Shown here: one piece after another, positions 1 to 64,000 of the stretch | Layout of the letters: the number at the start of each line of letters is the position of its first letter | How positions within the stretch are numbered: the stretch's first letter is position 1 | NCBI GenBank assembly: GCA_945862385.1 | Contig: CAMAXV010000003.1 | Span: 1 to 64,000, forward strand | Reading direction: 5' to 3' | DNA: 64,000 bases | Source of the DNA: Chitinophaga pinensis | Lineage (GTDB): Bacteria > Bacteroidota > Bacteroidia > Chitinophagales > Chitinophagaceae | The notes under the pieces: model-generated | Seen by the model: only the letters and a program-made list of their open reading frames with translations | What the model was told of the DNA's origin: nothing | Databases searched by the model: none | Program-made: the position numbers and the translations under genes

Positions 1-245
1 ATCCAGATTTCATTGTTCCCTGATTCAGCATTCAATTGAAATTGCAGATTGATAGATTGTAAAGCCTGTTCAACAGCACTTACATCCGCAAGGTCTACCT
101 GGTTCCGAATGAAAAACAGGGTGATCGCCCTGTACATGGCCCCGGAATCGATAAAGACATAATTCAGCAATCTGGCCAGTTGCCGTGCCATGGTGCTTTT
201 TCCGCAGGAAGACCAGCCATCGATAGCAATATTGATCCTTTTCAT
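1..245 (-). CDS. cmk: Cytidylate kinase, N-terminal part (cut by window edge)
   Basis: The reverse strand starts with ATG at 245 and stays open to the window edge, giving about 81 residues beginning [20 protein letters not shown]. The P-loop GxxxxGKST (residues 9-17) followed by a short helix and [13 protein letters not shown] is the typical start of bacterial CMP/dCMP kinases, which make CDP from CMP and ATP for nucleotide recycling in the cytoplasm. The CMP-binding and lid regions lie outside the window. The gene is divergent from the oxidoreductase at 306, with a 60-base gap. Other NMP kinases have GxPGxGKGT P-loops, so cmk is the best reading. Confidence 0.88.
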
Positions 246-305
246 GGCTGCAATTTCGTGTTTATTTGGCTGATTATTTGTGTAAATTCGCGTTAAGAAG
301 GTAAT

Positions 306-1289
306 ATGCTAAAAATAGGAATTTTCGGAACTGGACATCTGGGCAAATTTCATATAGCCAACTGGCTTGAAATAGAAGGTACAGAAATAGTTGGCTTTTA
401 TGATCCGAATGATGATGCGGCGGCTGAAGCAATTGCCAAATTCGGATTGAGGAGATTTGAAGATATGGAAACACTGATGGATGAGGTGGATGCAGTTGAT
501 GTAATCACCCCTACCCAGTTTCATTATCCTGTTTGTGAGCGCGCACTCCGGAAAAGCAAGCATGTATTCGTGGAGAAACCACTTGCCAGTGACCTCGATG
601 AAGCTGGCAGACTGATTAAACTTGTACAGGAAGCGAAAGTCAAATTCCAGGTAGGCCACGTTGAGCGTTTTAATCCAGCATTTCTGTCCCTGAAGGGAAG
701 AGAATTAGCTCCTATGTTCATTGAAGTGCACAGACTGGCACAATTCAATCCAAGAGGAACTGAAGTCAGTGTAATCCTGGATTTAATGATTCATGACATC
801 GACATTGTACTTCACCTGGTAAACAACGATATCAAAAATATATCAGCCAGTGGTGTGGCTGTAATGACCGATACACCGGATATCGCCAATGCCCGCATTG
901 AATTCATGAACGGCTGTGTTGCCAATCTAACTTCCTCGCGCATTTCTATGAAAAGGATGCGTAAAATGCGTCTATTTCAGAAGGATGCCTACATTGGCAT
1001 TGATTTTCTTGACAAGAAAACTGAGGTAATCAGACTCAAAAAAGATCAGGAGTCTGAGGAAATTTTCTCTTTCGACATTGAAACACCATCAGGTTCTAAG
1101 GAGATTGTGGTAGAAAATCCTGCAATCAATCAGGTAAATGCCATCAAAGCTGAATTAACGGCATTTAAAAATGCCATTACGCTGAATACGCCTACAATTG
1201 TTTCTGAGCAGGATGGATTTATGGCATTGGATGTTGCACAACAAATCCTCACAAAAATCAGTCAAGGTGGAATTATCAGAACCAGCTGA
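306..1289 (+). CDS. Gfo/Idh/MocA family NAD(P)-dependent oxidoreductase
   Basis: 327 residues, the usual length for this family. The N-terminal Rossmann fold shows GIFGTGHLG (residues 5-13), and the family's EKP motif is at 90-92, where the lysine is the usual catalytic residue. DLMIHDID (159-166) carries the second active-site histidine and aspartate at the start of the C-terminal alpha/beta domain. Members oxidise or reduce sugars, inositols or biliverdin-like substrates, and the substrate cannot be read from the sequence. The gene is divergent from cmk and convergent with ispD (18 bases apart), so it is probably transcribed alone. Confidence 0.85.
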
Positions 1290-1307
1290 AATCAATATTT
1301 TTTTAAG

Positions 1308-1985
1308 CTAGTTTTCTTTTTGAAGTTTCCAGGTTGCAAAATCAAGGTCTTCCCTGAATGTTATTTTAAGGTTTGACTCCTCACCTTCTATCAGGTTGAT
1401 CTTTGCTCCCATGAATTCAAGTATAGAAGCTTCATCGGTAAATTCTTCCCTGAAGTCCATTTCAAATGCTTCTTTGATCAAACCAGACTGAAATGTTTGA
1501 GGGGTTTGAACGATGCGCAAATGATTCCTGTCAATTATACTTGAAGAGCCATCAGAGGCAACATGTCTCATACTATCCCTTACTTTAATTGCGGGAATGG
1601 CAGAACCCATATCCTGTGCCACTTCACCACAACGTCTAATTAAATCAGGCGTAACAAGACAACGGACAGCATCATGAATGAAAACGATTCCTTCTGAATT
1701 CACTTGAGCTAATCCATTTTTAACAGAATGAAACCGGGTTAGACCACCCGCAACGAACTGAATAGGCTTTTCAGCATAGCCATGGTTAACCAACATTGCT
1801 TCAGCCTGCCCGAGGTAGGATTCAGGAAGTACAATGATCACAACTATATCCGGGTATGCATTTAAGAAGGCATCCACACTGTATAGCAGGATAGGTTTCC
1901 CATGTAATTCAATGAATTGCTTGGGAATAACAGCTCCCATCCTGGTGCCACTTCCACCCGCAACGATAATGGCGAATCTTTTCAA
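1308..1985 (-). CDS. ispD: 2-C-methyl-D-erythritol 4-phosphate cytidylyltransferase
   Basis: 225 residues, full family length. It begins MKRFAIIVAGGSGTRMG, the nucleotide-binding glycine-rich loop of IspD, followed by PKQF (21-24) with the conserved lysine. VFIHDAVRCLVTPDLI contains the HDAxR motif that binds the cytidine phosphate and metal. The enzyme joins CTP and MEP in the non-mevalonate isoprenoid pathway. It starts one base after the stop of the amino acid permease gene upstream, so the two are probably cotranscribed, although the functions are unrelated. No other DOXP-pathway gene is nearby. Confidence 0.93.
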   Translation of the reverse strand: MKRFAIIVAGGSGTRMGAVIPKQFIELHGKPILLYSVDAFLNAYPDIVVIIVLPESYLGQAEAMLVNHGYAEKPIQFVAGGLTRFHSVKNGLAQVNSEGIVFIHDAVRCLVTPDLIRRCGEVAQDMGSAIPAIKVRDSMRHVASDGSSSIIDRNHLRIVQTPQTFQSGLIKEAFEMDFREEFTDEASILEFMGAKINLIEGEESNLKITFREDLDFATWKLQKEN

Positions 1986-1986
1986 A

Positions 1987-3417
1987 TCAATTCTTTCTAC
2001 TTCTTACAGCCAGAAAATAAAGTGGTACACCCAGTAATGTAATGAACAATCCCCACCCTGCATAATCGGGTTTATACCAGATCAGGGCTATCGCGAAAAC
2101 CAAACCCATCACAATATAAATTGCAGGTAATACAGGGTAAAGGAAAGCCTTGTAAGGCCTTTCCGCATCAGGTCTTTTGCGTCTTAGAACAAAAATACCA
2201 ATGATAGTAAGCACATAAAAAATTACAGCAACAAAGCTTACCATATCAAGCAGGTCACCGTACTTACCACTCAAACAAAGTATTGAGGCCAACAAACACT
2301 GAGCCCAAAGTGCCCATTCAGGAACCTGGTTTTTATTCAGTCCACCCGCTTTTTTAAAGAATAGTCCGTCTTGCGCCATAGTATAATAAACCCTGGCACC
2401 TGCTAAAATCAGGCCATTATTACAACCGAATGTGGAAATCATGATCATGACTGCAATCACATAGGTGCCCACATTACCGAAGATAACATTCGCGGCAGCA
2501 ACAGCAACCCTATCCTGTTTGGCAAATGCGATATCCTGGAGCGGCATTACACTCATGTACATGAGGTTAGCTGCAACATAAATTATGGTTACAATTAGGG
2601 TACCCAGAAACAAGCTGAGTCCTATATTGCGGTGTGGATTTCTGATTTCACCAGCAATGAAAGTCACGTTATTCCATGAATCGCTGCTAAAAATTGAACC
2701 CACCATAGCAGCAGCAAAGGCACCCAGCAAAGCAGTACCGGATATCGGCAGCCATTCAGAGATCATTCCGTTTGAATCAACTCCAAAATTCTGGGCTGCA
2801 TTGAACCCTGTTGCCCAATTGGCATTCCAAATATCTGCTTTGGCAGCAAGGATAAATCCGAAAATTATCAGCCCAAATAACGATGCCAGTTTGGTAACGG
2901 TAAATAAATTTTGAATGATTTTACCTTGCTTAATTCCTTTGGTGTTATTATAAGTCAGGAATATAATCAAAACAATAGACACCAACTGTGCAGGATAAAT
3001 TTTGAAAGCACCCAGTGAAAACAGCAGGTTTTTATCATCTAACTCAAGGACAGGAAAAAAATACCCGGCAAACTTAGAAAATGCGACACCAACTGCAGCA
3101 ATTGTTGCCGTTTGAATAACCGCAAAGAAACTCCAGCCATATAGGAAACCAGCAAGCGGATTGAAGGCCTCTTTCAGGTAAACATACTGACCACCCGCCT
3201 TGGGGAACATGGCACTCAGCTCTCCGTAGCTCAATGCAGCAGAAAGTGTCATGAAACCTGTTACCAGCCAAACCATAATAACCCATCCTGCACTGCCCAC
3301 ATTTCTGGTAATATCTGCTGTAACAATGAAAATTCCACTCCCGATCATAGATCCTGCTACGATCATTGTAGCATCCCATAAGCCCAGGCTCGGTTTAAAT
3401 TCTTTCTGTTGCGTCAT
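1987..3417 (-). CDS. APC-family amino acid permease
   Basis: 476 residues from the ATG at 3417 (MTQQKEFKPSLGLWDATMIV). The reading frame also has an ATG at 3468, but that start would place the terminator hairpin of the upstream gene (3430-3457) inside the coding sequence, so 3417 is preferred. GSMIGSGIFIVTADI near the N terminus is the substrate-binding TM1 break of the APC superfamily, and about twelve hydrophobic segments follow. It resembles LAT-like or basic amino acid permeases of Bacteroidota. Substrate is unknown. It is followed one base later by ispD. Confidence 0.85.
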   Translation of the reverse strand: MTQQKEFKPSLGLWDATMIVAGSMIGSGIFIVTADITRNVGSAGWVIMVWLVTGFMTLSAALSYGELSAMFPKAGGQYVYLKEAFNPLAGFLYGWSFFAVIQTATIAAVGVAFSKFAGYFFPVLELDDKNLLFSLGAFKIYPAQLVSIVLIIFLTYNNTKGIKQGKIIQNLFTVTKLASLFGLIIFGFILAAKADIWNANWATGFNAAQNFGVDSNGMISEWLPISGTALLGAFAAAMVGSIFSSDSWNNVTFIAGEIRNPHRNIGLSLFLGTLIVTIIYVAANLMYMSVMPLQDIAFAKQDRVAVAAANVIFGNVGTYVIAVMIMISTFGCNNGLILAGARVYYTMAQDGLFFKKAGGLNKNQVPEWALWAQCLLASILCLSGKYGDLLDMVSFVAVIFYVLTIIGIFVLRRKRPDAERPYKAFLYPVLPAIYIVMGLVFAIALIWYKPDYAGWGLFITLLGVPLYFLAVRSRKN

Positions 3418-3429
3418 AAATATTTGATT

Positions 3430-3457
3430 AAAAAAAATCCCGGTTTTTACCGGGATT
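3430..3457 (-). terminator. Rho-independent terminator after ompH-like gene
   Basis: On the minus strand a 9-bp perfect stem (AATCCCGGT with ACCGGGATT, 3436-3444 and 3449-3457) with a 4-base loop is followed by a run of seven U residues. It lies 28 bases beyond the stop of the OmpH-like gene and 13 bases before the permease start, so it separates the rpoC/ompH unit from the permease/ispD unit. Confidence 0.85.
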
Positions 3458-3485
3458 AAGATAAGCAATTCAATAATCTTATTAA

Positions 3486-4079
3486 CTATTTTCCTGAAGT
3501 TTTCTTGTAAACTTCATTCAGTCCGGCAACCACCTCATTGGTTATGTCGTTGGCCGTATCCTTGTAGAAAAGTACGTTTAATGCACTTGAATAGGAGAAA
3601 ATATAGCTGTACCCATTCTTTTTGTTGTAATCCACCAGGAAAGCGTTGATTTTGGTTTTTAACTCTTCCATGGTTTTGGCTCCATCATTGGCAATATTAG
3701 ATTCGAGGATACGCTTTTGTTCCTCGAGATTCTGCATTTTTCCCTGATATGCGCGTTGGAAATTATCAAACTCAGCCTGTGTGATTGATTCACCTCTTTT
3801 TGCAAATGCAATACGCTCATTCTCAATTTTTTGAAAAGCCCCGTTTAAATCACGGTCTGCACTTTCTTTCTTTTTCTCGAACTCCAGCATTTTCTCCTTA
3901 TAAAGGATATATTTTTCCTGGAGGCTATCGAGGTCAACATATGCTACCTTTAATGCCTTTTGAGAAAGTGAGTCATGCTTTGCTGTGCTAGAAACTCCTG
4001 CACCATTTCCTTTGAAATGTAAAAAAGCTAGGATGGCGAGGGCTGCAAATAAAATTGCATTAATCAGCTTCTGATTCAT
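3486..4079 (-). CDS. OmpH/Skp-like periplasmic chaperone
   Basis: 197 residues. An N-terminal hydrophobic stretch (INAILFAALAILAFLHF, about 4-20) acts as signal or anchor. After a short linker comes LKVAYVDLDSLQEKYILY, the beta strand and helix start typical of OmpH/Skp proteins, then a charged alpha-helical coiled coil (about 55-155) and a C-terminal strand region. Such proteins hold unfolded outer-membrane proteins in the periplasm. The lack of a clear cleavage site suggests an inner-membrane-anchored version. It lies 50 bases downstream of rpoC on the same strand, with a weak terminator between them. Confidence 0.75.
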   Translation of the reverse strand: MNQKLINAILFAALAILAFLHFKGNGAGVSSTAKHDSLSQKALKVAYVDLDSLQEKYILYKEKMLEFEKKKESADRDLNGAFQKIENERIAFAKRGESITQAEFDNFQRAYQGKMQNLEEQKRILESNIANDGAKTMEELKTKINAFLVDYNKKNGYSYIFSYSSALNVLFYKDTANDITNEVVAGLNEVYKKTSGK

Positions 4080-4103
4080 TGATTAATTTTTAAATGTAAA
4101 AGA

Positions 4104-4123
4104 AGGGGCAGTTACCTGCCCCT
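4104..4123 (-). terminator. Possible terminator between rpoC and the ompH-like gene
   Basis: AGGGGCAG and CTGCCCCT form an 8-bp stem with a TTAC loop directly after the rpoC stop on the minus strand. The following bases are TCTTTTAC, a weak U tract, so termination may be partial and allow readthrough into the ompH-like gene. Confidence 0.6.
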
Positions 4124-4129
4124 GTTAAA

Positions 4130-7100
4130 TTATTCTTCTTCGTCGAAGCTCATCACTTCTCTTGTGGTTTGTAAGAGTTCATATTCTTCTTTACTTCCCA
4201 CTATGATATTTTCATAATCCCTGAGACCTGTACCTGCAGGAATGTGATGTCCTGTAATTACATTCTCTTTGAGACCGAGCATATCATCAGCTTTACCCTG
4301 AATGGCAGCAGAAGACAATACTTTAGTTGTTTCCTGGAATGAAGCAGCTGAAATCCAGCTTTGTGTTCCAAGTGATGCCTTGGTGATACCAAGTAATACC
4401 GGACAGGAAGTAGCGGCATGGGCATCACGGAATTCAACCAGTTTTCTGTCGGCCCTTCTCAAGATTGAATTTTCTTCCCTGATTTCCCTTAAGCTTGCTA
4501 TCTGTCCAGGCTTCATGGTCTCAGAATCTCCTGCTTCTACAACAACTTTTTTGTCATAGATATGGTCATTTTCCTGGTTGAAATCATACCGATCTTCAAG
4601 ATCACCTTCAAGGAACCTTGTATCACCCGGATCCAGAATTTCAACTTTACGCATCATTTGCCTTACAATTACTTCAATGTGTTTATCATTGATTTTTACA
4701 CCTTGTAAACGGTAAACTTCCTGAATTTCATTTACAACGTATTCCTGTACAGCAAATGGACCTTTGATAGAAAGAATATCACTTGGTGCCACCTGTCCAT
4801 CAGATAACGGAGTTCCTGCTTTTACAAAGTCACCATCCTGAACCAGAATCTGTCTGGTAAGTGTAACAAGGTATTTCTTGATGATACCATCCTTGGCTTC
4901 AACTGTAATTTCTCTGTTTCCGCGTTTAATCTGACCAAAGCTTACAACACCATCAATTTCAGATACAACAGCAGGATTTCCAGGATTTCTAGCTTCGAAC
5001 AACTCTGTTACACGTGGTAAACCACCGGTAATGTCTCTCAACTTACCGAGAACCCTTGGTATTTTAACCAACACCTGTCCTGCAGTAACCTCATCGCCTT
5101 CTTCAATCACAATATGTGAACCAACAGGGAGGTTATAGATTTTTTCGTCCTTGCTTCCCTTGATTTTCAATGATGGGATGCGTGTTTTATCCTTAGACTC
5201 AATGACTACTTTCTCTCTGTGTCCAGTTTGCTCGTCAGCTTCTTCACGGTAAGTAACACCATCAATTACATTCTCAAACTCAATGGTACCGGCTATTTCA
5301 GCAACAATTACGTTGTTGAACGGATCCCATGAGCAAATCACATCACCCTTAGCTACCTTTCTTCCTTCTGCAACAGAGAGTACTGAACCATACGGAACAT
5401 TGTTTGTAATCAGAACACGATCATTTTTGATATCCATGATCCGCATTTCAGCAGTACGTCCGATTACAACATGTATTTCCTTGCCATCATTATTCTTTGC
5501 CTTAACAGTACGCAGACCATCAAATTGAACTTCACCGTCAAATTTCGCAACCAGGTGTGATTCAACAGAAGCAGATCCTGCAACACCACCTACGTGGAAT
5601 GTACGTAAAGTAAGCTGTGTACCCGGTTCACCGATGGATTGTGCAGCAATGATTCCCACTGCGTCACCTTTTTGAGCGATATTTCCAGTAGCCAGGTTCA
5701 ATCCATAGCACTTCACACAACATCCACGCTTGCTTTCGCAAGTAAGAACAGATCTGATTTCAATTATTTCGATACCTGAATCTTCAATTTTCCTGGCTGT
5801 ATCTTCATCTATTCGCTGTCCGGCACCAACAATCAGCTCATCAGTTTGAGGATCGTTGACGTCATGGAGTGATGTTCTGCCCAGTATCCTATCGTACAAT
5901 GGTTCAACAATATCCTCATTGTCTTTCAGTGCGCTGGTTGCTATACCCCTCAGTGTACCACAATCCTCTTCTGTAATGATTACGTCCTGAGCCACGTCAA
6001 CAAGCCTTCTTGTCAGGTAACCGGCATCAGCTGTTTTCAATGCCGTATCTGCCAGACCTTTACGGGCACCGTGCGTAGAAATGAAATATTCCAATACGCT
6101 CAAACCATCTTTAAAGTTGGAAAGAATCGGGTTCTCGATAATTTCTGAACCGGTTGAACCACTTTTCCTTGGTTTAGCCATCAATCCGCGTATTCCGGCA
6201 AGCTGTTTAACCTGCTGCTTACTACCCCTAGCACCGGAGTCAAGCATCATATAAACTGAATTGAATCCCTGCTTATCTGAAGCCATCGCACGGATAAGTG
6301 TTTCCGTTACTTTGGTATCCACCCTTGACCAAATGTCAATAATCTGGTTATAACGCTCATTATTTGTAATGAGACCCATGTTGTAGTTTTCCCAAACTTC
6401 CTGAACCTCAGAAGAAGCCTGATCAATCATTTCCTCACGGGGAATCTCAAGCACAAGGTCCTGAATGTTAAACGACAAACCACCTCTGAATGCCATGCGG
6501 AAACCAAGTTCTTTGATTGCATCCAAGAACTTTGCAGTTGTAGGGACATTGGTAATCTTGATGATTTGACCAATAATTTCACGCAAGCTCTTCTTAGTCA
6601 ACAAAGCATTCACGTATCCAACTTCCGGAGGCACCGCCTGATTGAAAAGAACCCTACCTACCGTAGTTTCAATCAGTTTATTTTCAAGTATCCCTGATTC
6701 ATTGCGGACATTAGTTTTGATTTTAATGTACGCATGGAGGTCCACTTTTTTCTCATTGTAAGCGATGATCACTTCCTCTGCATTATAAAAACGCATGCCT
6801 TCACCCTTCACAACATCTACATCTGTATTTCGCTTACCCTTGGTTATGTAATACAAACCAAGAACCATGTCCTGCGAAGGCAGGGTTATCGGTGTACCAT
6901 TCTGCGGGTTAAGGATATTGTGAGACGCCAGCATGAGCAACTGTGCTTCCAAAATAGCAGCATGGCTCAATGGAACGTGAACCGCCATCTGGTCACCATC
7001 GAAGTCAGCGTTGAACGCAGAACACACCAGCGGGTGAAGCTGAATGGCTTTACCTTCAACCAGCTTCGGCTGGAATGCCTGAATAGACAACCTGTGCAAC

Positions 7101-8425
7101 GTTGGGGCACGGTTAAGCATGATCGGATGTCCCTTGAGAATGTTCTCAAGAATATCCCATACAATTGCTTCCTTACGGTCAACAAGCTTGCGGGCAGATT
7201 TTACAGTTTTTACAATACCTCTTTCAATTAATTTCCTGATGATAAACGGCTTGAACAATTCTGCAGCCATATCTTTAGGTAATCCGCATTCATGCAATTT
7301 CAACTCAGGACCAACAACAATAACGGACCTGCCTGAGTAGTCAACACGCTTACCCAAAAGGTTCTGACGGAAACGACCCTGCTTACCCTTCAACACATCA
7401 CTGAGTGATTTGAGGGCCCTGCCTCCCTCTGCTTTTACAGCGTTAGACTTACGGCTGTTGTCAAACAATGAATCGATAGCCTCTTGAAGCATACGCTTTT
7501 CATTCCGGAGGATGACCTCAGGAGCTTTAATTTCAAGCAAACGCTTTAAACGATTGTTACGGATGATTACCCTCCTGTACAAATCATTCAAATCGGAAGA
7601 AGCAAATCTGCCACCATCAAGAGGCACAAGTGGTCTGAGTTCAGGTGGAATAACAGGTATATACTGCATTACCATCCACTCAGGCTTGTTGGTGATGCGC
7701 GTGTTGGCATCCCTGAATGATTCAACTACACTCAATCTTTTGAGTGCATCAGCTTTACGCTGCTGGGACGTTTCAGCCGCAGCTGTATTACGAAGGGTGT
7801 AGCTCAATGAATCAAGCTCAATCCTGCAAAGGAGGTCATATACCGCCTCGGCCCCCATCTTGGCAATAAACTTATTCGGATCTTCATCAGGCAGATACTG
7901 ATTCTCTTTTGGAAGGGTATCAAGCAAATCCAGGTATTCCTCTTCAGTCAGCAAATCACCTTGCTTTTTCCCCTTGTCTTCCAAGATTCCGGGCTGGATG
8001 ACAACGAAACGCTCATAATAAATGATGCTCTCAAGCTTTTTAGAGCTAATTCCAAGCAGGTAACCAATTTTGTTGGGCAAACTCTTGAAATACCAGATGT
8101 GAACTACAGGAACAACCAGCTTGATATGCCCCATGCGCTCTCTCCTAACCTTTTTCTCAGTAACCTCAACACCGCAACGATCACAGACAATCCCTTTGTA
8201 GCGAATTCTCTTGTACTTTCCACATGCACACTCATAATCCTTTACAGGACCGAAAATCTTCTCACAAAAAAGGCCATCACGCTCAGGCTTGTAAGTTCTG
8301 TAGTTGATTGTCTCAGGCTTAAGAACTTCACCATAAGACCTGTCCAGGATTGAATCCGGAGAAGCGATACTGATGGTAATCTTAGAAAATGATGATTTAG
8401 GGCGATTGTCTTTTTTGATAGCCAT
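4130..8425 (-). CDS. rpoC: DNA-directed RNA polymerase subunit beta'
   Basis: 1431 residues, normal for Bacteroidota. The N-terminal zinc ribbon has cysteines at 66, 68, 81 and 84. The catalytic magnesium site NADFDGD is at 472-478, and the bridge-helix and trigger-loop region contains [16 protein letters not shown]. The second zinc site [11 protein letters not shown] is intact. This is the large catalytic half of the transcribing enzyme. Unusually, rpoB is not upstream: the next gene on the strand is an unrelated helical protein, and rpoC has its own promoter signature at 8563-8593. Several positive-strand open frames inside it are antisense shadows. Confidence 0.99.
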
Positions 8426-8562
8426 AATGCGATATCTTTTTTACAATGTTTTAACGCCGCTTGTTATTTTCGCCCAATCTAGCAATTTGTAAAATATTGA
8501 TTTTCAATTATTTACAAAATATTTGACAGGGCAAAATACGGGTTTGCCAAAATTAAGGATGG

Positions 8563-8593
8563 CAAAGGTACGCAAAATGGCTGATTAAACAAT
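8563..8593 (-). promoter_or_regulatory. Probable rpoC promoter (Bacteroidota -33/-7 type)
   Basis: On the minus strand TACCTTTG (8570 to 8563) is a perfect match to the Bacteroidota -7 consensus TAnnTTTG. Exactly 19 bases upstream stands ATTG, three of four matches to the -33 TTTG. Transcription would start near 8557 and leave an rpoC 5' leader of about 130 bases. Confidence 0.55.
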
Positions 8594-8620
8594 AAATTTA
8601 TTTGACGAAAGTCTTAAGAT

Positions 8621-10180
8621 TCAGGCAATTGTATTGTGCTGAATCCTGTCTTTATAACGGGAAGAGATTATCTCCTGCACCGGGACATTGTTTATTTTAC
8701 TCTCGAGCCACGACAATATATCCAGATACATAAATGACCGGCTTTCCATTGGATTTCCTTCGAGCTTTTTAAGTTTTTCAAACAGTCTGGAAAATCCGGC
8801 TTTTAAAGCCCCCCTGCTCAACTGAAATGAGCTTCTGAGGAATGCAAAAATCTCGTGCTCCACAATGCTGAGCGTTTGCATTTTTGACATGAACCGGTAA
8901 ACTGATCGAACCTGACTCTCGAGAATGACGTCATTACCTGATTCATAATGGGCTATCAGGTGAAGCAATCTTGCGTAGCACTGAATATCTGAGCGCAGAT
9001 CAGCTTTCAGATGGATAATTTTATTCAGGTAATCAATACAGCTGCCATAGTTTCCACAACCAAAATAAAGACAGGCAAACTTATAATAAAAGACGAGCGT
9101 TCTGTGCCTGTCCAGCTGCATTTCAAATTCTTTAAGCTTTTGTTCGATATGGGGAATAAGCAGTAGTCCCTCAGAAAAAGTTCCATCCAGAAAATGCCTG
9201 TTGATCTTCGCCAGATGGAGGTAAACAAATCCCTGAACCCTGTTATTGATGGTTGCCATTCCATCTTTCGAAAGATAAAATGCTTCAAATCTGCTGATTT
9301 CGACTTCAAATTTCCTGTCGTTTCTCAGCATAAAATGGGCATTCAGCAAGTTATGCATCCCTTTGATAAAATGCTGGGTTTCAACTTTCAGCATCTGCGG
9401 CTCCCGTTCGAATAAATCTACCCATCGCTGGCAATTGCGGTAATACACCAGGAAATCCTGTAAAATAAATCCAAACCAGGCATAACTCTGGAATAGATAA
9501 AGACGTTCATAAAAACCCTGAAATTCACCGGCATTTTCCGGAAGCTGCTCTTTAAAAAACTTATTTACAGCATCAACATCCATGTTGTTTCTAACGTGAC
9601 CGTTCTTAATATACCAGCCATACATCTGCAAGGCAAGGCTGCTTAATTTACCCACCATGGTAAGTCTCTGACTGAGTTCATCTACTTCACCTGCAATTTC
9701 CCCTGCCCTGTCTTCAAAGCTTCTGGTTATATGGAGGGATTCTATCTTTTTCTCAAAAAACAAGGCCTGCATCCAAAAAGTTACCTGGTGAAAGGATTTT
9801 GCATACTCTTTTATTTTTTGCAAAACCTTCAAACTCTGATGGTATAATCCTTTGCTGTATAGAATCCTGGCATAATCAAGTTGCTCATGTAGCTGAATAT
9901 CTACAGCGTTATCCTGCCTGATAAGCCTGAGGCTGGCCAGAATCTGCCTGTACAAATGTGCTTTTAAATTCGAAAGCTGCTGCTTATGTATGGTTTGATT
10001 CTTCTTGAGAATAAACTCTTCATCATAAATTTCTAACTTATCAATTGCATCAAAAAGGGTAATGATTTTCAGGTCATCAGACTGCATATTTCTGCCCACA
10101 TACAACTTAAAATTGCGCTTTTCCCCTTTATCAAGGGTTTTAATCAACTGAAAAAGTTCATCTGCAGACCGGTTGGGCAT
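8621..10180 (-). CDS. Conserved helical protein of unknown function (519 aa)
   Basis: I do not recognise a named family. The protein begins MPNRSADELFQLIKTLDKGEKRNFKLY, has no signal peptide or membrane segment, and is almost entirely alpha-helical with aromatic-rich repeats reminiscent of TPR-like solenoids (for example ARILYSKGLYHQSLKVLQKI near 105-125). A cytoplasmic scaffold or interaction role is possible but is inference. It lies upstream of rpoC on the same strand with a 195-base gap that contains the rpoC promoter signature, and is divergent from leuA. Confidence 0.7.
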   Translation of the reverse strand: MPNRSADELFQLIKTLDKGEKRNFKLYVGRNMQSDDLKIITLFDAIDKLEIYDEEFILKKNQTIHKQQLSNLKAHLYRQILASLRLIRQDNAVDIQLHEQLDYARILYSKGLYHQSLKVLQKIKEYAKSFHQVTFWMQALFFEKKIESLHITRSFEDRAGEIAGEVDELSQRLTMVGKLSSLALQMYGWYIKNGHVRNNMDVDAVNKFFKEQLPENAGEFQGFYERLYLFQSYAWFGFILQDFLVYYRNCQRWVDLFEREPQMLKVETQHFIKGMHNLLNAHFMLRNDRKFEVEISRFEAFYLSKDGMATINNRVQGFVYLHLAKINRHFLDGTFSEGLLLIPHIEQKLKEFEMQLDRHRTLVFYYKFACLYFGCGNYGSCIDYLNKIIHLKADLRSDIQCYARLLHLIAHYESGNDVILESQVRSVYRFMSKMQTLSIVEHEIFAFLRSSFQLSRGALKAGFSRLFEKLKKLEGNPMESRSFMYLDILSWLESKINNVPVQEIISSRYKDRIQHNTIA

Positions 10181-10349
10181 CGTAATTAGCTTTCACAAGA
10201 ATCCTTGACAGACAAGGGTTCTATGCACATGATGGTTGTTTACAAAGCGTAAAATACAACCTATTTTGGGAAAAGCAGGCACTCGAAATTGATTAATTTT
10301 ACAGACTGCAGGTTAACGCCTGCTATTTTCTCAGGAGAAACCCCTTAAT

Positions 10350-11516
10350 ATGGCCGACAAGAAAATTTTCATTTTTGACACTACGCTGCGCGACGGAGAA
10401 CAGGTTCCGGGATGTAAATTAAATACCCGTGAAAAAATTGAAATTGCCCTTGCACTGGAGGAATTGGGGGTTGATATCATTGAAGCCGGCTTCCCTGTAT
10501 CGAGTCCGGGCGACTTTGAATCCGTCTCAGAAATATCCAAAATCATTAAAAATGCTACGGTCTGTGGTTTAAGCAGAGCGGTACAAAAAGACATTGAAGT
10601 TGCAGGTGAAGCGCTTAAGCATGCGAAAAGAGGAAGAATTCATACCGGAATCGGGACATCAGATTCTCACATCAAAAGTAAATTTAACAGCAACAGAGAA
10701 GATATCCTGGTAAGAGCTGTTCAGGCCGTAAAGTGGGCCAGGAATTTTACTGATGATGTTGAATTCTATGCTGAAGATGCAGGAAGAACAGATAATGAAT
10801 ACCTGGCAAGAGTTGTTGAAGCTGTTATTGCAGCTGGAGCAACGACTGTAAACATCCCAGACACTACTGGTTATTGTCTGCCAGCGCAGTATGGCGAAAA
10901 AATAGCATTTCTGATCAACAATGTCAGCAATGTTGACAAGGCCGTACTTTCCTGTCATTGCCACAATGACCTGGGGCTGGCAACTGCCAATTCAATATCC
11001 GGAGCAATAAGAGGAGCCAGACAAATAGAGTGTACCATCAATGGTTTGGGTGAAAGAGCAGGTAATACAGCTCTTGAAGAGGTTGTGATGGTGCTGAAAC
11101 AGCATCCTACCCTTGGATTGTATACAGGAATCAAAGCAGAAAGACTTAATCCGATAAGCAGACTTGTTTCTGATACCATGCGCATGCCTGTTCAGCCCAA
11201 TAAAGCGATTGTTGGTGCAAATGCCTTTTCACATTCATCGGGCATCCACCAGGATGGCTTTCTGAAAGATTCCCAGACATATGAAATAATCAGGCCGGAA
11301 GAAGTAGGCGCAGAGACTTCAAAGATCGTCTTAACCGCCAGAAGCGGCCGCTCAGCATTGGCATACAGGTTTAAAAACCTGGGGCATGATTTCAACAGGA
11401 ACGACATTGACTTTCTTTACGAACAGTTTCTGTCACTTGCAGATAAAATGAAAGAAGTCAGGGATAACAACCTGATAGCTCTTGCGGATTCCTATTTACA
11501 ATCACACCAGAGCTAA
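10350..11516 (+). CDS. leuA: 2-isopropylmalate synthase, short form
   Basis: 388 residues. The catalytic TIM barrel shows [10 protein letters not shown] (9-18) with the metal-binding aspartate, and HCHNDLGLA with the two metal-binding histidines at 203 and 205. HSSGIHQDG near 295-303 is the CoA/acceptor-side motif of subdomain I. The protein stops after the accessory subdomains and lacks the roughly 120-residue C-terminal LeuA dimer domain that binds leucine in classic enzymes of about 510 residues. It condenses acetyl-CoA and 2-oxoisovalerate in leucine synthesis. The homocitrate/citramalate synthase family is close, but the operon context (leuB, ilv genes) favours leuA. Confidence 0.85.
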
Positions 11517-12637
11517 TGTCGTTAACAAAGAAAATAGCTGTATTACCCGGTGATGGGGTTGGTCCTGAAGTGATTAATCCTGCCATCCGTGTTTTGGATG
11601 CGGTGGCTCAAAAATACGGATACCATTTCGAGTTTAAATTTGGGAGCATTGGAGCGGATGCAATAGAAAAATTCGGAACACCCTTGACTGATGCAACACT
11701 TGCTGATTGTATCAATTCAGATGCAGTGCTTCTCGGTGCCGTTGGGCATCCCAAATACGACAAGGATCCAACGCTTCCGGTAAGACCAGAAATGGGATTA
11801 CTTAAAATCAGGAAGGAACTTGGACTTTTTGCAAGCATCAGGCCTGTTATTACATATTCTTCACTCTATCACTTATCCCCTGTTAAATCAAATCTACTGG
11901 AGCATGTTGACATTGTAATCTTCAGGGAGCTTACGGGTGGTATATATTTTGGAGAAAAAAAACATGATGCAGAATTTGAATCTGCATCTGATCAATCAAT
12001 CTACACAGCAAAGGAAATCACCGCCATTGCCAGGGTAGCCTTTGAATATGCTGCTAAACGGAAAAGAAAAATAACACTTGTTGACAAGGCAAACATACTG
12101 GAAACGTCGAGACTCTGGCGAAAAGTTGTTACAGCATTGGCTGCTTCATACCCATCAGCTGAATTGAACTTCATGTATGCAGATAATGCTGCCATGCAAC
12201 TCATTGTAAACCCAGCCCAATTTGATGTTATTCTCACCGATAACCTGTTTGGGGATATTTTAAGTGACGAGGCAAGTGTTTTATCTGGTTCACTCGGTCT
12301 GCTGCCATCTGCATCCATCGGAACAGGTCCGGCTCTTTTTGAACCCATTCATGGCGCATACTCACAAACTGCAGGCAGGGATACCGCAAATCCCATCGGC
12401 ACCATCCTTGCTGTTGCGATGATGATGGAATATTTTGAGTTTATAGAAGCTGCAGCAGACATCAGGGAGGCTGTGCAGTGGGCTATTCAAAATTCGTTTG
12501 TATCTAAGGATCTCGACCCCGTAAATTTCTACTTTACATCTACCATTGGTGAATTGATTTGTGATTACATCACAGGAAAAACAGACCATGCAGTAAACAA
12601 GGGAAATATTCAGATCAGAAAATCCACTATAATATAG
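11516..12637 (+). CDS. leuB: 3-isopropylmalate dehydrogenase
   Basis: 373 residues. The start overlaps the leuA stop by one base (TAATG), indicating translational coupling. KIAVLPGDGVGPEV is the N-terminal signature of the isopropylmalate/isocitrate dehydrogenase family, and DNLFGDILSDEASVLSGSLG carries the metal-binding aspartates and the family pattern. The enzyme oxidises and decarboxylates 3-isopropylmalate with NAD, the third step of leucine synthesis. The two intervening isomerase subunits (leuC, leuD) are not in this cluster. Confidence 0.95.
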   Translation: MSLTKKIAVLPGDGVGPEVINPAIRVLDAVAQKYGYHFEFKFGSIGADAIEKFGTPLTDATLADCINSDAVLLGAVGHPKYDKDPTLPVRPEMGLLKIRKELGLFASIRPVITYSSLYHLSPVKSNLLEHVDIVIFRELTGGIYFGEKKHDAEFESASDQSIYTAKEITAIARVAFEYAAKRKRKITLVDKANILETSRLWRKVVTALAASYPSAELNFMYADNAAMQLIVNPAQFDVILTDNLFGDILSDEASVLSGSLGLLPSASIGTGPALFEPIHGAYSQTAGRDTANPIGTILAVAMMMEYFEFIEAAADIREAVQWAIQNSFVSKDLDPVNFYFTSTIGELICDYITGKTDHAVNKGNIQIRKSTII

Positions 12638-12641
12638 ACCT

Positions 12642-13562
12642 ATGCAATACTTCGACCAAGAGACTATATTATACCTGAATGGCGCTTTTGTAAAAGCACA
12701 CGAAGCCAAAATCGACTTGTACAGTCAAACCTTGCATTATGGATACGGTGTTTTCGAGGGTATTAGATCATACAGATCAATAGATGGAGAGACCCGTATA
12801 TTCAAAGCTACAGAACACTTTGAAAGACTCAGGGAATCCGCCAATGCCATCAACTTACCATTCTCATTTGACCTGAAAGAAATAATTGATGCAACATACC
12901 AGATTCTTGCCCTGAACAACCTTCAGGATGCCTACATCAGGCCTCTGGTTTTTGCACCTCCCAATATGACTTACGCTTTCAACACTACCTCATATATAAC
13001 AATCCAGGCCTGGAAAATGCAGCCCTTCCTTGGTGAAAAGCTGTTACGGATCATGAGCTCTTCTTTTCAAAGACCAAATCCTGCAGGGTTTCATATTCAC
13101 GCGAAGGCATGCGGACACTATGTTAACTCAATTGTTTCATCGCAGGACGCCAAAAGACAAGGTTATGATGAGGCACTTTTAAAAGATATGGAAGGTTACG
13201 TTGCTGAAGGTCCGGGTGCCAATGTTTTTTACGAAAAAAACCACCAACTTTTCACACCAGCTGAAGGATATATTCTCAATGGCATCACCAGAAAGACTAT
13301 ACTTGAAATCTGCAGGGATTTGCAGATTAGTGTTACTGAAAAACAAATCACACATGACGAAATGAAGGAAGCAGATGCAGCTTTCTTTTGTGGTACAGGT
13401 GTTGAGGTGATTGGCTGGGAAAGCCTCGACAATGGACTTTTTCCGATTCAATTTGACCAAAGTATTTCTGGAATAATCAGGAAGGCCTATCTTTCGCTGG
13501 TAAGATCAGATATGACAAGCTATGAAAACTGCAAAAAAGAAGTATTGAACCTTCAACCATAA
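12642..13562 (+). CDS. ilvE: Branched-chain amino acid aminotransferase
   Basis: 306 residues of the fold-type IV PLP enzymes. It starts with ILYLNGAFVKAHEAKIDLYS and has HYGYGVFEGIRSY, the strand and loop typical of IlvE. The lysine at about 155 in HAKACGHYVNS is the expected PLP-binding residue. The C-terminal GTGVEVIGW contributes to cofactor phosphate binding. It makes valine, leucine and isoleucine from their keto acids with glutamate. It begins four bases after leuB, so both lie in one operon. Confidence 0.93.
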   Translation: MQYFDQETILYLNGAFVKAHEAKIDLYSQTLHYGYGVFEGIRSYRSIDGETRIFKATEHFERLRESANAINLPFSFDLKEIIDATYQILALNNLQDAYIRPLVFAPPNMTYAFNTTSYITIQAWKMQPFLGEKLLRIMSSSFQRPNPAGFHIHAKACGHYVNSIVSSQDAKRQGYDEALLKDMEGYVAEGPGANVFYEKNHQLFTPAEGYILNGITRKTILEICRDLQISVTEKQITHDEMKEADAAFFCGTGVEVIGWESLDNGLFPIQFDQSISGIIRKAYLSLVRSDMTSYENCKKEVLNLQP

Positions 13563-13574
13563 ACTAACTACATC

Positions 13575-15254
13575 ATGAATGAATTAAACAAGTACAGTAA
13601 AACCATAACGCAAGATCCGACGCAACCCGCAGCCCAGGCGATGTTCTATGGCATCGGACTAACTGATGAAGACCTGGCAAAAGCTCAGGTTGGCGTAGCC
13701 AGTATGGGATGGGATGGAAATACCTGTAACATGCACCTGAATGAACTAGCAGCTGAGATCAAGAAAAGTATCTGGGAGAATGATCTGGTAGGATTGACCT
13801 TTAATACTATAGGTGTTAGCGATGGCATATCCAACGGAACGGACGGAATGAGGTATTCACTGGTTAGCCGCGACGTTATTGCTGATTCCATTGAAACTGT
13901 TTGCGGTGCACAATACTATGATGGTTTGATTACAGTTCCCGGTTGCGATAAAAATATGCCAGGATCAATTATGGCGATGGGAAGGTTGAACAGACCTTCA
14001 ATCATGGTATATGGTGGCACTATTGCACCCGGACATTACAAAGGAGAGGACTTAAATATAGTATCAGCATTTGAGGCCCTGGGTAAAAAAATAGCAGGAC
14101 AACTTGACGAGGCAGACTTCAAAGGTATAGTTATGAATAGCTGTCCTGGTGCAGGTGCATGCGGCGGCATGTATACTGCCAATACCATGTCTTCAGCGAT
14201 TGAAGCACTCGGCATGAGTCTCCCCTATTCATCTTCCAATCCGGCACTCAGTGAAGCGAAACAAAATGAGTGCAGGGAAGCAGGAAAAGCTATCAGGTTA
14301 TTATTGGAAAGGGATATCAAACCTTCTGATATCATGACAAGAAAAGCTTTCGAAAACGCTTTAACCATCATTGTTGCACTGGGTGGCTCCACCAATGCTG
14401 TATTGCACATGATTGCCATGGCACATAGTGTTGGCATAACACTTACGCAGGATGATATTCAGCGCACAAGCGATAAGACTCCTGTGATTGCAGATTTTAA
14501 ACCAAGTGGTAAATACCTGATGGAAGATTTGCACAATATTGGTGGTGTTCCGCTTGTCATGAAGTATTTACTTCAAAAAGGACTTCTCCATGGAGATTGC
14601 CTCACCGTGACAGGTAAAACAGTAGCCGAAAATCTGGAAAGCATTCCCGATCTGGAATTTGAAAACCAGCAAATTATCAAACCACTGGAAAATCCGATAA
14701 AAGTAACCGGTCATCTTCAGATTCTGTACGGAAATATTGCAACAGGTGGCAGTGTTGCCAAAATCAGTGGCAAAGAAGGAGAAAAATTTACCGGTCCGGC
14801 TAGGGTTTTCAACGGCGAAAAAGAATTGATTGCAGGGATCAGCAACGGCAGAGTTCAAAAAGGCGATGTGGTTGTTATCAGGTACGTTGGACCAAAAGGT
14901 GCTCCCGGAATGCCTGAAATGCTTAAACCTACATCAGCCATCATAGGTGCTGGCCTGGGTAAGGATGTTGCACTGATTACAGATGGCCGTTTCAGTGGCG
15001 GAACTCACGGATTTGTTGTTGGACATATTACTCCGGAATCCTTTGACGGAGGTGGACTTGCCCTTGTTGAGAATGATGATATGATAGAAATTGATGCGGT
15101 TAACAATACAATCAATGTATTATTGGCTGATACTGTGCTAGAGGCCAGGAGAAACAATTGGATTCAGCCTGCTTTGGCTGTAAGCAAGGGAATTTTGTAT
15201 AAGTATGCCAAACAGGTAACTACAGCAGCTGAAGGTTGTATAACAGATAAATAA
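13575..15254 (+). CDS. ilvD: Dihydroxy-acid dehydratase
   Basis: 559 residues, full length. Three cysteines expected for the iron-sulfur cluster are seen in [19 protein letters not shown] and [17 protein letters not shown]. The C-terminal [18 protein letters not shown] is the conserved active-site signature with the catalytic serine region. It removes water from dihydroxy-isovalerate and dihydroxy-methylvalerate, giving the keto acids used by ilvE and leuA. It starts 12 bases after ilvE and ends 10 bases before ilvB. Confidence 0.96.
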
Positions 15255-15264
15255 ATTAAATTCT

Positions 15265-17001
15265 ATGCAAACAGAAACTACAACAGATAAGGCAGTCACC
15301 ACTGAAATTGTAACAGAAATTTCAGGCAGTGAAGCAGTTTTAAAAGCCTTGATCGCAGAAAATGTTGATACTATTTTCGGTTATCCAGGAGGAGCAATCA
15401 TGCCCATATATGATGCCCTTTATGATTTCAACGATCAACTGGAACATATACTTGTCAGACATGAGCAAGGTGGTATACATGCCGGTCAGGGATATGCCAG
15501 AACATCTGGTAAAACAGGCGTTGTTTTTGCCACCAGCGGTCCGGGTGCCACTAATCTCGTAACCGGCCTCGCAGATGCCATGATTGACTCAACACCACTG
15601 GTTTGTATAACCGGACAGGTTTTTGCCCATCTCCTGGGAACTGATGCATTCCAGGAGACTGATGTTATCAACATCACCACGCCTGTAACTAAATGGAATT
15701 ACCAGATAACAGATGCTAACGAGATACCTGCTATCTTAGCAAAAGCATTTTATATCGCAGGAAGTGGCAGGCCGGGTCCGGTATTGATAGACATTACGAA
15801 GAATGCTCAAGTTCAAAAGTTTGAATATTCTGGCTATACAAAATGTAACCACATCAGAAGTTACAGACCCAAACCCATTATCAGAAAAGAGTATATCCGT
15901 GCTGCTGCTGAAATGATCAATAAATCGGAAAGACCACTGGTTATATTTGGCCAGGGTGTAATTCTTGGAAAAGCAGAGCAAGAATTCAAACAGTTCATAG
16001 AGAAAGCCGGACTTCCCGCAGCATGGACCATACTTGGACTGAGTGCTTTACCAACTGATCATCCGCTCAATGTGGGTATGCTCGGTATGCATGGCAATTA
16101 TGGACCGAATGTATTAACCAATGAATGTGATGTGTTAATAGCTGTAGGTATGCGTTTTGATGACAGGGTTACAGGCCGGTTGGATCGTTACGCAAAACAA
16201 GCCAAGGTAATCCACCTCGACATCGACCCATCAGAAATTGATAAAAATGTTAAAGCAGATGTACCTGTTTGGGGCGACTGCAAAGAATCACTTCCGCTGA
16301 TTACTGCATTACTTGAAAAAAGAAATCACCAGGATTGGGTTTCAAAGTTTTCAACATGCATGGAAAAAGAGGTAGAGGCTGTGATTCAGAATGAATTACA
16401 CCCAACTGATGAAGTGATGACCATGGGAGAAGTAATTTACCAGTTAAACCAACTCACAAATGGTGATGCTGTCATTGTAACTGACGTGGGACAGCATCAG
16501 ATGGTTGCATGCCGCTATGCCAAATTCAACAGTTCCAAAAGTAACGTTACTTCAGGAGGACTTGGAACTATGGGATTTGCACTACCTGCGGCCATTGGAG
16601 CCAAATATGGTGCACCAGAAAGGCAGGTTGTTGCAGTTATTGGAGATGGAGGAGTTCAGATGACCATTCAGGAACTGGGTACGATCATGCAAAATAATAT
16701 TGATGTTAGGATCCTGATTCTTAACAACAGATTTCTGGGTATGGTTAGACAGTGGCAACAACTATTTAATGAAAAGCGATATTCATTTGTGGATATTGAA
16801 AGTCCGGATTTTGTTGCAGTTGCAAATGGCTATAGAATTGCTGGAAACTCTATCTCTAAAAGGGAAGATTTGAAAGATGCCCTTGCAACGATGCTCAACC
16901 ACAAGGGTGCCTATTTGCTGGAGGTTTTTGTTGGTAAAGAGAACAATGTTTTCCCAATGGTCCCACAAGGATGTGGCGTAAGCGAAATAAGATTAAAATA
17001 A
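15265..17001 (+). CDS. ilvB: Acetolactate synthase, large catalytic subunit
   Basis: 578 residues. The thiamine-pyrophosphate enzyme layout is intact: the N-terminal domain has RHEQGGIHAGQGYAR with the catalytic glutamate at 67, and the C-terminal domain has VIGDGGVQMTIQELGT, the GDG cofactor motif. It condenses two pyruvates, or pyruvate and 2-oxobutyrate. The N-terminal 20 residues before ISGSEAVLKALI are threonine-rich and variable. The stop is five bases before the ilvN start, matching the two-subunit enzyme. Confidence 0.96.
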   Translation: MQTETTTDKAVTTEIVTEISGSEAVLKALIAENVDTIFGYPGGAIMPIYDALYDFNDQLEHILVRHEQGGIHAGQGYARTSGKTGVVFATSGPGATNLVTGLADAMIDSTPLVCITGQVFAHLLGTDAFQETDVINITTPVTKWNYQITDANEIPAILAKAFYIAGSGRPGPVLIDITKNAQVQKFEYSGYTKCNHIRSYRPKPIIRKEYIRAAAEMINKSERPLVIFGQGVILGKAEQEFKQFIEKAGLPAAWTILGLSALPTDHPLNVGMLGMHGNYGPNVLTNECDVLIAVGMRFDDRVTGRLDRYAKQAKVIHLDIDPSEIDKNVKADVPVWGDCKESLPLITALLEKRNHQDWVSKFSTCMEKEVEAVIQNELHPTDEVMTMGEVIYQLNQLTNGDAVIVTDVGQHQMVACRYAKFNSSKSNVTSGGLGTMGFALPAAIGAKYGAPERQVVAVIGDGGVQMTIQELGTIMQNNIDVRILILNNRFLGMVRQWQQLFNEKRYSFVDIESPDFVAVANGYRIAGNSISKREDLKDALATMLNHKGAYLLEVFVGKENNVFPMVPQGCGVSEIRLK

Positions 17002-17006
17002 GTCAA

Positions 17007-17594
17007 ATGAAAAATGAATATACACTTACAATCTACACAGAAAACCAGGTTGGTTTACTGAACAGGATAGCCATCATGTTTTCTAGAAGAAAAATCAATA
17101 TTGACAGCCTTAATACATCACCTTCAGAAATTGATAGTATCCATCGCTTCAATATCGTCATCACAGAAACTGAAGAAACAGTCAGGAAGATCGTGAGACA
17201 GATTGAAAAACAGGTTGATGTTTTAAAAGCTTATTATAATACCAACGATAAAATAATCTGGCAGGAACTGGCATTATATAAAGTTCCTACAGCAATTGTA
17301 GCTGAAAAAATCAAGGTAGAACGTTTGCTCCGGAGTTATGGCGCGAGGGTTGTAGCCATAACCAAAGACTACACTATATTTGAGACAACCGGACAGCGGG
17401 CAGAAACAGACAAGTTAATTGAAGTTCTTGCACCATACGGGTTAATTGAATTTGTTAGAAGTGCAAGGATTGCGATTATAAAAGACAGCAAAGGCTTTCA
17501 TGAAAAGTTGAGGGAGTTTGAAGACGCCGAACCAGTTACTCCCCTTACGGATGATTTCATATCTGAGGAAGAATCAAATTCTACTATCGTTTAA
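17007..17594 (+). CDS. ilvN: Acetolactate synthase, small regulatory subunit
   Basis: 195 residues from ATG 17007. The frame is open upstream, and a start at 16971 would overlap ilvB, but the family start is at MKNEYTLTIYTENQ. The N-terminal ACT domain (about 1-75, NQVGLLNRIAIMFSRRKINI) binds valine and confers feedback control on IlvB in known enzymes. The C-terminal domain follows (about 80-165), then an acidic tail of about 25 residues, longer than in many homologues. It lies between ilvB and ilvC. Confidence 0.92.
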   Translation: MKNEYTLTIYTENQVGLLNRIAIMFSRRKINIDSLNTSPSEIDSIHRFNIVITETEETVRKIVRQIEKQVDVLKAYYNTNDKIIWQELALYKVPTAIVAEKIKVERLLRSYGARVVAITKDYTIFETTGQRAETDKLIEVLAPYGLIEFVRSARIAIIKDSKGFHEKLREFEDAEPVTPLTDDFISEEESNSTIV

Positions 17595-17634
17595 ATATTT
17601 AATATACAATCAAAACCAACAAAACAACAGGATT

Positions 17635-18687
17635 ATGGCAAAGTTAAATTTCGGTGGGGTTGAAGAGAATGTAGTTACCAGGGAAGAATTTCCACTCTCC
17701 AAAGCGCAGGAAGTATTAAAAAATGAAGTAGTAGCTGTTATAGGCTATGGTGTTCAGGGTCCAGGGCAAGCATTGAACCAGAAGGAAAATGGTGTAAATG
17801 TCATAGTGGGTCAACGTAAAAATTCAAAAACCTGGGATAAAGCCATTGCTGATGGATTTGTTCCCGGAGAGACTTTATTTGAAATTGAAGAAGCACTTGA
17901 AAAAGGTACCATTATTTGCTACCTGCTCAGCGATGCAGCTCAGATTGCTTTATGGCCAACAGTTAAAAAACACCTTACCCCGGGTAAGGCGCTGTATTTC
18001 TCTCATGGCTTTGGCATTACCTACAATGAGCAAACCGGAATCATCCCACCTGCAGATGTAGATGTATTTCTTGTTGCACCAAAGGGATCAGGCACATCTC
18101 TCAGAAGGATGTTCCTGCAGGGCAGGGGATTGAATTCCAGCTATGCCATTTTCCAGGATGCAACAGGAAGAGCTCACGAGCGTGTTGTTGCATTAGGTAT
18201 TGCAATTGGAAGTGGGTACCTATTTGAAACCAATTTCAAAAAAGAAGTATTCAGTGACCTTACTGGTGAGCGTGGAACACTGATGGGCGCAATACAAGGT
18301 ATTTTTGCTGCACAGTACCAGGTTTTACGTGAAAGAGGACACTCCCCTTCCGAAGCCTTCAATGAAACCGTTGAGGAGTTAACACAGTCACTCATGCCAC
18401 TTGTTGCAGAAAATGGTATGGACTGGATGTATGCCAATTGTTCCACAACTGCTCAGCGCGGTGCGCTTGACTGGTGGAAGAAATTCAGAGATGCAACCCT
18501 TCCTGTGTTCAACGACCTGTATGACAGTGTTGCGACCGGAAAAGAAAGTCAACGCAGCATTGACAGCAACTCACAACCAGACTACCGTGAAAAACTTGAA
18601 GTTGAACTGAAAGAACTCAGAGACAGTGAAATGTGGCAGGCAGGTAAAACAGTCAGAAGCCTTCGTCCTGAGAACCAGGGTAAATAA
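17635..18687 (+). CDS. ilvC: Ketol-acid reductoisomerase
   Basis: 350 residues from ATG 17635 (MAKLNFGGVEENVVTREEF). The frame extends upstream to 17518, overlapping ilvN, but that part has no family similarity. VAVIGYGVQGPGQALN is the dinucleotide-binding loop, and VLRERGHSPSEAFNETVEEL contains metal-binding glutamates. The length fits the short class I type, while the GYGVQGPGQ loop resembles the Bacteroidota/eukaryotic branch. It converts acetolactate to dihydroxy-isovalerate using NADPH. It is the last gene of the operon, before a strong terminator. Confidence 0.95.
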   Translation: MAKLNFGGVEENVVTREEFPLSKAQEVLKNEVVAVIGYGVQGPGQALNQKENGVNVIVGQRKNSKTWDKAIADGFVPGETLFEIEEALEKGTIICYLLSDAAQIALWPTVKKHLTPGKALYFSHGFGITYNEQTGIIPPADVDVFLVAPKGSGTSLRRMFLQGRGLNSSYAIFQDATGRAHERVVALGIAIGSGYLFETNFKKEVFSDLTGERGTLMGAIQGIFAAQYQVLRERGHSPSEAFNETVEELTQSLMPLVAENGMDWMYANCSTTAQRGALDWWKKFRDATLPVFNDLYDSVATGKESQRSIDSNSQPDYREKLEVELKELRDSEMWQAGKTVRSLRPENQGK

Positions 18688-18710
18688 TTTCATATTATTT
18701 CAAATCGCAG

Positions 18711-18739
18711 GGGCAAATCAATTGATTTGCCCTTTTTTT
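18711..18739 (+). terminator. Strong rho-independent terminator of the leu-ilv operon
   Basis: GGGCAAATCA and TGATTTGCCC form a perfect 10-bp stem around a two-base centre (18711-18732), immediately followed by seven T residues. It sits 23 bases after the ilvC stop and about 70 bases before the sucC start. Confidence 0.93.
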
Positions 18740-18776
18740 ATCCCCTAAATGAAACGGAAAAATGCTTTGCCTGCAT

Positions 18777-18784
18777 TATATTTG
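18777..18784 (+). promoter_or_regulatory. Probable sucC promoter -7 element
   Basis: TATATTTG is a perfect match to TAnnTTTG, 17 bases before the sucC ATG. No good TTTG lies at the expected 19-21-base distance upstream. It marks the start of the transcript beyond the leu-ilv terminator and supports the start codon at 18802. Confidence 0.45.
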
Positions 18785-18801
18785 CAAAAACTCACTTATA
18801 C

Positions 18802-20013
18802 ATGAATCTCCACGAATATCAAGCCAAGGAATTACTGAAAAAGTATAATGTACCGGTTCAGGAAGGTGTTGCATGCAGCACAGTTGCAGAAGCTGTAGCG
18901 GCATATGAACAAATCAAAGAGAGAAGCGGAAGTAAATTTGCTGTTGTAAAGGCACAAATTCATGCCGGAGGAAGAGGTAAGGGACAGGTTAAAGAAACTG
19001 GTATCAATGGTGTAAAAGTGGGTAAAAGTCTTGAAGACATTCAGGAATTTGCTGAAAAAATACTTGGTGGCACACTTGTTACCATACAGACGGGTCCAGC
19101 AGGTAAACTGGTAAGTAAAATATTGGTTGCCCAAGACATGTATTATGATGGCCCTTCTGAAAGAAAAGAATTTTATTTATCGATTTTGTTAGACAGGGCT
19201 ACTGGTCAGAATGTTATTATGTATAGCACTGAAGGAGGAATGAATATTGAGGATGTTGCACATGACACACCTGAAAAAATATTCCGTGAAAGTGTTCACC
19301 CTTCAGGCGGACTTCAGGGATTTCAGGCTCGCAAAATAGCTTTTAACCTGGGATTAAGTGGTGATGCTTTCAAGAATATGGTAAAATTTGTTACCAATCT
19401 TTATAATGCATACGTAGGTCTAGATTGTTCGATGCTTGAAATCAATCCTCTTTTCAAGGCAGCTGATGATAAAATTATTGCAGTAGACTGCAAAATGGGC
19501 ATTGACGAAAATTCTTTGGGAAGACATGCTGATCTTGCTGCGATGAGGGACCTTTCAGAGGAAGACCCAACTGAGGTTGAGGCGGGAAAATTCAATCTTA
19601 ATTTTGTAAAGCTGGACGGTAACGTTGGCTGCATGGTAAACGGAGCAGGCCTTGCCATGGCAACAATGGATATGATCAAGTTAAGTGGTGGTGAGCCTGC
19701 TAACTTCCTGGATGTAGGAGGAACTGCTAACGCTCAGACAGTTGAGGCTGGATTTAAAATCATCATGCAGGATCCTAACGTGAAGGCAATCCTCATCAAT
19801 ATATTTGGTGGTATTGTGCGTTGTGATAGGGTTGCATCTGGTGTTATTGAAGCATATAAAAACCTTGGCAACATCAATATACCAATTATTGTAAGGCTTC
19901 AGGGTACCAATGCTGTTGAGGCTAAAAAACTGATTGATGAAAGCGGCCTACAGGTTCAAAGTGCCATATTACTGAGTGAGGCTGCAGATTTGGTCAAACA
20001 AGCGGTTGCTTAA
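18802..20013 (+). CDS. sucC: Succinate-CoA ligase, beta subunit
   Basis: 403 residues from ATG 18802 (MNLHEYQAKELLKKYNVPVQ). The frame opens further upstream, but that part overlaps the terminator and promoter. The ATP-grasp domain shows VKAQIHAGGRGKGQVK, and the C-terminal domain has NIFGGIVRCDRVASGVI, the CoA-ligase power helix region. The enzyme makes ATP or GTP from succinyl-CoA in the citric acid cycle. The partner sucD is not adjacent, so the two subunits are encoded apart in this genome. Confidence 0.95.
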   Translation: MNLHEYQAKELLKKYNVPVQEGVACSTVAEAVAAYEQIKERSGSKFAVVKAQIHAGGRGKGQVKETGINGVKVGKSLEDIQEFAEKILGGTLVTIQTGPAGKLVSKILVAQDMYYDGPSERKEFYLSILLDRATGQNVIMYSTEGGMNIEDVAHDTPEKIFRESVHPSGGLQGFQARKIAFNLGLSGDAFKNMVKFVTNLYNAYVGLDCSMLEINPLFKAADDKIIAVDCKMGIDENSLGRHADLAAMRDLSEEDPTEVEAGKFNLNFVKLDGNVGCMVNGAGLAMATMDMIKLSGGEPANFLDVGGTANAQTVEAGFKIIMQDPNVKAILINIFGGIVRCDRVASGVIEAYKNLGNINIPIIVRLQGTNAVEAKKLIDESGLQVQSAILLSEAADLVKQAVA

Positions 20014-20033
20014 ACCAGAATAATAAATCTACA

Positions 20034-22208
20034 TTGAGGCTATCCATTGTATTTAGCATAATTTCTCTTTCCTTTTTAACCCTATTCACATTTGGGCAAA
20101 GAAAGAATACAGAATTTAAATATTACATCAAAAAGCTGAATGCATCAATAAAGGTTGACGGACAGGAGGAGCAAGCCTGGTCATCTTGTGCAGTTGCAAG
20201 TGATTTCCATATGGTACTGCCTATGGATACCAGCAAGGCAATGGTGAGGACAGATGTGAAAATGGCTTATGACAAAGATCATCTTTACATCTTAGCAGTA
20301 TGTTACAAGTCCAAAAACCAGCCCTATATGGTGGAGTCCTTGAAAAGGGATTTCAACTTCGGTAAAAACGACAATTTTTTATTGTTTATGGATCCTTTCA
20401 ACGACCAAACTAACGGATTTACGTTTGGATCCAACGCGGCAGGCGCGCAATGGGATGGATTATTATATGATGGTGGAAAGGCTGACCTAAACTGGGATAA
20501 TAAATGGTCATCAGCTGTATCTTATGATGATGAAAAATGGATCTGGGAAGCATCAATTCCATTTAAAACAATACGCTATAAAAATGGTATCACAACCTGG
20601 GGAATTCAATTCAGCAGGTTAGACATCACAAAAGCTGAAAAGTCAAGCTGGGCGCCTGTTCCACGTCAGTTTCCAACCGCATCTCTTGCCTATACAGGTC
20701 AGTTAATTTGGGATGAACCACCACCTGAGGCCGGAACCAATATTTCAGTTATTCCATATGTTCTTGGAGGGGGCAGTAAAAACCATGAAGCAAACAAACC
20801 CACAAACTACAGAAGACAAATTGGTGTTGATGCTAAAATTGCGGTTACCTCATCATTGAATCTCGACTTAACTGTTAATCCTGATTTTTCTCAAGTGGAG
20901 GTGGACCGTCAGGTGACAAATCTTGACAGATTTGAGCTTTTCTTCCCGGAAAGGAGACAATTTTTTATAGAAAACGGAGACCAGTTTAATAATTTTGGAT
21001 ACAATACGATTCGCCCCTTCTTTTCAAGAAGAATAGGATTAAATGCACCCATCCAGTTCGGAGCCAGACTCAGTGGTAAATTGAATAAAGACTGGCGGAT
21101 GGGGTTCATGAATATGCAAACAGACAGGGTAACAGATACCAAAACTCCAGTACAGAACTATACTGTATTTGCATTACAAAGAAGGGTTTTCAGCCGTTCA
21201 AATCTGGGCCTAATCTTCGTCAATAGAAATCAGATTCTGTCCAGGGATGAAAAAGATCCCAGTTATCTCTTGAATCCATTCAACCGCAATATCGGTATAG
21301 AATACAATCTGGCTTCGGCAAATAATCTTTGGACGGGCAAAGCATTTTTACTACGATCTTTATCTAACTCAAAAAGTAAAGAGGATTGGGTTCATGCTGC
21401 GAATTTACAGTACAGTAGCAAAAAGTGGCTTGCATCCTGGCAACAAGAATATGTTGGCAAGCAATACACGGCTGATGTTGGCTATGTGCCAAGAAAGGAT
21501 TACTTCAAATTAACACCTGGTATTGCCAGATTTTTCTTTGTTAAAAATCCAAAAATAGCAAGCCATTCTGTCAAAATCGAATCCTTCAATTTTTTTGACA
21601 GGTCATTCAATTTTACAGAGAACACAACATTCATGGCCTACACACTGGCATTGAGAAATCAATCAACTTTCACCCAGTGGGTTTCCAATGATTACATCAA
21701 ACTGCTTCAACCATTTGACCCTACAAACTTCAATAAAGATACTTTAGCAAGAGGTACAAAGCACCAATGGAACGCAATTGGTAATCAGTTTACTTCAAAA
21801 CCCCAACAATTGCTGACATACAGTTTTTCAACAAGATTTGGCGGGTATTATCAGAATGGCACAAGAACCTTTATCAGTGTAGATCTTGGATATCGGTTTC
21901 AACCATTCGTAAGTGCAACCCTAAGTGCCAGTTATAATCACATAAACCTGCCTCAACCCTGGAACAAAACAACATTTTGGCTTGTTGGCCCAAGAATTGA
22001 TGTAACATTTACAAATACACTCTTCTTTACTACATTCATTCAGTACAATAATCAACAGCAAAATATTAACCTGAACACAAGATTGCAATGGCGTTACAAG
22101 CCAGCATCGGATCTCTTTATTGTTTATACAGACAACTACTATCCGGCTCCGTTCAATGTAAAAAACAGGGCGCTGGTATTGAAGTTCAATTATTGGTGGA
22201 ATCTCTAA
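20034..22208 (+). CDS. DUF5916 outer-membrane protein with CBM9-like N terminus
   Basis: 724 residues. The only start that fits is TTG at 20034, giving a signal peptide MRLSIVFSIISLSFLTLFTFG. The next 190 residues (IKVDGQEEQAWSS, then VKMAYDKDHLYILAVCYKS) match the family 9 carbohydrate-binding-like fold seen at the start of DUF5916 proteins. The rest is aromatic-rich alternating beta strand, consistent with an outer-membrane barrel ending in YWWNL. Function is unknown; members are common in Bacteroidota and often annotated as membrane-associated hydrolase-like proteins. It begins 20 bases after sucC, probably by readthrough. Confidence 0.75.
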   Translation: MRLSIVFSIISLSFLTLFTFGQRKNTEFKYYIKKLNASIKVDGQEEQAWSSCAVASDFHMVLPMDTSKAMVRTDVKMAYDKDHLYILAVCYKSKNQPYMVESLKRDFNFGKNDNFLLFMDPFNDQTNGFTFGSNAAGAQWDGLLYDGGKADLNWDNKWSSAVSYDDEKWIWEASIPFKTIRYKNGITTWGIQFSRLDITKAEKSSWAPVPRQFPTASLAYTGQLIWDEPPPEAGTNISVIPYVLGGGSKNHEANKPTNYRRQIGVDAKIAVTSSLNLDLTVNPDFSQVEVDRQVTNLDRFELFFPERRQFFIENGDQFNNFGYNTIRPFFSRRIGLNAPIQFGARLSGKLNKDWRMGFMNMQTDRVTDTKTPVQNYTVFALQRRVFSRSNLGLIFVNRNQILSRDEKDPSYLLNPFNRNIGIEYNLASANNLWTGKAFLLRSLSNSKSKEDWVHAANLQYSSKKWLASWQQEYVGKQYTADVGYVPRKDYFKLTPGIARFFFVKNPKIASHSVKIESFNFFDRSFNFTENTTFMAYTLALRNQSTFTQWVSNDYIKLLQPFDPTNFNKDTLARGTKHQWNAIGNQFTSKPQQLLTYSFSTRFGGYYQNGTRTFISVDLGYRFQPFVSATLSASYNHINLPQPWNKTTFWLVGPRIDVTFTNTLFFTTFIQYNNQQQNINLNTRLQWRYKPASDLFIVYTDNYYPAPFNVKNRALVLKFNYWWNL

Positions 22209-22259
22209 ATTTTTGTGCCCTTAAGTAAATGAATTATACCCTTGAATCAAATGGTATAA

Positions 22260-22910
22260 TCACATTTTCTTAGCATCTTCCAGAAACTGTGCAAGTCCCA
22301 AATCTGTAAGCGGGTGCTTAAGAAGTCCAAGAATTGAAGACAAAGGACAAGTACAAATATGTGCTCCTGCTTCTGCGGAACGGACAATATGCAAAGGGTT
22401 CCTGATTGAAGCGGCCAAAATTTCAGTTTCGAATCCCTGAACCTGAAAAATATGTGCAATCTGTGAGATAAGGTCTATACCATCCCAGTTACTGTCATCA
22501 ATACGACCAATAAAAGGAGAAACATAAGCGGCACCTGCCTTTGCAGCAAGAATAGCCTGACCTGCAGAAAAAACCAATGTACAATTTGTCCTGATTCCGT
22601 TATCAGTAAACCATTTTATTGCTTTGATGCCATCCTTAATCATAGGCACCTTTACAACGATATTAGGATGAATGGCTGCCAGAGCCTTTCCTTCTTCAAC
22701 CATGGAAGCATAATCTGTTGAAAGTACTTCTGCACTAACATCACCATCCACAAGCGCACAAATATCAGCGTAATGCTGTAAAATGTTTGCGTTACCTTTT
22801 ATACCTTCTTTTGCCATCAATGAAGGGTTGGTAGTAACCCCATCAAGAATACCCAAATCAGCGGCTTCTTTGATATGAGCAAGATTGGCAGTATCAATAA
22901 AAAATTTCAT
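22260..22910 (-). CDS. fsa: Transaldolase/fructose-6-phosphate aldolase family protein
   Basis: 216 residues, the short TalC/FSA form. [20 protein letters not shown] and [12 protein letters not shown] (25-36) are the family N-terminal motifs. Lysine 87 in VVKVPM is the expected Schiff-base residue. The short length cannot by itself separate fructose-6-phosphate aldolase from true transaldolase activity, and many Bacteroidota rely on this form in the pentose phosphate pathway. It lies downstream of the SRP RNA on the same strand, separated by its U tract and about 60 bases. Confidence 0.85.
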
Positions 22911-22970
22911 ATATATTCAGTTATTGATGTAAGTTAAAAAATCTGTATATGTATTCAGTTGAATTTTAAA

Positions 22971-23074
22971 CAAAAAATGGCAGGTTAATTACATCGCACC
23001 GCTCAACCACCTACCCTTGCTACCTTCCGGTCCTGGGGGATTTCAGCAGGAGCTGGTCGTGTAAGACCTGCCAC
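22971..23074 (-). ncRNA. ffs: Signal recognition particle RNA (small bacterial type)
   Basis: Read on the minus strand, TGGCAGGT (23073 to 23066) pairs with ACCTGCCA (22985 to 22978) to close a molecule of about 97 bases. The conserved apical hairpin is present (CCAGGACCGGAAGGTAGCAA, complement of about 23034-23015), which binds Ffh in all bacteria. A run of six U residues follows at about 22976-22971, and a perfect -7 element TATATTTG ends 3 bases before the predicted 5' end. No protein frame uses this interval. Confidence 0.92.
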
Positions 23075-23076
23075 TG

Positions 23077-23084
23077 CAAATATA
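23077..23084 (-). promoter_or_regulatory. Promoter -7 element of the SRP RNA
   Basis: TATATTTG on the minus strand (23084 to 23077) matches TAnnTTTG and lies just upstream of the expected SRP RNA 5' end near 23073. It is a few bases past the stop of the Plug-protein gene. Confidence 0.6.
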
Positions 23085-23090
23085 GTAATT

Positions 23091-24377
23091 TCATCTGAAT
23101 TCTTTATTGAATTGACTATTGAATTGCCTAATTCCAATCAGTTCATCATATCTTCCTCCAAGTGATCTGAAATACACCAATACCAGGTAGTTATTTTCTG
23201 TCTCCCATGTATCTTGTTCCGTGAATGTACTCTGGTACACTGGTTTTCCATTTTGAATTGTTCTCAACACGTATTGATAATCATAGTAACCCTGCTTAAG
23301 TAGCAGGCTTCCTTCGTAACAACCCATATCCGGATTGAATTGCATCAAAGCATCAGGGTCTTTTCCATAATTTGTTATTTCACCCATAATAATCAAATCA
23401 GCATTATTATATGGTTGTCCGTTTGGCGGCCTGAAGCTGAAATTAATTTTTGCATAATCTGCATTCCAGAATGGATTAATCTGCTCAGTAGTTTCCAGCA
23501 TATACATTCCATTCATGTCTCGATAATAGAAATACTGTCGAGGCAACCTCGGCTGATCCTCCTTCACATATAAATTAAATGCTGAATCGGAATTTTCCTG
23601 TCTTTTAATCCTGTCTCCCAGTAGTCTGAAACTTCTCAGGTTAAGCCATCGAAACTCTTTACCTGCAGGCATAATCATTTCATTTTCGTTACTGTACTGC
23701 AGCATGTCTTGCTTCATAAAAGTTGGTGTTCCAATTTTAAGCAAATTATCCCATCTGTAATTCTGCAGTATATTAATTTTAATTTGTTGCTGCGGGTATT
23801 GAATGCCAAGATTTCGGGTATCCAGCATAATTTGTAACCTGTGATGCGTCTGAAAATATTGTTGATTAGAAGGTAACAGGAGTTGCGAACTGAGACTCAT
23901 TTTTTCATCAACAACTAAAAATCTTCTTGTAAATGACAATTTTGAAGTGTCCCCATTCAAAAAAACCTTGAGCAAATAATTTCCGGATTTAATTGGAATA
24001 GCATTCCTGTCAGGAAGTGTTGCCTGGTAATGGGTATATTTTTTAAGTGCGATTGAAGAATTTCTATACGTTGAAATTCTTACCTGTGAATAACCTTTCA
24101 GGTAATCAAACTGACTCAATTGCGCTGGAGTCCAGTCTGCATTGCACAAAACAAAAGTATAATAGTAATTCCTCACTCCCCCATCCAAATCATCAAAATG
24201 CAATTCAAGTTGATCTGCTGAATTTAGTCTGATTATCGGGTAAGCAAGCTGATCTCCATATTTAGAAAATTTGATTGATTTGATAGCTGAGTTATAGGTT
24301 ATATCCGGTAATCTTTGCGCAATTGCGGAAATCGTTATTGAAAATAATATTGTCAATAGAAGTGTTCTTAAAGGCAT
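23091..24377 (-). CDS. Type IX secretion system Plug protein (DUF5103)
   Basis: 428 residues with signal peptide MPLRTLLLTILFSITISAIAQ. The body is predicted as beta-sandwich domains: FDDLDGGVRNYYYTFVLCNADW and the C-terminal YYDYQYVLRTIQNGKPVY with EQDTWETENNYLVLVYFRS are the conserved blocks of DUF5103. In Flavobacterium the family member binds the periplasmic side of the SprA translocon and plugs it. It lies immediately upstream of the SRP RNA and divergent from the LolC/E-like permease gene. Function by family only. Confidence 0.8.
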   Translation of the reverse strand: MPLRTLLLTILFSITISAIAQRLPDITYNSAIKSIKFSKYGDQLAYPIIRLNSADQLELHFDDLDGGVRNYYYTFVLCNADWTPAQLSQFDYLKGYSQVRISTYRNSSIALKKYTHYQATLPDRNAIPIKSGNYLLKVFLNGDTSKLSFTRRFLVVDEKMSLSSQLLLPSNQQYFQTHHRLQIMLDTRNLGIQYPQQQIKINILQNYRWDNLLKIGTPTFMKQDMLQYSNENEMIMPAGKEFRWLNLRSFRLLGDRIKRQENSDSAFNLYVKEDQPRLPRQYFYYRDMNGMYMLETTEQINPFWNADYAKINFSFRPPNGQPYNNADLIIMGEITNYGKDPDALMQFNPDMGCYEGSLLLKQGYYDYQYVLRTIQNGKPVYQSTFTEQDTWETENNYLVLVYFRSLGGRYDELIGIRQFNSQFNKEFR

Positions 24378-24443
24378 TCCGGTATTTTATTTCGAAATTA
24401 ATCAATAATTGATTAGTAATTTTATGTTACAAGAACAGCCAAT

Positions 24444-25676
24444 TTGAAACTTCCACTAAGAATAGTCAGGAAATTAATATTTGCCCCAACCGGGGCATTT
24501 TCAAGGTTTATCATGCGTATTTCGATTGCAGCAACAACCATTAGTGTGGCAGCAATGATTATTTCACTTTCATTTATTAACGGCTTCCAGGAAGTTGTAG
24601 CAGCAAAAATCTTCAATTTCTGGGGGCATATAAGGGTTCAACACTATGAACCCGTGAAAGTAGCCATTGCTGAAGAAACCCCAATAAAGAGTACAGCTGA
24701 GATAACAAATCTAATCAGGTCAGGTAGTAATATAAAATCAGTTACAAGTTTTGCAACCCGCTCAGCTATCTTAAATGCAAATGGCACAATCGAGGGTATA
24801 TTGTTAAAAGGAGTTGATGAAGATTATCCATTTACAAAACTTAATCAATTTTTGATTGCCGGAAAGTGGCCAAACGTTTCAGAAAATAACACTGCAATTG
24901 AAGTAGCGATATCAAAATTTACAGCAAACGAACTTGGGATTGGTGTTGGCGATAAAATACTTATTTACTTTATTCTGGATAACGGAGAACAACCCAAAAC
25001 GAGAAAAATAACCATCAGTGGTATTTTCAATACTGGAATCGACGTATATGATAAAATATATGCGTTAGGACCATTATCGCTTATTCAAAAAATGAATAGT
25101 TGGGGTAATGATCAGATTGGTGGCTATGAAATTGACCTGCAAGATGAAAAGACAATGACTGAAACCGGAGCGCTCTTATTCAGTGCATTGCCCCCCGGAC
25201 TAAATGCTGTAACGCTGGAGGATTTATCACCTGAAATTTTTGACTGGCTCAATTTGCAGAATACGAACAAATTTATACTTATTGCAGTGATGAGCATTGT
25301 TGCGTTTATCAATTTGATTACCTGCCTGATAATTTTATTACTGGAAAGAACATCGATGATAGCAGTTCTCAAATCCTTGGGAGCCCGTAATCGAACGATT
25401 CAGGATGTTTTTATACTTTATGGATCCTGGATATCAGGTATTGGAATCTTAATTGGTAGTTTGACAGGTTTAGGAATTTGTTTTTTACAACAAAAACTGA
25501 AATTTATCCGGTTAAATGAAGAAGCATACTATGTAAGTTCTGCTCCTGTTTCCATTGATTTGTTTCAAATTTTTCTTGTCATCGCAGGCACATTTTGCCT
25601 TTCCATGCTGGTGTTGATTGTTCCTTCGTTTATCGTAAAAAAAATCAGTCCTGTAAAAACGTTACAATTCAGGTAA
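24444..25676 (+). CDS. LolC/LolE-type ABC transporter permease
   Basis: 410 residues. The start is TTG at 24444, because the nearby ATG at 24424 runs into a stop in its own frame. The topology is that of MacB/LolE proteins: one N-terminal membrane helix after ISIAATTISVAAMIISLSF, a periplasmic domain of about 220 residues, then three C-terminal helices and a final VKKISPVKTLQFR. The family extracts lipoproteins from the inner membrane together with an ATPase (LolD) not encoded here. It is convergent with the TrmH-type gene with no gap. Confidence 0.8.
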   Translation: MKLPLRIVRKLIFAPTGAFSRFIMRISIAATTISVAAMIISLSFINGFQEVVAAKIFNFWGHIRVQHYEPVKVAIAEETPIKSTAEITNLIRSGSNIKSVTSFATRSAILNANGTIEGILLKGVDEDYPFTKLNQFLIAGKWPNVSENNTAIEVAISKFTANELGIGVGDKILIYFILDNGEQPKTRKITISGIFNTGIDVYDKIYALGPLSLIQKMNSWGNDQIGGYEIDLQDEKTMTETGALLFSALPPGLNAVTLEDLSPEIFDWLNLQNTNKFILIAVMSIVAFINLITCLIILLLERTSMIAVLKSLGARNRTIQDVFILYGSWISGIGILIGSLTGLGICFLQQKLKFIRLNEEAYYVSSAPVSIDLFQIFLVIAGTFCLSMLVLIVPSFIVKKISPVKTLQFR

Positions 25677-26417
25677 TCAACCTCTTATTTTTGATAATAA
25701 AATGGCAGCAGCAACAGCAGCATTGAGTGATTCTGCTTCTCCCCTTCTGGGTATAGTGATAGCTTTAGTAGCAATTTTACGCAAAGAAACCGAAACACCC
25801 CTCGATTCATTCCCAATAATCAATAAAGTTTTCTCAGGAAATAAAAAGTCATGATACGTTTCACCATCAAGTACTGCAACGCATGGAGTGTACATGCTAT
25901 GATCATTTATAAATTGTTCAATTTGCTTATACTCAATGGTTACCCGCAATAAACTACCCATTGCGGATTGAACTACTTTGGGATTATACGCGTCTACGGA
26001 ATCTGGAGAACAAATAATCTGATTTACTCCAAACCAGTCGCATGTCCTGATAATCGTTCCCAGATTACCCGGATCCTGAATCTGATCAAGAGCAACAACA
26101 ACCGGATTTTCATCAGGCACAAATTTAATTGAGGTTGGCTTATTCAATACAACAAGTACTTCATTTGCAACAGAAAGGCCTGTGATTTTCTGAAGCTCAA
26201 ATGTCTGAAGTTCATGAACAGATATACTATTTGTCAGCTTTCCCTGATTTTTAACAATCCATTTTTCAGTTGCATAAACAGCCCTTACGAGGTGACTGTA
26301 TGAGGATAATATTTCATCTGCCATTTTAATCCCTTCTATTACAAATACACCCTCCTCATCCCTGAATTTTTTTTGGGATAAACTTTGAATATATTTGACT
26401 TCTGATTTTGGGAGCAT
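25677..26417 (-). CDS. TrmH/SpoU-family RNA 2'-O-methyltransferase
   Basis: 246 residues. An N-terminal substrate-binding domain (KFRDEEGVFVIEG, typical of rRNA guanosine methylases) precedes the SPOUT knot domain with DPGNLGTIIRTCDWFG, then LLIIGNESRGVS and IPRRGEAESLNAAVAAAI, the three motifs of the AdoMet-binding trefoil knot. It methylates ribose of rRNA or tRNA; the exact target cannot be told. Its start region overlaps the longest frame of the divergent tamL. Confidence 0.9.
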   Translation of the reverse strand: MLPKSEVKYIQSLSQKKFRDEEGVFVIEGIKMADEILSSYSHLVRAVYATEKWIVKNQGKLTNSISVHELQTFELQKITGLSVANEVLVVLNKPTSIKFVPDENPVVVALDQIQDPGNLGTIIRTCDWFGVNQIICSPDSVDAYNPKVVQSAMGSLLRVTIEYKQIEQFINDHSMYTPCVAVLDGETYHDFLFPEKTLLIIGNESRGVSVSLRKIATKAITIPRRGEAESLNAAVAAAILLSKIRG

Positions 26418-26440
26418 ATTCTTTAAAATTAAATTATCTG

Positions 26441-28843
26441 GTGACAGCTGACTTCAAAACATTTAAAAGTTCTATAAATTTCATCATGCTGATGGCATTG
26501 CTGGCATCATGTACTATTGTAAGAAAAGCACCTGTAAATTCTGCATTTATCTTCGAAAATAATATAAAAATCACAGGAAAGTTATCAAAAAAAGAAATTA
26601 AGGCATTAACATTAAGATTAGATGAACAGATTGAAGACAGTGCACAAATAAGAAAAGCTTCTAAGATACCATGGCCATCATTCCCCTGGATTATTCCAGT
26701 GCCGGTAATGTCAAACCCCTATCTATTTAAAACCGGTCCGGTTAAACAATCTGTGCTAAATATGCAATACTTAATGGCAAGCATAGGGTATAGAAGAAGT
26801 TTTGTAAGCTATGATACAACATTAAAAAAGTACAAAGATCAAATCAGAACAATCACCAATTATACTGTATACACCGGTCCAATCACCAGAATAGATTCAA
26901 TAACTTATGAATTCAACAATAAGATTCTTGATTCACTTGTCAATATTTCGAATGGAGAATCCCTAATTCAAAAGGAAAAAATATTTAATTATGCTTCAAT
27001 TGACAGAGAGATAAGCCGGTTAACTGAACTGTTTCAGAATAATGGTTTTGCAAGATTTACAAAAGAAGATATTATAGCAGAAATAGATACTGGTTCAAAG
27101 GAATTATTAAGTCCCATGACCGATCCTTTCAATTATGCCATATTATTAAGTAGTATTAAAAACAAGGCATTAATGCCAGAGGCGGACATTTATTTCAAAT
27201 TAAAAAATTCATCTTTACAAAATCATTTCAGTCAGTATAAAATTGGAAATGTATTTATAGAACCAGACACTGATCCTGAAGACAGCGTTTTGTTTGATAT
27301 TAATACATTTAAAGACAGCGTTCCTGATATCTACGTCTTGCAAAAAAGAAATCTGTTCAACAATAATTTTATAAAAAGTCAGATTCAAATCATCCCTTCC
27401 AGCAAGTATACACGAGATGCATATAATAAAACAATTAATCAGTTAAATAAACTTGGAGTATGGCAAAATATCAATATTTCAAGTGATATAAACGATAGTC
27501 TGAATAAAATTGATTACACGCTAAAACTTCAACCAGCCAAAAGACAATATTTCAGTATTGATCTGGAGGGAAGCAGCATTGTAAATACATCACAATTGGT
27601 TCAGGTTGGAAGTGGAAGAGTGGGTCTGGCCAATAACTTTACGCTCAGAAACAGGAATATTGGGAAAAAAGCAATTCAGCTTGAAAACAGCCTCAGAACG
27701 GGTATTGAATTCAATAATTTTAAAAAAATCCTGTCGGGAGAAATAACACTAACAAACAGGATGACATTTCCGAAAGTGGTTGCACCGATAAGTGACAAAT
27801 TGAAGGGTTATTTTCAACAAGCCAGAACCATTGCATCTGTCGACTTTTCTTATATCGATCGTTTCAGATTCTTTCAGCTTAATACAGTAAATACTTTTAT
27901 TGGCTATGAATGGAGACCTGGGCCTTCCAGTTCCTGGCAATTCAAACCTGTTAATATTGAATTTACTCAATTCAGGCCTGATAGTCTTTTTTTACAATCC
28001 ATACAAGACTTCCCGTTATTATTGTATACATACAACAATGGATTAATTATTGGGATGAATGCTGTTTATAACAGAAATCTTACACCATCCAATACCAGGA
28101 ATATTAGCTTGTTAAAAGTTTATGCCGAAGAAAGTGGTTTACTGACAGGATCTCTTTTAAAAAAACAAACAGAACAGGGTCGCATATTCGAAAATCTTTA
28201 CCGGTTCATAAAAGCCGATGTGGAGATTAAACACATCAGATCAAACCCAAAAAGCAGCCTCCACCTCAGAGCATATGCAGGTGCAGGCCTGGCGCTAAAT
28301 ACAAGTTCGAGAAAGGGTCAGGTAACTTTACCATTTTTCAAGAGCTTTATCGCTGGAGGTCCCAATAGCATGCGTGGCTGGTCAATAAGAAAACTTGGAA
28401 TAGGATCAAATATATTTTTTGATACCGTAGCCAATGGAAGATTTAATGACAAATATGCAGATATACAACTGGAAGGGAATATTGAATATCGCTTTAATTT
28501 ATTCCCATTTTATGGCTTCTGGATGCGCGGTGCAGTTTTTACAGACATAGGAAATATCTGGTTTAGAGACAATCTTAATGGTAGTTTACCTGGTTCAGGT
28601 TTTAAATGGAATAAACTCGGAAAAGATATTGCAATAGCAAGTGGGTTTGGTGCAAGGATTGATTTTAGTTACTTTCTCCTAAGGTTTGATCTGGGATTTC
28701 CTGTGAAAGATCCCAGGTATGGACCCGAAAATAAAGGTTCAACAGCAGCAAGTCAGTTTTATTCCGATAAAGCTGAAGGCTGGTTCGTTCAGGATGTCTG
28801 GAACAAGCCAACGTTTCAGTTTGCAATCGGATATCCCTTTTGA
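26441..28843 (+). CDS. tamL: Translocation and assembly module lipoprotein TamL (BamA/TamA family)
   Basis: Starting at GTG 26441 gives 800 residues. TTG at 26408 would overlap the methyltransferase start, and ATG at 26486 would leave only a short signal. With GTG the signal ends MLMALLASC, a clear lipobox. POTRA-like domains follow (to about 370), then a 16-strand-type barrel with the family's arginine motif GGPNSMRGW, and the chain ends with FQFAIGYPF, a terminal phenylalanine as in outer-membrane barrels. It inserts outer-membrane proteins, normally with TamB, which is not adjacent here. Confidence 0.82.
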   Translation: MTADFKTFKSSINFIMLMALLASCTIVRKAPVNSAFIFENNIKITGKLSKKEIKALTLRLDEQIEDSAQIRKASKIPWPSFPWIIPVPVMSNPYLFKTGPVKQSVLNMQYLMASIGYRRSFVSYDTTLKKYKDQIRTITNYTVYTGPITRIDSITYEFNNKILDSLVNISNGESLIQKEKIFNYASIDREISRLTELFQNNGFARFTKEDIIAEIDTGSKELLSPMTDPFNYAILLSSIKNKALMPEADIYFKLKNSSLQNHFSQYKIGNVFIEPDTDPEDSVLFDINTFKDSVPDIYVLQKRNLFNNNFIKSQIQIIPSSKYTRDAYNKTINQLNKLGVWQNINISSDINDSLNKIDYTLKLQPAKRQYFSIDLEGSSIVNTSQLVQVGSGRVGLANNFTLRNRNIGKKAIQLENSLRTGIEFNNFKKILSGEITLTNRMTFPKVVAPISDKLKGYFQQARTIASVDFSYIDRFRFFQLNTVNTFIGYEWRPGPSSSWQFKPVNIEFTQFRPDSLFLQSIQDFPLLLYTYNNGLIIGMNAVYNRNLTPSNTRNISLLKVYAEESGLLTGSLLKKQTEQGRIFENLYRFIKADVEIKHIRSNPKSSLHLRAYAGAGLALNTSSRKGQVTLPFFKSFIAGGPNSMRGWSIRKLGIGSNIFFDTVANGRFNDKYADIQLEGNIEYRFNLFPFYGFWMRGAVFTDIGNIWFRDNLNGSLPGSGFKWNKLGKDIAIASGFGARIDFSYFLLRFDLGFPVKDPRYGPENKGSTAASQFYSDKAEGWFVQDVWNKPTFQFAIGYPF

Positions 28844-29350
28844 TCAGGTTTTATCCAATTGCATCGTCTGCATCTTTTCAACCATTTTATAGGTGGCAGG
28901 GCAATAGGTGATATTCTGTTTATGAACATGAATATATTCTTTCATCTTCTTTTTTGTCAAATGTGGGAATCCTGAACAGTCTTCAGGCCTGATTTCGTAA
29001 ATAGAACACATATTGGTTTTAAGATCAAGAAACTGACAAGGTGTTGTTTTATTCATCCAATCACCACTTTTATCCAGGTAAAGCCATTTTTCCCTGAATT
29101 CCTCCGGAGTTTGTCCGAAATGACTGGAAATCCTATTTAAATCATTTTTTGTAAAAGTTGGAGTCATGACACGGCAACAGTTTGAACAGGACAGGCAGTC
29201 AGTCTCTTCCCAAACTTCCCGGTCAACTTCTTCTGCTATTTTATCGAGGCGCCTTGGCGGATTCTTTTCAAGTCGACTTAGAAAAAGCCTCATTTTCCGC
29301 TTATTTGTCTCTACTGATTTTTTAAATGCTTTAAGATTTATGGATTTCAT
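28844..29350 (-). CDS. YkgJ-family cysteine cluster protein
   Basis: 168 residues from ATG 29350 (MKSINLKAFKKSVETNKRKM). The frame is open further upstream to 29656, but that part overlaps xerD on the other strand and lacks family features. The cluster CLSCSNCCRVM, then CQFLDLKTNMCSIYEIRPEDC, supplies about eight cysteines for a zinc or iron-sulfur site. The biochemical role of the family is unknown. The stop lies directly next to the tamL stop. Confidence 0.83.
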   Translation of the reverse strand: MKSINLKAFKKSVETNKRKMRLFLSRLEKNPPRRLDKIAEEVDREVWEETDCLSCSNCCRVMTPTFTKNDLNRISSHFGQTPEEFREKWLYLDKSGDWMNKTTPCQFLDLKTNMCSIYEIRPEDCSGFPHLTKKKMKEYIHVHKQNITYCPATYKMVEKMQTMQLDKT

Positions 29351-29427
29351 AGCACTGCGCAAAAAGTAATAATTGTAATTTAGATTTAAGTTTAAGATAA
29401 ACAATATTTCCAAATTAGAATCTGAAA

Positions 29428-30336
29428 ATGCCAGGGATGTGGGATTCATACAAAAAGGGCTTCCTGATGCATTTAAAACTTGAGAAATCATTGTCCCTTC
29501 ACACAATAGAAGCATATGGGGCAGACTTGGAGAAATTAATCCAGTTTTTATTATTGACATCAAGTAAACATTCGCCTGCCACACTTGATTTATTTTCTTT
29601 GCAAGCTTACATAAAATGGATAGCTGAACTGGGGATGAGTGACCGATCTCAGGCAAGAATCATTTCAGGTATCAGAGCTTTTTACAGGTATTGCCTGCAA
29701 GAGGACATTACCAAAAATGATCCTACAACATTGTTGGCTGCACCCAAACTCAAAAAAACGCTACCTGACACGCTTACATTTGAAGAAATTGAAGACATAA
29801 TTGCCCAGGTTGACCTCAGCCGACCAGAAGGAGCCAGAAATAAAGCGATACTTGAAACCTTATACAGTTGTGGTTTACGTGTCAGTGAATTGATAACCCT
29901 CAGACGATCTCATATTTACAATGAAATCGGATTTCTGCGGGTAATTGGCAAGGGCAATAAAGAGAGGCTCGTTCCAATCGGCAAAGATGCTTTAAAATGT
30001 ATCCACATTTATCTCAGTGAGATTCGAGTCCATCAGGAAGAAAAGAAAGGATTTGAAGATTTTTTATTTATCAACAGAAGGGGTAAAGGACTTTCAAGGG
30101 TCATGGTATTTTATATCATTAAGGAACTGGCACAAAAAGCAGGAATTTCAAAGAATATCTCACCGCATACTTTCAGACACTCTTTTGCTACTCATCTTGT
30201 TGAAGGCGGAGCTGATTTAAGGGCAGTTCAGGAAATGTTGGGGCATGAAAGTATAACCACAACTGAAATTTACACACACCTGGATAAAAACTTTCTAAGA
30301 GAAACACTCAGAAAGTATCATCCCGGATTCAAATAA
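29428..30336 (+). CDS. xerD: Site-specific tyrosine recombinase XerD
   Basis: 302 residues, standard for XerC/XerD. The SAM-like core-binding domain is at about 5-95. The catalytic set is complete: R151 (SCGLRVSEL), K175 (GKGNKER), H247 and R250 (HTFRHSFATH), H273 (LGHES) and the nucleophile Y282 (IYTHL). XerD resolves chromosome dimers at dif. The sequence resembles the XerD branch, but a single-Xer system is not excluded. No attachment site or mobile element is next to it, so it is the housekeeping enzyme. Confidence 0.9.
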   Translation: MPGMWDSYKKGFLMHLKLEKSLSLHTIEAYGADLEKLIQFLLLTSSKHSPATLDLFSLQAYIKWIAELGMSDRSQARIISGIRAFYRYCLQEDITKNDPTTLLAAPKLKKTLPDTLTFEEIEDIIAQVDLSRPEGARNKAILETLYSCGLRVSELITLRRSHIYNEIGFLRVIGKGNKERLVPIGKDALKCIHIYLSEIRVHQEEKKGFEDFLFINRRGKGLSRVMVFYIIKELAQKAGISKNISPHTFRHSFATHLVEGGADLRAVQEMLGHESITTTEIYTHLDKNFLRETLRKYHPGFK

Positions 30337-30375
30337 ATAATTTAGTTTCGGGGGTACATACCAAAAAATAAGTAT

Positions 30376-30690
30376 ATGAATGTTAGAACTTTAAAGTTGT
30401 TGAGAAAAATCGGAATCGCGGAGGGAGTTTCATTTCTAATACTGTTACTTATTGCCATGCCTTTGAAATATTGGTTCGGGCAGCCACTCGCTGTAAAGTA
30501 TACCGGATGGGCACATGGCTTTCTATTCGTGTCTTATGTTGCACTCGCCTTTTATGCAAAAGAAACCTACAACTGGCCATTTAAGAAATTCATTTTAGCG
30601 TTTATGGCGGCATGGCTGCCATTGGGGACTTTCTTTTTTGACGCCAGGCTAAAAAAAGATGAATACGAGCTCCTGAAAAATAACAATTGA
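30376..30690 (+). CDS. DUF3817 small membrane protein
   Basis: 104 residues with three membrane helices: IAEGVSFLILLLIAMPLKYW, WAHGFLFVSYVALAFY and FILAFMAAWLPLGTFFFDA. The GIAEG and GWAHG motifs match the DUF3817 family found in many bacteria. Function unknown. It follows xerD by 39 bases and precedes a DUF2911 gene by 30 bases, so cotranscription is possible. Confidence 0.8.
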   Translation: MNVRTLKLLRKIGIAEGVSFLILLLIAMPLKYWFGQPLAVKYTGWAHGFLFVSYVALAFYAKETYNWPFKKFILAFMAAWLPLGTFFFDARLKKDEYELLKNNN

Positions 30691-30720
30691 ATTGACTAGT
30701 TTTACACCAAATTTTAAGAA

Positions 30721-31554
30721 ATGAAAAAAATACTCTCAAGTCTTTTTTTACTAGCCGCTGTTTATATGGTACAGGGCCAGGCTTTGAAAACGCCAGCTCC
30801 ATCTACAGGGCAGACGGTGAAACAGGAATTTGGTCTTGGCTCTATTGAACTCTCCTATTCAAGACCAAATGGGAAAGGCAGAACAATATTCGGAGATCTT
30901 GTACCTTATGGGGCTGTATGGCGTACAGGTGCAAATGGGGCTACTACGCTTACATTTTCAGATGAAGTTATCATTGGTGATAAAAAAATTCCTGCAGGAA
31001 AATACGGACTCCTCAGCATTCCTGGAGCTTCAGAGTGGACAATCATCATAACAAAGCAGGTTGATGTAACCTCTCCATCGGCATACAAACAAGAGATGGA
31101 TGTTGTCAGGTTGAAAGCTACTCCCCAGAAACTACCTTTTTCAATCGAAACATTTATGATCGCTTTTGACAATGTAAAATCAGATGCGATAGAAGTAAGT
31201 TTGTTATGGGCAAATACTTCCGTTGCATTTACCATCAAAGCAGATATTGATACCAAAATCATGGGACAAATAGACAATCTCATGAATAAAGACAATAAGC
31301 CTTATTTCAATGCAGCCATGTACTACATGGATAACAATAAGGACCTGAATAAGGCAGCTGAATGGCTGAATAAAGCAACTGAGCAGACACCAACTGCATA
31401 CTGGGTTTGGTATCAAAAAGCCCGTTGTTTGGCCATGTTGGGTAAAAAATCTGAAGCCAAAACAGCTTCTGATAAATCTCTTGAACTTGCAAAAGCAGGT
31501 AAGAATCCTGACTATGTTACTTTAAATGAAAAACTTCAGGCAAGTCTTAAGTAA
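30721..31554 (+). CDS. DUF2911 secreted protein with TPR-like tail
   Basis: 277 residues. Signal peptide MKKILSSLFLLAAVYMVQGQ. The central DUF2911 domain (about 30-170) contains YSRPNGKGRTIFGDLVPYGAVWRTGANGA... in which PYGAVWRTGAN is diagnostic. The C-terminal 90 residues (NAAMYYMDNNKDLNKAAEWL and YWVWYQKARCLAMLGKKSEA) form TPR-like helices. Probably periplasmic; function unknown. A long inverted repeat follows the stop. Confidence 0.85.
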   Translation: MKKILSSLFLLAAVYMVQGQALKTPAPSTGQTVKQEFGLGSIELSYSRPNGKGRTIFGDLVPYGAVWRTGANGATTLTFSDEVIIGDKKIPAGKYGLLSIPGASEWTIIITKQVDVTSPSAYKQEMDVVRLKATPQKLPFSIETFMIAFDNVKSDAIEVSLLWANTSVAFTIKADIDTKIMGQIDNLMNKDNKPYFNAAMYYMDNNKDLNKAAEWLNKATEQTPTAYWVWYQKARCLAMLGKKSEAKTASDKSLELAKAGKNPDYVTLNEKLQASLK

Positions 31555-31560
31555 TATAAA

Positions 31561-31611
31561 GGAAAATGCACTAAGACTTTTCAGATAAATGAAAGATCTT
31601 AGTGCATTTCC
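31561..31611. repeat. Long inverted repeat shared by two convergent genes
   Basis: Left arm 31561-31582 and right arm 31591-31611 match over about 20 pairs with one bulged base in each arm and an 8-base loop. The right arm contains the last codons and the stop (TAA) of the minus-strand phosphopantetheinyl transferase gene; the left arm follows the DUF2911 stop. No U tract follows on either strand, so it may act as a bidirectional 3'-end hairpin by structure alone. Confidence 0.75.
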
Positions 31612-32222
31612 TTCATGTAAGTCAGCCACAAATCATTGAATCTTTTCACCGTAACGCCACATGTGCGTTGAAAGCTGTCAAACATACAACAGACCTCAAT
31701 ATTTCCTTCTTCCTTGAGTTCCTTTATCTCAATCTGCCTGGCAAAATCTATTCCAGGTCTCCCCCACCATTTATATACGGTTTCCTTAATGCTCCAGCAT
31801 AAAGTATGTATTCCGTAAAGACCAGTATTACGAATTTGCTCAATAAGCTTCAACTCATTTGAATTTAAAAATCTGGGGGCAATGCGTGATGCCCTCTCAG
31901 AAATTAATTCGATATCAATACCAGTTTGCATCCCATTGCAAGCAATAGCTGCTGCATAGCCTTTTGTATGAGATATGGAAAACATCACCCTATTTAGACT
32001 GTCTATGGGCTTACCTGATGGTGCAATTTCTATACGATTCGAATCCAGTTCTGGAGCTAACAAAAACAACATATTTCTTGAAGCCAGTTGCTGTAGCCGT
32101 CTTTCAACATTAACGGCTTCTGAACGATACACCATGCCAGATTCAAGATCTGCCTGGTCTTCCAAAATCTGCCAGATTCCAACCTGAAAACCGGTGTCTG
32201 TATCGTTGAAAATTACTGCCAT
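31599..32222 (-). CDS. 4'-phosphopantetheinyl transferase superfamily protein
   Basis: 207 residues from ATG 32222 (MAVIFNDTDTGFQVGIW); an upstream ATG adding eight residues is less likely. GIDIELISERASRIA contains the metal-binding aspartate and glutamate, and WSIKETVYKWWG matches the WxxKEAxxK motif of the Sfp/AcpT group. The enzyme transfers phosphopantetheine from CoA to acyl or peptidyl carrier proteins. No carrier protein or synthase gene is nearby, so the target may be the fatty-acid ACP or a distant cluster. Confidence 0.88.
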   Translation of the reverse strand: MAVIFNDTDTGFQVGIWQILEDQADLESGMVYRSEAVNVERRLQQLASRNMLFLLAPELDSNRIEIAPSGKPIDSLNRVMFSISHTKGYAAAIACNGMQTGIDIELISERASRIAPRFLNSNELKLIEQIRNTGLYGIHTLCWSIKETVYKWWGRPGIDFARQIEIKELKEEGNIEVCCMFDSFQRTCGVTVKRFNDLWLTYMKEMH

Positions 32223-32282
32223 AATCTGGAAGCGAAAAAATTCCAAAAAAAATCCGAAATTGAGCCCTGTAAAAGTAATGCA

Positions 32283-32819
32283 ATGATTCTTTCTGACAAG
32301 CGTATCCTAGAGGAAATCGAAAAGGGAACAATTTTAGTAAGTCCATATGACCGAAACTGCCTGGGAAGTAACTCGTATGATGTTCACTTGGGAAAGTGTC
32401 TCGCTACCTATAAAAATCATGTCCTTGATGCCAGGGAGCATAATCAGATCACGTATTTTGATATCCCGGATGATGGATTTATACTTTATCCGCATGTTTT
32501 TTACCTCGGTGTAACCCTGGAATATACCGAAACACATGAACACGTTCCTTTCCTCGAAGGAAAGTCCTCTACCGGAAGATTAGGTATAGACATTCATGCC
32601 ACTGCTGGAAAAGGAGATGTAGGTTTTTGCGGTAACTGGACTTTAGAAATTTCAGTAAAACAGCCCGTAAAAGTCTACCACGGAATGCCAATAGGACAAC
32701 TTATTTACTTCCCGGTAGACGGTGAAATTGCTGTAAAATACAACCAGAAAAAAAATGCCAAATATAGTGGACAACCTGATAAACCTGTAGAAAGTATGAT
32801 GTGGAAAAACAAGTTTTAA
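32283..32819 (+). CDS. dcd: dCTP deaminase
   Basis: 178 residues. LEGKSSTGRLGIDIHATAG (91-109) followed by GDVGFCGNWTLEISV holds the nucleotide-binding residues and the catalytic glutamate at 122. The PYDRNCLGSNSYDVHLG start is typical. The enzyme deaminates dCTP to dUTP for thymidylate supply. Whether it is bifunctional (also cleaving dUTP) cannot be settled by eye. It is divergent from the phosphopantetheinyl transferase gene. Confidence 0.92.
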   Translation: MILSDKRILEEIEKGTILVSPYDRNCLGSNSYDVHLGKCLATYKNHVLDAREHNQITYFDIPDDGFILYPHVFYLGVTLEYTETHEHVPFLEGKSSTGRLGIDIHATAGKGDVGFCGNWTLEISVKQPVKVYHGMPIGQLIYFPVDGEIAVKYNQKKNAKYSGQPDKPVESMMWKNKF

Positions 32820-32832
32820 TTAGGTATCAATT

Positions 32833-34293
32833 TTACTTTTTTTGCTCATTTAAAATTGTCTGGATTTTCTCAATCTCATCCTCCAATAAGAAGTATTCAT
32901 ACAATCTGGCATCTAAATCGCTTTTTACCCTATCTACCAATGGCAGTGTTGTCATAGGTTGAATAAGTTTATATTTGGCATTGATTGATCTGATGACATC
33001 ACTTCTTTTTCTTTTCTGCATGTCAAGTGACTTCTGAGCAACGCCCAATATCCTGTTAACTTCATCAGTACCTGTTCTTTTACCCATCTGGGCACCATTT
33101 GCAATGAGTAGGTGTAGCAGAGATTGTTCTACAGCATTAAAGACCTCAATTCCAGGGTATGGTGATGATAAACATGTATCTGCCTTATTTTGCTCGTTCT
33201 TGTTTGAATTCTTTCCGGTAAAAATCCACCCCTTCCTTAACCTGATAATCAAATAAATCCCAAAGAGAAATAAGGCAGCTAATATGATTTTTAGAGGAGA
33301 GAAATAATACTGTTGCACAAAAACCGGTTCACCAGTTTCTCTGAAATAGGATGACTTCAATTGTAAAGAATCAATTAAACCTGAATGTAATCTTGCAAAA
33401 TAAACCATTTCACCCTTATTCCATGTCACAGCAGTATACAGCTTGCGCATCAACATATTCTGAATGTCGCTGTTAACCAGTTCTTTACTCTTGAAATTAA
33501 CAAGATCTAAAAGATAAATGGGACCGAAATTGCTGAACAATAAGCCTGATTCCATACTTAACAACAACAATTCAGGTTTCAACCATTTACTGACCTGAGG
33601 AGACAATTTTCCCTTATTTGTCCACTTAAAAAGTTTGAGATCTAATTCTACCAACTCAGATTCCAGACTTATGGTTTGATTATCCTTGCCCTGCAAAGCC
33701 TCGTTTCCCTTTAAATAACCCAGGCTAATTAACCGTTTATCATCGGAAGAAGCCCAAATCGGTGCTCCGGGTAAAGAATTCGAGACTGCCAACTCTTCAC
33801 TAAGTGGCTCAATTTCCCATTGCTGTGTGGCTTCCTGAAAAACCCTTAATTGTCCGTTCCACCGCCACATACCGTATCCGCCAAGATTATATAACTTGTT
33901 TTGAGCAGTGAATGTAAAACTGTTGATATTATAACCGAAATGCTCGGTACTATCTAATCTCTTCATGAATATTGTTCCAGCATCATCCATCATTGAGCCA
34001 TATACAATACCGGAACCCAACAAATGGACGTATAATCTTTTACCGGTAACTACCAGTTGCTGGGGATAGTTTTTCCACTTTGAAGCCTTAAAGTCAATAA
34101 AACGAAAAGCCTGCGGCTGCTGAACTGTGATTAAGGAACCTTCAAACCTTGGATTCCATAAAAATGCATAAAATGACTGATTTGGAAGCTTATATGCAGT
34201 ATCTTGGGCTTGTATAAATATTGAAGAAGTTAAGATAAAAAAATAGGTTAGCAACGACCTCTTCAACGCAGTATTTTTACAAAAATATCTCAT
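32833..34293 (-). CDS. Membrane protein with external propeller-like domain and internal winged-helix-like domain
   Basis: 486 residues, no named family recognised. Signal-like hydrophobic stretch at 12-30. Residues 31-325 are beta-rich with kelch-like turns (NKLYNLGGYGMWRWNG), so a beta-propeller is likely. One membrane helix lies at 334-354 (LKIILAALFLFGIYLIIRL), followed by positive charges, placing the rest inside the cell. Residues 383-470 read as helix (VEQSLLHLLIANG), helix (GTDEVNRILGV), basic helix (QKRKRSDVIRSINAKY) and a strand pair (LVDRVKSDLDARLYEYFLL), the order of a winged helix. A transmembrane regulator is inferred. It is divergent from the CrtA-like gene. Confidence 0.55.
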   Translation of the reverse strand: MRYFCKNTALKRSLLTYFFILTSSIFIQAQDTAYKLPNQSFYAFLWNPRFEGSLITVQQPQAFRFIDFKASKWKNYPQQLVVTGKRLYVHLLGSGIVYGSMMDDAGTIFMKRLDSTEHFGYNINSFTFTAQNKLYNLGGYGMWRWNGQLRVFQEATQQWEIEPLSEELAVSNSLPGAPIWASSDDKRLISLGYLKGNEALQGKDNQTISLESELVELDLKLFKWTNKGKLSPQVSKWLKPELLLLSMESGLLFSNFGPIYLLDLVNFKSKELVNSDIQNMLMRKLYTAVTWNKGEMVYFARLHSGLIDSLQLKSSYFRETGEPVFVQQYYFSPLKIILAALFLFGIYLIIRLRKGWIFTGKNSNKNEQNKADTCLSSPYPGIEVFNAVEQSLLHLLIANGAQMGKRTGTDEVNRILGVAQKSLDMQKRKRSDVIRSINAKYKLIQPMTTLPLVDRVKSDLDARLYEYFLLEDEIEKIQTILNEQKK

Positions 34294-34310
34294 TTTCAGC
34301 TCAAATGATG

Positions 34311-34340
34311 ATTGAATTTTAGGTGAGTCACCTATTTTTG
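34311..34340 (+). promoter_or_regulatory. Probable promoter of the CrtA-like gene with embedded palindrome
   Basis: TATTTTTG (34333-34340) is a perfect -7 element. ATTG at 34311-34314, 18 bases upstream, is a three-of-four -33 match. Between them lies AGGTGAGTCACCT (34321-34333), a perfect 13-base palindrome with one central base, ending on the first base of the -7 element. Its position would let a bound protein block or modulate RNA polymerase. Confidence 0.45.
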
Positions 34341-34379
34341 GACCGAAAAACAGTTCAAATTTGACGGATCATTAAAATT

Positions 34380-35087
34380 ATGGAAAAAAACTATTTCAAC
34401 AGCCAGACAAATGTTATACTGTGTATTGCAGATTATCCATGGTATTTTAGTTTTTTCGGTATCATGTCCATGGCCTTATTTAATCTCCCCCTGTTTTTTG
34501 ATAAACGAGTTAAATTCTACAAGCTCATGGGATGCGGCAAAAACGGGAGTTTTGATATTCAGCCAGATTTAAACAAGTGGGCTGTTATGCTATTTTTTGA
34601 ATCAAGTGCTCACTCAACCCCATCAGGCAAAACTTTGGAGCCAGAGGTTCCAGGTAAGTTTATGCGTTTCTGGTGGAGTTTATTTCAAGCCCAAACCAGG
34701 TCTTTTTTGCTTCAACCTTTTACAGGCCATGGTAGTTGGGATGGATTTTCATTTAAACCAACTGGTGACAAAGAAACTGATTCTACTGAAAAAGTTGCCG
34801 TTTTGACCCGAGCATCCATCCGGGTTTCAAAAGCAATCAGTTTCTGGAAAGCTGTTCCGGAAGCTTCAAAACAACTGGCGGACCAGCCAGGTCTCAAATT
34901 TACCATTGGTATAGGTGAAATACCCTTCTTTAAACAGGCTACATTCAGTATCTGGGATTCACTTGAGAGCGTTAAAAATTACGCATACAAACAGCCAGCA
35001 CACAAAACAGTAATTCAAAGAACGAGGAAAGAAAAATGGTACACGGAAGAAATGTTTATAAGGTTCAGGGTATTAAAAGAATTCTAA
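34380..35087 (+). CDS. CrtA-like (spheroidene monooxygenase family) protein
   Basis: 235 residues. The central and C-terminal part matches the spheroidene monooxygenase family: VAVLTRASIRVSKAISFWKAVP, then GLKFTIGIGEIPFFKQATFSIW and NYAYKQPAHKTVIQRTRKEKWYTEEMF. Known CrtA enzymes are haem proteins that oxidise carotenoids, but family members are widespread in Bacteroidota without pigments, and no carotenoid gene is nearby. The true substrate is unknown. The N-terminal 35 residues look like an extension; a later start near MALFNLPLFF (34467) is possible. It is divergent from the putative membrane regulator. Confidence 0.65.
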   Translation: MEKNYFNSQTNVILCIADYPWYFSFFGIMSMALFNLPLFFDKRVKFYKLMGCGKNGSFDIQPDLNKWAVMLFFESSAHSTPSGKTLEPEVPGKFMRFWWSLFQAQTRSFLLQPFTGHGSWDGFSFKPTGDKETDSTEKVAVLTRASIRVSKAISFWKAVPEASKQLADQPGLKFTIGIGEIPFFKQATFSIWDSLESVKNYAYKQPAHKTVIQRTRKEKWYTEEMFIRFRVLKEF

Positions 35088-35216
35088 GCTTATTTCATTT
35101 GCGCTGAAATCCATCTATTTCATGCCAGCACAAGAATAGATAAAATACTGACATATGCTTAACCATCATTTAATTTACGGTAACCCCAATTTATAACAGA
35201 TTTGTCAGGAATTCAT

Positions 35217-35224
35217 TAAATTTG
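35217..35224 (+). promoter_or_regulatory. Possible pfkA promoter -7 element
   Basis: TAAATTTG matches TAnnTTTG, 60 bases before the pfkA ATG, in the 197-base gap between the CrtA-like gene and pfkA. A TTTG occurs only 12 bases upstream, closer than usual. I see no other structure in the gap. Confidence 0.4.
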
Positions 35225-35284
35225 CGACCGCAACCCCCTTAAAGGCAATGTTTGATTGTCTTACAGATTAGACCAACATAATAC

Positions 35285-36268
35285 ATGGAGAAAAAAGTAA
35301 CAAAAATTGGTGTAATGACTTCCGGAGGAGACTCTCCTGGCATGAACGCCTGCATCCGAGCAGTAGTCAGAACTGGTATTTACCATGAATTGGAGGTTTA
35401 TGGTATTACGAGGGGCTATTCAGGCATGATTGAAAATGATATCCAGCGCATGGATTCAAGAAGTGTAGCAAATATCATCCAACGTGGAGGAACCATTCTA
35501 AAAACTGCACGCTGCAAGGAATTCATGACCCAAGAAGGCAGAGCGAAAGCTTACAATAATCTTAAAAGTCATGGCATAGACGGACTCGTCATCATCGGTG
35601 GTGATGGTTCTTTCAAGGGCGCTCAAATTTTTTCCAATGAATTTGACATTCCCTGCATAGGAATTCCAGGTACCATAGATAAGGATATAGCCGGAACTGA
35701 CTTCACAATTGGCTTTGATACCGCCGTTAATACAGCAATTGAGGCCATTGATAAAATCAGGGACACAGCAGATGCCCATGACAGGCTTTTCATAGTAGAG
35801 GTAATGGGCCGTGATGCGGGATACATTGCCCTTCACAGTGGAATTGGCACAGGTGCTGAACATATTCTGATTCCAGAAAGAAAGACAGATGTCGAAGCAA
35901 TTATTGCCTCCCTGCAGGAAAAAGAAAGAAGGAAAAAGCTTGTTAATATTGTTGTGGTAGCAGAAGGAGATGATTATGGAGGAGGAACTGATCTGGCCAA
36001 CATCATTAAGGAAAGAATCCCCGCTTTTGATATTCGGGTTGCTATCCTTGGTCATATTCAAAGAGGAGGATCTCCAACAAGCATGGATAGGCTGATTGCA
36101 AGCAGAATGGGGTATTCTTCTGTAGAATGCCTTATAGAAGGAAGACATAATGTGATGGTAGGGATAGTAAACAACAGAATGCATTATACTCCATTGGATA
36201 ATGCAATAAAAGCAAAACAAAAAATCAGTGATGAGTGGCTTAAAATTGTAAAAATTTTGGCCAGCTAA
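35285..36268 (+). CDS. pfkA: ATP-dependent 6-phosphofructokinase
   Basis: 327 residues, bacterial PfkA length. MTSGGDSPGMNACIRAVVR (11-29) binds ATP. GGDGS (105-109) and PGT just before the catalytic loop (glycines at the two positions that separate ATP from pyrophosphate enzymes) indicate ATP use. The catalytic loop reads TIDKD (130-134) instead of the usual TIDND; the catalytic aspartate at 132 is kept. VEVMGRDAGYIAL and the C-terminal GHIQRGGSPTSMDR bind fructose-6-phosphate. It is followed by pyk, so two glycolytic control enzymes sit together. Confidence 0.95.
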   Translation: MEKKVTKIGVMTSGGDSPGMNACIRAVVRTGIYHELEVYGITRGYSGMIENDIQRMDSRSVANIIQRGGTILKTARCKEFMTQEGRAKAYNNLKSHGIDGLVIIGGDGSFKGAQIFSNEFDIPCIGIPGTIDKDIAGTDFTIGFDTAVNTAIEAIDKIRDTADAHDRLFIVEVMGRDAGYIALHSGIGTGAEHILIPERKTDVEAIIASLQEKERRKKLVNIVVVAEGDDYGGGTDLANIIKERIPAFDIRVAILGHIQRGGSPTSMDRLIASRMGYSSVECLIEGRHNVMVGIVNNRMHYTPLDNAIKAKQKISDEWLKIVKILAS

Positions 36269-36322
36269 CAACATTATACAGTAAAGCTAAATGTGCAGTT
36301 TAAAAAAAGATAAAAACTAATT

Positions 36323-37813
36323 ATGAGCATGAATATTGGAAAATATTTTCATCAGGAAATGGACAATCAGGCTGCACAGGAACATGCCATACATAGAACA
36401 AAAATTGTAGCAACGGTTGGACCTGCCTGTGATTCTTATGAGAAACTGCTGGAACTGGTTAAGGCCGGTGTCAATGTATTCAGACTAAATTTTTCTCACG
36501 GAACCCACGAAGACAAGAAGAGAATCATTGATCACATCAGAAAAATCAACGATACCGAACCATATAATATTGCTATATTGGGTGACCTGCAGGGGCCAAA
36601 ACTCAGGGTTGGCGAGATTGAGAACAATTCACTACCTGTAAAGGAGGGCGATATCCTGACATTCACCAACGAAAAAGTAATTGGAACAAAGGAAAAGATC
36701 TATGTTTCCTATCCTAACCTCGCTGGAGATGTGGTAATAGGCAATACCATTATGATCGATGATGGTAAAATTGAAGTAGTGGTTCAGGAAATCCTCCCCA
36801 ATAATGATGTTCAGGTTAGAGTAAAGCTTGGCGGCATCATCTCATCTAAAAAGGGACTTAACCTTCCTGACACCAAAATTTCACTCCCTGCATTAACTGA
36901 GAAAGACCTGAAAGACCTTGACTTTATCATTGAAGAAAAGTTGGATTGGGTAGCTTTATCTTTTGTTCGCAAGGTTGAAGACATTACAGGTATCAAGAGA
37001 ATTCTTGCAACACAAAATAGTAAATCCAAGGTTATCGCTAAGATAGAGATGCCTGAAGCACTCGAAAACCTCAGGGAAATTATACTTGAATCAGATGGCA
37101 TCATGGTTGCCAGAGGAGATCTTGGGGTTGAAGTTCCGATTGAGAAAGTACCTCTCATACAGCGTCAGATTATCCGCAAGTGTCTGCACAGGGGAAAACC
37201 TGTAATTGTGGCTACTCAGATGATGGAAAGCATGATAGACCGTGTGAAGCCAAACAGAAGCGAAAGCACGGACGTAGCCAATGCAGTTTTGGAAGGAGCT
37301 GATGCCGTAATGCTAAGTGGTGAAACCGCTACTGGTATGCACCCTGCTCTGGTAGTTGAAACAATGCGCAAAATTATCATAGAAGCAGAAAAAGCTGAAT
37401 ACAGGTATAATAGGGAAGAAGATATAAAACCGCTTCCGCACTCCCCCACATTCATCAGTGATGCAGTGTGCTTAACAGCCTGTAAACTGGCTGAAAATAC
37501 CAATGCAGATGCACTTATTGGTATGACACAGTCAGGTTATACTGCTTTCATGCTCAGCAGCTATCGTCCCAAATCCATTATTTTCATATTCACCAAAGAA
37601 CGCACACTTGTGAATCAACTCAGTTTGAGTTGGGGCGTGCGAGCATTTTTTTACAATGAGGAGGTAAGTCTGGATGAGATAATTGCAGACCAGATAAAAA
37701 TACTCAAAGAACGAGGTTTCATCAGAAAGGGTGAAGTTGTAGTCAATACTGGAAGTACACCTGTTCAACTGCATCTGCCAACCAATACCATCAAGGTTAC
37801 TGTTGTGGAATGA
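36323..37813 (+). CDS. pyk: Pyruvate kinase
   Basis: 496 residues. TKIVATVGPACDSYEKLLEL is the N-terminal signature; IEKLDWVALSFVR-like residues (EEKLDWVALSFVRKVED) and VIAKIEMPEALENL supply the catalytic lysine and glutamate, and MVARGDLGVEVP follows. The C-terminal domain (380-496) is complete. About 20 residues precede the usual start, but no better start is seen. It lies 54 bases after pfkA and its stop overlaps the rnhA start by four bases. Confidence 0.96.
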   Translation: MSMNIGKYFHQEMDNQAAQEHAIHRTKIVATVGPACDSYEKLLELVKAGVNVFRLNFSHGTHEDKKRIIDHIRKINDTEPYNIAILGDLQGPKLRVGEIENNSLPVKEGDILTFTNEKVIGTKEKIYVSYPNLAGDVVIGNTIMIDDGKIEVVVQEILPNNDVQVRVKLGGIISSKKGLNLPDTKISLPALTEKDLKDLDFIIEEKLDWVALSFVRKVEDITGIKRILATQNSKSKVIAKIEMPEALENLREIILESDGIMVARGDLGVEVPIEKVPLIQRQIIRKCLHRGKPVIVATQMMESMIDRVKPNRSESTDVANAVLEGADAVMLSGETATGMHPALVVETMRKIIIEAEKAEYRYNREEDIKPLPHSPTFISDAVCLTACKLAENTNADALIGMTQSGYTAFMLSSYRPKSIIFIFTKERTLVNQLSLSWGVRAFFYNEEVSLDEIIADQIKILKERGFIRKGEVVVNTGSTPVQLHLPTNTIKVTVVE

Positions 37814-38274
37814 TAAACCATAATGGGTTAACGATCTATACTGATGGTGCTGCCAGAGGGAATCCTGGTAGAGGAGGCTATGGTGCAATACTGATGTGGA
37901 AAGGCTCAGTCAAAGAAATATCACAAGGCTATAAATTCACAACCAATAACAGGATGGAACTCATGTCTGTTATTGCTGCATTGGAATCACTTACCAGGCC
38001 TGGCTTACACATCGAAGTCTATTCAGACAGTAAGTATGTTGTGCAGGCTGTATCTGAAAGGTGGCTTGACAAATGGATAGCCACTGATTTTAAAGGTGGT
38101 AAAAAAAACAAGGATCTCTGGACAAAATACCATCAATTAGCGAAGGTACATCAAATAAAATTTATTTGGGTCAAGGGCCACGCAAGTAACCCCTATAACC
38201 AGCGCTGTGATGAGCTTGCAACGTCTGCTGCTGACAAGGGTCCTTTATATGAGGACACAGGTTATGAAGGGTAA
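37810..38274 (+). CDS. rnhA: Ribonuclease HI
   Basis: 154 residues. The ATG overlaps the pyk stop (ATGA), indicating coupling. TIYTDGAARGNPGRGGYG holds the first catalytic aspartate, NNRMELMSVIAAL the glutamate, VYSDSKYVVQAV the second aspartate, and the C-terminal NQRCDELATSAA the last aspartate; the handle region WLDKWIATDFKGGKKNKDLW is present. It degrades RNA in RNA-DNA hybrids. The link with pyruvate kinase is only positional. Confidence 0.96.
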   Translation: MINHNGLTIYTDGAARGNPGRGGYGAILMWKGSVKEISQGYKFTTNNRMELMSVIAALESLTRPGLHIEVYSDSKYVVQAVSERWLDKWIATDFKGGKKNKDLWTKYHQLAKVHQIKFIWVKGHASNPYNQRCDELATSAADKGPLYEDTGYEG

Positions 38275-38275
38275 T

Positions 38276-38836
38276 TTAGGACCCCTGTTGAGGAAGAACT
38301 TTTTTAATGACTAAATGATTGGTACCAAATAAAATTGATCCAAAAACAAGTGTGGCAACAAGGCTATTACCGTAAAATGGAATACCGTCTACGTATGCCT
38401 GCATAAGTCCGCTTAATGTCTTTGACCTCTGTAATCCTCCCCCACTAATCCAGGTAACGAAATTGGAAACTATAAAATAAATAGTAGGTGATAAAACCGC
38501 ACCTTTAAAAATGGATTTAACACTATTGGAGTTGATGAAAAAACCGATTACTGACAGACTTCCAAATATGATATAATTCCAGATCATTCCTTCGTAAAAA
38601 CCTTCTATAGAAGTGAGCCCCTGTATATAAAGAAGCTGGTATAGCACATCTGAAATAAACATTGAAAGTAAAGGTAACAACAAGGCTATCTTTCTATCCT
38701 TGATTACAGTTCCACAAAATAATGTCATAGCAAATTGTGGCGCAAAACCCCATGGACGATCAGGTATTACCCTGTATAGAGCTGCAATTAATACAAGTAA
38801 TAACAGGGATGAAAGGGTATATTTAGCGTATTTCAT
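38276..38836 (-). CDS. DUF6580 integral membrane protein
   Basis: 186 residues with about five membrane helices. WGFAPQFAMTLFCGTVIKDRK and LLPLLSMFISDVLYQLLY fit the DUF6580 family, which resembles substrate-binding (S) components of ECF-type transporters. NFVTWISGGGLQRSKTLSGL is the conserved loop. No ATPase or T component is near, so substrate and activity are unknown. It is convergent with rnhA (one base apart) and has its own -7 element. Confidence 0.75.
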   Translation of the reverse strand: MKYAKYTLSSLLLLVLIAALYRVIPDRPWGFAPQFAMTLFCGTVIKDRKIALLLPLLSMFISDVLYQLLYIQGLTSIEGFYEGMIWNYIIFGSLSVIGFFINSNSVKSIFKGAVLSPTIYFIVSNFVTWISGGGLQRSKTLSGLMQAYVDGIPFYGNSLVATLVFGSILFGTNHLVIKKVLPQQGS

Positions 38837-38850
38837 GATCTCAGTTTCAA

Positions 38851-38881
38851 CAAAAATACTGAATTAATAACGCTGTTCAAG
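38851..38881 (-). promoter_or_regulatory. Promoter of the DUF6580 gene
   Basis: TATTTTTG on the minus strand (38858 to 38851) is a perfect -7 element. CTTG, a three-of-four -33 match, stands 19 bases upstream (38881 to 38878). The transcript would begin about 10 bases before the ATG at 38836. Confidence 0.55.
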
Positions 38882-38928
38882 ATTTGCGCTAAACAGTTAT
38901 CCTCATGATGTGCAAATAAAGATTATGT

Positions 38929-40116
38929 TTAACCGGTGGAGGCTACAAACAATCTTGAAGTTGAACAAGAATGAATCGTTATGTATTCGCCTGGGTAAAC
39001 ATACACGGCATCCACTCCAAAAGAATCAATTTCTTTAGAATCTACCATCCATTTTACATGACCTTCCGTCATTAAAATAACCGAAGGTTTATCAACCTGT
39101 AATTCCAATTGCTGTCCACTTCCCAATAAGTAATAGGTCAATTGAAAATCATCAACCGGAGCCGCATAAGAACAACTTGAACGCTCCAGGTCTCCTTCCA
39201 GAATATGCGGAATAGTTTCGACGAACAGGGTGTTTTTCATTAATTCCTTAACATCAATATGTTTGTTTGTTAATCCGCCCCTGAGCACATTATCTGAATT
39301 GGACATCAACTCTATGTTTTGTCCCTCCATATAGGCATGCGGCATGCCAGCACCCTGGAAAATACCCTGGCCCGGATTTAGATTGACAATATTAAAAAGG
39401 TAGATAGAAAAAATTCCCTTGTCGAAATCAGCCCCTTTTTTAAAGTCGATACACGCCCTGGCAGCCCAATAATCAGGTGCTGTTTTCTTCAGCTCGCCAG
39501 CAGCATACTGATCAAGCGCATTTTCCATATGTGCACCAAGAAGTTGATTAACCTCAGTCTGTGTTAAATTCATTATCGCCTCATAAAGTCCACGTATTCC
39601 ACCTTCCTTAAACGCTTGTTTAAAGGGATTCAAAAAATCATATTGGTCAAGACGTTCCTGGATATTTGACGCAAAGCCATGCAGTAACCAAAAATCACTC
39701 AATGCTACCATGATTTCAGGCTTATGATTATCGTCTTTATAATTACGGAATGAGGCATTCAAAGGTATTTTTGCTTCGTTTTCCCGTAAAAATCCGGCTT
39801 CAGCATCTATTTTATTTGGATGAACCTGAATAGAAAGCATTTTATTCACATCCAATATTTTCAATAAGTATGGAAGTTTGTCAAATTGCTTCCACAACTG
39901 CTTTCCCAGATACAATGGTTTATTCGAATTGATCAATGTATCTAAACTGGTTTTGCTTTCAGCATTTAATTCAACAGTGGCAGGTCCTCCGCTATGAATA
40001 CCAAGCCAATATTCGGCAAAGGGTTTCTTTTCTGCATTGTTGATGTTAAATAACGCTGGCATGAACGTGAATCCACCCCAGTCGTAGTGTTGAAATCTTC
40101 CTTTTATCTGATACAT
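38929..40116 (-). CDS. manA: Mannose-6-phosphate isomerase, class I
   Basis: 395 residues. Zinc ligands are seen in LSIQVHPNK and DDNHKPEIMVAL, and QGAGMPHAYMEGQNIELMSNSDNVLRGG is the diagnostic active-site segment. It interconverts mannose-6-phosphate and fructose-6-phosphate, feeding GDP-mannose for cell-surface sugars. It is divergent from the YraN gene with a short gap. Confidence 0.95.
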   Translation of the reverse strand: MYQIKGRFQHYDWGGFTFMPALFNINNAEKKPFAEYWLGIHSGGPATVELNAESKTSLDTLINSNKPLYLGKQLWKQFDKLPYLLKILDVNKMLSIQVHPNKIDAEAGFLRENEAKIPLNASFRNYKDDNHKPEIMVALSDFWLLHGFASNIQERLDQYDFLNPFKQAFKEGGIRGLYEAIMNLTQTEVNQLLGAHMENALDQYAAGELKKTAPDYWAARACIDFKKGADFDKGIFSIYLFNIVNLNPGQGIFQGAGMPHAYMEGQNIELMSNSDNVLRGGLTNKHIDVKELMKNTLFVETIPHILEGDLERSSCSYAAPVDDFQLTYYLLGSGQQLELQVDKPSVILMTEGHVKWMVDSKEIDSFGVDAVYVYPGEYITIHSCSTSRLFVASTG

Positions 40117-40178
40117 TTCCCTTTTTTACAATAACGTGAATAATGAACTTTCCGCATACGAATTTAACCAATAACAGC

Positions 40179-40535
40179 ATGGCAAAGCATAATGAAACAG
40201 GAAAATTGGGAGAAGCGCTAGCCAAAATATGGGCGGAAGAACATGGCTACTTTGTAAGAGATCAAAACTGGCGCTATGGTAAATGGGAAATTGACATGAT
40301 AGCCAGCAAAGGCGATAAATTGCATTTTTTTGAAGTAAAAACAAGAAGAAGCAACAGATACGGCTATCCCGAAGAGCTTGTCAACAGAAATAAACTCTAT
40401 CACTTTATAGGAGCAGGAGCAGCATATATCAGAAGACACAGGGGCTTCAGGTGGGTGCGGTATGATATCCTATCAATCACCCTTGACCAGCATGATAAGC
40501 CCAGCTTTTTTCTGATTGAAGACGTATATTTTTGA
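40179..40535 (+). CDS. YraN family (UPF0102) nuclease-like protein
   Basis: 118 residues from ATG 40179 (MAKHNETGKLGEALAKIWAE); an ATG at 40143 would add 12 residues with no family match. GKLGEALA, RYGKWEIDMIASKGDKLHFF and EVKTRRS give the E...D...ExK arrangement of the restriction-endonuclease fold. No substrate is established for this broadly conserved family. It is convergent with the TlpA-like gene. Confidence 0.88.
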   Translation: MAKHNETGKLGEALAKIWAEEHGYFVRDQNWRYGKWEIDMIASKGDKLHFFEVKTRRSNRYGYPEELVNRNKLYHFIGAGAAYIRRHRGFRWVRYDILSITLDQHDKPSFFLIEDVYF

Positions 40536-40539
40536 TTGA

Positions 40540-41619
40540 TTACTTCAAAAGGGCAGCCAACCTGGACTGCAGCTCCTGGCCTCGTAAATTTTTAGCAATA
40601 ATTACCCCATTGGGATCAATAAGGTAATTTTGAGGAATACTCTGGATTTTGTATTGAACGGCAACAGCATTACTCCAGAACTTTAAATCGCTTACCTGAG
40701 CCCAGTTCAGCTGATCATCCTTTATTGCCTTTAACCAAGGTTCCTTTGCCCTATCAAGAGAAACACCAAGTACTGTGAAATTCTTTGACTTGTATTTATT
40801 AAACGCATTCACTACATTAGGATTTTCCTGCCGGCATGGACCACACCAGCTTGCCCAGAAATCAAGCAAAACATATTTGCCTTTAAAAGATGACAGTTTT
40901 ATATCTTTTCCATTTTCGTCAGTCTGGGTAAAATCCGGAGCTAAGCTTCCCACGGCTCCAAACCTGGCATCCTCAACAATTTTCTCTGCCATTCTTCCAA
41001 AATAATTTGCTTTAGCCTGCTGCCCTATTCTTGAAAGTCTTTCTTCCATGATTTTGGGATCATCGTTCAACTGCATCATCACCAGAAGTAAAAAAGTTGA
41101 TACAGGCGACTGAGCATGATTGTTGATAAACTGATCAGTTTGGCGGGTCACCTCAGCAACCAGATCATTATATCCCTTTCTGATTGCTCCATTTTCATCT
41201 TTTGCGCCTTGATTAAGTTGTTGGGCAAAGCCGGTTAGTTTGGCAAAAAGCGGATTAAATGTATTGTTGAAAGCTGTAAAGTCGTCATGTGTGACTGAAC
41301 CTGAAATTTTTGCACTTTGCAAACTGATAAAGTCACCCTCAAGAGTCATATTGGCCTGATCAAGAAAAATAAGTAACTTTTGTTGTCCATTATTAGCCGA
41401 GAGCTGGTACAAGCCCGGTTCAGAGATATTTCCTTTTATCTCAATATTTTCTCCAATTGAAATTCCAGAAGCAACAGGCTCGGGACCAGACTCTTCATTC
41501 TTCAATACAAGCTCAGTTTTATCAGGCATTCCCTTCAATACACCCTTAATTGTGAATGATTTCTGTTGTGCAAACAACGCAAAAGGTGCTATTAAAAGCA
41601 ATAAAAGTATATTTCTCAT
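40540..41619 (-). CDS. TlpA-like thioredoxin protein with DUF4369 domain
   Basis: 359 residues with signal peptide MRNILLLLLIAPFALFAQ. The N-terminal DUF4369 domain (20-115, FTIKGVLKGMPDKTELVL) is followed by a helical linker and a C-terminal thioredoxin domain (from about 225) with FWASWCGPCRQENPNVV. The CGPC pair is intact. Such proteins act as periplasmic disulfide reductants or oxidoreductases in Bacteroidota. Its start overlaps the hisIE stop by four bases, so it probably belongs to the long trp-his transcription unit. Confidence 0.88.
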   Translation of the reverse strand: MRNILLLLLIAPFALFAQQKSFTIKGVLKGMPDKTELVLKNEESGPEPVASGISIGENIEIKGNISEPGLYQLSANNGQQKLLIFLDQANMTLEGDFISLQSAKISGSVTHDDFTAFNNTFNPLFAKLTGFAQQLNQGAKDENGAIRKGYNDLVAEVTRQTDQFINNHAQSPVSTFLLLVMMQLNDDPKIMEERLSRIGQQAKANYFGRMAEKIVEDARFGAVGSLAPDFTQTDENGKDIKLSSFKGKYVLLDFWASWCGPCRQENPNVVNAFNKYKSKNFTVLGVSLDRAKEPWLKAIKDDQLNWAQVSDLKFWSNAVAVQYKIQSIPQNYLIDPNGVIIAKNLRGQELQSRLAALLK

Positions 41620-42218
41620 GACTTGTGTCTTTGTTTTAGAACTTTCCGGATATCCTCTAAGTTAAATCCTTTACTGTTAAGTAAAATTAAATAGTGAAAA
41701 AGCAGGTCTGCTGCTTCATTTACGAAGAGTTCATCATTCTCATCCTTGGATTCTATAACCAACTCAACAGCTTCCTCACCTACTTTCTGGGCTATTTTAT
41801 TGATCCCTTTCTTAAATAAAGAACTTACATAGGATCCCTCGTCAGGACTATTTTTTCTTTGATTTATGATTTTTTCAAGCTGATCAAGGAAGTCTGTTGA
41901 AATATTTGCTTCATTCCAACAAGTATCTGCACCTGTATGGCACACCGGCCCAACTGGCTTCACCTTAAAAAGCAAGGCATCCTGGTCACAATCAACCTCG
42001 TAACTTTGAACGATTAAATAGTTGCCACTCTCTTCTCCTTTTGTCCACAAACGTTGCTTTGATCTGCTGTAAAAAGTAATTTGCCCGCCTGACATGGTCT
42101 TTGAAAAGGCATCACGGTTCATATATCCCAACATCAAAACCTTTGCGGTAACAGCATCCTGTATAACAGCAGGCACCAGTCCATCTGCAAACTTCCCGAA
42201 ATCGATTAATTTCTCCAT
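41616..42218 (-). CDS. hisIE: Fused phosphoribosyl-AMP cyclohydrolase / phosphoribosyl-ATP pyrophosphatase
   Basis: 200 residues. The HisI half (1-110) has MLGYMNRDAF, TFYSRSKQRLWTKGEESGN and the zinc-binding cysteine segment CDQDALLFKVKP...CHTG. The HisE half (120-200) has KIAQKVGEEAVELVIE and NEAADLLFHYLILL. The fused enzyme performs steps two and three of histidine synthesis. It is the last his gene of the set hisH-hisA-hisF-hisIE, 28 bases after hisF. Confidence 0.96.
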   Translation of the reverse strand: MEKLIDFGKFADGLVPAVIQDAVTAKVLMLGYMNRDAFSKTMSGGQITFYSRSKQRLWTKGEESGNYLIVQSYEVDCDQDALLFKVKPVGPVCHTGADTCWNEANISTDFLDQLEKIINQRKNSPDEGSYVSSLFKKGINKIAQKVGEEAVELVIESKDENDELFVNEAADLLFHYLILLNSKGFNLEDIRKVLKQRHKS

Positions 42219-42246
42219 TAGAATGTAAATTTACTGAATCCCATTT

Positions 42247-42999
42247 TTAACGAACAGAGATTTGCCGGGATTTTAGGAATGATTTTAATTCAGGAATCAT
42301 GACCTCTTTAAAATGGAAAATACTGGCTGCCAAAGCAGCATCTGCACCATGATCAAATATTTCTGCAAAATGTTCGGGGATGCCGCCACCGCCTGATGCA
42401 ATTACCGGCACATTAACAGTCTGACTAACAACCGCAGTTATTTCAGTAGCAAACCCTTTTTTAGTACCGTCATGGTCCATCGACGTTAATAAAATTTCAC
42501 CTGCACCAAGGCTAACCCCCTTTGCAGCCCAGTGTTCACAAATACTTTCAGTTGCCACTCTTCCTCCATTGAGGTATACATACCATTGGTTATCAGCATG
42601 TTTTTTGGTGTCTATGGCCAGCACAACACACTGACTGCCAAAAGAACTTGCCAGGCTTGCAATCAATTCAGGATTTTTAAATGCCGCAGTATTAACAGAG
42701 ATCTTATCTGCACCGCTATCTAATAAAATTCTAACATCTTCAACAGATGCTATCCCACCGCCAACTGTAAATGGAATATTGATTCGGTGAGCTATTCTGT
42801 CTACCAACTGTGCCAAAGTCTTTCTTTTTTCATTAGTAGCAGTAATATCGAGAAAAACAAGTTCGTCAGCTCCCTGATCAGCATACAACGCTGCCAGCTC
42901 AACGGGATCCCCTGCATCGCGGAGGTCAACAAAATTTGTGCCTTTAACAGTTCTTCCATCCTTTATATCCAGACACGGAATGATTCGTTTTGTAAGCAT
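42247..42999 (-). CDS. hisF: Imidazole glycerol phosphate synthase, cyclase subunit
   Basis: 250 residues. [20 protein letters not shown] contains the catalytic aspartate (D9 or near), and [27 protein letters not shown] binds the substrate phosphate. It forms the ring of imidazole glycerol phosphate with ammonia from HisH. It starts one base after the hisA stop on the minus strand. Confidence 0.97.
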
Positions 43000-43000
43000 A

Positions 43001-43732
43001 TTATCCCTTATGTGTATTTATAAAAGCCTCAAGCTCCTGAATCAAAATACGTCCTTCATAGATGGCTTTCCCAATAATAACACCATTACAACCTGCCTCT
43101 GCTAAAGCGTGAACATCATCCATGGATGAAACACCCCCGCTTGCAATTAGATTTAAAGCAGGATACGCCAACCTGATTTTACGGTATAAATCAACTGCAG
43201 GGCCTTCAAGCTTTCCATCCTTACTTATATCAGTACAAAAAACATTTCTGATGCCCTGATTTATTTGTGTTTCAAGGAATGGAAATAACTGAATGGAAGA
43301 TTTTTCAAGCCAGCCACTGACCATAATCATTTCATTTCTCACATCAGCTCCCAACATAAACCTGTCTGGACCAAACCGGACAATCCAGTCAGCAAATAGG
43401 TCAGGCTGTTTAGCTGCAACACTGCCAACAACAACATATTCAATACCAAGGTCAATAATCCGTTCAACTTCTGCTGCTGTTTTTACACCGCCACCAAAAT
43501 CAATAACAAGATCAGTATAACTTGCCAGTTGCTCAGCTATCTGCCAGTTTATTACCTTACCCTGCTTTGCGCCATCCAGGTCAACTAGGTGTAGCCTTTT
43601 GATCCCATGATCCTGGTATTGTTTAGCAATCTCCAAGGGAGATTGTGCATATTCTGTCTTCCTTGTATAATCACCTTCGGTGAGTCTGACACACTTCCCG
43701 TTGATCAGGTCAATCGCTGGAATAATATCCAT
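43001..43732 (-). CDS. hisA: 1-(5-phosphoribosyl)-5-[(5-phosphoribosylamino)methylideneamino]imidazole-4-carboxamide isomerase
   Basis: 243 residues. [22 protein letters not shown] contains the catalytic aspartate, and [21 protein letters not shown] plus [30 protein letters not shown] are the phosphate-binding loops of this half-barrel duplicate family. It isomerises ProFAR. Its ATG shares one base with the hisH stop. Confidence 0.96.
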
Positions 43733-44328
43733 TATGAAGGAATTTTTAAAAAATTATTGATAATTGAAGCCCCGACATCTGCACTTTTCTCAGGGTGAAA
43801 CTGGACCCCATAAAAATTATTCTTGTGCAGTGAGGCACTGTATTCGCCGCAATAATGCGTTTGTGCGATGGTATGTTTCCCAATACTTGCAAAGTAGCTG
43901 TGAACAAAATAGCAATAGCTGTTTTCATTAATTCCTTCAAACAGTGAACTTTTGAGGTTGGTAATACTGTTCCAGCCAATCTGAGGAATTTTTATACTAT
44001 TATCGGAAGTGCTGAACTTCCTGACGTTCTCCTCAAAGATACCCAGGCAGGTTGTGTCATTCTCCTCAGAATGTGAACACATTAACTGCATTCCCAGACA
44101 AATCCCAAGAAAAGGTTGCCGCGCATCGGCTATTACTCTGTCCAGGCTCCTTTCAGTGAGGTATGCCATCGCAGAACTGGCTTCTCCAACTCCAGGAAAA
44201 ATAATTTTATCCGCTGCATGAATGACTTCAGGGTCATCAGATATAATAGGAAAGATACCCTGTCTTTCAAGAGCTATCTGCACAGACCGGATGTTGCCGG
44301 CATTGTATTTAATAATTACGATTCTCAT
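43732..44328 (-). CDS. hisH: Imidazole glycerol phosphate synthase, glutaminase subunit
   Basis: 198 residues. Class I amidotransferase with the nucleophile in LGICLGMQLMC and the His-Glu pair in GVQFHPEKS. KIIFPGVGEASSAM supplies the oxyanion-strand region. It hydrolyses glutamine for HisF. It overlaps the end of trpA by four bases: this is the junction between the trp and his halves of the cluster. Confidence 0.95.
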   Translation of the reverse strand: MRIVIIKYNAGNIRSVQIALERQGIFPIISDDPEVIHAADKIIFPGVGEASSAMAYLTERSLDRVIADARQPFLGICLGMQLMCSHSEENDTTCLGIFEENVRKFSTSDNSIKIPQIGWNSITNLKSSLFEGINENSYCYFVHSYFASIGKHTIAQTHYCGEYSASLHKNNFYGVQFHPEKSADVGASIINNFLKIPS

Positions 44329-45122
44329 GGATTCTCATTGAGCACTGAAGCGATAAAATCAGCTGTAGCGGTAATGGGATTATTCCCTTTTGTCAGTGCC
44401 CCGATAAATGCAGAACCAATAATTGCACCATTTGCGTAGGGCACCACAGCTTTAAAAGTTTCACTGTCTTTTATTCCAAAACCAACCAATACAGGATTAT
44501 TGAGTTTGTACGTTCCTAATCGGATCAGATAGTCCTGAACAACTTTAAAATCCTTTTCTTTTCCTGTTGTTGAGGAGGAGGAAACAGCATAAAGAAATCC
44601 GGATGATAAACTATCCAGGTATCGTACCCTTTCTTCCGGAGTTTCAGGTGTAACCAAAAAGATGAAATCGAGACCGTTTTCAGCTAAAATGGTACGGTAT
44701 TTTGTTTCAAATTCATATGGTGGAAGATCAGGAAGGATTAGCCCATCTACGCCAACTGCTGCTGCCTTTTTACAAAAATCTTCAAATCCGTATTGCAATA
44801 CCGGATTCATATACCCCATCAAAACAACAGGTAGTTTAATTGAATCACGCATGGATTCAAGCTGACTGAACAAGGTGGAAATTGACATCCCGTTATTCAA
44901 TGCGATGGCACTGCTAACCTGTATAACAGGACCATCAGCGAGCGGGTCACTGTATGGCATTCCCAGCTCAATCAGGTCTACTCCAGCATCCTGTAAGGCA
45001 TTCATTACCGGAATTGTATCATGAAGTCCCGGATAACCGGCTGTAAAATATACGTTTAATACTGATTTACTTTTTCTGCTGAATAACTCCTTTAACCTGC
45101 TCATACATTTATTATTGTTCAT
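44325..45122 (-). CDS. trpA: Tryptophan synthase alpha subunit
   Basis: 265 residues. DLIELGMPYSDPLADGPVIQ has the catalytic glutamate and the aspartate loop of TrpA, and LVGFGIKDSETFKAV the phosphate-binding strand. It cleaves indole-glycerol phosphate. The start overlaps the trpB stop by 11 bases. Confidence 0.96.
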   Translation of the reverse strand: MNNNKCMSRLKELFSRKSKSVLNVYFTAGYPGLHDTIPVMNALQDAGVDLIELGMPYSDPLADGPVIQVSSAIALNNGMSISTLFSQLESMRDSIKLPVVLMGYMNPVLQYGFEDFCKKAAAVGVDGLILPDLPPYEFETKYRTILAENGLDFIFLVTPETPEERVRYLDSLSSGFLYAVSSSSTTGKEKDFKVVQDYLIRLGTYKLNNPVLVGFGIKDSETFKAVVPYANGAIIGSAFIGALTKGNNPITATADFIASVLNENP

Positions 45123-46305
45123 TCATTGCATTCATGTAAGTCCCAAGATCCTTATCTCCTCTCCCACTCAGGCAGACTACTGTAACATCGGTTTGTGCTA
45201 ATGACATACGCTCCAATGCAGCAAAAGCATGCGCAGTTTCGAGTGCAGGAATTATTCCTTCAAGCTTTGAAAGTTCAAAAGCCCAGCTCAGTGCTTCCTC
45301 ATCAGTTGCACTCATAAAAATCCCGCGTTTACTTTTAAATAAATGGGCATGCATCGGACCGATACCGGGATAATCAAGACCTGCAGAAATACTGTGAGGC
45401 TCTGTAACCTGTCCATCAGGCGTTTGCATCACAATACTTTTGCTGCCATGTAAGATTCCAGGAACACCCAACTGGGTGGTGGCAGCACTCATCCCACTGT
45501 ATATGCCATGACCTGCAGCCTCCACAGCTACAATATCAACGCTTTCTTCCTCCAGAAAATGATAAAATGCTCCTGCTGCATTACTGCCACCACCGACACA
45601 TGCAACCACTCTTGTAGGTAGCTCATTTCCGGTTTTATCGAGCAGCTGACTCCTAATTTCCTTGCTTATAACAGACTGAAAACGGGCAACCATATCAGGA
45701 TAAGGATGAGGCCCAACAACAGATCCTATAATGTAGTGTGTGTCTTCAGGATTGTTGATCCAATCCCTAATAGCTTCATTCGTAGCATCTTTCAAAGTCT
45801 TACTTCCACTTGTAGCAGGTATGACCTTTGCTCCAAGCATTTTCATCCTCGCAACGTTGGGTGCCTGACGTTCAATGTCCTTTTCACCCATGTAAACAAT
45901 ACATTCCAAGCCCTTTAATGCACAAACAGTTGCTGTAGCTACACCATGCTGACCGGCACCTGTCTCGGCAATTATCCTTTTCTTACCCAACCGATCAGCC
46001 AGCAAAATCTGACCAATTGTATTGTTTATTTTATGAGCGCCAGTATGACAAAGATCTTCCCGCTTCAGATAAATAGCTGAACCCAGTCGGCTACTCAATC
46101 TTTCTGCAAAAAAAAGCGGAGTAGGTCTGCCAACATAATCCCTGAGCAAAGCTTCAATTTCCTTTTGAAATACCGGATCTTCAATAATGGTTAAATACCT
46201 TAAACGCAGATTTTCTACATTGCTGTAAAGCATCTCGGGAATAAACGCCCCTCCAAAATCACCATAATAACCCAGCATATCCGGAACAGCATATTTAACT
46301 TCCAT
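45112..46305 (-). CDS. trpB: Tryptophan synthase beta subunit
   Basis: 397 residues. LKREDLCHTGAHKINNTIGQ carries the PLP-binding lysine, VACVGGGSNAAGAF binds the cofactor phosphate, and CLSGRGDKDLGTY ends the chain. It joins indole and serine into tryptophan. The sequence is the TrpB1 type that works with TrpA. It starts eight bases after trpF. Confidence 0.97.
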   Translation of the reverse strand: MEVKYAVPDMLGYYGDFGGAFIPEMLYSNVENLRLRYLTIIEDPVFQKEIEALLRDYVGRPTPLFFAERLSSRLGSAIYLKREDLCHTGAHKINNTIGQILLADRLGKKRIIAETGAGQHGVATATVCALKGLECIVYMGEKDIERQAPNVARMKMLGAKVIPATSGSKTLKDATNEAIRDWINNPEDTHYIIGSVVGPHPYPDMVARFQSVISKEIRSQLLDKTGNELPTRVVACVGGGSNAAGAFYHFLEEESVDIVAVEAAGHGIYSGMSAATTQLGVPGILHGSKSIVMQTPDGQVTEPHSISAGLDYPGIGPMHAHLFKSKRGIFMSATDEEALSWAFELSKLEGIIPALETAHAFAALERMSLAQTDVTVVCLSGRGDKDLGTYMNAMNEQ

Positions 46306-46313
46306 TTTCCTGA

Positions 46314-46943
46314 TTATTTTATAACTTTTAAAAATTGTTTGATTAAATCCATGTCCTTCACTCCCGGAGATACCTCAAATTTACTGTTGACATCCAGTGA
46401 AAAAAGATTTTTTTCTTTTTTACTGAATTCGAGCACCTTTTTTGCATCATCCAGACCAATACCTCCACTCATAAAATAAGGCTTTCTGATGCCAGCATCG
46501 AGCAGCAACTGCCAATTGAACTGTTCGCCTGTACCGCCATACTGAGCACCGAGTGTATCAAACAAATACATATCAACTGCATCATTGAACGGGTAGGTTT
46601 TATATGGAATATTTTCATCCTTCCCTATTCTAAATGCCTTAATGGTATTGACATGATTGGAAATACGTTCACAGTACCTTGGAGACTCATCTCCATGCAA
46701 TTGAACCATATCCAATCTCCACTCATCAACTAAACGCAGGAGTTGCTCCTCTGGTTCATTCACAAAAACACCTATTTTATTGATAGTCAACCGCTCTCTC
46801 TTTAATTTGTCAGCATTTAAACCACCCCTGAATGCATATCGGGGAGACCTGGGATAAAAAATCAATCCAGCAAAATCAACCCCGATTGACTCCAGTTCCT
46901 TAATTTGTTCAAGCATGGTCATACCACAAACTTTCAATCGCAT
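46314..46943 (-). CDS. trpF: Phosphoribosylanthranilate isomerase
   Basis: 209 residues. MRLKVCGMTMLEQIKELESI has the catalytic cysteine, and LIFYPRSPRY, MVQLHGDESP and SLDVNSKFEVSPGVKDMDLI are the family motifs. It is a separate gene, not fused to trpC as in Escherichia coli. It follows trpC by eight bases. Confidence 0.95.
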   Translation of the reverse strand: MRLKVCGMTMLEQIKELESIGVDFAGLIFYPRSPRYAFRGGLNADKLKRERLTINKIGVFVNEPEEQLLRLVDEWRLDMVQLHGDESPRYCERISNHVNTIKAFRIGKDENIPYKTYPFNDAVDMYLFDTLGAQYGGTGEQFNWQLLLDAGIRKPYFMSGGIGLDDAKKVLEFSKKEKNLFSLDVNSKFEVSPGVKDMDLIKQFLKVIK

Positions 46944-46951
46944 ATCCCCAT

Positions 46952-47731
46952 TTAAATTTTAGCGGTAAAGTTCCTGAATGCTTCTCCCGGATTATCATGT
47001 TTCATAAACGATTCTCCTATCAGAAATCCACTGTAGCCATTCTCTTTGAAAGCCCTGACCTGACTCGGTTCATTGATTCCGCTTTCAGCAATTTTTAATT
47101 TAGCTGTAGGAAGTTTGGCAGCCATCTTCATACTACGCTCAATATTCACATCAAAGGTTTTCAAACTCCTGTTATTTATACCAACAAAATCAACAGCATC
47201 ACAAACATGATCGAGTTCTTCTTCGTCGTGTAACTCCAGTAATACTTCGAGGCCAATATCATGTGCCAGCTTTGCCAGCGCAAGAACTTCCTTTGGTGTA
47301 AGGCAAGCTGCAATAAGCAAAATCAGATCTGCACCCAGAGATTTTGATTCGTGAATCTGATAAGGATCAATAATAAATTCTTTTCTGAGTATTGGAATGG
47401 ATAAATGAGGCCTGCAATTGATAATATCATTATCTGATCCTCCAAAAAAAAATTCATCCGTAAGTATTGATACGGCTGAAGCACCAGATAGTTGGTATGC
47501 CTGAGTTACATTTACTGGATCAGCAGTTGCATTAATCCATCCTTTAGATGGTGATTTTCGTTTGAACTCTGCAATAATTCCAGAAGACTTATTTTCAATC
47601 AAGGAAGCTTTCAATGAAATAACATCACGCTTGTAAGCATCAAGTGTTTCAAACAAACCTATGTTATTGATTTGCTTTCTTGCATCAACTTCTGCTCTTT
47701 TTCTTAAAACAATATTTTCCAGAATAGTCAT
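46952..47731 (-). CDS. trpC: Indole-3-glycerol phosphate synthase
   Basis: 259 residues. IIAEFKRKSPSKGWI contains the catalytic lysine and glutamate region, and LRKEFIIDPYQIHESKSLGADLILLI and VGINNRSLKTF are the barrel motifs. AESGINEPSQVRAF near the end binds phosphate. It closes the indole ring. It starts 11 bases after trpD. Confidence 0.96.
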   Translation of the reverse strand: MTILENIVLRKRAEVDARKQINNIGLFETLDAYKRDVISLKASLIENKSSGIIAEFKRKSPSKGWINATADPVNVTQAYQLSGASAVSILTDEFFFGGSDNDIINCRPHLSIPILRKEFIIDPYQIHESKSLGADLILLIAACLTPKEVLALAKLAHDIGLEVLLELHDEEELDHVCDAVDFVGINNRSLKTFDVNIERSMKMAAKLPTAKLKIAESGINEPSQVRAFKENGYSGFLIGESFMKHDNPGEAFRNFTAKI

Positions 47732-47742
47732 GTGCAGATATA

Positions 47743-48735
47743 TTATTGAATTGCCACTAAACTTTTAAGAACCCCGTATGCTTTTCTACTGATCAAACTT
47801 TCTTTGGCAGCATCAAAAGCATCTGCATAACTGGTATACTTACCCGTGAGCAACATAGCCATGGCTGCATTTGCAGAAACTACAGCATGCTGAGCCATGG
47901 TTCCTTCTCCTTTTAAGATGGCCATGAATAACTTTGCCGCTTCTTCTACTGTATCACCACCATAAATTTCATGGGGTGCTACAGACATTCCACCCAGGTA
48001 CTCCGGTGTAAAAACGCGTTCACCATCTGAAGTAATTACTTTTACATCTGAGGTAAGCGAAATTTCATCATACCCATCCAATGCATGGACAAGTGCATAT
48101 TTTCTATCAGATGATTGAAGCAGGTAATTGTAGATCCGGGCCATCTCCAGATTATATACACCTACAAGTTGAAAGGCAGGCTTACTTGGATTTACCATTG
48201 GTCCCAGCATATTGAAGAACGTTCTGACGCCAAGGTTCTTCCGGATTGGTCCGACAGTTTTTAATGCAGGATGAAATACAGGTGCATGCAGGAAACACAT
48301 GTTTGCTGCATCCAATTCCTGCCTGAGTTTATCCTGGTCATTTTTAAACTTGTAACCTATAGCATCCATCAAATTGGATGCTCCGCTTATTGAGCTGGCG
48401 CCATAGCTCCCATGCTTCGCAACTGGATGACCAGCGCCAGCTACTATAAAACAGGAAAGTGTTGAAATGTTAAAAGTATTCTTTCCATCACCACCCGTTC
48501 CAACAATATCCATCACCGGCCTCCCTTCAAAATCAATTGGCACAGCAAGCTCAAGCAATGCTTCCCTGAATCCCATCAACTCATCCATTGTAATGGTCCG
48601 CATCAAAAAAACCGTCATAAATGCACTCAGCTCATGCTCATTGAAAGCATGCTTACTGAGATCAAGTAAAATCTGCCTTGCCTGATCTTTTGACAGGGAT
48701 CTGTGTTCAAACAATTCATTCAAGATTTTTTTCAT
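47743..48735 (-). CDS. trpD: Anthranilate phosphoribosyltransferase
   Basis: 330 residues. MDIVGTGGDGKNTFNISTLS is the phosphoribosyl-diphosphate binding loop, and AKHGSYGASSISGASNLMDAIG the anthranilate/PRPP site. NMLGPMVNPSKPAFQLVGVY follows. It uses PRPP, which is also the entry substrate of histidine synthesis. It starts two bases after trpG. Confidence 0.96.
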   Translation of the reverse strand: MKKILNELFEHRSLSKDQARQILLDLSKHAFNEHELSAFMTVFLMRTITMDELMGFREALLELAVPIDFEGRPVMDIVGTGGDGKNTFNISTLSCFIVAGAGHPVAKHGSYGASSISGASNLMDAIGYKFKNDQDKLRQELDAANMCFLHAPVFHPALKTVGPIRKNLGVRTFFNMLGPMVNPSKPAFQLVGVYNLEMARIYNYLLQSSDRKYALVHALDGYDEISLTSDVKVITSDGERVFTPEYLGGMSVAPHEIYGGDTVEEAAKLFMAILKGEGTMAQHAVVSANAAMAMLLTGKYTSYADAFDAAKESLISRKAYGVLKSLVAIQ

Positions 48736-48737
48736 AG

Positions 48738-49343
48738 CTAACTATTTTTCAGGGGCGATAACAACCAGTTCTCCAACATTTTTTTTCCATTAGGGGTTAA
48801 TACACTTTCAGGATGAAATTGAACACCCTGTACATCGTAACTCCTGTGTCTCAATGCCATTATCATGCCTTGTTGATCAAATGCAGTTGATTCAAGTTCC
48901 GATGGAAAATTTTGACGGCTTACAATCCAACTGTGGTATCTTCCAACCTCTAATTTTTGTTGAAAACCCATGAACCAATCATTGTGGTTGATGGAAAAAC
49001 CGAGATTCGGGCAAAGCTCTATTTCAGTTGCAACCCCATGATAAACCTTATCCAGATTGGTCAACCTGCCACCAAATGCTTCTCCTATTGCCTGATGTCC
49101 CAAACAAACGCCAAACAAGGATTTTGTGGAAGCGAAGGTTCTTATCAGTGGTAATAAAATACCTGCTTCTTCTGGTATGCCGGGTCCGGGTGAAAGCAGA
49201 ATTCTGTCGTAAGCAGAAACCTCCTCCAGGGTGATTGCGTCATTGCGATAAACATCGACTGTTTCTCCCAAAATTTCTTTTGCAAGATGAACCAGGTTAT
49301 AGGTAAACGAATCGTAGTTATCTAATACTAGTAATCTTTTCAC
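48738..49343 (-). CDS. trpG: Anthranilate synthase component II (glutaminase)
   Basis: 201 residues. LLSPGPGIPEEAGIL, FGVCLGHQAIGEAFGG (nucleophile cysteine) and GVQFHPES form the class I amidotransferase triad. It supplies ammonia to TrpE. It may also serve folate synthesis as a PabA, as in several bacteria. It overlaps the trpE stop by four bases. Confidence 0.93.
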   Translation of the reverse strand: MKRLLVLDNYDSFTYNLVHLAKEILGETVDVYRNDAITLEEVSAYDRILLSPGPGIPEEAGILLPLIRTFASTKSLFGVCLGHQAIGEAFGGRLTNLDKVYHGVATEIELCPNLGFSINHNDWFMGFQQKLEVGRYHSWIVSRQNFPSELESTAFDQQGMIMALRHRSYDVQGVQFHPESVLTPNGKKMLENWLLSPLKNS

Positions 49344-50785
49344 AACATCTGATTTGCAAATTCAATGGCCTTTTTCAATGCCCCAAGCTTGTTATTAACT
49401 TCCTGGAGCTCACTTTCTGGAATGCTTGATGCTACTACACCAGCACCTGCCTGAAAGTACAATGTATTATTTCTGCTTAAAAAACTCCTGATTAAAATAG
49501 CCTGATTGAATGACCCATCAAAGCCTACCATACCTATAGCCCCGCCATAAAAAGACCGTGGTGTCTGTTCATATTGATCAATCAATTCCATAGCCCTGTA
49601 TTTAGGTGCCCCACTGAGTGTTCCTGCAGGAAAAGTTTTCGCAAGCAGTTCAAACGGATTGGAACCATCTCTGACATTTGCCACAACTTCACTCACGAGA
49701 TGTATAACATGAGAATAATATTTCACCTGTCTGTATTGAGCAACCTTTACATTATCGCATATTCTGCTTAAGTCATTGCGGGCAAGGTCTACCAGCATCA
49801 CATGTTCTGCATTTTCCTTTGGATCCTTCAATAACCTTTCTGCCTCTTTGATGTCCAGCGCATCATCACCGGTTCTTTTAAAAGTTCCGGCTATTGGATG
49901 CACTATGGCCTTTCCTCCCACAATTATGAGCTGACTTTCAGGTGATGAACCAAATAATTTATACTCCCCGTAATCGAAAAAGAACAAATATGGAGAAGGA
50001 TTAATCATTCGAAGTGCCCTGTAAACATTGAATTCATCGCCCGAAAATTTTTGCTGAAATCTTCTGCTCAAAACTATTTGAAAAACATCTCCCCGGTAAC
50101 AATGAGCAATACCTTTCCTCACCATTTCAAGATAATCCAGATCAGACAGGTTTGATGTTTCGGAACCAACAGACCTGAATGGAAACTGAGGGAGGTCACG
50201 GCCATTGATAATGTGCTCAACTGCTGCTAAATCTCCACTTAAACCAGGTACATGATTTTCAAATAAAAATAGCTGATCCCTGTGATGATCTATTGCTATT
50301 ACATACTGATAAAGTCTGTAGCGCAATACAGGTATTGCATCTGACTTTCCCAGAAATGAATCTGCTTTGGCCAATTCATCATATTCCCTTTCTTTGAACC
50401 CGATATTTTCAAAATAGGGGATAGCATCATAAGCAGTATAGCCAAATAATCCCTGTGCCATTTTCAATTCCTTTTCACCTGCTTCCACGTCATACTGCTG
50501 CATATAATCCCAAATCAGGTCTGGAACTGATTTTTGCTGAACAACTAATTGTTGGGGAACCCCAGTTGGATACTTAAATTCTACCTGCCGGTCCGCTCTG
50601 ATTTCAATACCCCCAACCGCATTTATCGCTATAAATGAAAAACTGTTTTCGGCTGTATGATGATCTGTACTTTCCAGCAATATGGTATCCCGAAACCGGT
50701 CGCGCAGACGCAGATAGATGCCGACAGGAGTAAACAGGTCAGCAGGCATTTTCTTTAAAGACGTTCTTAATTTAATTCTTTCCAT
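49340..50785 (-). CDS. trpE: Anthranilate synthase component I
   Basis: 481 residues. The LLES sequence near residue 38 (DTILLESTDHH) is the N-terminal motif associated with tryptophan feedback binding in TrpE. The chorismate-binding domain has RRFQQKFSGDEFNVYRALR, HPIAGTFKRTG, LVDLARNDL and TFPAGTLSGAPKYRAMELID. It is the first structural gene of the trp-his unit and lies directly after a predicted attenuator. Confidence 0.96.
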   Translation of the reverse strand: MERIKLRTSLKKMPADLFTPVGIYLRLRDRFRDTILLESTDHHTAENSFSFIAINAVGGIEIRADRQVEFKYPTGVPQQLVVQQKSVPDLIWDYMQQYDVEAGEKELKMAQGLFGYTAYDAIPYFENIGFKEREYDELAKADSFLGKSDAIPVLRYRLYQYVIAIDHHRDQLFLFENHVPGLSGDLAAVEHIINGRDLPQFPFRSVGSETSNLSDLDYLEMVRKGIAHCYRGDVFQIVLSRRFQQKFSGDEFNVYRALRMINPSPYLFFFDYGEYKLFGSSPESQLIIVGGKAIVHPIAGTFKRTGDDALDIKEAERLLKDPKENAEHVMLVDLARNDLSRICDNVKVAQYRQVKYYSHVIHLVSEVVANVRDGSNPFELLAKTFPAGTLSGAPKYRAMELIDQYEQTPRSFYGGAIGMVGFDGSFNQAILIRSFLSRNNTLYFQAGAGVVASSIPESELQEVNNKLGALKKAIEFANQML

Positions 50786-50800
50786 GTCTATTCGTACATG

Positions 50801-50836
50801 ATATTAAAAAATAAAGCCCCGAATATTCGGGGCTTT
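50801..50836 (-). terminator. Attenuator terminator in the trp leader
   Basis: The minus-strand sequence folds into a perfect 12-bp palindrome (50813-50836; arm AAAGCCCCGAAT) followed by ATTTTTT. It lies between the leader peptide stop (50859) and the trpE start (50785), so it is inside the transcript, not after a gene. Its 5' arm can pair instead with TCGGGGC (50870 to 50864) inside the leader peptide. Confidence 0.9.
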
Positions 50837-50858
50837 TAATATAGTATATACAATACAA

Positions 50859-50915
50859 TTACTGCCCCGATTTGGAGTAAGGATGCCAGCCATTAATTGT
50901 ATAATTTCCTTTCAT
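50859..50915 (-). CDS. trpL: trp leader peptide (attenuator peptide)
   Basis: ATG at 50915, 18 codons, TAA at 50859-50861. The peptide reads MKGNYTINGWHPYSKSGQ, with Trp at 10 and His at 11. Codons 16-18 hold TCGGGGC, identical to the 3' arm of the downstream terminator and therefore complementary to its 5' arm. A ribosome waiting at Trp10 or His11 leaves this segment free to form an antiterminator; one at the stop codon covers it. No other function for this frame is apparent. Confidence 0.75.
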   Translation of the reverse strand: MKGNYTINGWHPYSKSGQ

Positions 50916-50920
50916 TTTTA

Positions 50921-50951
50921 CAAAAATGAGAATTTTTATCAAATAATCAAA
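50921..50951 (-). promoter_or_regulatory. Probable promoter of the trp-his unit
   Basis: TTTG (50951 to 50948), then 19 bases, then CATTTTTG (50928 to 50921), seven of eight positions of TAnnTTTG with the expected spacing. Transcription would begin within a few bases of the leader peptide ATG at 50915, so the leader peptide may be translated from a nearly leaderless RNA. Confidence 0.5.
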
Positions 50952-50989
50952 ATAAATGTTAGATTTTAGATAAAAAACGGACATAAAAT

Positions 50990-51424
50990 TTATTTCAGGT
51001 AACGTTTTATTTCGCGGTCTGATTCACGTTGTTTAATGGTTTCACGCTTATCATGCAGTTTCTTTCCACGGCCTAATCCAATCTGTATCTTTGCCAGCCC
51101 CCTTTCACTAAAATATATTTTCAACGGGATGATTGTCAGTCCCTTTTCTTTGAGTTTCTGAGCAATTTTATTGAGCTCTTTTTTCTTCAATAATAATTTG
51201 CGATCCCTCGTTGGAACATGGTTAGCATAGCTGCCAAAAGAATAATGTGAAATGTGCAACCCCTTTATGTATAATTCACCTCTGTCTACCAGGCAATAAC
51301 TATCGTTGAAACTGGCTTTCCCTTCCCTGAGTGCTTTGACTTCAGTTCCGGTTAACATCATCCCTGCATCGAATTTATCTTCAATGAAATATTCAAAAGT
51401 GGCTGATTTATTCCTTATCTCCAT
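50990..51424 (-). CDS. smpB: SsrA-binding protein SmpB
   Basis: 144 residues. EIRNKSATFEYFIEDKFDAG and GTEVKALREGKASFNDSYC are core motifs, with GLHISHYSFGSYANHVPTRDRKLLLKK and a basic C-terminal tail RETIKQRESDREIKRYLK. It binds tmRNA and ribosomes to rescue stalled translation. The tmRNA gene is not in the window. It is upstream of the trp leader on the same strand; no obvious terminator separates them. Confidence 0.97.
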   Translation of the reverse strand: MEIRNKSATFEYFIEDKFDAGMMLTGTEVKALREGKASFNDSYCLVDRGELYIKGLHISHYSFGSYANHVPTRDRKLLLKKKELNKIAQKLKEKGLTIIPLKIYFSERGLAKIQIGLGRGKKLHDKRETIKQRESDREIKRYLK

Positions 51425-51464
51425 GGTTTTAGCAGATGGAAGATATCTCCACCGGGATCAAATG

Positions 51465-52382
51465 TTAGCTGGCAAATAGTCCGAGTAAAGTGGCTATTCT
51501 TGCTTTCAAATCTTTTCTGCTTACAATCATGTCCAGAAAACCGTGTTCAAGAACAAATTCTGAGGTTTGAAACCCTTCCGGAAGATCTCGCTTAATGGTT
51601 TCCCTGATAACACGGGGACCTGCAAAACCGATCATGGCTCCTGGTTCACCGATGTTGATATCTCCAACCATGGCAAATGATGCTGTTGTACCGCCGTAGG
51701 TAGGATCTGTGCACAAAGAAATATAAGGAATACCGGCAACAGCAAGTCTGCTCAGCTTTCCTATTGTTTTGGGCAATTGCATGAGTGAAAATGCACTTTC
51801 CATCATCCTGGCTCCCCCGCTTTTGCTTATAATCATCAGGGGAATTCTGTTCTGAAGGCAATGGTCTGCCGCCCTGGCTATTTTCTCTCCCATCACACTA
51901 CCAAGGGAACCTCCGATAAAATTGAAATCCATACAACATATAACCAGCTCCTGATCATCAACCTTTCCCTGTGCAGTTGAGATTGAATCATTTAAACCAG
52001 TCTTTGAATAGGCTTCGTCCAAACGCTTTTTATAAGATTTCAAATCATTGAATCCTAAAAAATCTACAGACCTGACTTCAGCAAAAAGTTCAACAAATTC
52101 CTGGTTGTCAAATAAGAAATCAAAATATTCGGCACTTCCAATTCGATGGTGGTGCTGACATTGCGGACAAACCGACAGGTTCTGACGGAGCTCAGTATTG
52201 GTGCATGTATATTTGCAATTCGGACAAAGCGTCCATAAACCATCTGGAGCCTCTTTTTTTTCGGCAGTAGACGTCTGGATACCTTTCTTTCCCCTTTTAA
52301 ACCAGCTTGTTGATCCTGACTCCTGTTCAGACATTGCACCGGACAAATGGGCATTTAAGTCTTCTTCACGATTTTTCGGCAT
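51465..52382 (-). CDS. accD: Acetyl-CoA carboxylase carboxyltransferase subunit beta
   Basis: 305 residues. A zinc ribbon CPNCKYTC...CPQC (about 50-72) precedes the crotonase-fold carboxyltransferase with [20 protein letters not shown] and [34 protein letters not shown]. It transfers CO2 from biotin to acetyl-CoA for fatty acid synthesis. The start at 52382 is about 20 bases downstream of a -7 element; an internal start at 52334 is also possible. accA is not adjacent. Confidence 0.96.
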
Positions 52383-52406
52383 GAAAAATTAACGAATGTT
52401 GAACTA

Positions 52407-52414
52407 CAAATATA
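52407..52414 (-). promoter_or_regulatory. Possible accD promoter -7 element
   Basis: TATATTTG on the minus strand matches TAnnTTTG and would place the transcript start near 52402, 20 bases before the accD ATG. No -33 TTTG at normal spacing is visible. Confidence 0.4.
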
Positions 52415-52463
52415 CGGTTTCCCTGTATATGAAGGAATTATTACCAAAGGTTCAAACTCAAAA

Positions 52464-54974
52464 TCAAAACAAAGCAGCCTGGGTGGCAGGAGGCTCATCG
52501 CTGTTCCATGAAATACTGGTGGATTTGTTGAAGTCTGTAAACTTACTTCCAATTGCCCGCCATCCCATTACTTCTACTAGATCAGCTACCTTAATCCGTG
52601 TTTCCTTGACCATTGCTCCTTTACCTGATTTGATAATAGCAACCGGATCTGGGTCAGTAGTTACTATCACAACATGATTTCCATCATGATCCCTGATAAA
52701 CTGGAATTTATTATTGACAGTCGTAGTCTCAATTTTGAACCTCTTGGCGTTAAACTGTAACTTTTCGTTATCCAGGTAAATTGCTGTTATAATTTTTTTA
52801 GGATCAAATTTTTCAATGTGGAGTAATTGATCCGTATCAAAACGTTGGGTAGTTTCTGTACTGCAGATCTCATAATAACCCTGCCGGAAAACTACCAGGA
52901 TGTTATCCTCTGCAAGAAAACTACCCAGATAAACGCCTTTCTGCTCAGTATTTAACCTTCCGAAGGTATTGTCAAACCAGAAATCCCTACCTCCCAATGT
53001 TGACCTTCCGGCTTCCATGAGTTTAACACTTTTGATGGGATATTTGGTAACCTGATTACCGATTGATGAACGGCCTTTGATGTCCAGTGTCTCAAAATAA
53101 AATTCAAACTGCTTGATTCGTGCGCTGCTGTTGGGACTGAGTAATATAAGAACAGATTCTGCTTCTCCATTTGGATTGGCAGAAAAGTAATTTATTTTGG
53201 ATTTATCAGCGCCCTTGGTAAGGTCATATTCTTTATCTCTCGTAATACCGGTAACATTGAAACGCTTGGCAAATGCAATGCCGGATGCGGCATCTGTATA
53301 GACAATATTATAGGTGGTTCTCTCATCAGACTTGATAAAAATGGCAGCATAAATAATATCTTTCCCGATATATACCTTATCTCCCACCTTAACCACTTTC
53401 ATAATACCCCTTCGCGTGAATACAATCACATCATCAAGATCAGAACACTCTGCTATAAATTCATCCTTTTTAAGACTTGTCCCAATAAAACCTTCAGTTC
53501 TGTTCATATAAAGGCGCACATTAGCAATGGCGACAGCCCTGGCCTGAATGACATCAAATGGCTTGATTTCAGTCTTACGTTCCCTACCCTTTCCGTATTT
53601 GACCAAAAGATTTTCGTAATAGGAAACGGCGTAATCTGTCAGGCGCTCCAGGTGACCGGATACCTGGAGAATTTCGTCCTCAATTCCTTTTATCTGCATG
53701 TTAAGCTCATCTATGTCAAGCTTATATATTCGCCTTACAGGCTTTTCGGTAAGCTTGATAACATCTTCCCGGTTAACAGGTCTTCTGAATAATTTTTTAA
53801 ATGGATTGAAACCTTTTTCAATTGCTTGCAAAACCTTTTCCCAATCTTCATGCTTTTTCTCTAGTTCTTTGTATATTTTTTCTTCAAAAAATATTCTTTC
53901 TAAAGAGGTAAAATGCCATTTTTCATGAAGTTCACCAAGCCTGATCTGCAATTCCTGCCGGAGTAATTCTTTGGTATAATCAGCGGAGATGCGCAGCAAT
54001 TCACTAACAGAAAGAAATATCGGTTTTTGATCTACGATAACACAGGCATTGGGAGCAATGCTTACTTCACAATCGGTAAACGCATATAAAGCGTCTATGG
54101 TAATATCTGAAGATATGCCTGCAGCCAATTCAACCAGGATTTCAACTTCAGCAGCTGTGTTATCTGTAACTTTTTTAATTTTGATTTTTCCCTGATCGTT
54201 TGCCTTCACAATAGACTCCATCAACTGCGTAGTAGTAACACCATAAGGCACATCTCTGATAACCAGTGATTTTTTGTCAAGTTCCTGAATATGTGCACGG
54301 CACCTGATCCTTCCACCCCGCTTGCCGTCATTGTAATTGGATGCATCGATCATTCCACCCGTCTGGAAATCTGGCAGCAATTCAAAACTTTTCCCACGCA
54401 GGTATTTTATGGAAGCATCAATGAGTTCTGTAAAGTTATGCGGAAGTATTTTGGTAGATAATCCAACTGCGATACCTTCCGCACCCTGAGCCAGCAATAG
54501 CGGAAATTTCATCGGAAGATTTACAGGCTCTTTTTTGCGGCCATCATAACTAAGCTGCCATTGGGTTGTCTTTCCATTAAAAGCGACATCTAGGGCAAAC
54601 TTACTCAAACGGGCCTCAATATAACGGGCAGCAGCAGCATCATCACCAGTTCTTACATCACCCCAGTTACCTTGTGTGTCTATCAGCAAATCCTTTTGCC
54701 CCAGGTTCACCAGTGCATCCTGTATACTGGCATCACCATGTGGATGATACTGCATGGTTTGTCCAATAATATTTGCAGCCTTGTTAAGCCTGCCATCATC
54801 CATTTCTTTCATGGAATGTAAAATCCTGCGCTGAACAGGCTTTAAGCCATCAGCAACCGCAGGAACAGCCCGCTCAAGTATCACATATGATGCATACTCC
54901 AGGAACCAGTTCTTATACTGACCAGAAACACCACTTTCATTATCATGATCAATAACAAACTTTGCTTTTGCCAT
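52464..54974 (-). CDS. parC: DNA topoisomerase IV subunit A
   Basis: 836 residues. LERAVPAVADGLKPVQRRILHSM is the N-terminal signature, GQTMQYHPHGDASIQDALV the HPHGD motif, and AAARYIEARLSKFALD carries the active-site tyrosine. The C-terminal region (about 480-800) is the strand-rich DNA-wrapping domain without the GyrA box, favouring ParC over GyrA. With ParE it unlinks replicated chromosomes. A DUF1835 gene lies between parC and parE. Confidence 0.92.
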   Translation of the reverse strand: MAKAKFVIDHDNESGVSGQYKNWFLEYASYVILERAVPAVADGLKPVQRRILHSMKEMDDGRLNKAANIIGQTMQYHPHGDASIQDALVNLGQKDLLIDTQGNWGDVRTGDDAAAARYIEARLSKFALDVAFNGKTTQWQLSYDGRKKEPVNLPMKFPLLLAQGAEGIAVGLSTKILPHNFTELIDASIKYLRGKSFELLPDFQTGGMIDASNYNDGKRGGRIRCRAHIQELDKKSLVIRDVPYGVTTTQLMESIVKANDQGKIKIKKVTDNTAAEVEILVELAAGISSDITIDALYAFTDCEVSIAPNACVIVDQKPIFLSVSELLRISADYTKELLRQELQIRLGELHEKWHFTSLERIFFEEKIYKELEKKHEDWEKVLQAIEKGFNPFKKLFRRPVNREDVIKLTEKPVRRIYKLDIDELNMQIKGIEDEILQVSGHLERLTDYAVSYYENLLVKYGKGRERKTEIKPFDVIQARAVAIANVRLYMNRTEGFIGTSLKKDEFIAECSDLDDVIVFTRRGIMKVVKVGDKVYIGKDIIYAAIFIKSDERTTYNIVYTDAASGIAFAKRFNVTGITRDKEYDLTKGADKSKINYFSANPNGEAESVLILLSPNSSARIKQFEFYFETLDIKGRSSIGNQVTKYPIKSVKLMEAGRSTLGGRDFWFDNTFGRLNTEQKGVYLGSFLAEDNILVVFRQGYYEICSTETTQRFDTDQLLHIEKFDPKKIITAIYLDNEKLQFNAKRFKIETTTVNNKFQFIRDHDGNHVVIVTTDPDPVAIIKSGKGAMVKETRIKVADLVEVMGWRAIGSKFTDFNKSTSISWNSDEPPATQAALF

Positions 54975-54984
54975 AATCCACTAT

Positions 54985-55815
54985 TTATTCAACCGGACCT
55001 GCCGAAGTTTTCTTTTTGATTTCAAAATCCTTTGCACCTTTTAATTCACCCAAAACATCATACCTTTCTGAATAGATCAGCATCTTTAACCTCCACAGCA
55101 AAAAAACATCACCGGTGCTTTCATTTTTTTTCCGTGATTGAAAATTACTGATGATTTTTGAGGCTTTCTGAAACTCAGCTGATATCATTTCATCCAGCCC
55201 TTCGTCAAAATATGAAACCTCGAAGCCTGTTAGTTTTTTCCCACCTTCAAGTAATCGAACCATCCACCCTGATTCGGTAATTTTCCGCCATTCGTCAGCA
55301 TCAACTTCGAACTCACTCGTGTTAACGGGGCGGGCCAGCTTCTTTGCCTTCAGAAATTCCCGGGGCGGAATCTGACTGAGCCACTCAGGATAAAAAATAT
55401 GACCATTATCGTTGATAAATGGCAGGTTATTCAGGTAAAGTATAAAAATCCTCGACTGAAAAGATGCAAGCTGACTCACCAGCCAGTAATAGCCACAAAC
55501 ATCGTGCTTGTTTTGAGCTGCCCAGATCCATACTACTTCTGATTCATCGTTCAACAATGCATCCGTTAACCTGGAAAATACAAGTTCATCATTCACTTTA
55601 CCTTCATCTACAGCATTTTCAGACTCAGTTCCTTTCAACAACATCCTCCACCAATCTTTTCTGCCGGCAATTCCTTCCTGAGCATATATATCTGTAAGCG
55701 GACCAACCGCATAATCATCGCGGATCAGCATAATTTCTCCCTGCAATGATTCATCCAGGGCTATCGCCTTGCTTATGACGTCAATATCCGGCTCATTAAA
55801 AACAATGTGAATCAT
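54985..55815 (-). CDS. DUF1835 domain protein between parE and parC
   Basis: 276 residues. MIHIVFNEPDIDVISKAIALDESLQGEIMLIRDDYAVGPL is the start of DUF1835 (note the DDYAVGPL motif), and VVWIWAAQNKHDVCGYYWLVSQL continues it. The C-terminal half contains RPVNTSEFEVDADEWRKITESG, similar to the DUF3658 region that usually follows. No enzymatic motif is recognised. It starts five bases after the parE stop and ends ten bases before parC, so all three genes are probably one operon. Confidence 0.75.
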   Translation of the reverse strand: MIHIVFNEPDIDVISKAIALDESLQGEIMLIRDDYAVGPLTDIYAQEGIAGRKDWWRMLLKGTESENAVDEGKVNDELVFSRLTDALLNDESEVVWIWAAQNKHDVCGYYWLVSQLASFQSRIFILYLNNLPFINDNGHIFYPEWLSQIPPREFLKAKKLARPVNTSEFEVDADEWRKITESGWMVRLLEGGKKLTGFEVSYFDEGLDEMISAEFQKASKIISNFQSRKKNESTGDVFLLWRLKMLIYSERYDVLGELKGAKDFEIKKKTSAGPVE

Positions 55816-55820
55816 AATGG

Positions 55821-57716
55821 TTAGATTGTTTCTTCGACTGCATCCAGTTCTACACGAAGGTTGGATACGATGAAATCCTGACGCTCCTGGGTATTTTTTC
55901 CCATGTAGTATTCAAGCAACTGCTGAATATGAATTTGGTTTTCCAGGATAACAGGAGATTTACGCATATCCGAACCAATAAACCTTTTGAACTCATCAGG
56001 GGAGATCTCTCCAAGACCCTTGAAGCGGGTTATCTCAGCCTTGCTTCCAATTTTTTGCATGGCTGCCTGCTTTTCCTGCTCTGAATAACAATAGATCGTC
56101 TCCTGCTTATTCCTTACCCGAAACAATGGTGTTTCTAAAATATAAACATGACCATCCCTGACCAGATCAGGAAAAAACTGAAGAAAAAAGGTCATTAGCA
56201 ATAACCGGATATGCATCCCATCAACGTCAGCATCTGTTGCTATGATGATATTATTGTAACGCAAATCATCCATCCCGTCTTCAATATTCAAGGCATGCTG
56301 CAACAGGTTAAACTCTTCATTTTCGTAAACCACCTTCTTTGTTAATCCAAAACAATTCAAAGGCTTGCCTCGCAAGCTGAAAACAGCCTGAGATTCTACA
56401 TCCCTTGATTTTGTAATTGATCCACTCGCAGAATCTCCTTCCGTAATGAAAATTGTACTCTGAAACTGTTTGGCGATATATTCTTCCTTTCCTTTTGCCG
56501 GGGGGTCTGCATTCAGGTGTATTCTGCAGTCCCTCAATTTCCGGTTATGAAGGTTTGCCTTTTTGGCTCTTTCATTGGCCAGTTTTTTAATGCCTGCCAG
56601 CTCTTTACGTTCACGTTCACTTTGCTCTATCCTTTTCTTCAATGCTTCGGCAACAGCAGTGTTTTTATGCAGGTAATTATCCAACTCCTTGGAAAAAAAC
56701 TCAAGCATAAAATTTTTCATGGAAGGCCCACCTTCATAAATGTATTGTGACCCTAGCTTGGTTTTTGTTTGAGATTCGAATACCGGCTCCTGAACCCTAA
56801 CAGCAACTGCTGCCACAATACTTTGTCTGATATCTGAAGTATCGTAATCTTTCTTGAAAAAATCCCGAATTGTTTTTACAAATGCTTCCCGAAATGCAAG
56901 CACATGTGTACCGCCCTGAGTTGTATACTGTCCGTTTACGAAACTGTATATATCCTCCCCATATTCATTGTTATGAGAAATAGCGACTTCAATATCCTCT
57001 CCTTTCAGGTGAATTACAGGATACCTCAATTCGTCTTCATTGGCATTGCGGTGCAATAAGTCAAGCAACCCATTTTTGGAAACAAACTTCCTGCCATTGT
57101 AATTAATTACAAGGCCTGCGTTCAGGTAACAATAATTCCAAAGCTGTTTATCGATATAGTCGCTGATGAAATGAAAATTTCTGAAGATACTTTCATCTGG
57201 AACAAAAACCACTTCTGTGCCATTAGAGCCACGGGAGGATACTTCCTTGTGCTCTATAACCAGTTCTCCACGTTTGAATTCTGCTGTTTTCTCCTTACCA
57301 TCCCTAAATGCAGTAACCTTAAAATAATCACTCAGTGCATTAACGGCTTTTGTACCAACACCATTCAAACCCACACTCTTTTGGAAGACCTTGCTGTCAT
57401 ACTTTGCACCGGTATTGATCTTGCTAACCACATCTACCAGCTTGCCCAATGGAATACCCCTACCATAATCACGGATAGTCACTTCTTTTCCATTGAGCGT
57501 CAACTCAATATGCTTTCCATACCCCATCATGTGTTCATCGATACAATTGTCCATAACCTCTTTAAGCAACACATAAATGCCATCATCCTGACTGCTTCCG
57601 TCTCCAAGCTTGCCGATATACATCCCCGGCCTTAACCGGATATGTTCTTTCCAATCAAGACTCCTGATTGAATCTTCATTATACTCGAAAATGTTATTGT
57701 CCTGTTGTTTCGCCAT
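55821..57716 (-). CDS. parE: DNA topoisomerase IV subunit B
   Basis: 631 residues from ATG 57716 ([20 protein letters not shown]). The frame is open to 57794, but a -7 promoter element at 57769-57776 lies inside that extension. The GHKL ATPase motifs are [30 protein letters not shown] and [13 protein letters not shown]. The TOPRIM domain has [11 protein letters not shown] and [13 protein letters not shown]. It powers ParC-mediated decatenation. Confidence 0.95.
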
Positions 57717-57768
57717 TTTTCTTATTCGGATAAATTGAATTGGTGTTGTTCTCTTTTTCTTTGGGTCG

Positions 57769-57776
57769 CAAAGATA
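57769..57776 (-). promoter_or_regulatory. Probable parE promoter -7 element
   Basis: TATCTTTG on the minus strand is a perfect TAnnTTTG match, about 50 bases before the parE ATG at 57716. It lies in the gap between the S24 regulator gene and parE, and argues against the longer parE frame. Confidence 0.5.
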
Positions 57777-57832
57777 AAAGAATAGCAGCTGCATTGAACA
57801 TGCAGATTTTCAACAGCCGGAATTTAAACCAA

Positions 57833-58588
57833 CTAGTTCAAACCTTTCTTCAGGTTTGCAACCTGTTCCTGCAGGTTGTTAACGAGACTTGCCAGCTGAC
57901 CTACATCCCAACGCTGTTGCTGGGCAACTTTTGTAATGACCATCTGAGCCTGCCACAATTCCAGGATATCTCCGGCCTGAACATCATAGGGTTGATAGGC
58001 CGGATTATCACTGGTTAGGGTTATCCTGCTCTTATCCTTTGAAGTTCTTGAAACCCTTTTATATACAATACCCTCACTCCGGCTAACTACTATGCAGGCA
58101 GTATTGGACTTTACTTCATCCAGGCATTCTGCTTTTTGTCCTACTATAATTGACCCGCTTGGTGTTGGCAACATACTATCTCCTATTATTTCAAAAGCAC
58201 GAAACTGACCACTTCCCATCATCGGAAGGGTAAAAGTATTCAGTTCATCAATAAATTCCTCATCGGCATAACCCGCAAGATACCCTGCAGCAGCTTTCAT
58301 CGGAACAAAATGAATCTGATTGGCCCCTCCTCCCATTTTTTGCTGCCTCCTTTTTGAAAGATAATTACTATCAGACCCTGTAAGATCAGTTCTAAGCAAA
58401 TCATCCAGACTTATACCAAATTCATCACTTACAATTTCAAGCACATCCAACCGGGGTTCCGCCCTTTCTTCTTCATAAGCACCCAAAAGCGAGCGCTTGA
58501 TCTGTAACTTCATGGCAAATTCTTCCTGGGTTAATCCTTTTAATTTTCTGAGGTATTTCAGGTTTTGTCCTGCAAATGACTGTGACAT
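57833..58588 (-). CDS. LexA-like transcriptional regulator (HTH_3 plus S24 peptidase)
   Basis: 251 residues. N-terminal helix-turn-helix (about 6-65: LKYLRKLKGLTQEEFAMKLQ). The peptidase domain has an Ala-Gly in KAAAGYLAG (possible self-cleavage site), catalytic serine in IGDSMLPT and lysine in IVYKRV. A C-terminal helix with heptads (QLASLVNNLQEQVANLKKG) may dimerise. It is a C1/LexA-type repressor or stress regulator; no prophage genes are near. It is divergent from surE. Confidence 0.88.
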   Translation of the reverse strand: MSQSFAGQNLKYLRKLKGLTQEEFAMKLQIKRSLLGAYEEERAEPRLDVLEIVSDEFGISLDDLLRTDLTGSDSNYLSKRRQQKMGGGANQIHFVPMKAAAGYLAGYADEEFIDELNTFTLPMMGSGQFRAFEIIGDSMLPTPSGSIIVGQKAECLDEVKSNTACIVVSRSEGIVYKRVSRTSKDKSRITLTSDNPAYQPYDVQAGDILELWQAQMVITKVAQQQRWDVGQLASLVNNLQEQVANLKKGLN

Positions 58589-58724
58589 ACTAATGAATTT
58601 GGAGCAATATACTAAAATATTTAGCCTTTCACGTGTTTTTGCTAATTTTTTTCATGTAATCGCAAATCAGGATCCTGCTGCCTTGGTTTTAATGTCTTAA
58701 TTTTATACTTTAAACAGCACAAGC

Positions 58725-59522
58725 ATGACCAAAAAGGCAGGATCGAAAAAAGAGAAAAAAGTTCCGATTATCCTGATCACCAATGATGATGGACTAACTG
58801 CACCTGGCATCAGAAACCTAGTGGAGGCAGTCAAAGACCTGGGAAGAGTTGTGGTTGTTGCTCCTGATAAGCCACAGTCTGGCATGGGTCATGCCATCAC
58901 CATTGGATTTCCGCTCAGGCTACACAAAACACATCTCATGGATGGGGTTGAAGCCTGGTCTTGCAGCGGTACTCCTGTGGATTGTGTTAAACTGGCAGTT
59001 GACAAGGTTTTACACCAGAAACCTGATATTTGTCTGAGCGGCATCAATCATGGTGCCAATCACTCCATCAATGTTATTTATTCTGGTACAATGAGTGCCG
59101 CTATCGAAGCATCCATTGAAAATATTCCTTCTATTGGCTTCTCATTACTTGATTATAGCCTGGAGGCCGATTTTAACGGAGCTAAAAAATATGCCCGCCT
59201 GATTGTTGAAAAAATGCTTTCAAAAAAGGCCGATAAACATACATGTCTGAATGTCAACATCCCTAAAGGAGATGTAGATCTCATCAAAGGGGTCAGGGTG
59301 TGTAAACAGGCCTATGCCAAATATGAGGAAGATTTTCAGGAACGCAAGGATCCCGGAGGAAAAAAATATTACTGGCTTACCGGTGAATTTAAAAACTTCG
59401 ACAAAAGCAGAGACACAGACGTATGGGCATTGGAAAATAATTATGTGAGCGTTGTACCTGTGCAGTATGATCTGACGAATTATGCCATGAAACAAAAAAT
59501 TGAAAAAGATTACACCTGGTAA
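58725..59522 (+). CDS. surE: 5'/3'-nucleotidase SurE
   Basis: 265 residues. ILITNDDGLTAPGIRNLVEA (metal-binding DD), APDKPQSGMGHAIT and CSGTPVDCVKLAVD, then SGINHGANHSINVIYSGTMSAA, are the SurE signature. It dephosphorylates nucleoside monophosphates. A lysine-rich N-terminal stretch of 15 residues precedes the core. It is followed three bases later by a small membrane protein gene and then lpxB. Confidence 0.95.
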   Translation: MTKKAGSKKEKKVPIILITNDDGLTAPGIRNLVEAVKDLGRVVVVAPDKPQSGMGHAITIGFPLRLHKTHLMDGVEAWSCSGTPVDCVKLAVDKVLHQKPDICLSGINHGANHSINVIYSGTMSAAIEASIENIPSIGFSLLDYSLEADFNGAKKYARLIVEKMLSKKADKHTCLNVNIPKGDVDLIKGVRVCKQAYAKYEEDFQERKDPGGKKYYWLTGEFKNFDKSRDTDVWALENNYVSVVPVQYDLTNYAMKQKIEKDYTW

Positions 59523-59524
59523 TT

Positions 59525-59815
59525 ATGCGGAGAGATAACTTTTTATTCGGAATGTTTCTGGGCTTTATTTTTCCTGTAATCAGCTTCTTCGGTTACTATT
59601 ATTGGAAATTCAGCCTCTTCAGCTTCAGTGACTTCATCAGGGCGTTGTCTGAAAACAGACAACTAATCACTGCTATCAGCATCCCCTGTTTATTGATGAA
59701 TATCGTATTATTTACTTTCTTCATCAACGGGAAAAAAGATAAGACTGCTAAAGGTATCTTTTCAATAACCCTCATATATGCGCTTGCCGCCTTCATTTTT
59801 AAAACCATCGGTTAA
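59525..59815 (+). CDS. Small membrane protein of unknown function
   Basis: 96 residues, three hydrophobic helices: FLFGMFLGFIFPVISFFGYYYW, ITAISIPCLLMNIVLFTFFI and GIFSITLIYALAAFIFKTIG. No motif recognised. It sits tightly between surE (two bases) and lpxB (17 bases), so all three are probably cotranscribed. The arrangement suggests an envelope role, but that is inference. Confidence 0.7.
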   Translation: MRRDNFLFGMFLGFIFPVISFFGYYYWKFSLFSFSDFIRALSENRQLITAISIPCLLMNIVLFTFFINGKKDKTAKGIFSITLIYALAAFIFKTIG

Positions 59816-59832
59816 TCCCGCATAATCACACC

Positions 59833-60963
59833 ATGAAGTATTATATCATCGCAGGTGAAGCATCGGGAGATTTACATGCAAGCAGACTTATCAGGGCCAT
59901 AAAACACCATGATGCTGAAGCAATTTTCAGGGTCTGGGGTGGAGATCTAATGGCAGCTGAAGGAGCTGTGCTCGTGAAACATTACCGAGACCTTGCTTTT
60001 ATGGGGTTCATAGAAGTTGCAGCCAACATCCGTACCATCCTGAGCAATATGAAATTCTGTAAAAGGGATTTACGTGCATTCAAGCCTGACCTGCTTATTT
60101 TGGTTGACTACCCGGGCTTCAACATCCCCATTGCTAAATTTGCTCATACCCATGCCGTCAAAACAGCATATTACATCTCACCACAGGTATGGGCATGGAA
60201 AGAGGGCCGCGTGAAAACCCTTAGAAAGGTTATCGATAAAATGCTTGTCATTCTTCCTTTTGAAAAGGAATTTTATGCCAAATGGAATTACCAGGTTTCA
60301 TATGTAGGTCATCCCCTTATCGAGATCATAGAAGGCTATAAAATGTATAAAACAGACCATAACCTTCGCAATAACCTCCATATAACTTCAGATAAAAAAA
60401 TTGTAGCCCTTCTTCCTGGTTCAAGGAAGCAGGAAATTCAGAAAAAGTTGCCTGTAATGTTGGAAGCAACTGCAGGAATGAAAGATGTTGTTTTTGTTGT
60501 TGCCCAGGCGCCAAGTTTACCTGATTCAATTATTGAGTCATATACCAATGGATATACTGAAGTAAGGATACTAAAGGGTGATACTTACGGACTTCTTTCC
60601 ATTGCCGATGCTGCTGTAGTTACCTCAGGGACTGCCACACTGGAAACTGCGCTATTCGGCATTCCTGAAGTTGTGTGTTACAAAGGATCACCAGTTTCTT
60701 ATGCCATTGCAAAGCGTGTAATCAAAATAAAATATATTTCCCTGGTCAACCTGATTATGAACAGACCAGTTGTACAGGAATTGATTCAGGATGAGATGAA
60801 TGCAGCAAATATTCATACCGAACTACATGAATTACTCTTCAATGGTGCAAAAAGAGCCGGGATGATTGCAGACTTCAGTGAGCTTAAATCAATTTTGCAA
60901 GCAGGAGGAAATGCTTCAGAAAAAGCAGCAATGGAGATTAAAACAATGCTGGAAGGTAGTTAA
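59833..60963 (+). CDS. lpxB: Lipid-A-disaccharide synthase
   Basis: 376 residues. MKYYIIAGEASGDLHASRLI and VDYPGFNIPIAKFAHTHAVKTAYYISPQVWAWKEGR are diagnostic for LpxB, and LLPGSRKQEIQKKLPVML binds the UDP-sugar. It joins two acylated glucosamines in lipid A synthesis at the inner membrane face. It is convergent with a small membrane protein gene. Confidence 0.96.
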   Translation: MKYYIIAGEASGDLHASRLIRAIKHHDAEAIFRVWGGDLMAAEGAVLVKHYRDLAFMGFIEVAANIRTILSNMKFCKRDLRAFKPDLLILVDYPGFNIPIAKFAHTHAVKTAYYISPQVWAWKEGRVKTLRKVIDKMLVILPFEKEFYAKWNYQVSYVGHPLIEIIEGYKMYKTDHNLRNNLHITSDKKIVALLPGSRKQEIQKKLPVMLEATAGMKDVVFVVAQAPSLPDSIIESYTNGYTEVRILKGDTYGLLSIADAAVVTSGTATLETALFGIPEVVCYKGSPVSYAIAKRVIKIKYISLVNLIMNRPVVQELIQDEMNAANIHTELHELLFNGAKRAGMIADFSELKSILQAGGNASEKAAMEIKTMLEGS

Positions 60964-60968
60964 CCAAT

Positions 60969-61136
60969 CTATTTCTTGACGAAATATTTCACTATCATCA
61001 CAACTATTGCAAACAAAAATAAAAGCAATGAGATTCTGTTTATACCATGCATATATCTTATCCATGGTGTATTCGGACTATCTTCATCTTTTTTGCGAAG
61101 ATACAGGTAGGTGGCAATTTGTTTCAGAACTCCCAT
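60969..61136 (-). CDS. Small membrane protein, DUF6728-like (55 aa)
   Basis: ATG at 61136, TAG at 60969-60971. The peptide begins MGVLKQIATYLYLRKKDEDS and contains TPWIRYMHGINRISLLLF followed by a single hydrophobic helix and YFVKK at the end. The pattern YLYLRKKD...MHGINRIS is one I associate with the DUF6728 family of Bacteroidota; this assignment is from memory. It occupies the gap between lpxB and the LuxE-type gene and is only five bases past the lpxB stop on the opposite strand. Confidence 0.7.
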   Translation of the reverse strand: MGVLKQIATYLYLRKKDEDSPNTPWIRYMHGINRISLLLFLFAIVVMIVKYFVKK

Positions 61137-61189
61137 AATTAATAAATTCTTTCAAATTTAACTGCTTTCTTTTAATCTGTTTCATTTTG

Positions 61190-62230
61190 TTAAACTGCCA
61201 GTAAACTGCAGCCACGGATATCACAATTATCAACCCTTCCCAGTACCTCGAATCCCCCGTCTTGCGAAAACCTTCCCAAATCATCGGTAGCGATGAAAGC
61301 CTGTGTGTGAATATTAGCCAGATCGATGATGTTTATTATGCCAGTCCTTCCGGGATATTGACCGGCAGACCACATTTCAAAGGGATCATCAGGGGATCTC
61401 AGCAAAACCTGCATCGTTGAGGAAGCCCGGAAAATCCCATCCCTCACAGCATAGGCCTGAGATTGGAGTTCTGTCATGCCATATTCTGCATGAATGTCCT
61501 GCACCCCCAACCTTTCCCTGAGCAAGCCATGCAATTCAGCCCTCGTTATCTCCTTTTTCCTGCCTTTCATACCTCCGGTTTCCATTACAATTACATGCTT
61601 TAAAGCAAGATTATACCTCTCAGCAAGGTCCATCAACGCATAAGTGACACCTAACAGTATAACCGGCTGCGACTGACTATCCAGCTTTGACAACTGTGAT
61701 ACAAGCTGATCCAGGTTATTCAGATAAAAACCATTCTCCGGATGGCCACTCTCCTGCATCAAATATTCGGCCATAGCTACAAGCGAAGAGTTTCCTTTCT
61801 CCAGATAAGATGGCAGCAAGGCTAAAAAACAATACTCACGGGGATCACCATAGACCTCCTTGAAATTTATCAAGGTATTATCGAGGTAATATTGCATGCT
61901 ATGAATACCATGTCTGCTGTTAATAGTGCCAGTTGTTCCACTGCTCTCAAAAACTACTTCCGGAATAAATGAACCCGTTTGCAACAAATGGGTTTTAAAA
62001 AACGAAATGGGCAAAAAAGGTATCTTCAAAATATCACCAACTTCTTGTACATCAATGCCCAGGTGGGAGAGAAATTTCCTGTAAATGGGATTGTCAACCC
62101 CCTGCCTTCTAAATAACGCCATAGCAGCATTCCTGAATTGCTCTTCCCCATGCAGGGTTAAAGGTTCATTAAAATGATGGGCAGCAAATAGGTTATTCAA
62201 AATGAATCGGTTAATTTTGAAAGACAACAA
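61190..62230 (-). CDS. LuxE-type acyl-protein synthetase
   Basis: Up to 346 residues. FESSGTTGTINSRHGI is the adenylate-forming loop of LuxE/acyl-protein synthetases, and VIVMETGGMKGRKKEITRAEL, YGMTELQSQAY and ATDDLGRFSQDGGFEVLGRVD complete the ANL-like fold. LuxE activates fatty acids in luminescence, but no lux genes are near; Bacteroidota homologues have unknown substrates. The start is uncertain: TTG at 62230 overlaps a perfect -7 element, so translation may begin a few codons later. Confidence 0.78.
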   Translation of the reverse strand: MLSFKINRFILNNLFAAHHFNEPLTLHGEEQFRNAAMALFRRQGVDNPIYRKFLSHLGIDVQEVGDILKIPFLPISFFKTHLLQTGSFIPEVVFESSGTTGTINSRHGIHSMQYYLDNTLINFKEVYGDPREYCFLALLPSYLEKGNSSLVAMAEYLMQESGHPENGFYLNNLDQLVSQLSKLDSQSQPVILLGVTYALMDLAERYNLALKHVIVMETGGMKGRKKEITRAELHGLLRERLGVQDIHAEYGMTELQSQAYAVRDGIFRASSTMQVLLRSPDDPFEMWSAGQYPGRTGIINIIDLANIHTQAFIATDDLGRFSQDGGFEVLGRVDNCDIRGCSLLAV

Positions 62231-62235
62231 AGGTA
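62228..62235 (-). promoter_or_regulatory. Possible promoter -7 element of the LuxE-type gene
   Basis: TACCTTTG on the minus strand matches TAnnTTTG and covers the gap to the divergent lipoprotein gene. It overlaps the furthest possible start codon of the LuxE-type frame, so either the element or that start is wrong. Confidence 0.35.
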
Positions 62236-62236
62236 C

Positions 62237-62665
62237 ATGACAAAACAGTTCATTCCCCTTTTATTGATTCTTGCAGCTTTCAGCTGCGCCAAAGAATCGT
62301 TTCAGTCAAAGCCAACTTTATCTATTAAAAGTGTAAGTGGAACCCAGGTTCCTGCAGGTAGTGAACTGCAAATAACCATGCGTTTAACCGATAAGGAAGG
62401 AGATTTTGTAGATACAATCTGGGTTCAGAAAAAAACCACAAGATGCGTTCAGAGTAACTTCATAGACTCATTCCTCTATCAGATTCCAGCTGAAACACCC
62501 AGAATAAAAAACTTCAGCGCTGATGTCATCATTACATTTGACGTTGTTGCATTACAACCCAAATGTCCGAGAAATGATACGGCTACTTTCAGCTTCTGGA
62601 TGAAGGATGAAAAAGGCAATATCAGCGACACAGCAAAAACACAACAAATCATCATCGCCAGATGA
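62237..62665 (+). CDS. Putative lipoprotein (142 aa)
   Basis: 142 residues. MTKQFIPLLLILAAFSCAKE has a signal sequence ending in a lipobox (AAFSC), so the mature protein starts with Cys17 and is membrane attached. The rest is a single predicted beta-sandwich with a possible disulfide pair (RCVQ, KCPR) and an Ig-like ending. No named family recognised. It lies 23 bases before the M42 peptidase gene and may be cotranscribed. Confidence 0.75.
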   Translation: MTKQFIPLLLILAAFSCAKESFQSKPTLSIKSVSGTQVPAGSELQITMRLTDKEGDFVDTIWVQKKTTRCVQSNFIDSFLYQIPAETPRIKNFSADVIITFDVVALQPKCPRNDTATFSFWMKDEKGNISDTAKTQQIIIAR

Positions 62666-62688
62666 TCTGACCAAACCAAGCTTATATC

Positions 62689-63801
62689 ATGGCAAAAGGA
62701 ACCAAAAACCAGTCCAAACTATCTATCAGCAAACCAGCCCTGGCCTTTTTAAAGGAATACATCAATACCCCATCTCCAACAGGTTTTGAATCAGGCGGAC
62801 AAAAACTCTGGATGAATTATATCAAGCCTCATGTGGATGAAGTTTTTACTGATCCATATGGAACTGTTGTGGGCGTAATCAATCCCAATGCCAAGTTCAA
62901 GGTTGTAATTGAAGCCCATGCAGATGAAATTAGCTGGTTTGTAAATTACATTGCGGATAGCGGATTAATCTACCTGAAAAGGAATGGTGGTGTCGATCAT
63001 CAGATAGCACCCGGAAAAAGGGTTCTGATACATGGTAAAAAGGGAGCCGTAAAAGCCGTATTTGGATGGCCCGCAATCCATACAAGGTTTGGTGGAGGTG
63101 AAAGAAAAGACCCTCAGCCAAGCGTTGAAAACCTTTTTCTCGATTGCGGAGCCAAAAATAAAAAGGAAGTAGAAGCACTGGGTATTCATATTGGTTCAGT
63201 AGCTACCTATGAAGAAGGTTTTGACGAACTGGCCTATGATTATTTCATTGGCAGGGCCATGGACAACCGGATTGGCGGGTTTATGATAGCAGAGGTAGCC
63301 CGTTTAATCAAGGAAAATAAAAAGAAATTACCCTATGCTTTGTATGTAGTCAATGCAGTACAGGAAGAAATTGGACTCAGAGGTGCAGAAATGATTGCCC
63401 GCAGGATTAAACCTGATGTTGCGATCATTACTGATGTTACACATGATACAACAACACCCATGGTTAATAAAATCATTGAAGGTGATGTTGCGTGCGGAAA
63501 GGGGCCTTCACTTGCTTTTGGTCCTGCTGTCCACAACAAATTATTGAGTTTGGTTGAAAACGTTGCAGAAAAGAAAAAAATACCAGTCCAAATGAGGACT
63601 GTCAGCAGGAGCACTGGAACCGATACAGATTCTTTTGCCTATGCAAATGATGGTTGTCCTTCAGTTTTGATTTCGATTCCACTCAGGTATATGCATACCA
63701 CAGTAGAAATGCTGCACAAGGATGATATAACGAGCACCATTCAATTAATGTATGAGACCCTGTTTGAACTTGGTCCGGATACCAACCTCAGTTATTTTTG
63801 A
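62689..63801 (+). CDS. M42 family metallopeptidase (glutamyl aminopeptidase/endoglucanase-like)
   Basis: 370 residues. Metal-site residues are visible in order: VIEAHADEISW (His), YFIGRAMDNRIGG (bridging Asp), NAVQEEIGLRGAEM (catalytic Glu and ligand Glu), ITDVTHDTTTP (Asp) and RYMHTTVEML (His). The family forms large dodecameric aminopeptidases in the cytoplasm. The stop overlaps the end of the convergent PorQ-like gene by ten bases. Confidence 0.93.
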   Translation: MAKGTKNQSKLSISKPALAFLKEYINTPSPTGFESGGQKLWMNYIKPHVDEVFTDPYGTVVGVINPNAKFKVVIEAHADEISWFVNYIADSGLIYLKRNGGVDHQIAPGKRVLIHGKKGAVKAVFGWPAIHTRFGGGERKDPQPSVENLFLDCGAKNKKEVEALGIHIGSVATYEEGFDELAYDYFIGRAMDNRIGGFMIAEVARLIKENKKKLPYALYVVNAVQEEIGLRGAEMIARRIKPDVAIITDVTHDTTTPMVNKIIEGDVACGKGPSLAFGPAVHNKLLSLVENVAEKKKIPVQMRTVSRSTGTDTDSFAYANDGCPSVLISIPLRYMHTTVEMLHKDDITSTIQLMYETLFELGPDTNLSYF

Positions 63802-64000
63802 CTTGTACCAGAAAGACCAATTGCAAATGACAATTGTTGCTGTGTGATAGAACGCTGATTATGTGATCTTGAATACTGAAACGAGAGTTTTTTGTGTTTC
63901 ATGGCAATTCCGTAACTAAAACCTGTCAACCCACTTGAAATATTCCGGATGGCAAGTTCATTTCTTCTGAGCAGGTTAAACCCACCTGATAAAATAACTT
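63792..64000 (-). CDS. PorQ-like type IX secretion outer-membrane protein, C-terminal part (cut by window edge)
   Basis: The minus-strand frame is open from the window edge to a TAA at 63792-63794, giving about 68 residues. They include LLRRNELAIRN, GLTGFSYGIAMKHKKLSFQY and QQLSFAIGLSG, alternating hydrophobic strands like the end of an outer-membrane barrel; the RRxEL...GLTGFSxG pattern resembles PorQ. Only the last part is present, so the PorQ assignment is tentative. PorV or a generic PorV/PorQ-family protein is the main alternative. Confidence 0.55.
   Translation of the reverse strand, partial: VILSGGFNLLRRNELAIRNISSGLTGFSYGIAMKHKKLSFQYSRSHNQRSITQQQLSFAIGLSGTSQK

Follow-up and report, generated by a model that had tools for sequence, protein, structure and literature searches.

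Organization of the trp-his locus

In the window, by which we mean the whole 64,000-nucleotide stretch of Chitinophaga pinensis DNA that was analyzed, a short leader frame and an intrinsic terminator stand at the head of 11 genes in the order trpEGDCFBA-hisHAF-hisIE (Table 1). The genes are joined by overlaps or by gaps of at most 28 nt. The overlap between trpA and hisH is 4 nt, and the median trpA-hisH gap across the his-linked loci described below is -3 nt.

Table 1. Features of the leader region and the downstream operon (window coordinates)
Feature	Coordinates	Strand	Basis or remark
smpB	50990-51424	-	Before the leader region
-33-type promoter element TTTG	50948..50951	-	Read from sequence; 19 nt before the -7 box
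-7 promoter box CATTTTTG	50921..50928	-	One mismatch to consensus TAnnTTTG
Leader peptide gene MKGNYTINGWHPYSKSGQ, including stop codon	50859..50915	-	Read from sequence; family-wide conservation
Control codons Trp10 (TGG, 50888-50886) and His11 (CAT, 50885-50883)	50883..50888	-	Invariant in closest relatives
Region 2 (TCGGGGC), antiterminator 5' half, within leader codons 16-18	50864..50870	-	Pairs with terminator 5' arm
Terminator 5' arm (region 3) AAAGCCCCGA	50827..50836	-	Folding and terminator scan
Terminator 3' arm (region 4) TCGGGGCTTT, then U tract ATTTTTTA (about 50812-50805)	50813..50822	-	Folding and terminator scan
trpE, anthranilate synthase component I	49340..50785	-	
trpG, trpD, trpC, trpF, trpB, trpA, contiguous	44325..49343	-	
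hisH, hisA, hisF, hisIE, contiguous with trpA	41616..44328	-	

The coordinates bear out the 18-codon frame, with WH at codons 10-11, that a first-pass annotation of this DNA had drawn: it runs on the minus strand from an ATG at 50915 to a TAA stop at 50861-50859 (ATG AAA GGA AAT TAT ACA ATT AAT GGC TGG CAT CCT TAC TCC AAA TCG GGG CAG TAA). The same annotation had pointed to promoter-like elements and to a perfect 12-bp terminator with a U tract, and each call stands in part. There is a promoter, but it is of the Bacteroidota type (TAnnTTTG/TTTG) and not of the sigma-70 type. There is also a terminator, but its stem is 10 bp long with a 4-nt ATAT loop; the figure of 12 bp arose because the whole palindrome was counted, loop included. 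This terminator (50836-50813, AAAGCCCCGA-ATAT-TCGGGGCTTT, then ATTTTTTA) has a dG of -17.1 kcal/mol, with a z score of -5.0 against shuffles, and no other strong terminator-like site turned up in a 10-kb scan across 41000-51000.

Region 2 repeats the sequence of the terminator 3' arm and can form 7 bp with the 5' arm, a pairing that had been proposed earlier and that sequence and folding both confirmed. The truncated RNA with the antiterminator folded at -14.7 kcal/mol (z score of -3.2). A scan with 4227 Rfam families, attenuator leaders included, gave nothing above the gathering threshold at the leader site. The only Rfam match in the window was a Bacteroidales small SRP RNA at 22974-23080 on the minus strand.

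The TTTG element and the -7 box are 19 nt apart in the window, where the family mode is 20, and the end of the -7 box lies 5 nt from the leader ATG, where the commonest value in the family is 7 nt. We found -7 boxes 4-8 nt upstream of the ATG at 149 of 223 loci, compared with 159 of 1115 shifted controls. The accessible text of PMC9723704 places the Bacteroidota -7 box at -12 to -5. Because of the placement of the -7 box relative to the leader ATG, we predict from the spacing a 5' UTR of 1-3 nt, with transcription in the window starting at 50916, about 1 nt upstream of the ATG. As far as the accessible sources go, 5' UTRs of <10 nt (or leaderless transcripts) are rare in the phylum (3.7% in PMC7366714 and 5.5% in PMC9723704), and trpL of Sinorhizobium meliloti is a known leaderless case (PMC7298713).

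Conservation of the predicted attenuator among Bacteroidia

We sampled trpE loci from Chitinophagaceae, from other families of the order, and from other families of the class (Bacteroidia). With duplicates removed, a recognizable leader was present at about 170 loci in Chitinophagaceae and about 50 in other families of Bacteroidia. Automatic calling gave no leader for L167, L275, and L290; chance calls at L112, L269, L270, L291, L303, and L306 were dropped, and manual assignment was used for the window and for L323. The same layout precedes trpE in nearly all relatives examined, with a terminator detected for 224 of 226 leaders, and, judged from the sequences, the layout is beyond chance.

The commonest leader form in the family is NN(K/Q)WWWHTNSxRGL (WWWH). 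In the window's genus and the relatives closest to it, the form is NN(G/S)WH or similar, while leaders outside Chitinophagaceae have WW(W) and then a variety of residues. An earlier remark that the switch is unusual in having a single Trp codon is apt for this genus but not beyond it, where relatives mostly have three Trp codons. Across 7 distinct leaders of the closest relatives, Trp10 and His11 are unchanged and the subsequent residues vary.

The distance from the last Trp codon to the start of region 2 is 15 nt in the window, 13-15 nt in most relatives, and 12-17 nt in 127 of the 132 family loci with a clear match. The residues that encode region 2 vary across the family (RGL, KGL, SGVL, QG) while region 2 itself persists, as expected for a constraint on the RNA; matching outside Chitinophagaceae was crude, and this conclusion is confined to the family. 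The shuffled controls for region 2 permuted single bases and not dinucleotides. When the RNA of 171 family loci was cut before the 3' arm, the median folding energy was -15.9 kcal/mol with region 2 exposed versus -1.7 kcal/mol with region 2 covered.

A short leader frame with Trp codon(s) is thus present upstream of trpE, an intrinsic terminator stands between the leader and the first structural gene, and sequence and folding indicate a pairing that depends on ribosome position and excludes the terminator, the switching itself being predicted. The anatomy and its family-wide conservation support a ribosome-mediated trp attenuator. The first-pass annotation's reading of the site as an attenuator is supported by a Trp-run leader, region 2, and terminator that are all conserved family-wide.

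One f58 genome has a tRNA-Trp gene (anticodon CCA) between the attenuator and trpE, on the trpE strand (L325:10139-10210, minus strand). That operon may also produce the tRNA that its own leader senses.

The leader His codon tracks his linkage

We scored a locus as his-linked when hisH and either hisA or hisF lay behind trpA on the same strand within <5 kb, using the flanking DNA or, where contigs ended, the genomic position of hisH. The tests excluded loci whose his status was unknown, those with hisH alone, and those whose hisH was distant. Immediately after the Trp run, a His codon occurs at 118 of the 121 loci with his genes and at 27 of the 73 loci without them, so that trp-his leaders hold control codons for each amino acid that the operon makes (Trp10-His11 in the window), as a multi-amino-acid attenuator does. 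Within Chitinophagaceae, 111 leaders with his genes have the His codon and 2 do not, compared with 19 and 22 where his genes are absent; the two exceptions with his genes, WWGH and WWWQH, carry His one codon later. In the other families, the codon is present in 7/8 leaders with his genes (one without it) and in 8/32 leaders lacking them (24 without it). L283 lacks the His codon despite having his genes. At L151 and L152, only hisH lies behind trpA; these leaders read WWWQ, with a His codon just before the Trp run. The codons at the His position of linked loci are CAT (97), CAC (21), and, once, CAA.

Correlated evolution was assessed on a TrpE tree with 194 tips. A model that lets linkage affect how His is gained and lost outperformed the independent model (LR 36.5, p 1.2e-8), bearing in mind that a tree from TrpE alone may differ from the species tree and that some of the genomes are incomplete metagenome bins. 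The correlation was also seen in Chitinophagaceae alone (p 4e-7) and in the other families alone (p 0.03). Parsimony gave 18 changes of his linkage and 21 of the His codon, and 22 of the 25 maximal clades lacking His have no his genes throughout. The other three are the WWGH singleton, the WWWQH singleton, and one mixed clade that includes L283. Controls were much weaker: the next three residues gave LR values of 9.8, 10.7, and 4.7, Trp-run length gave 0.3, and His elsewhere in the leader gave 1.3. Codon content has evolved with operon content, as the correlated evolution and its controls indicate, which is a supporting feature of such a switch and not part of its formal definition. The first-pass annotation had proposed dual sensing on the understanding, set beforehand, that the His codon should not be equally conserved where his genes are missing; it is not equally conserved there, and the proposal stands.

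Location of the remaining his genes

We also located hisHAFI in six genomes whose trp loci lack his genes. Five of the six (L315, L316, L318-L320) have a single his operon in which hisHAFI come after hisGDCB; the contig of the sixth (L317) stops after hisF. Upstream of hisG, a filter-based search found a His-rich leader in 5/6 of these genomes, L317 being without one; the leader peptides at L315, L316, L318, L319, and L320 include MKKHTHNHHHHLLHP and MINRTHNHHHHILRFQCRP. In the window's genome, hisGDCB stand alone on another contig, C12 (loci L312 and L113), where they are preceded by the leader VSTNIHIHHHLIP, whose start codon is GTG, and by a terminator; together these look like a His attenuator. 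With hisGDCB apart behind a leader of their own, hisHAFI here would come under the Trp attenuator and not the His attenuator, and this Trp attenuator holds a His codon. The genome of L211 (G071) has, on contig C12 near 406846, a separate trpB-trpA-hisH-hisA/F cluster about 45 kb from trpE.

A probable Trp-or-His switch and its alternatives

We consider it highly probable that the leader is a ribosome-mediated attenuator that senses tryptophan or histidine on behalf of the 11-gene trp-his operon, a reading strongly supported because, in the comparison across loci, the His codon tracks his linkage. RNA polymerase would start about 1 nt upstream of the leader ATG, so that the ribosome would load at the extreme 5' end. 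Scarcity of charged tRNA-Trp or tRNA-His would stall the ribosome with Trp10 or His11 in the A site, its front edge ending just short of region 2. Left free, region 2 would pair with the 5' arm of the terminator before synthesis of the 3' arm, and transcription would proceed into the structural genes. With both amino acids plentiful, a ribosome at the stop codon would cover region 2, the terminator would form, and transcription would stop. By the usual footprint, the front edge of a ribosome lies about 12 nt past the A-site codon's first base. With His in the A site, that edge would fall just before region 2, which would make His11 about the last codon whose stalling frees region 2. The His codon would have been retained because four his genes (hisH, hisA, hisF, and hisIE) lie here and not in the His-attenuated his operon.

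A leader that senses tryptophan alone, its His codon being a product of shared ancestry or a spacing codon that senses nothing, is unlikely in our judgment. The 27 loci with a His codon and without his genes do indicate that the codon is sometimes kept without presumed use, and Gln, Leu, and others occupy its position in many Trp-only leaders. However, a spacing role would be indifferent to residue identity, and the correlation withstands correction for relatedness (p ~1e-8), is specific to the position, and recurs in other families.

We find it very hard to credit that hisHAFI are driven by a separate promoter within trpA, with the leader having no practical control over them. Such a promoter is compatible with the sequence taken by itself, but trpA and hisH overlap or nearly abut, as noted above, and the correlation of the His codon with his genes would be left unexplained. 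Retention of the CAY codon for RNA pairing and not for histidine is more improbable still. The codon does lie within a structured leader, and its Y could pair with a downstream purine, yet downstream RTGCC partners, present at just 17 of the 121 linked loci, show no association with his linkage (LR 3.9, p 0.14), which leaves the pairing unsupported; moreover, the use of CAT and CAC and practically never of CAA or CAG points to the amino acid.

Returning to the Trp-or-His switch, we think the following joint reading likely: a nearly leaderless trp attenuator extends across Bacteroidia and its His codon decays without hisHAFI; when the trp operon includes hisHAFI, the codon occupies roughly the last place at which the antiterminator is still freed; and this genus, with one Trp and one His codon, has an even two-input OR gate. 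According to theory in the accessible text of PMC1183508, one control codon per amino acid should mean low sensitivity. Where a leader has three Trp codons and one His codon, the response may be modest; the ratio of Trp to His control codons in the window's genus is 1:1.

Relation to known attenuators and significance

The trpL attenuators of Escherichia coli and other proteobacteria likewise have a leader with Trp codons, a mutually exclusive antiterminator and terminator, and trpE downstream, as is generally known and as the accessible text of PMC1183508 describes. Unlike those attenuators, the present one has region 2 inside the end of the leader frame, a His codon after the Trp codon(s), a single Trp codon in this genus, and his genes in its operon. 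In hisL attenuators, too, a terminator is preceded by a leader peptide with His codons, but these occur in runs, whereas here a single His codon accompanies Trp codons ahead of trp genes. In the thr (Thr, Ile) and ilvGMEDA (Ile, Val, Leu) operons of enterobacteria, a single leader with codons for several amino acids responds to each of them. Both attenuators are named in the accessible text of PMC1183508. The leader described here, known from sequence, resembles thrL and ilvL in having codons for more than one amino acid; theirs are for amino acids that share a pathway, whereas here the separate Trp and His pathways are joined. The rnTrpL/peTrpL of S. meliloti, which belongs to a different phylum, is similar in that its transcript starts at or beside the leader ATG (PMC7298713, accessible text), a start that is predicted here from promoter spacing.

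Our literature search, which covered mostly sources outside subscription journals and some of these in part, found no direct report of trp attenuation in Bacteroidetes or of a Trp-plus-His leader. For a flavobacterium, the accessible text of PMC9723704 describes strong clues to attenuation by leader peptides located upstream of amino-acid biosynthesis operons. We conclude that trp attenuation here would be an ordinary switch and that its Trp-or-His variant appears unusual, well supported, and new within the literature searched. If true, this would be the first leader peptide in that literature to join two separate amino-acid pathways. It would also describe attenuation across a phylum with little documentation of it and provide a rare case for tracing, through many gains and losses, how a regulatory codon evolves once genes have been rearranged.
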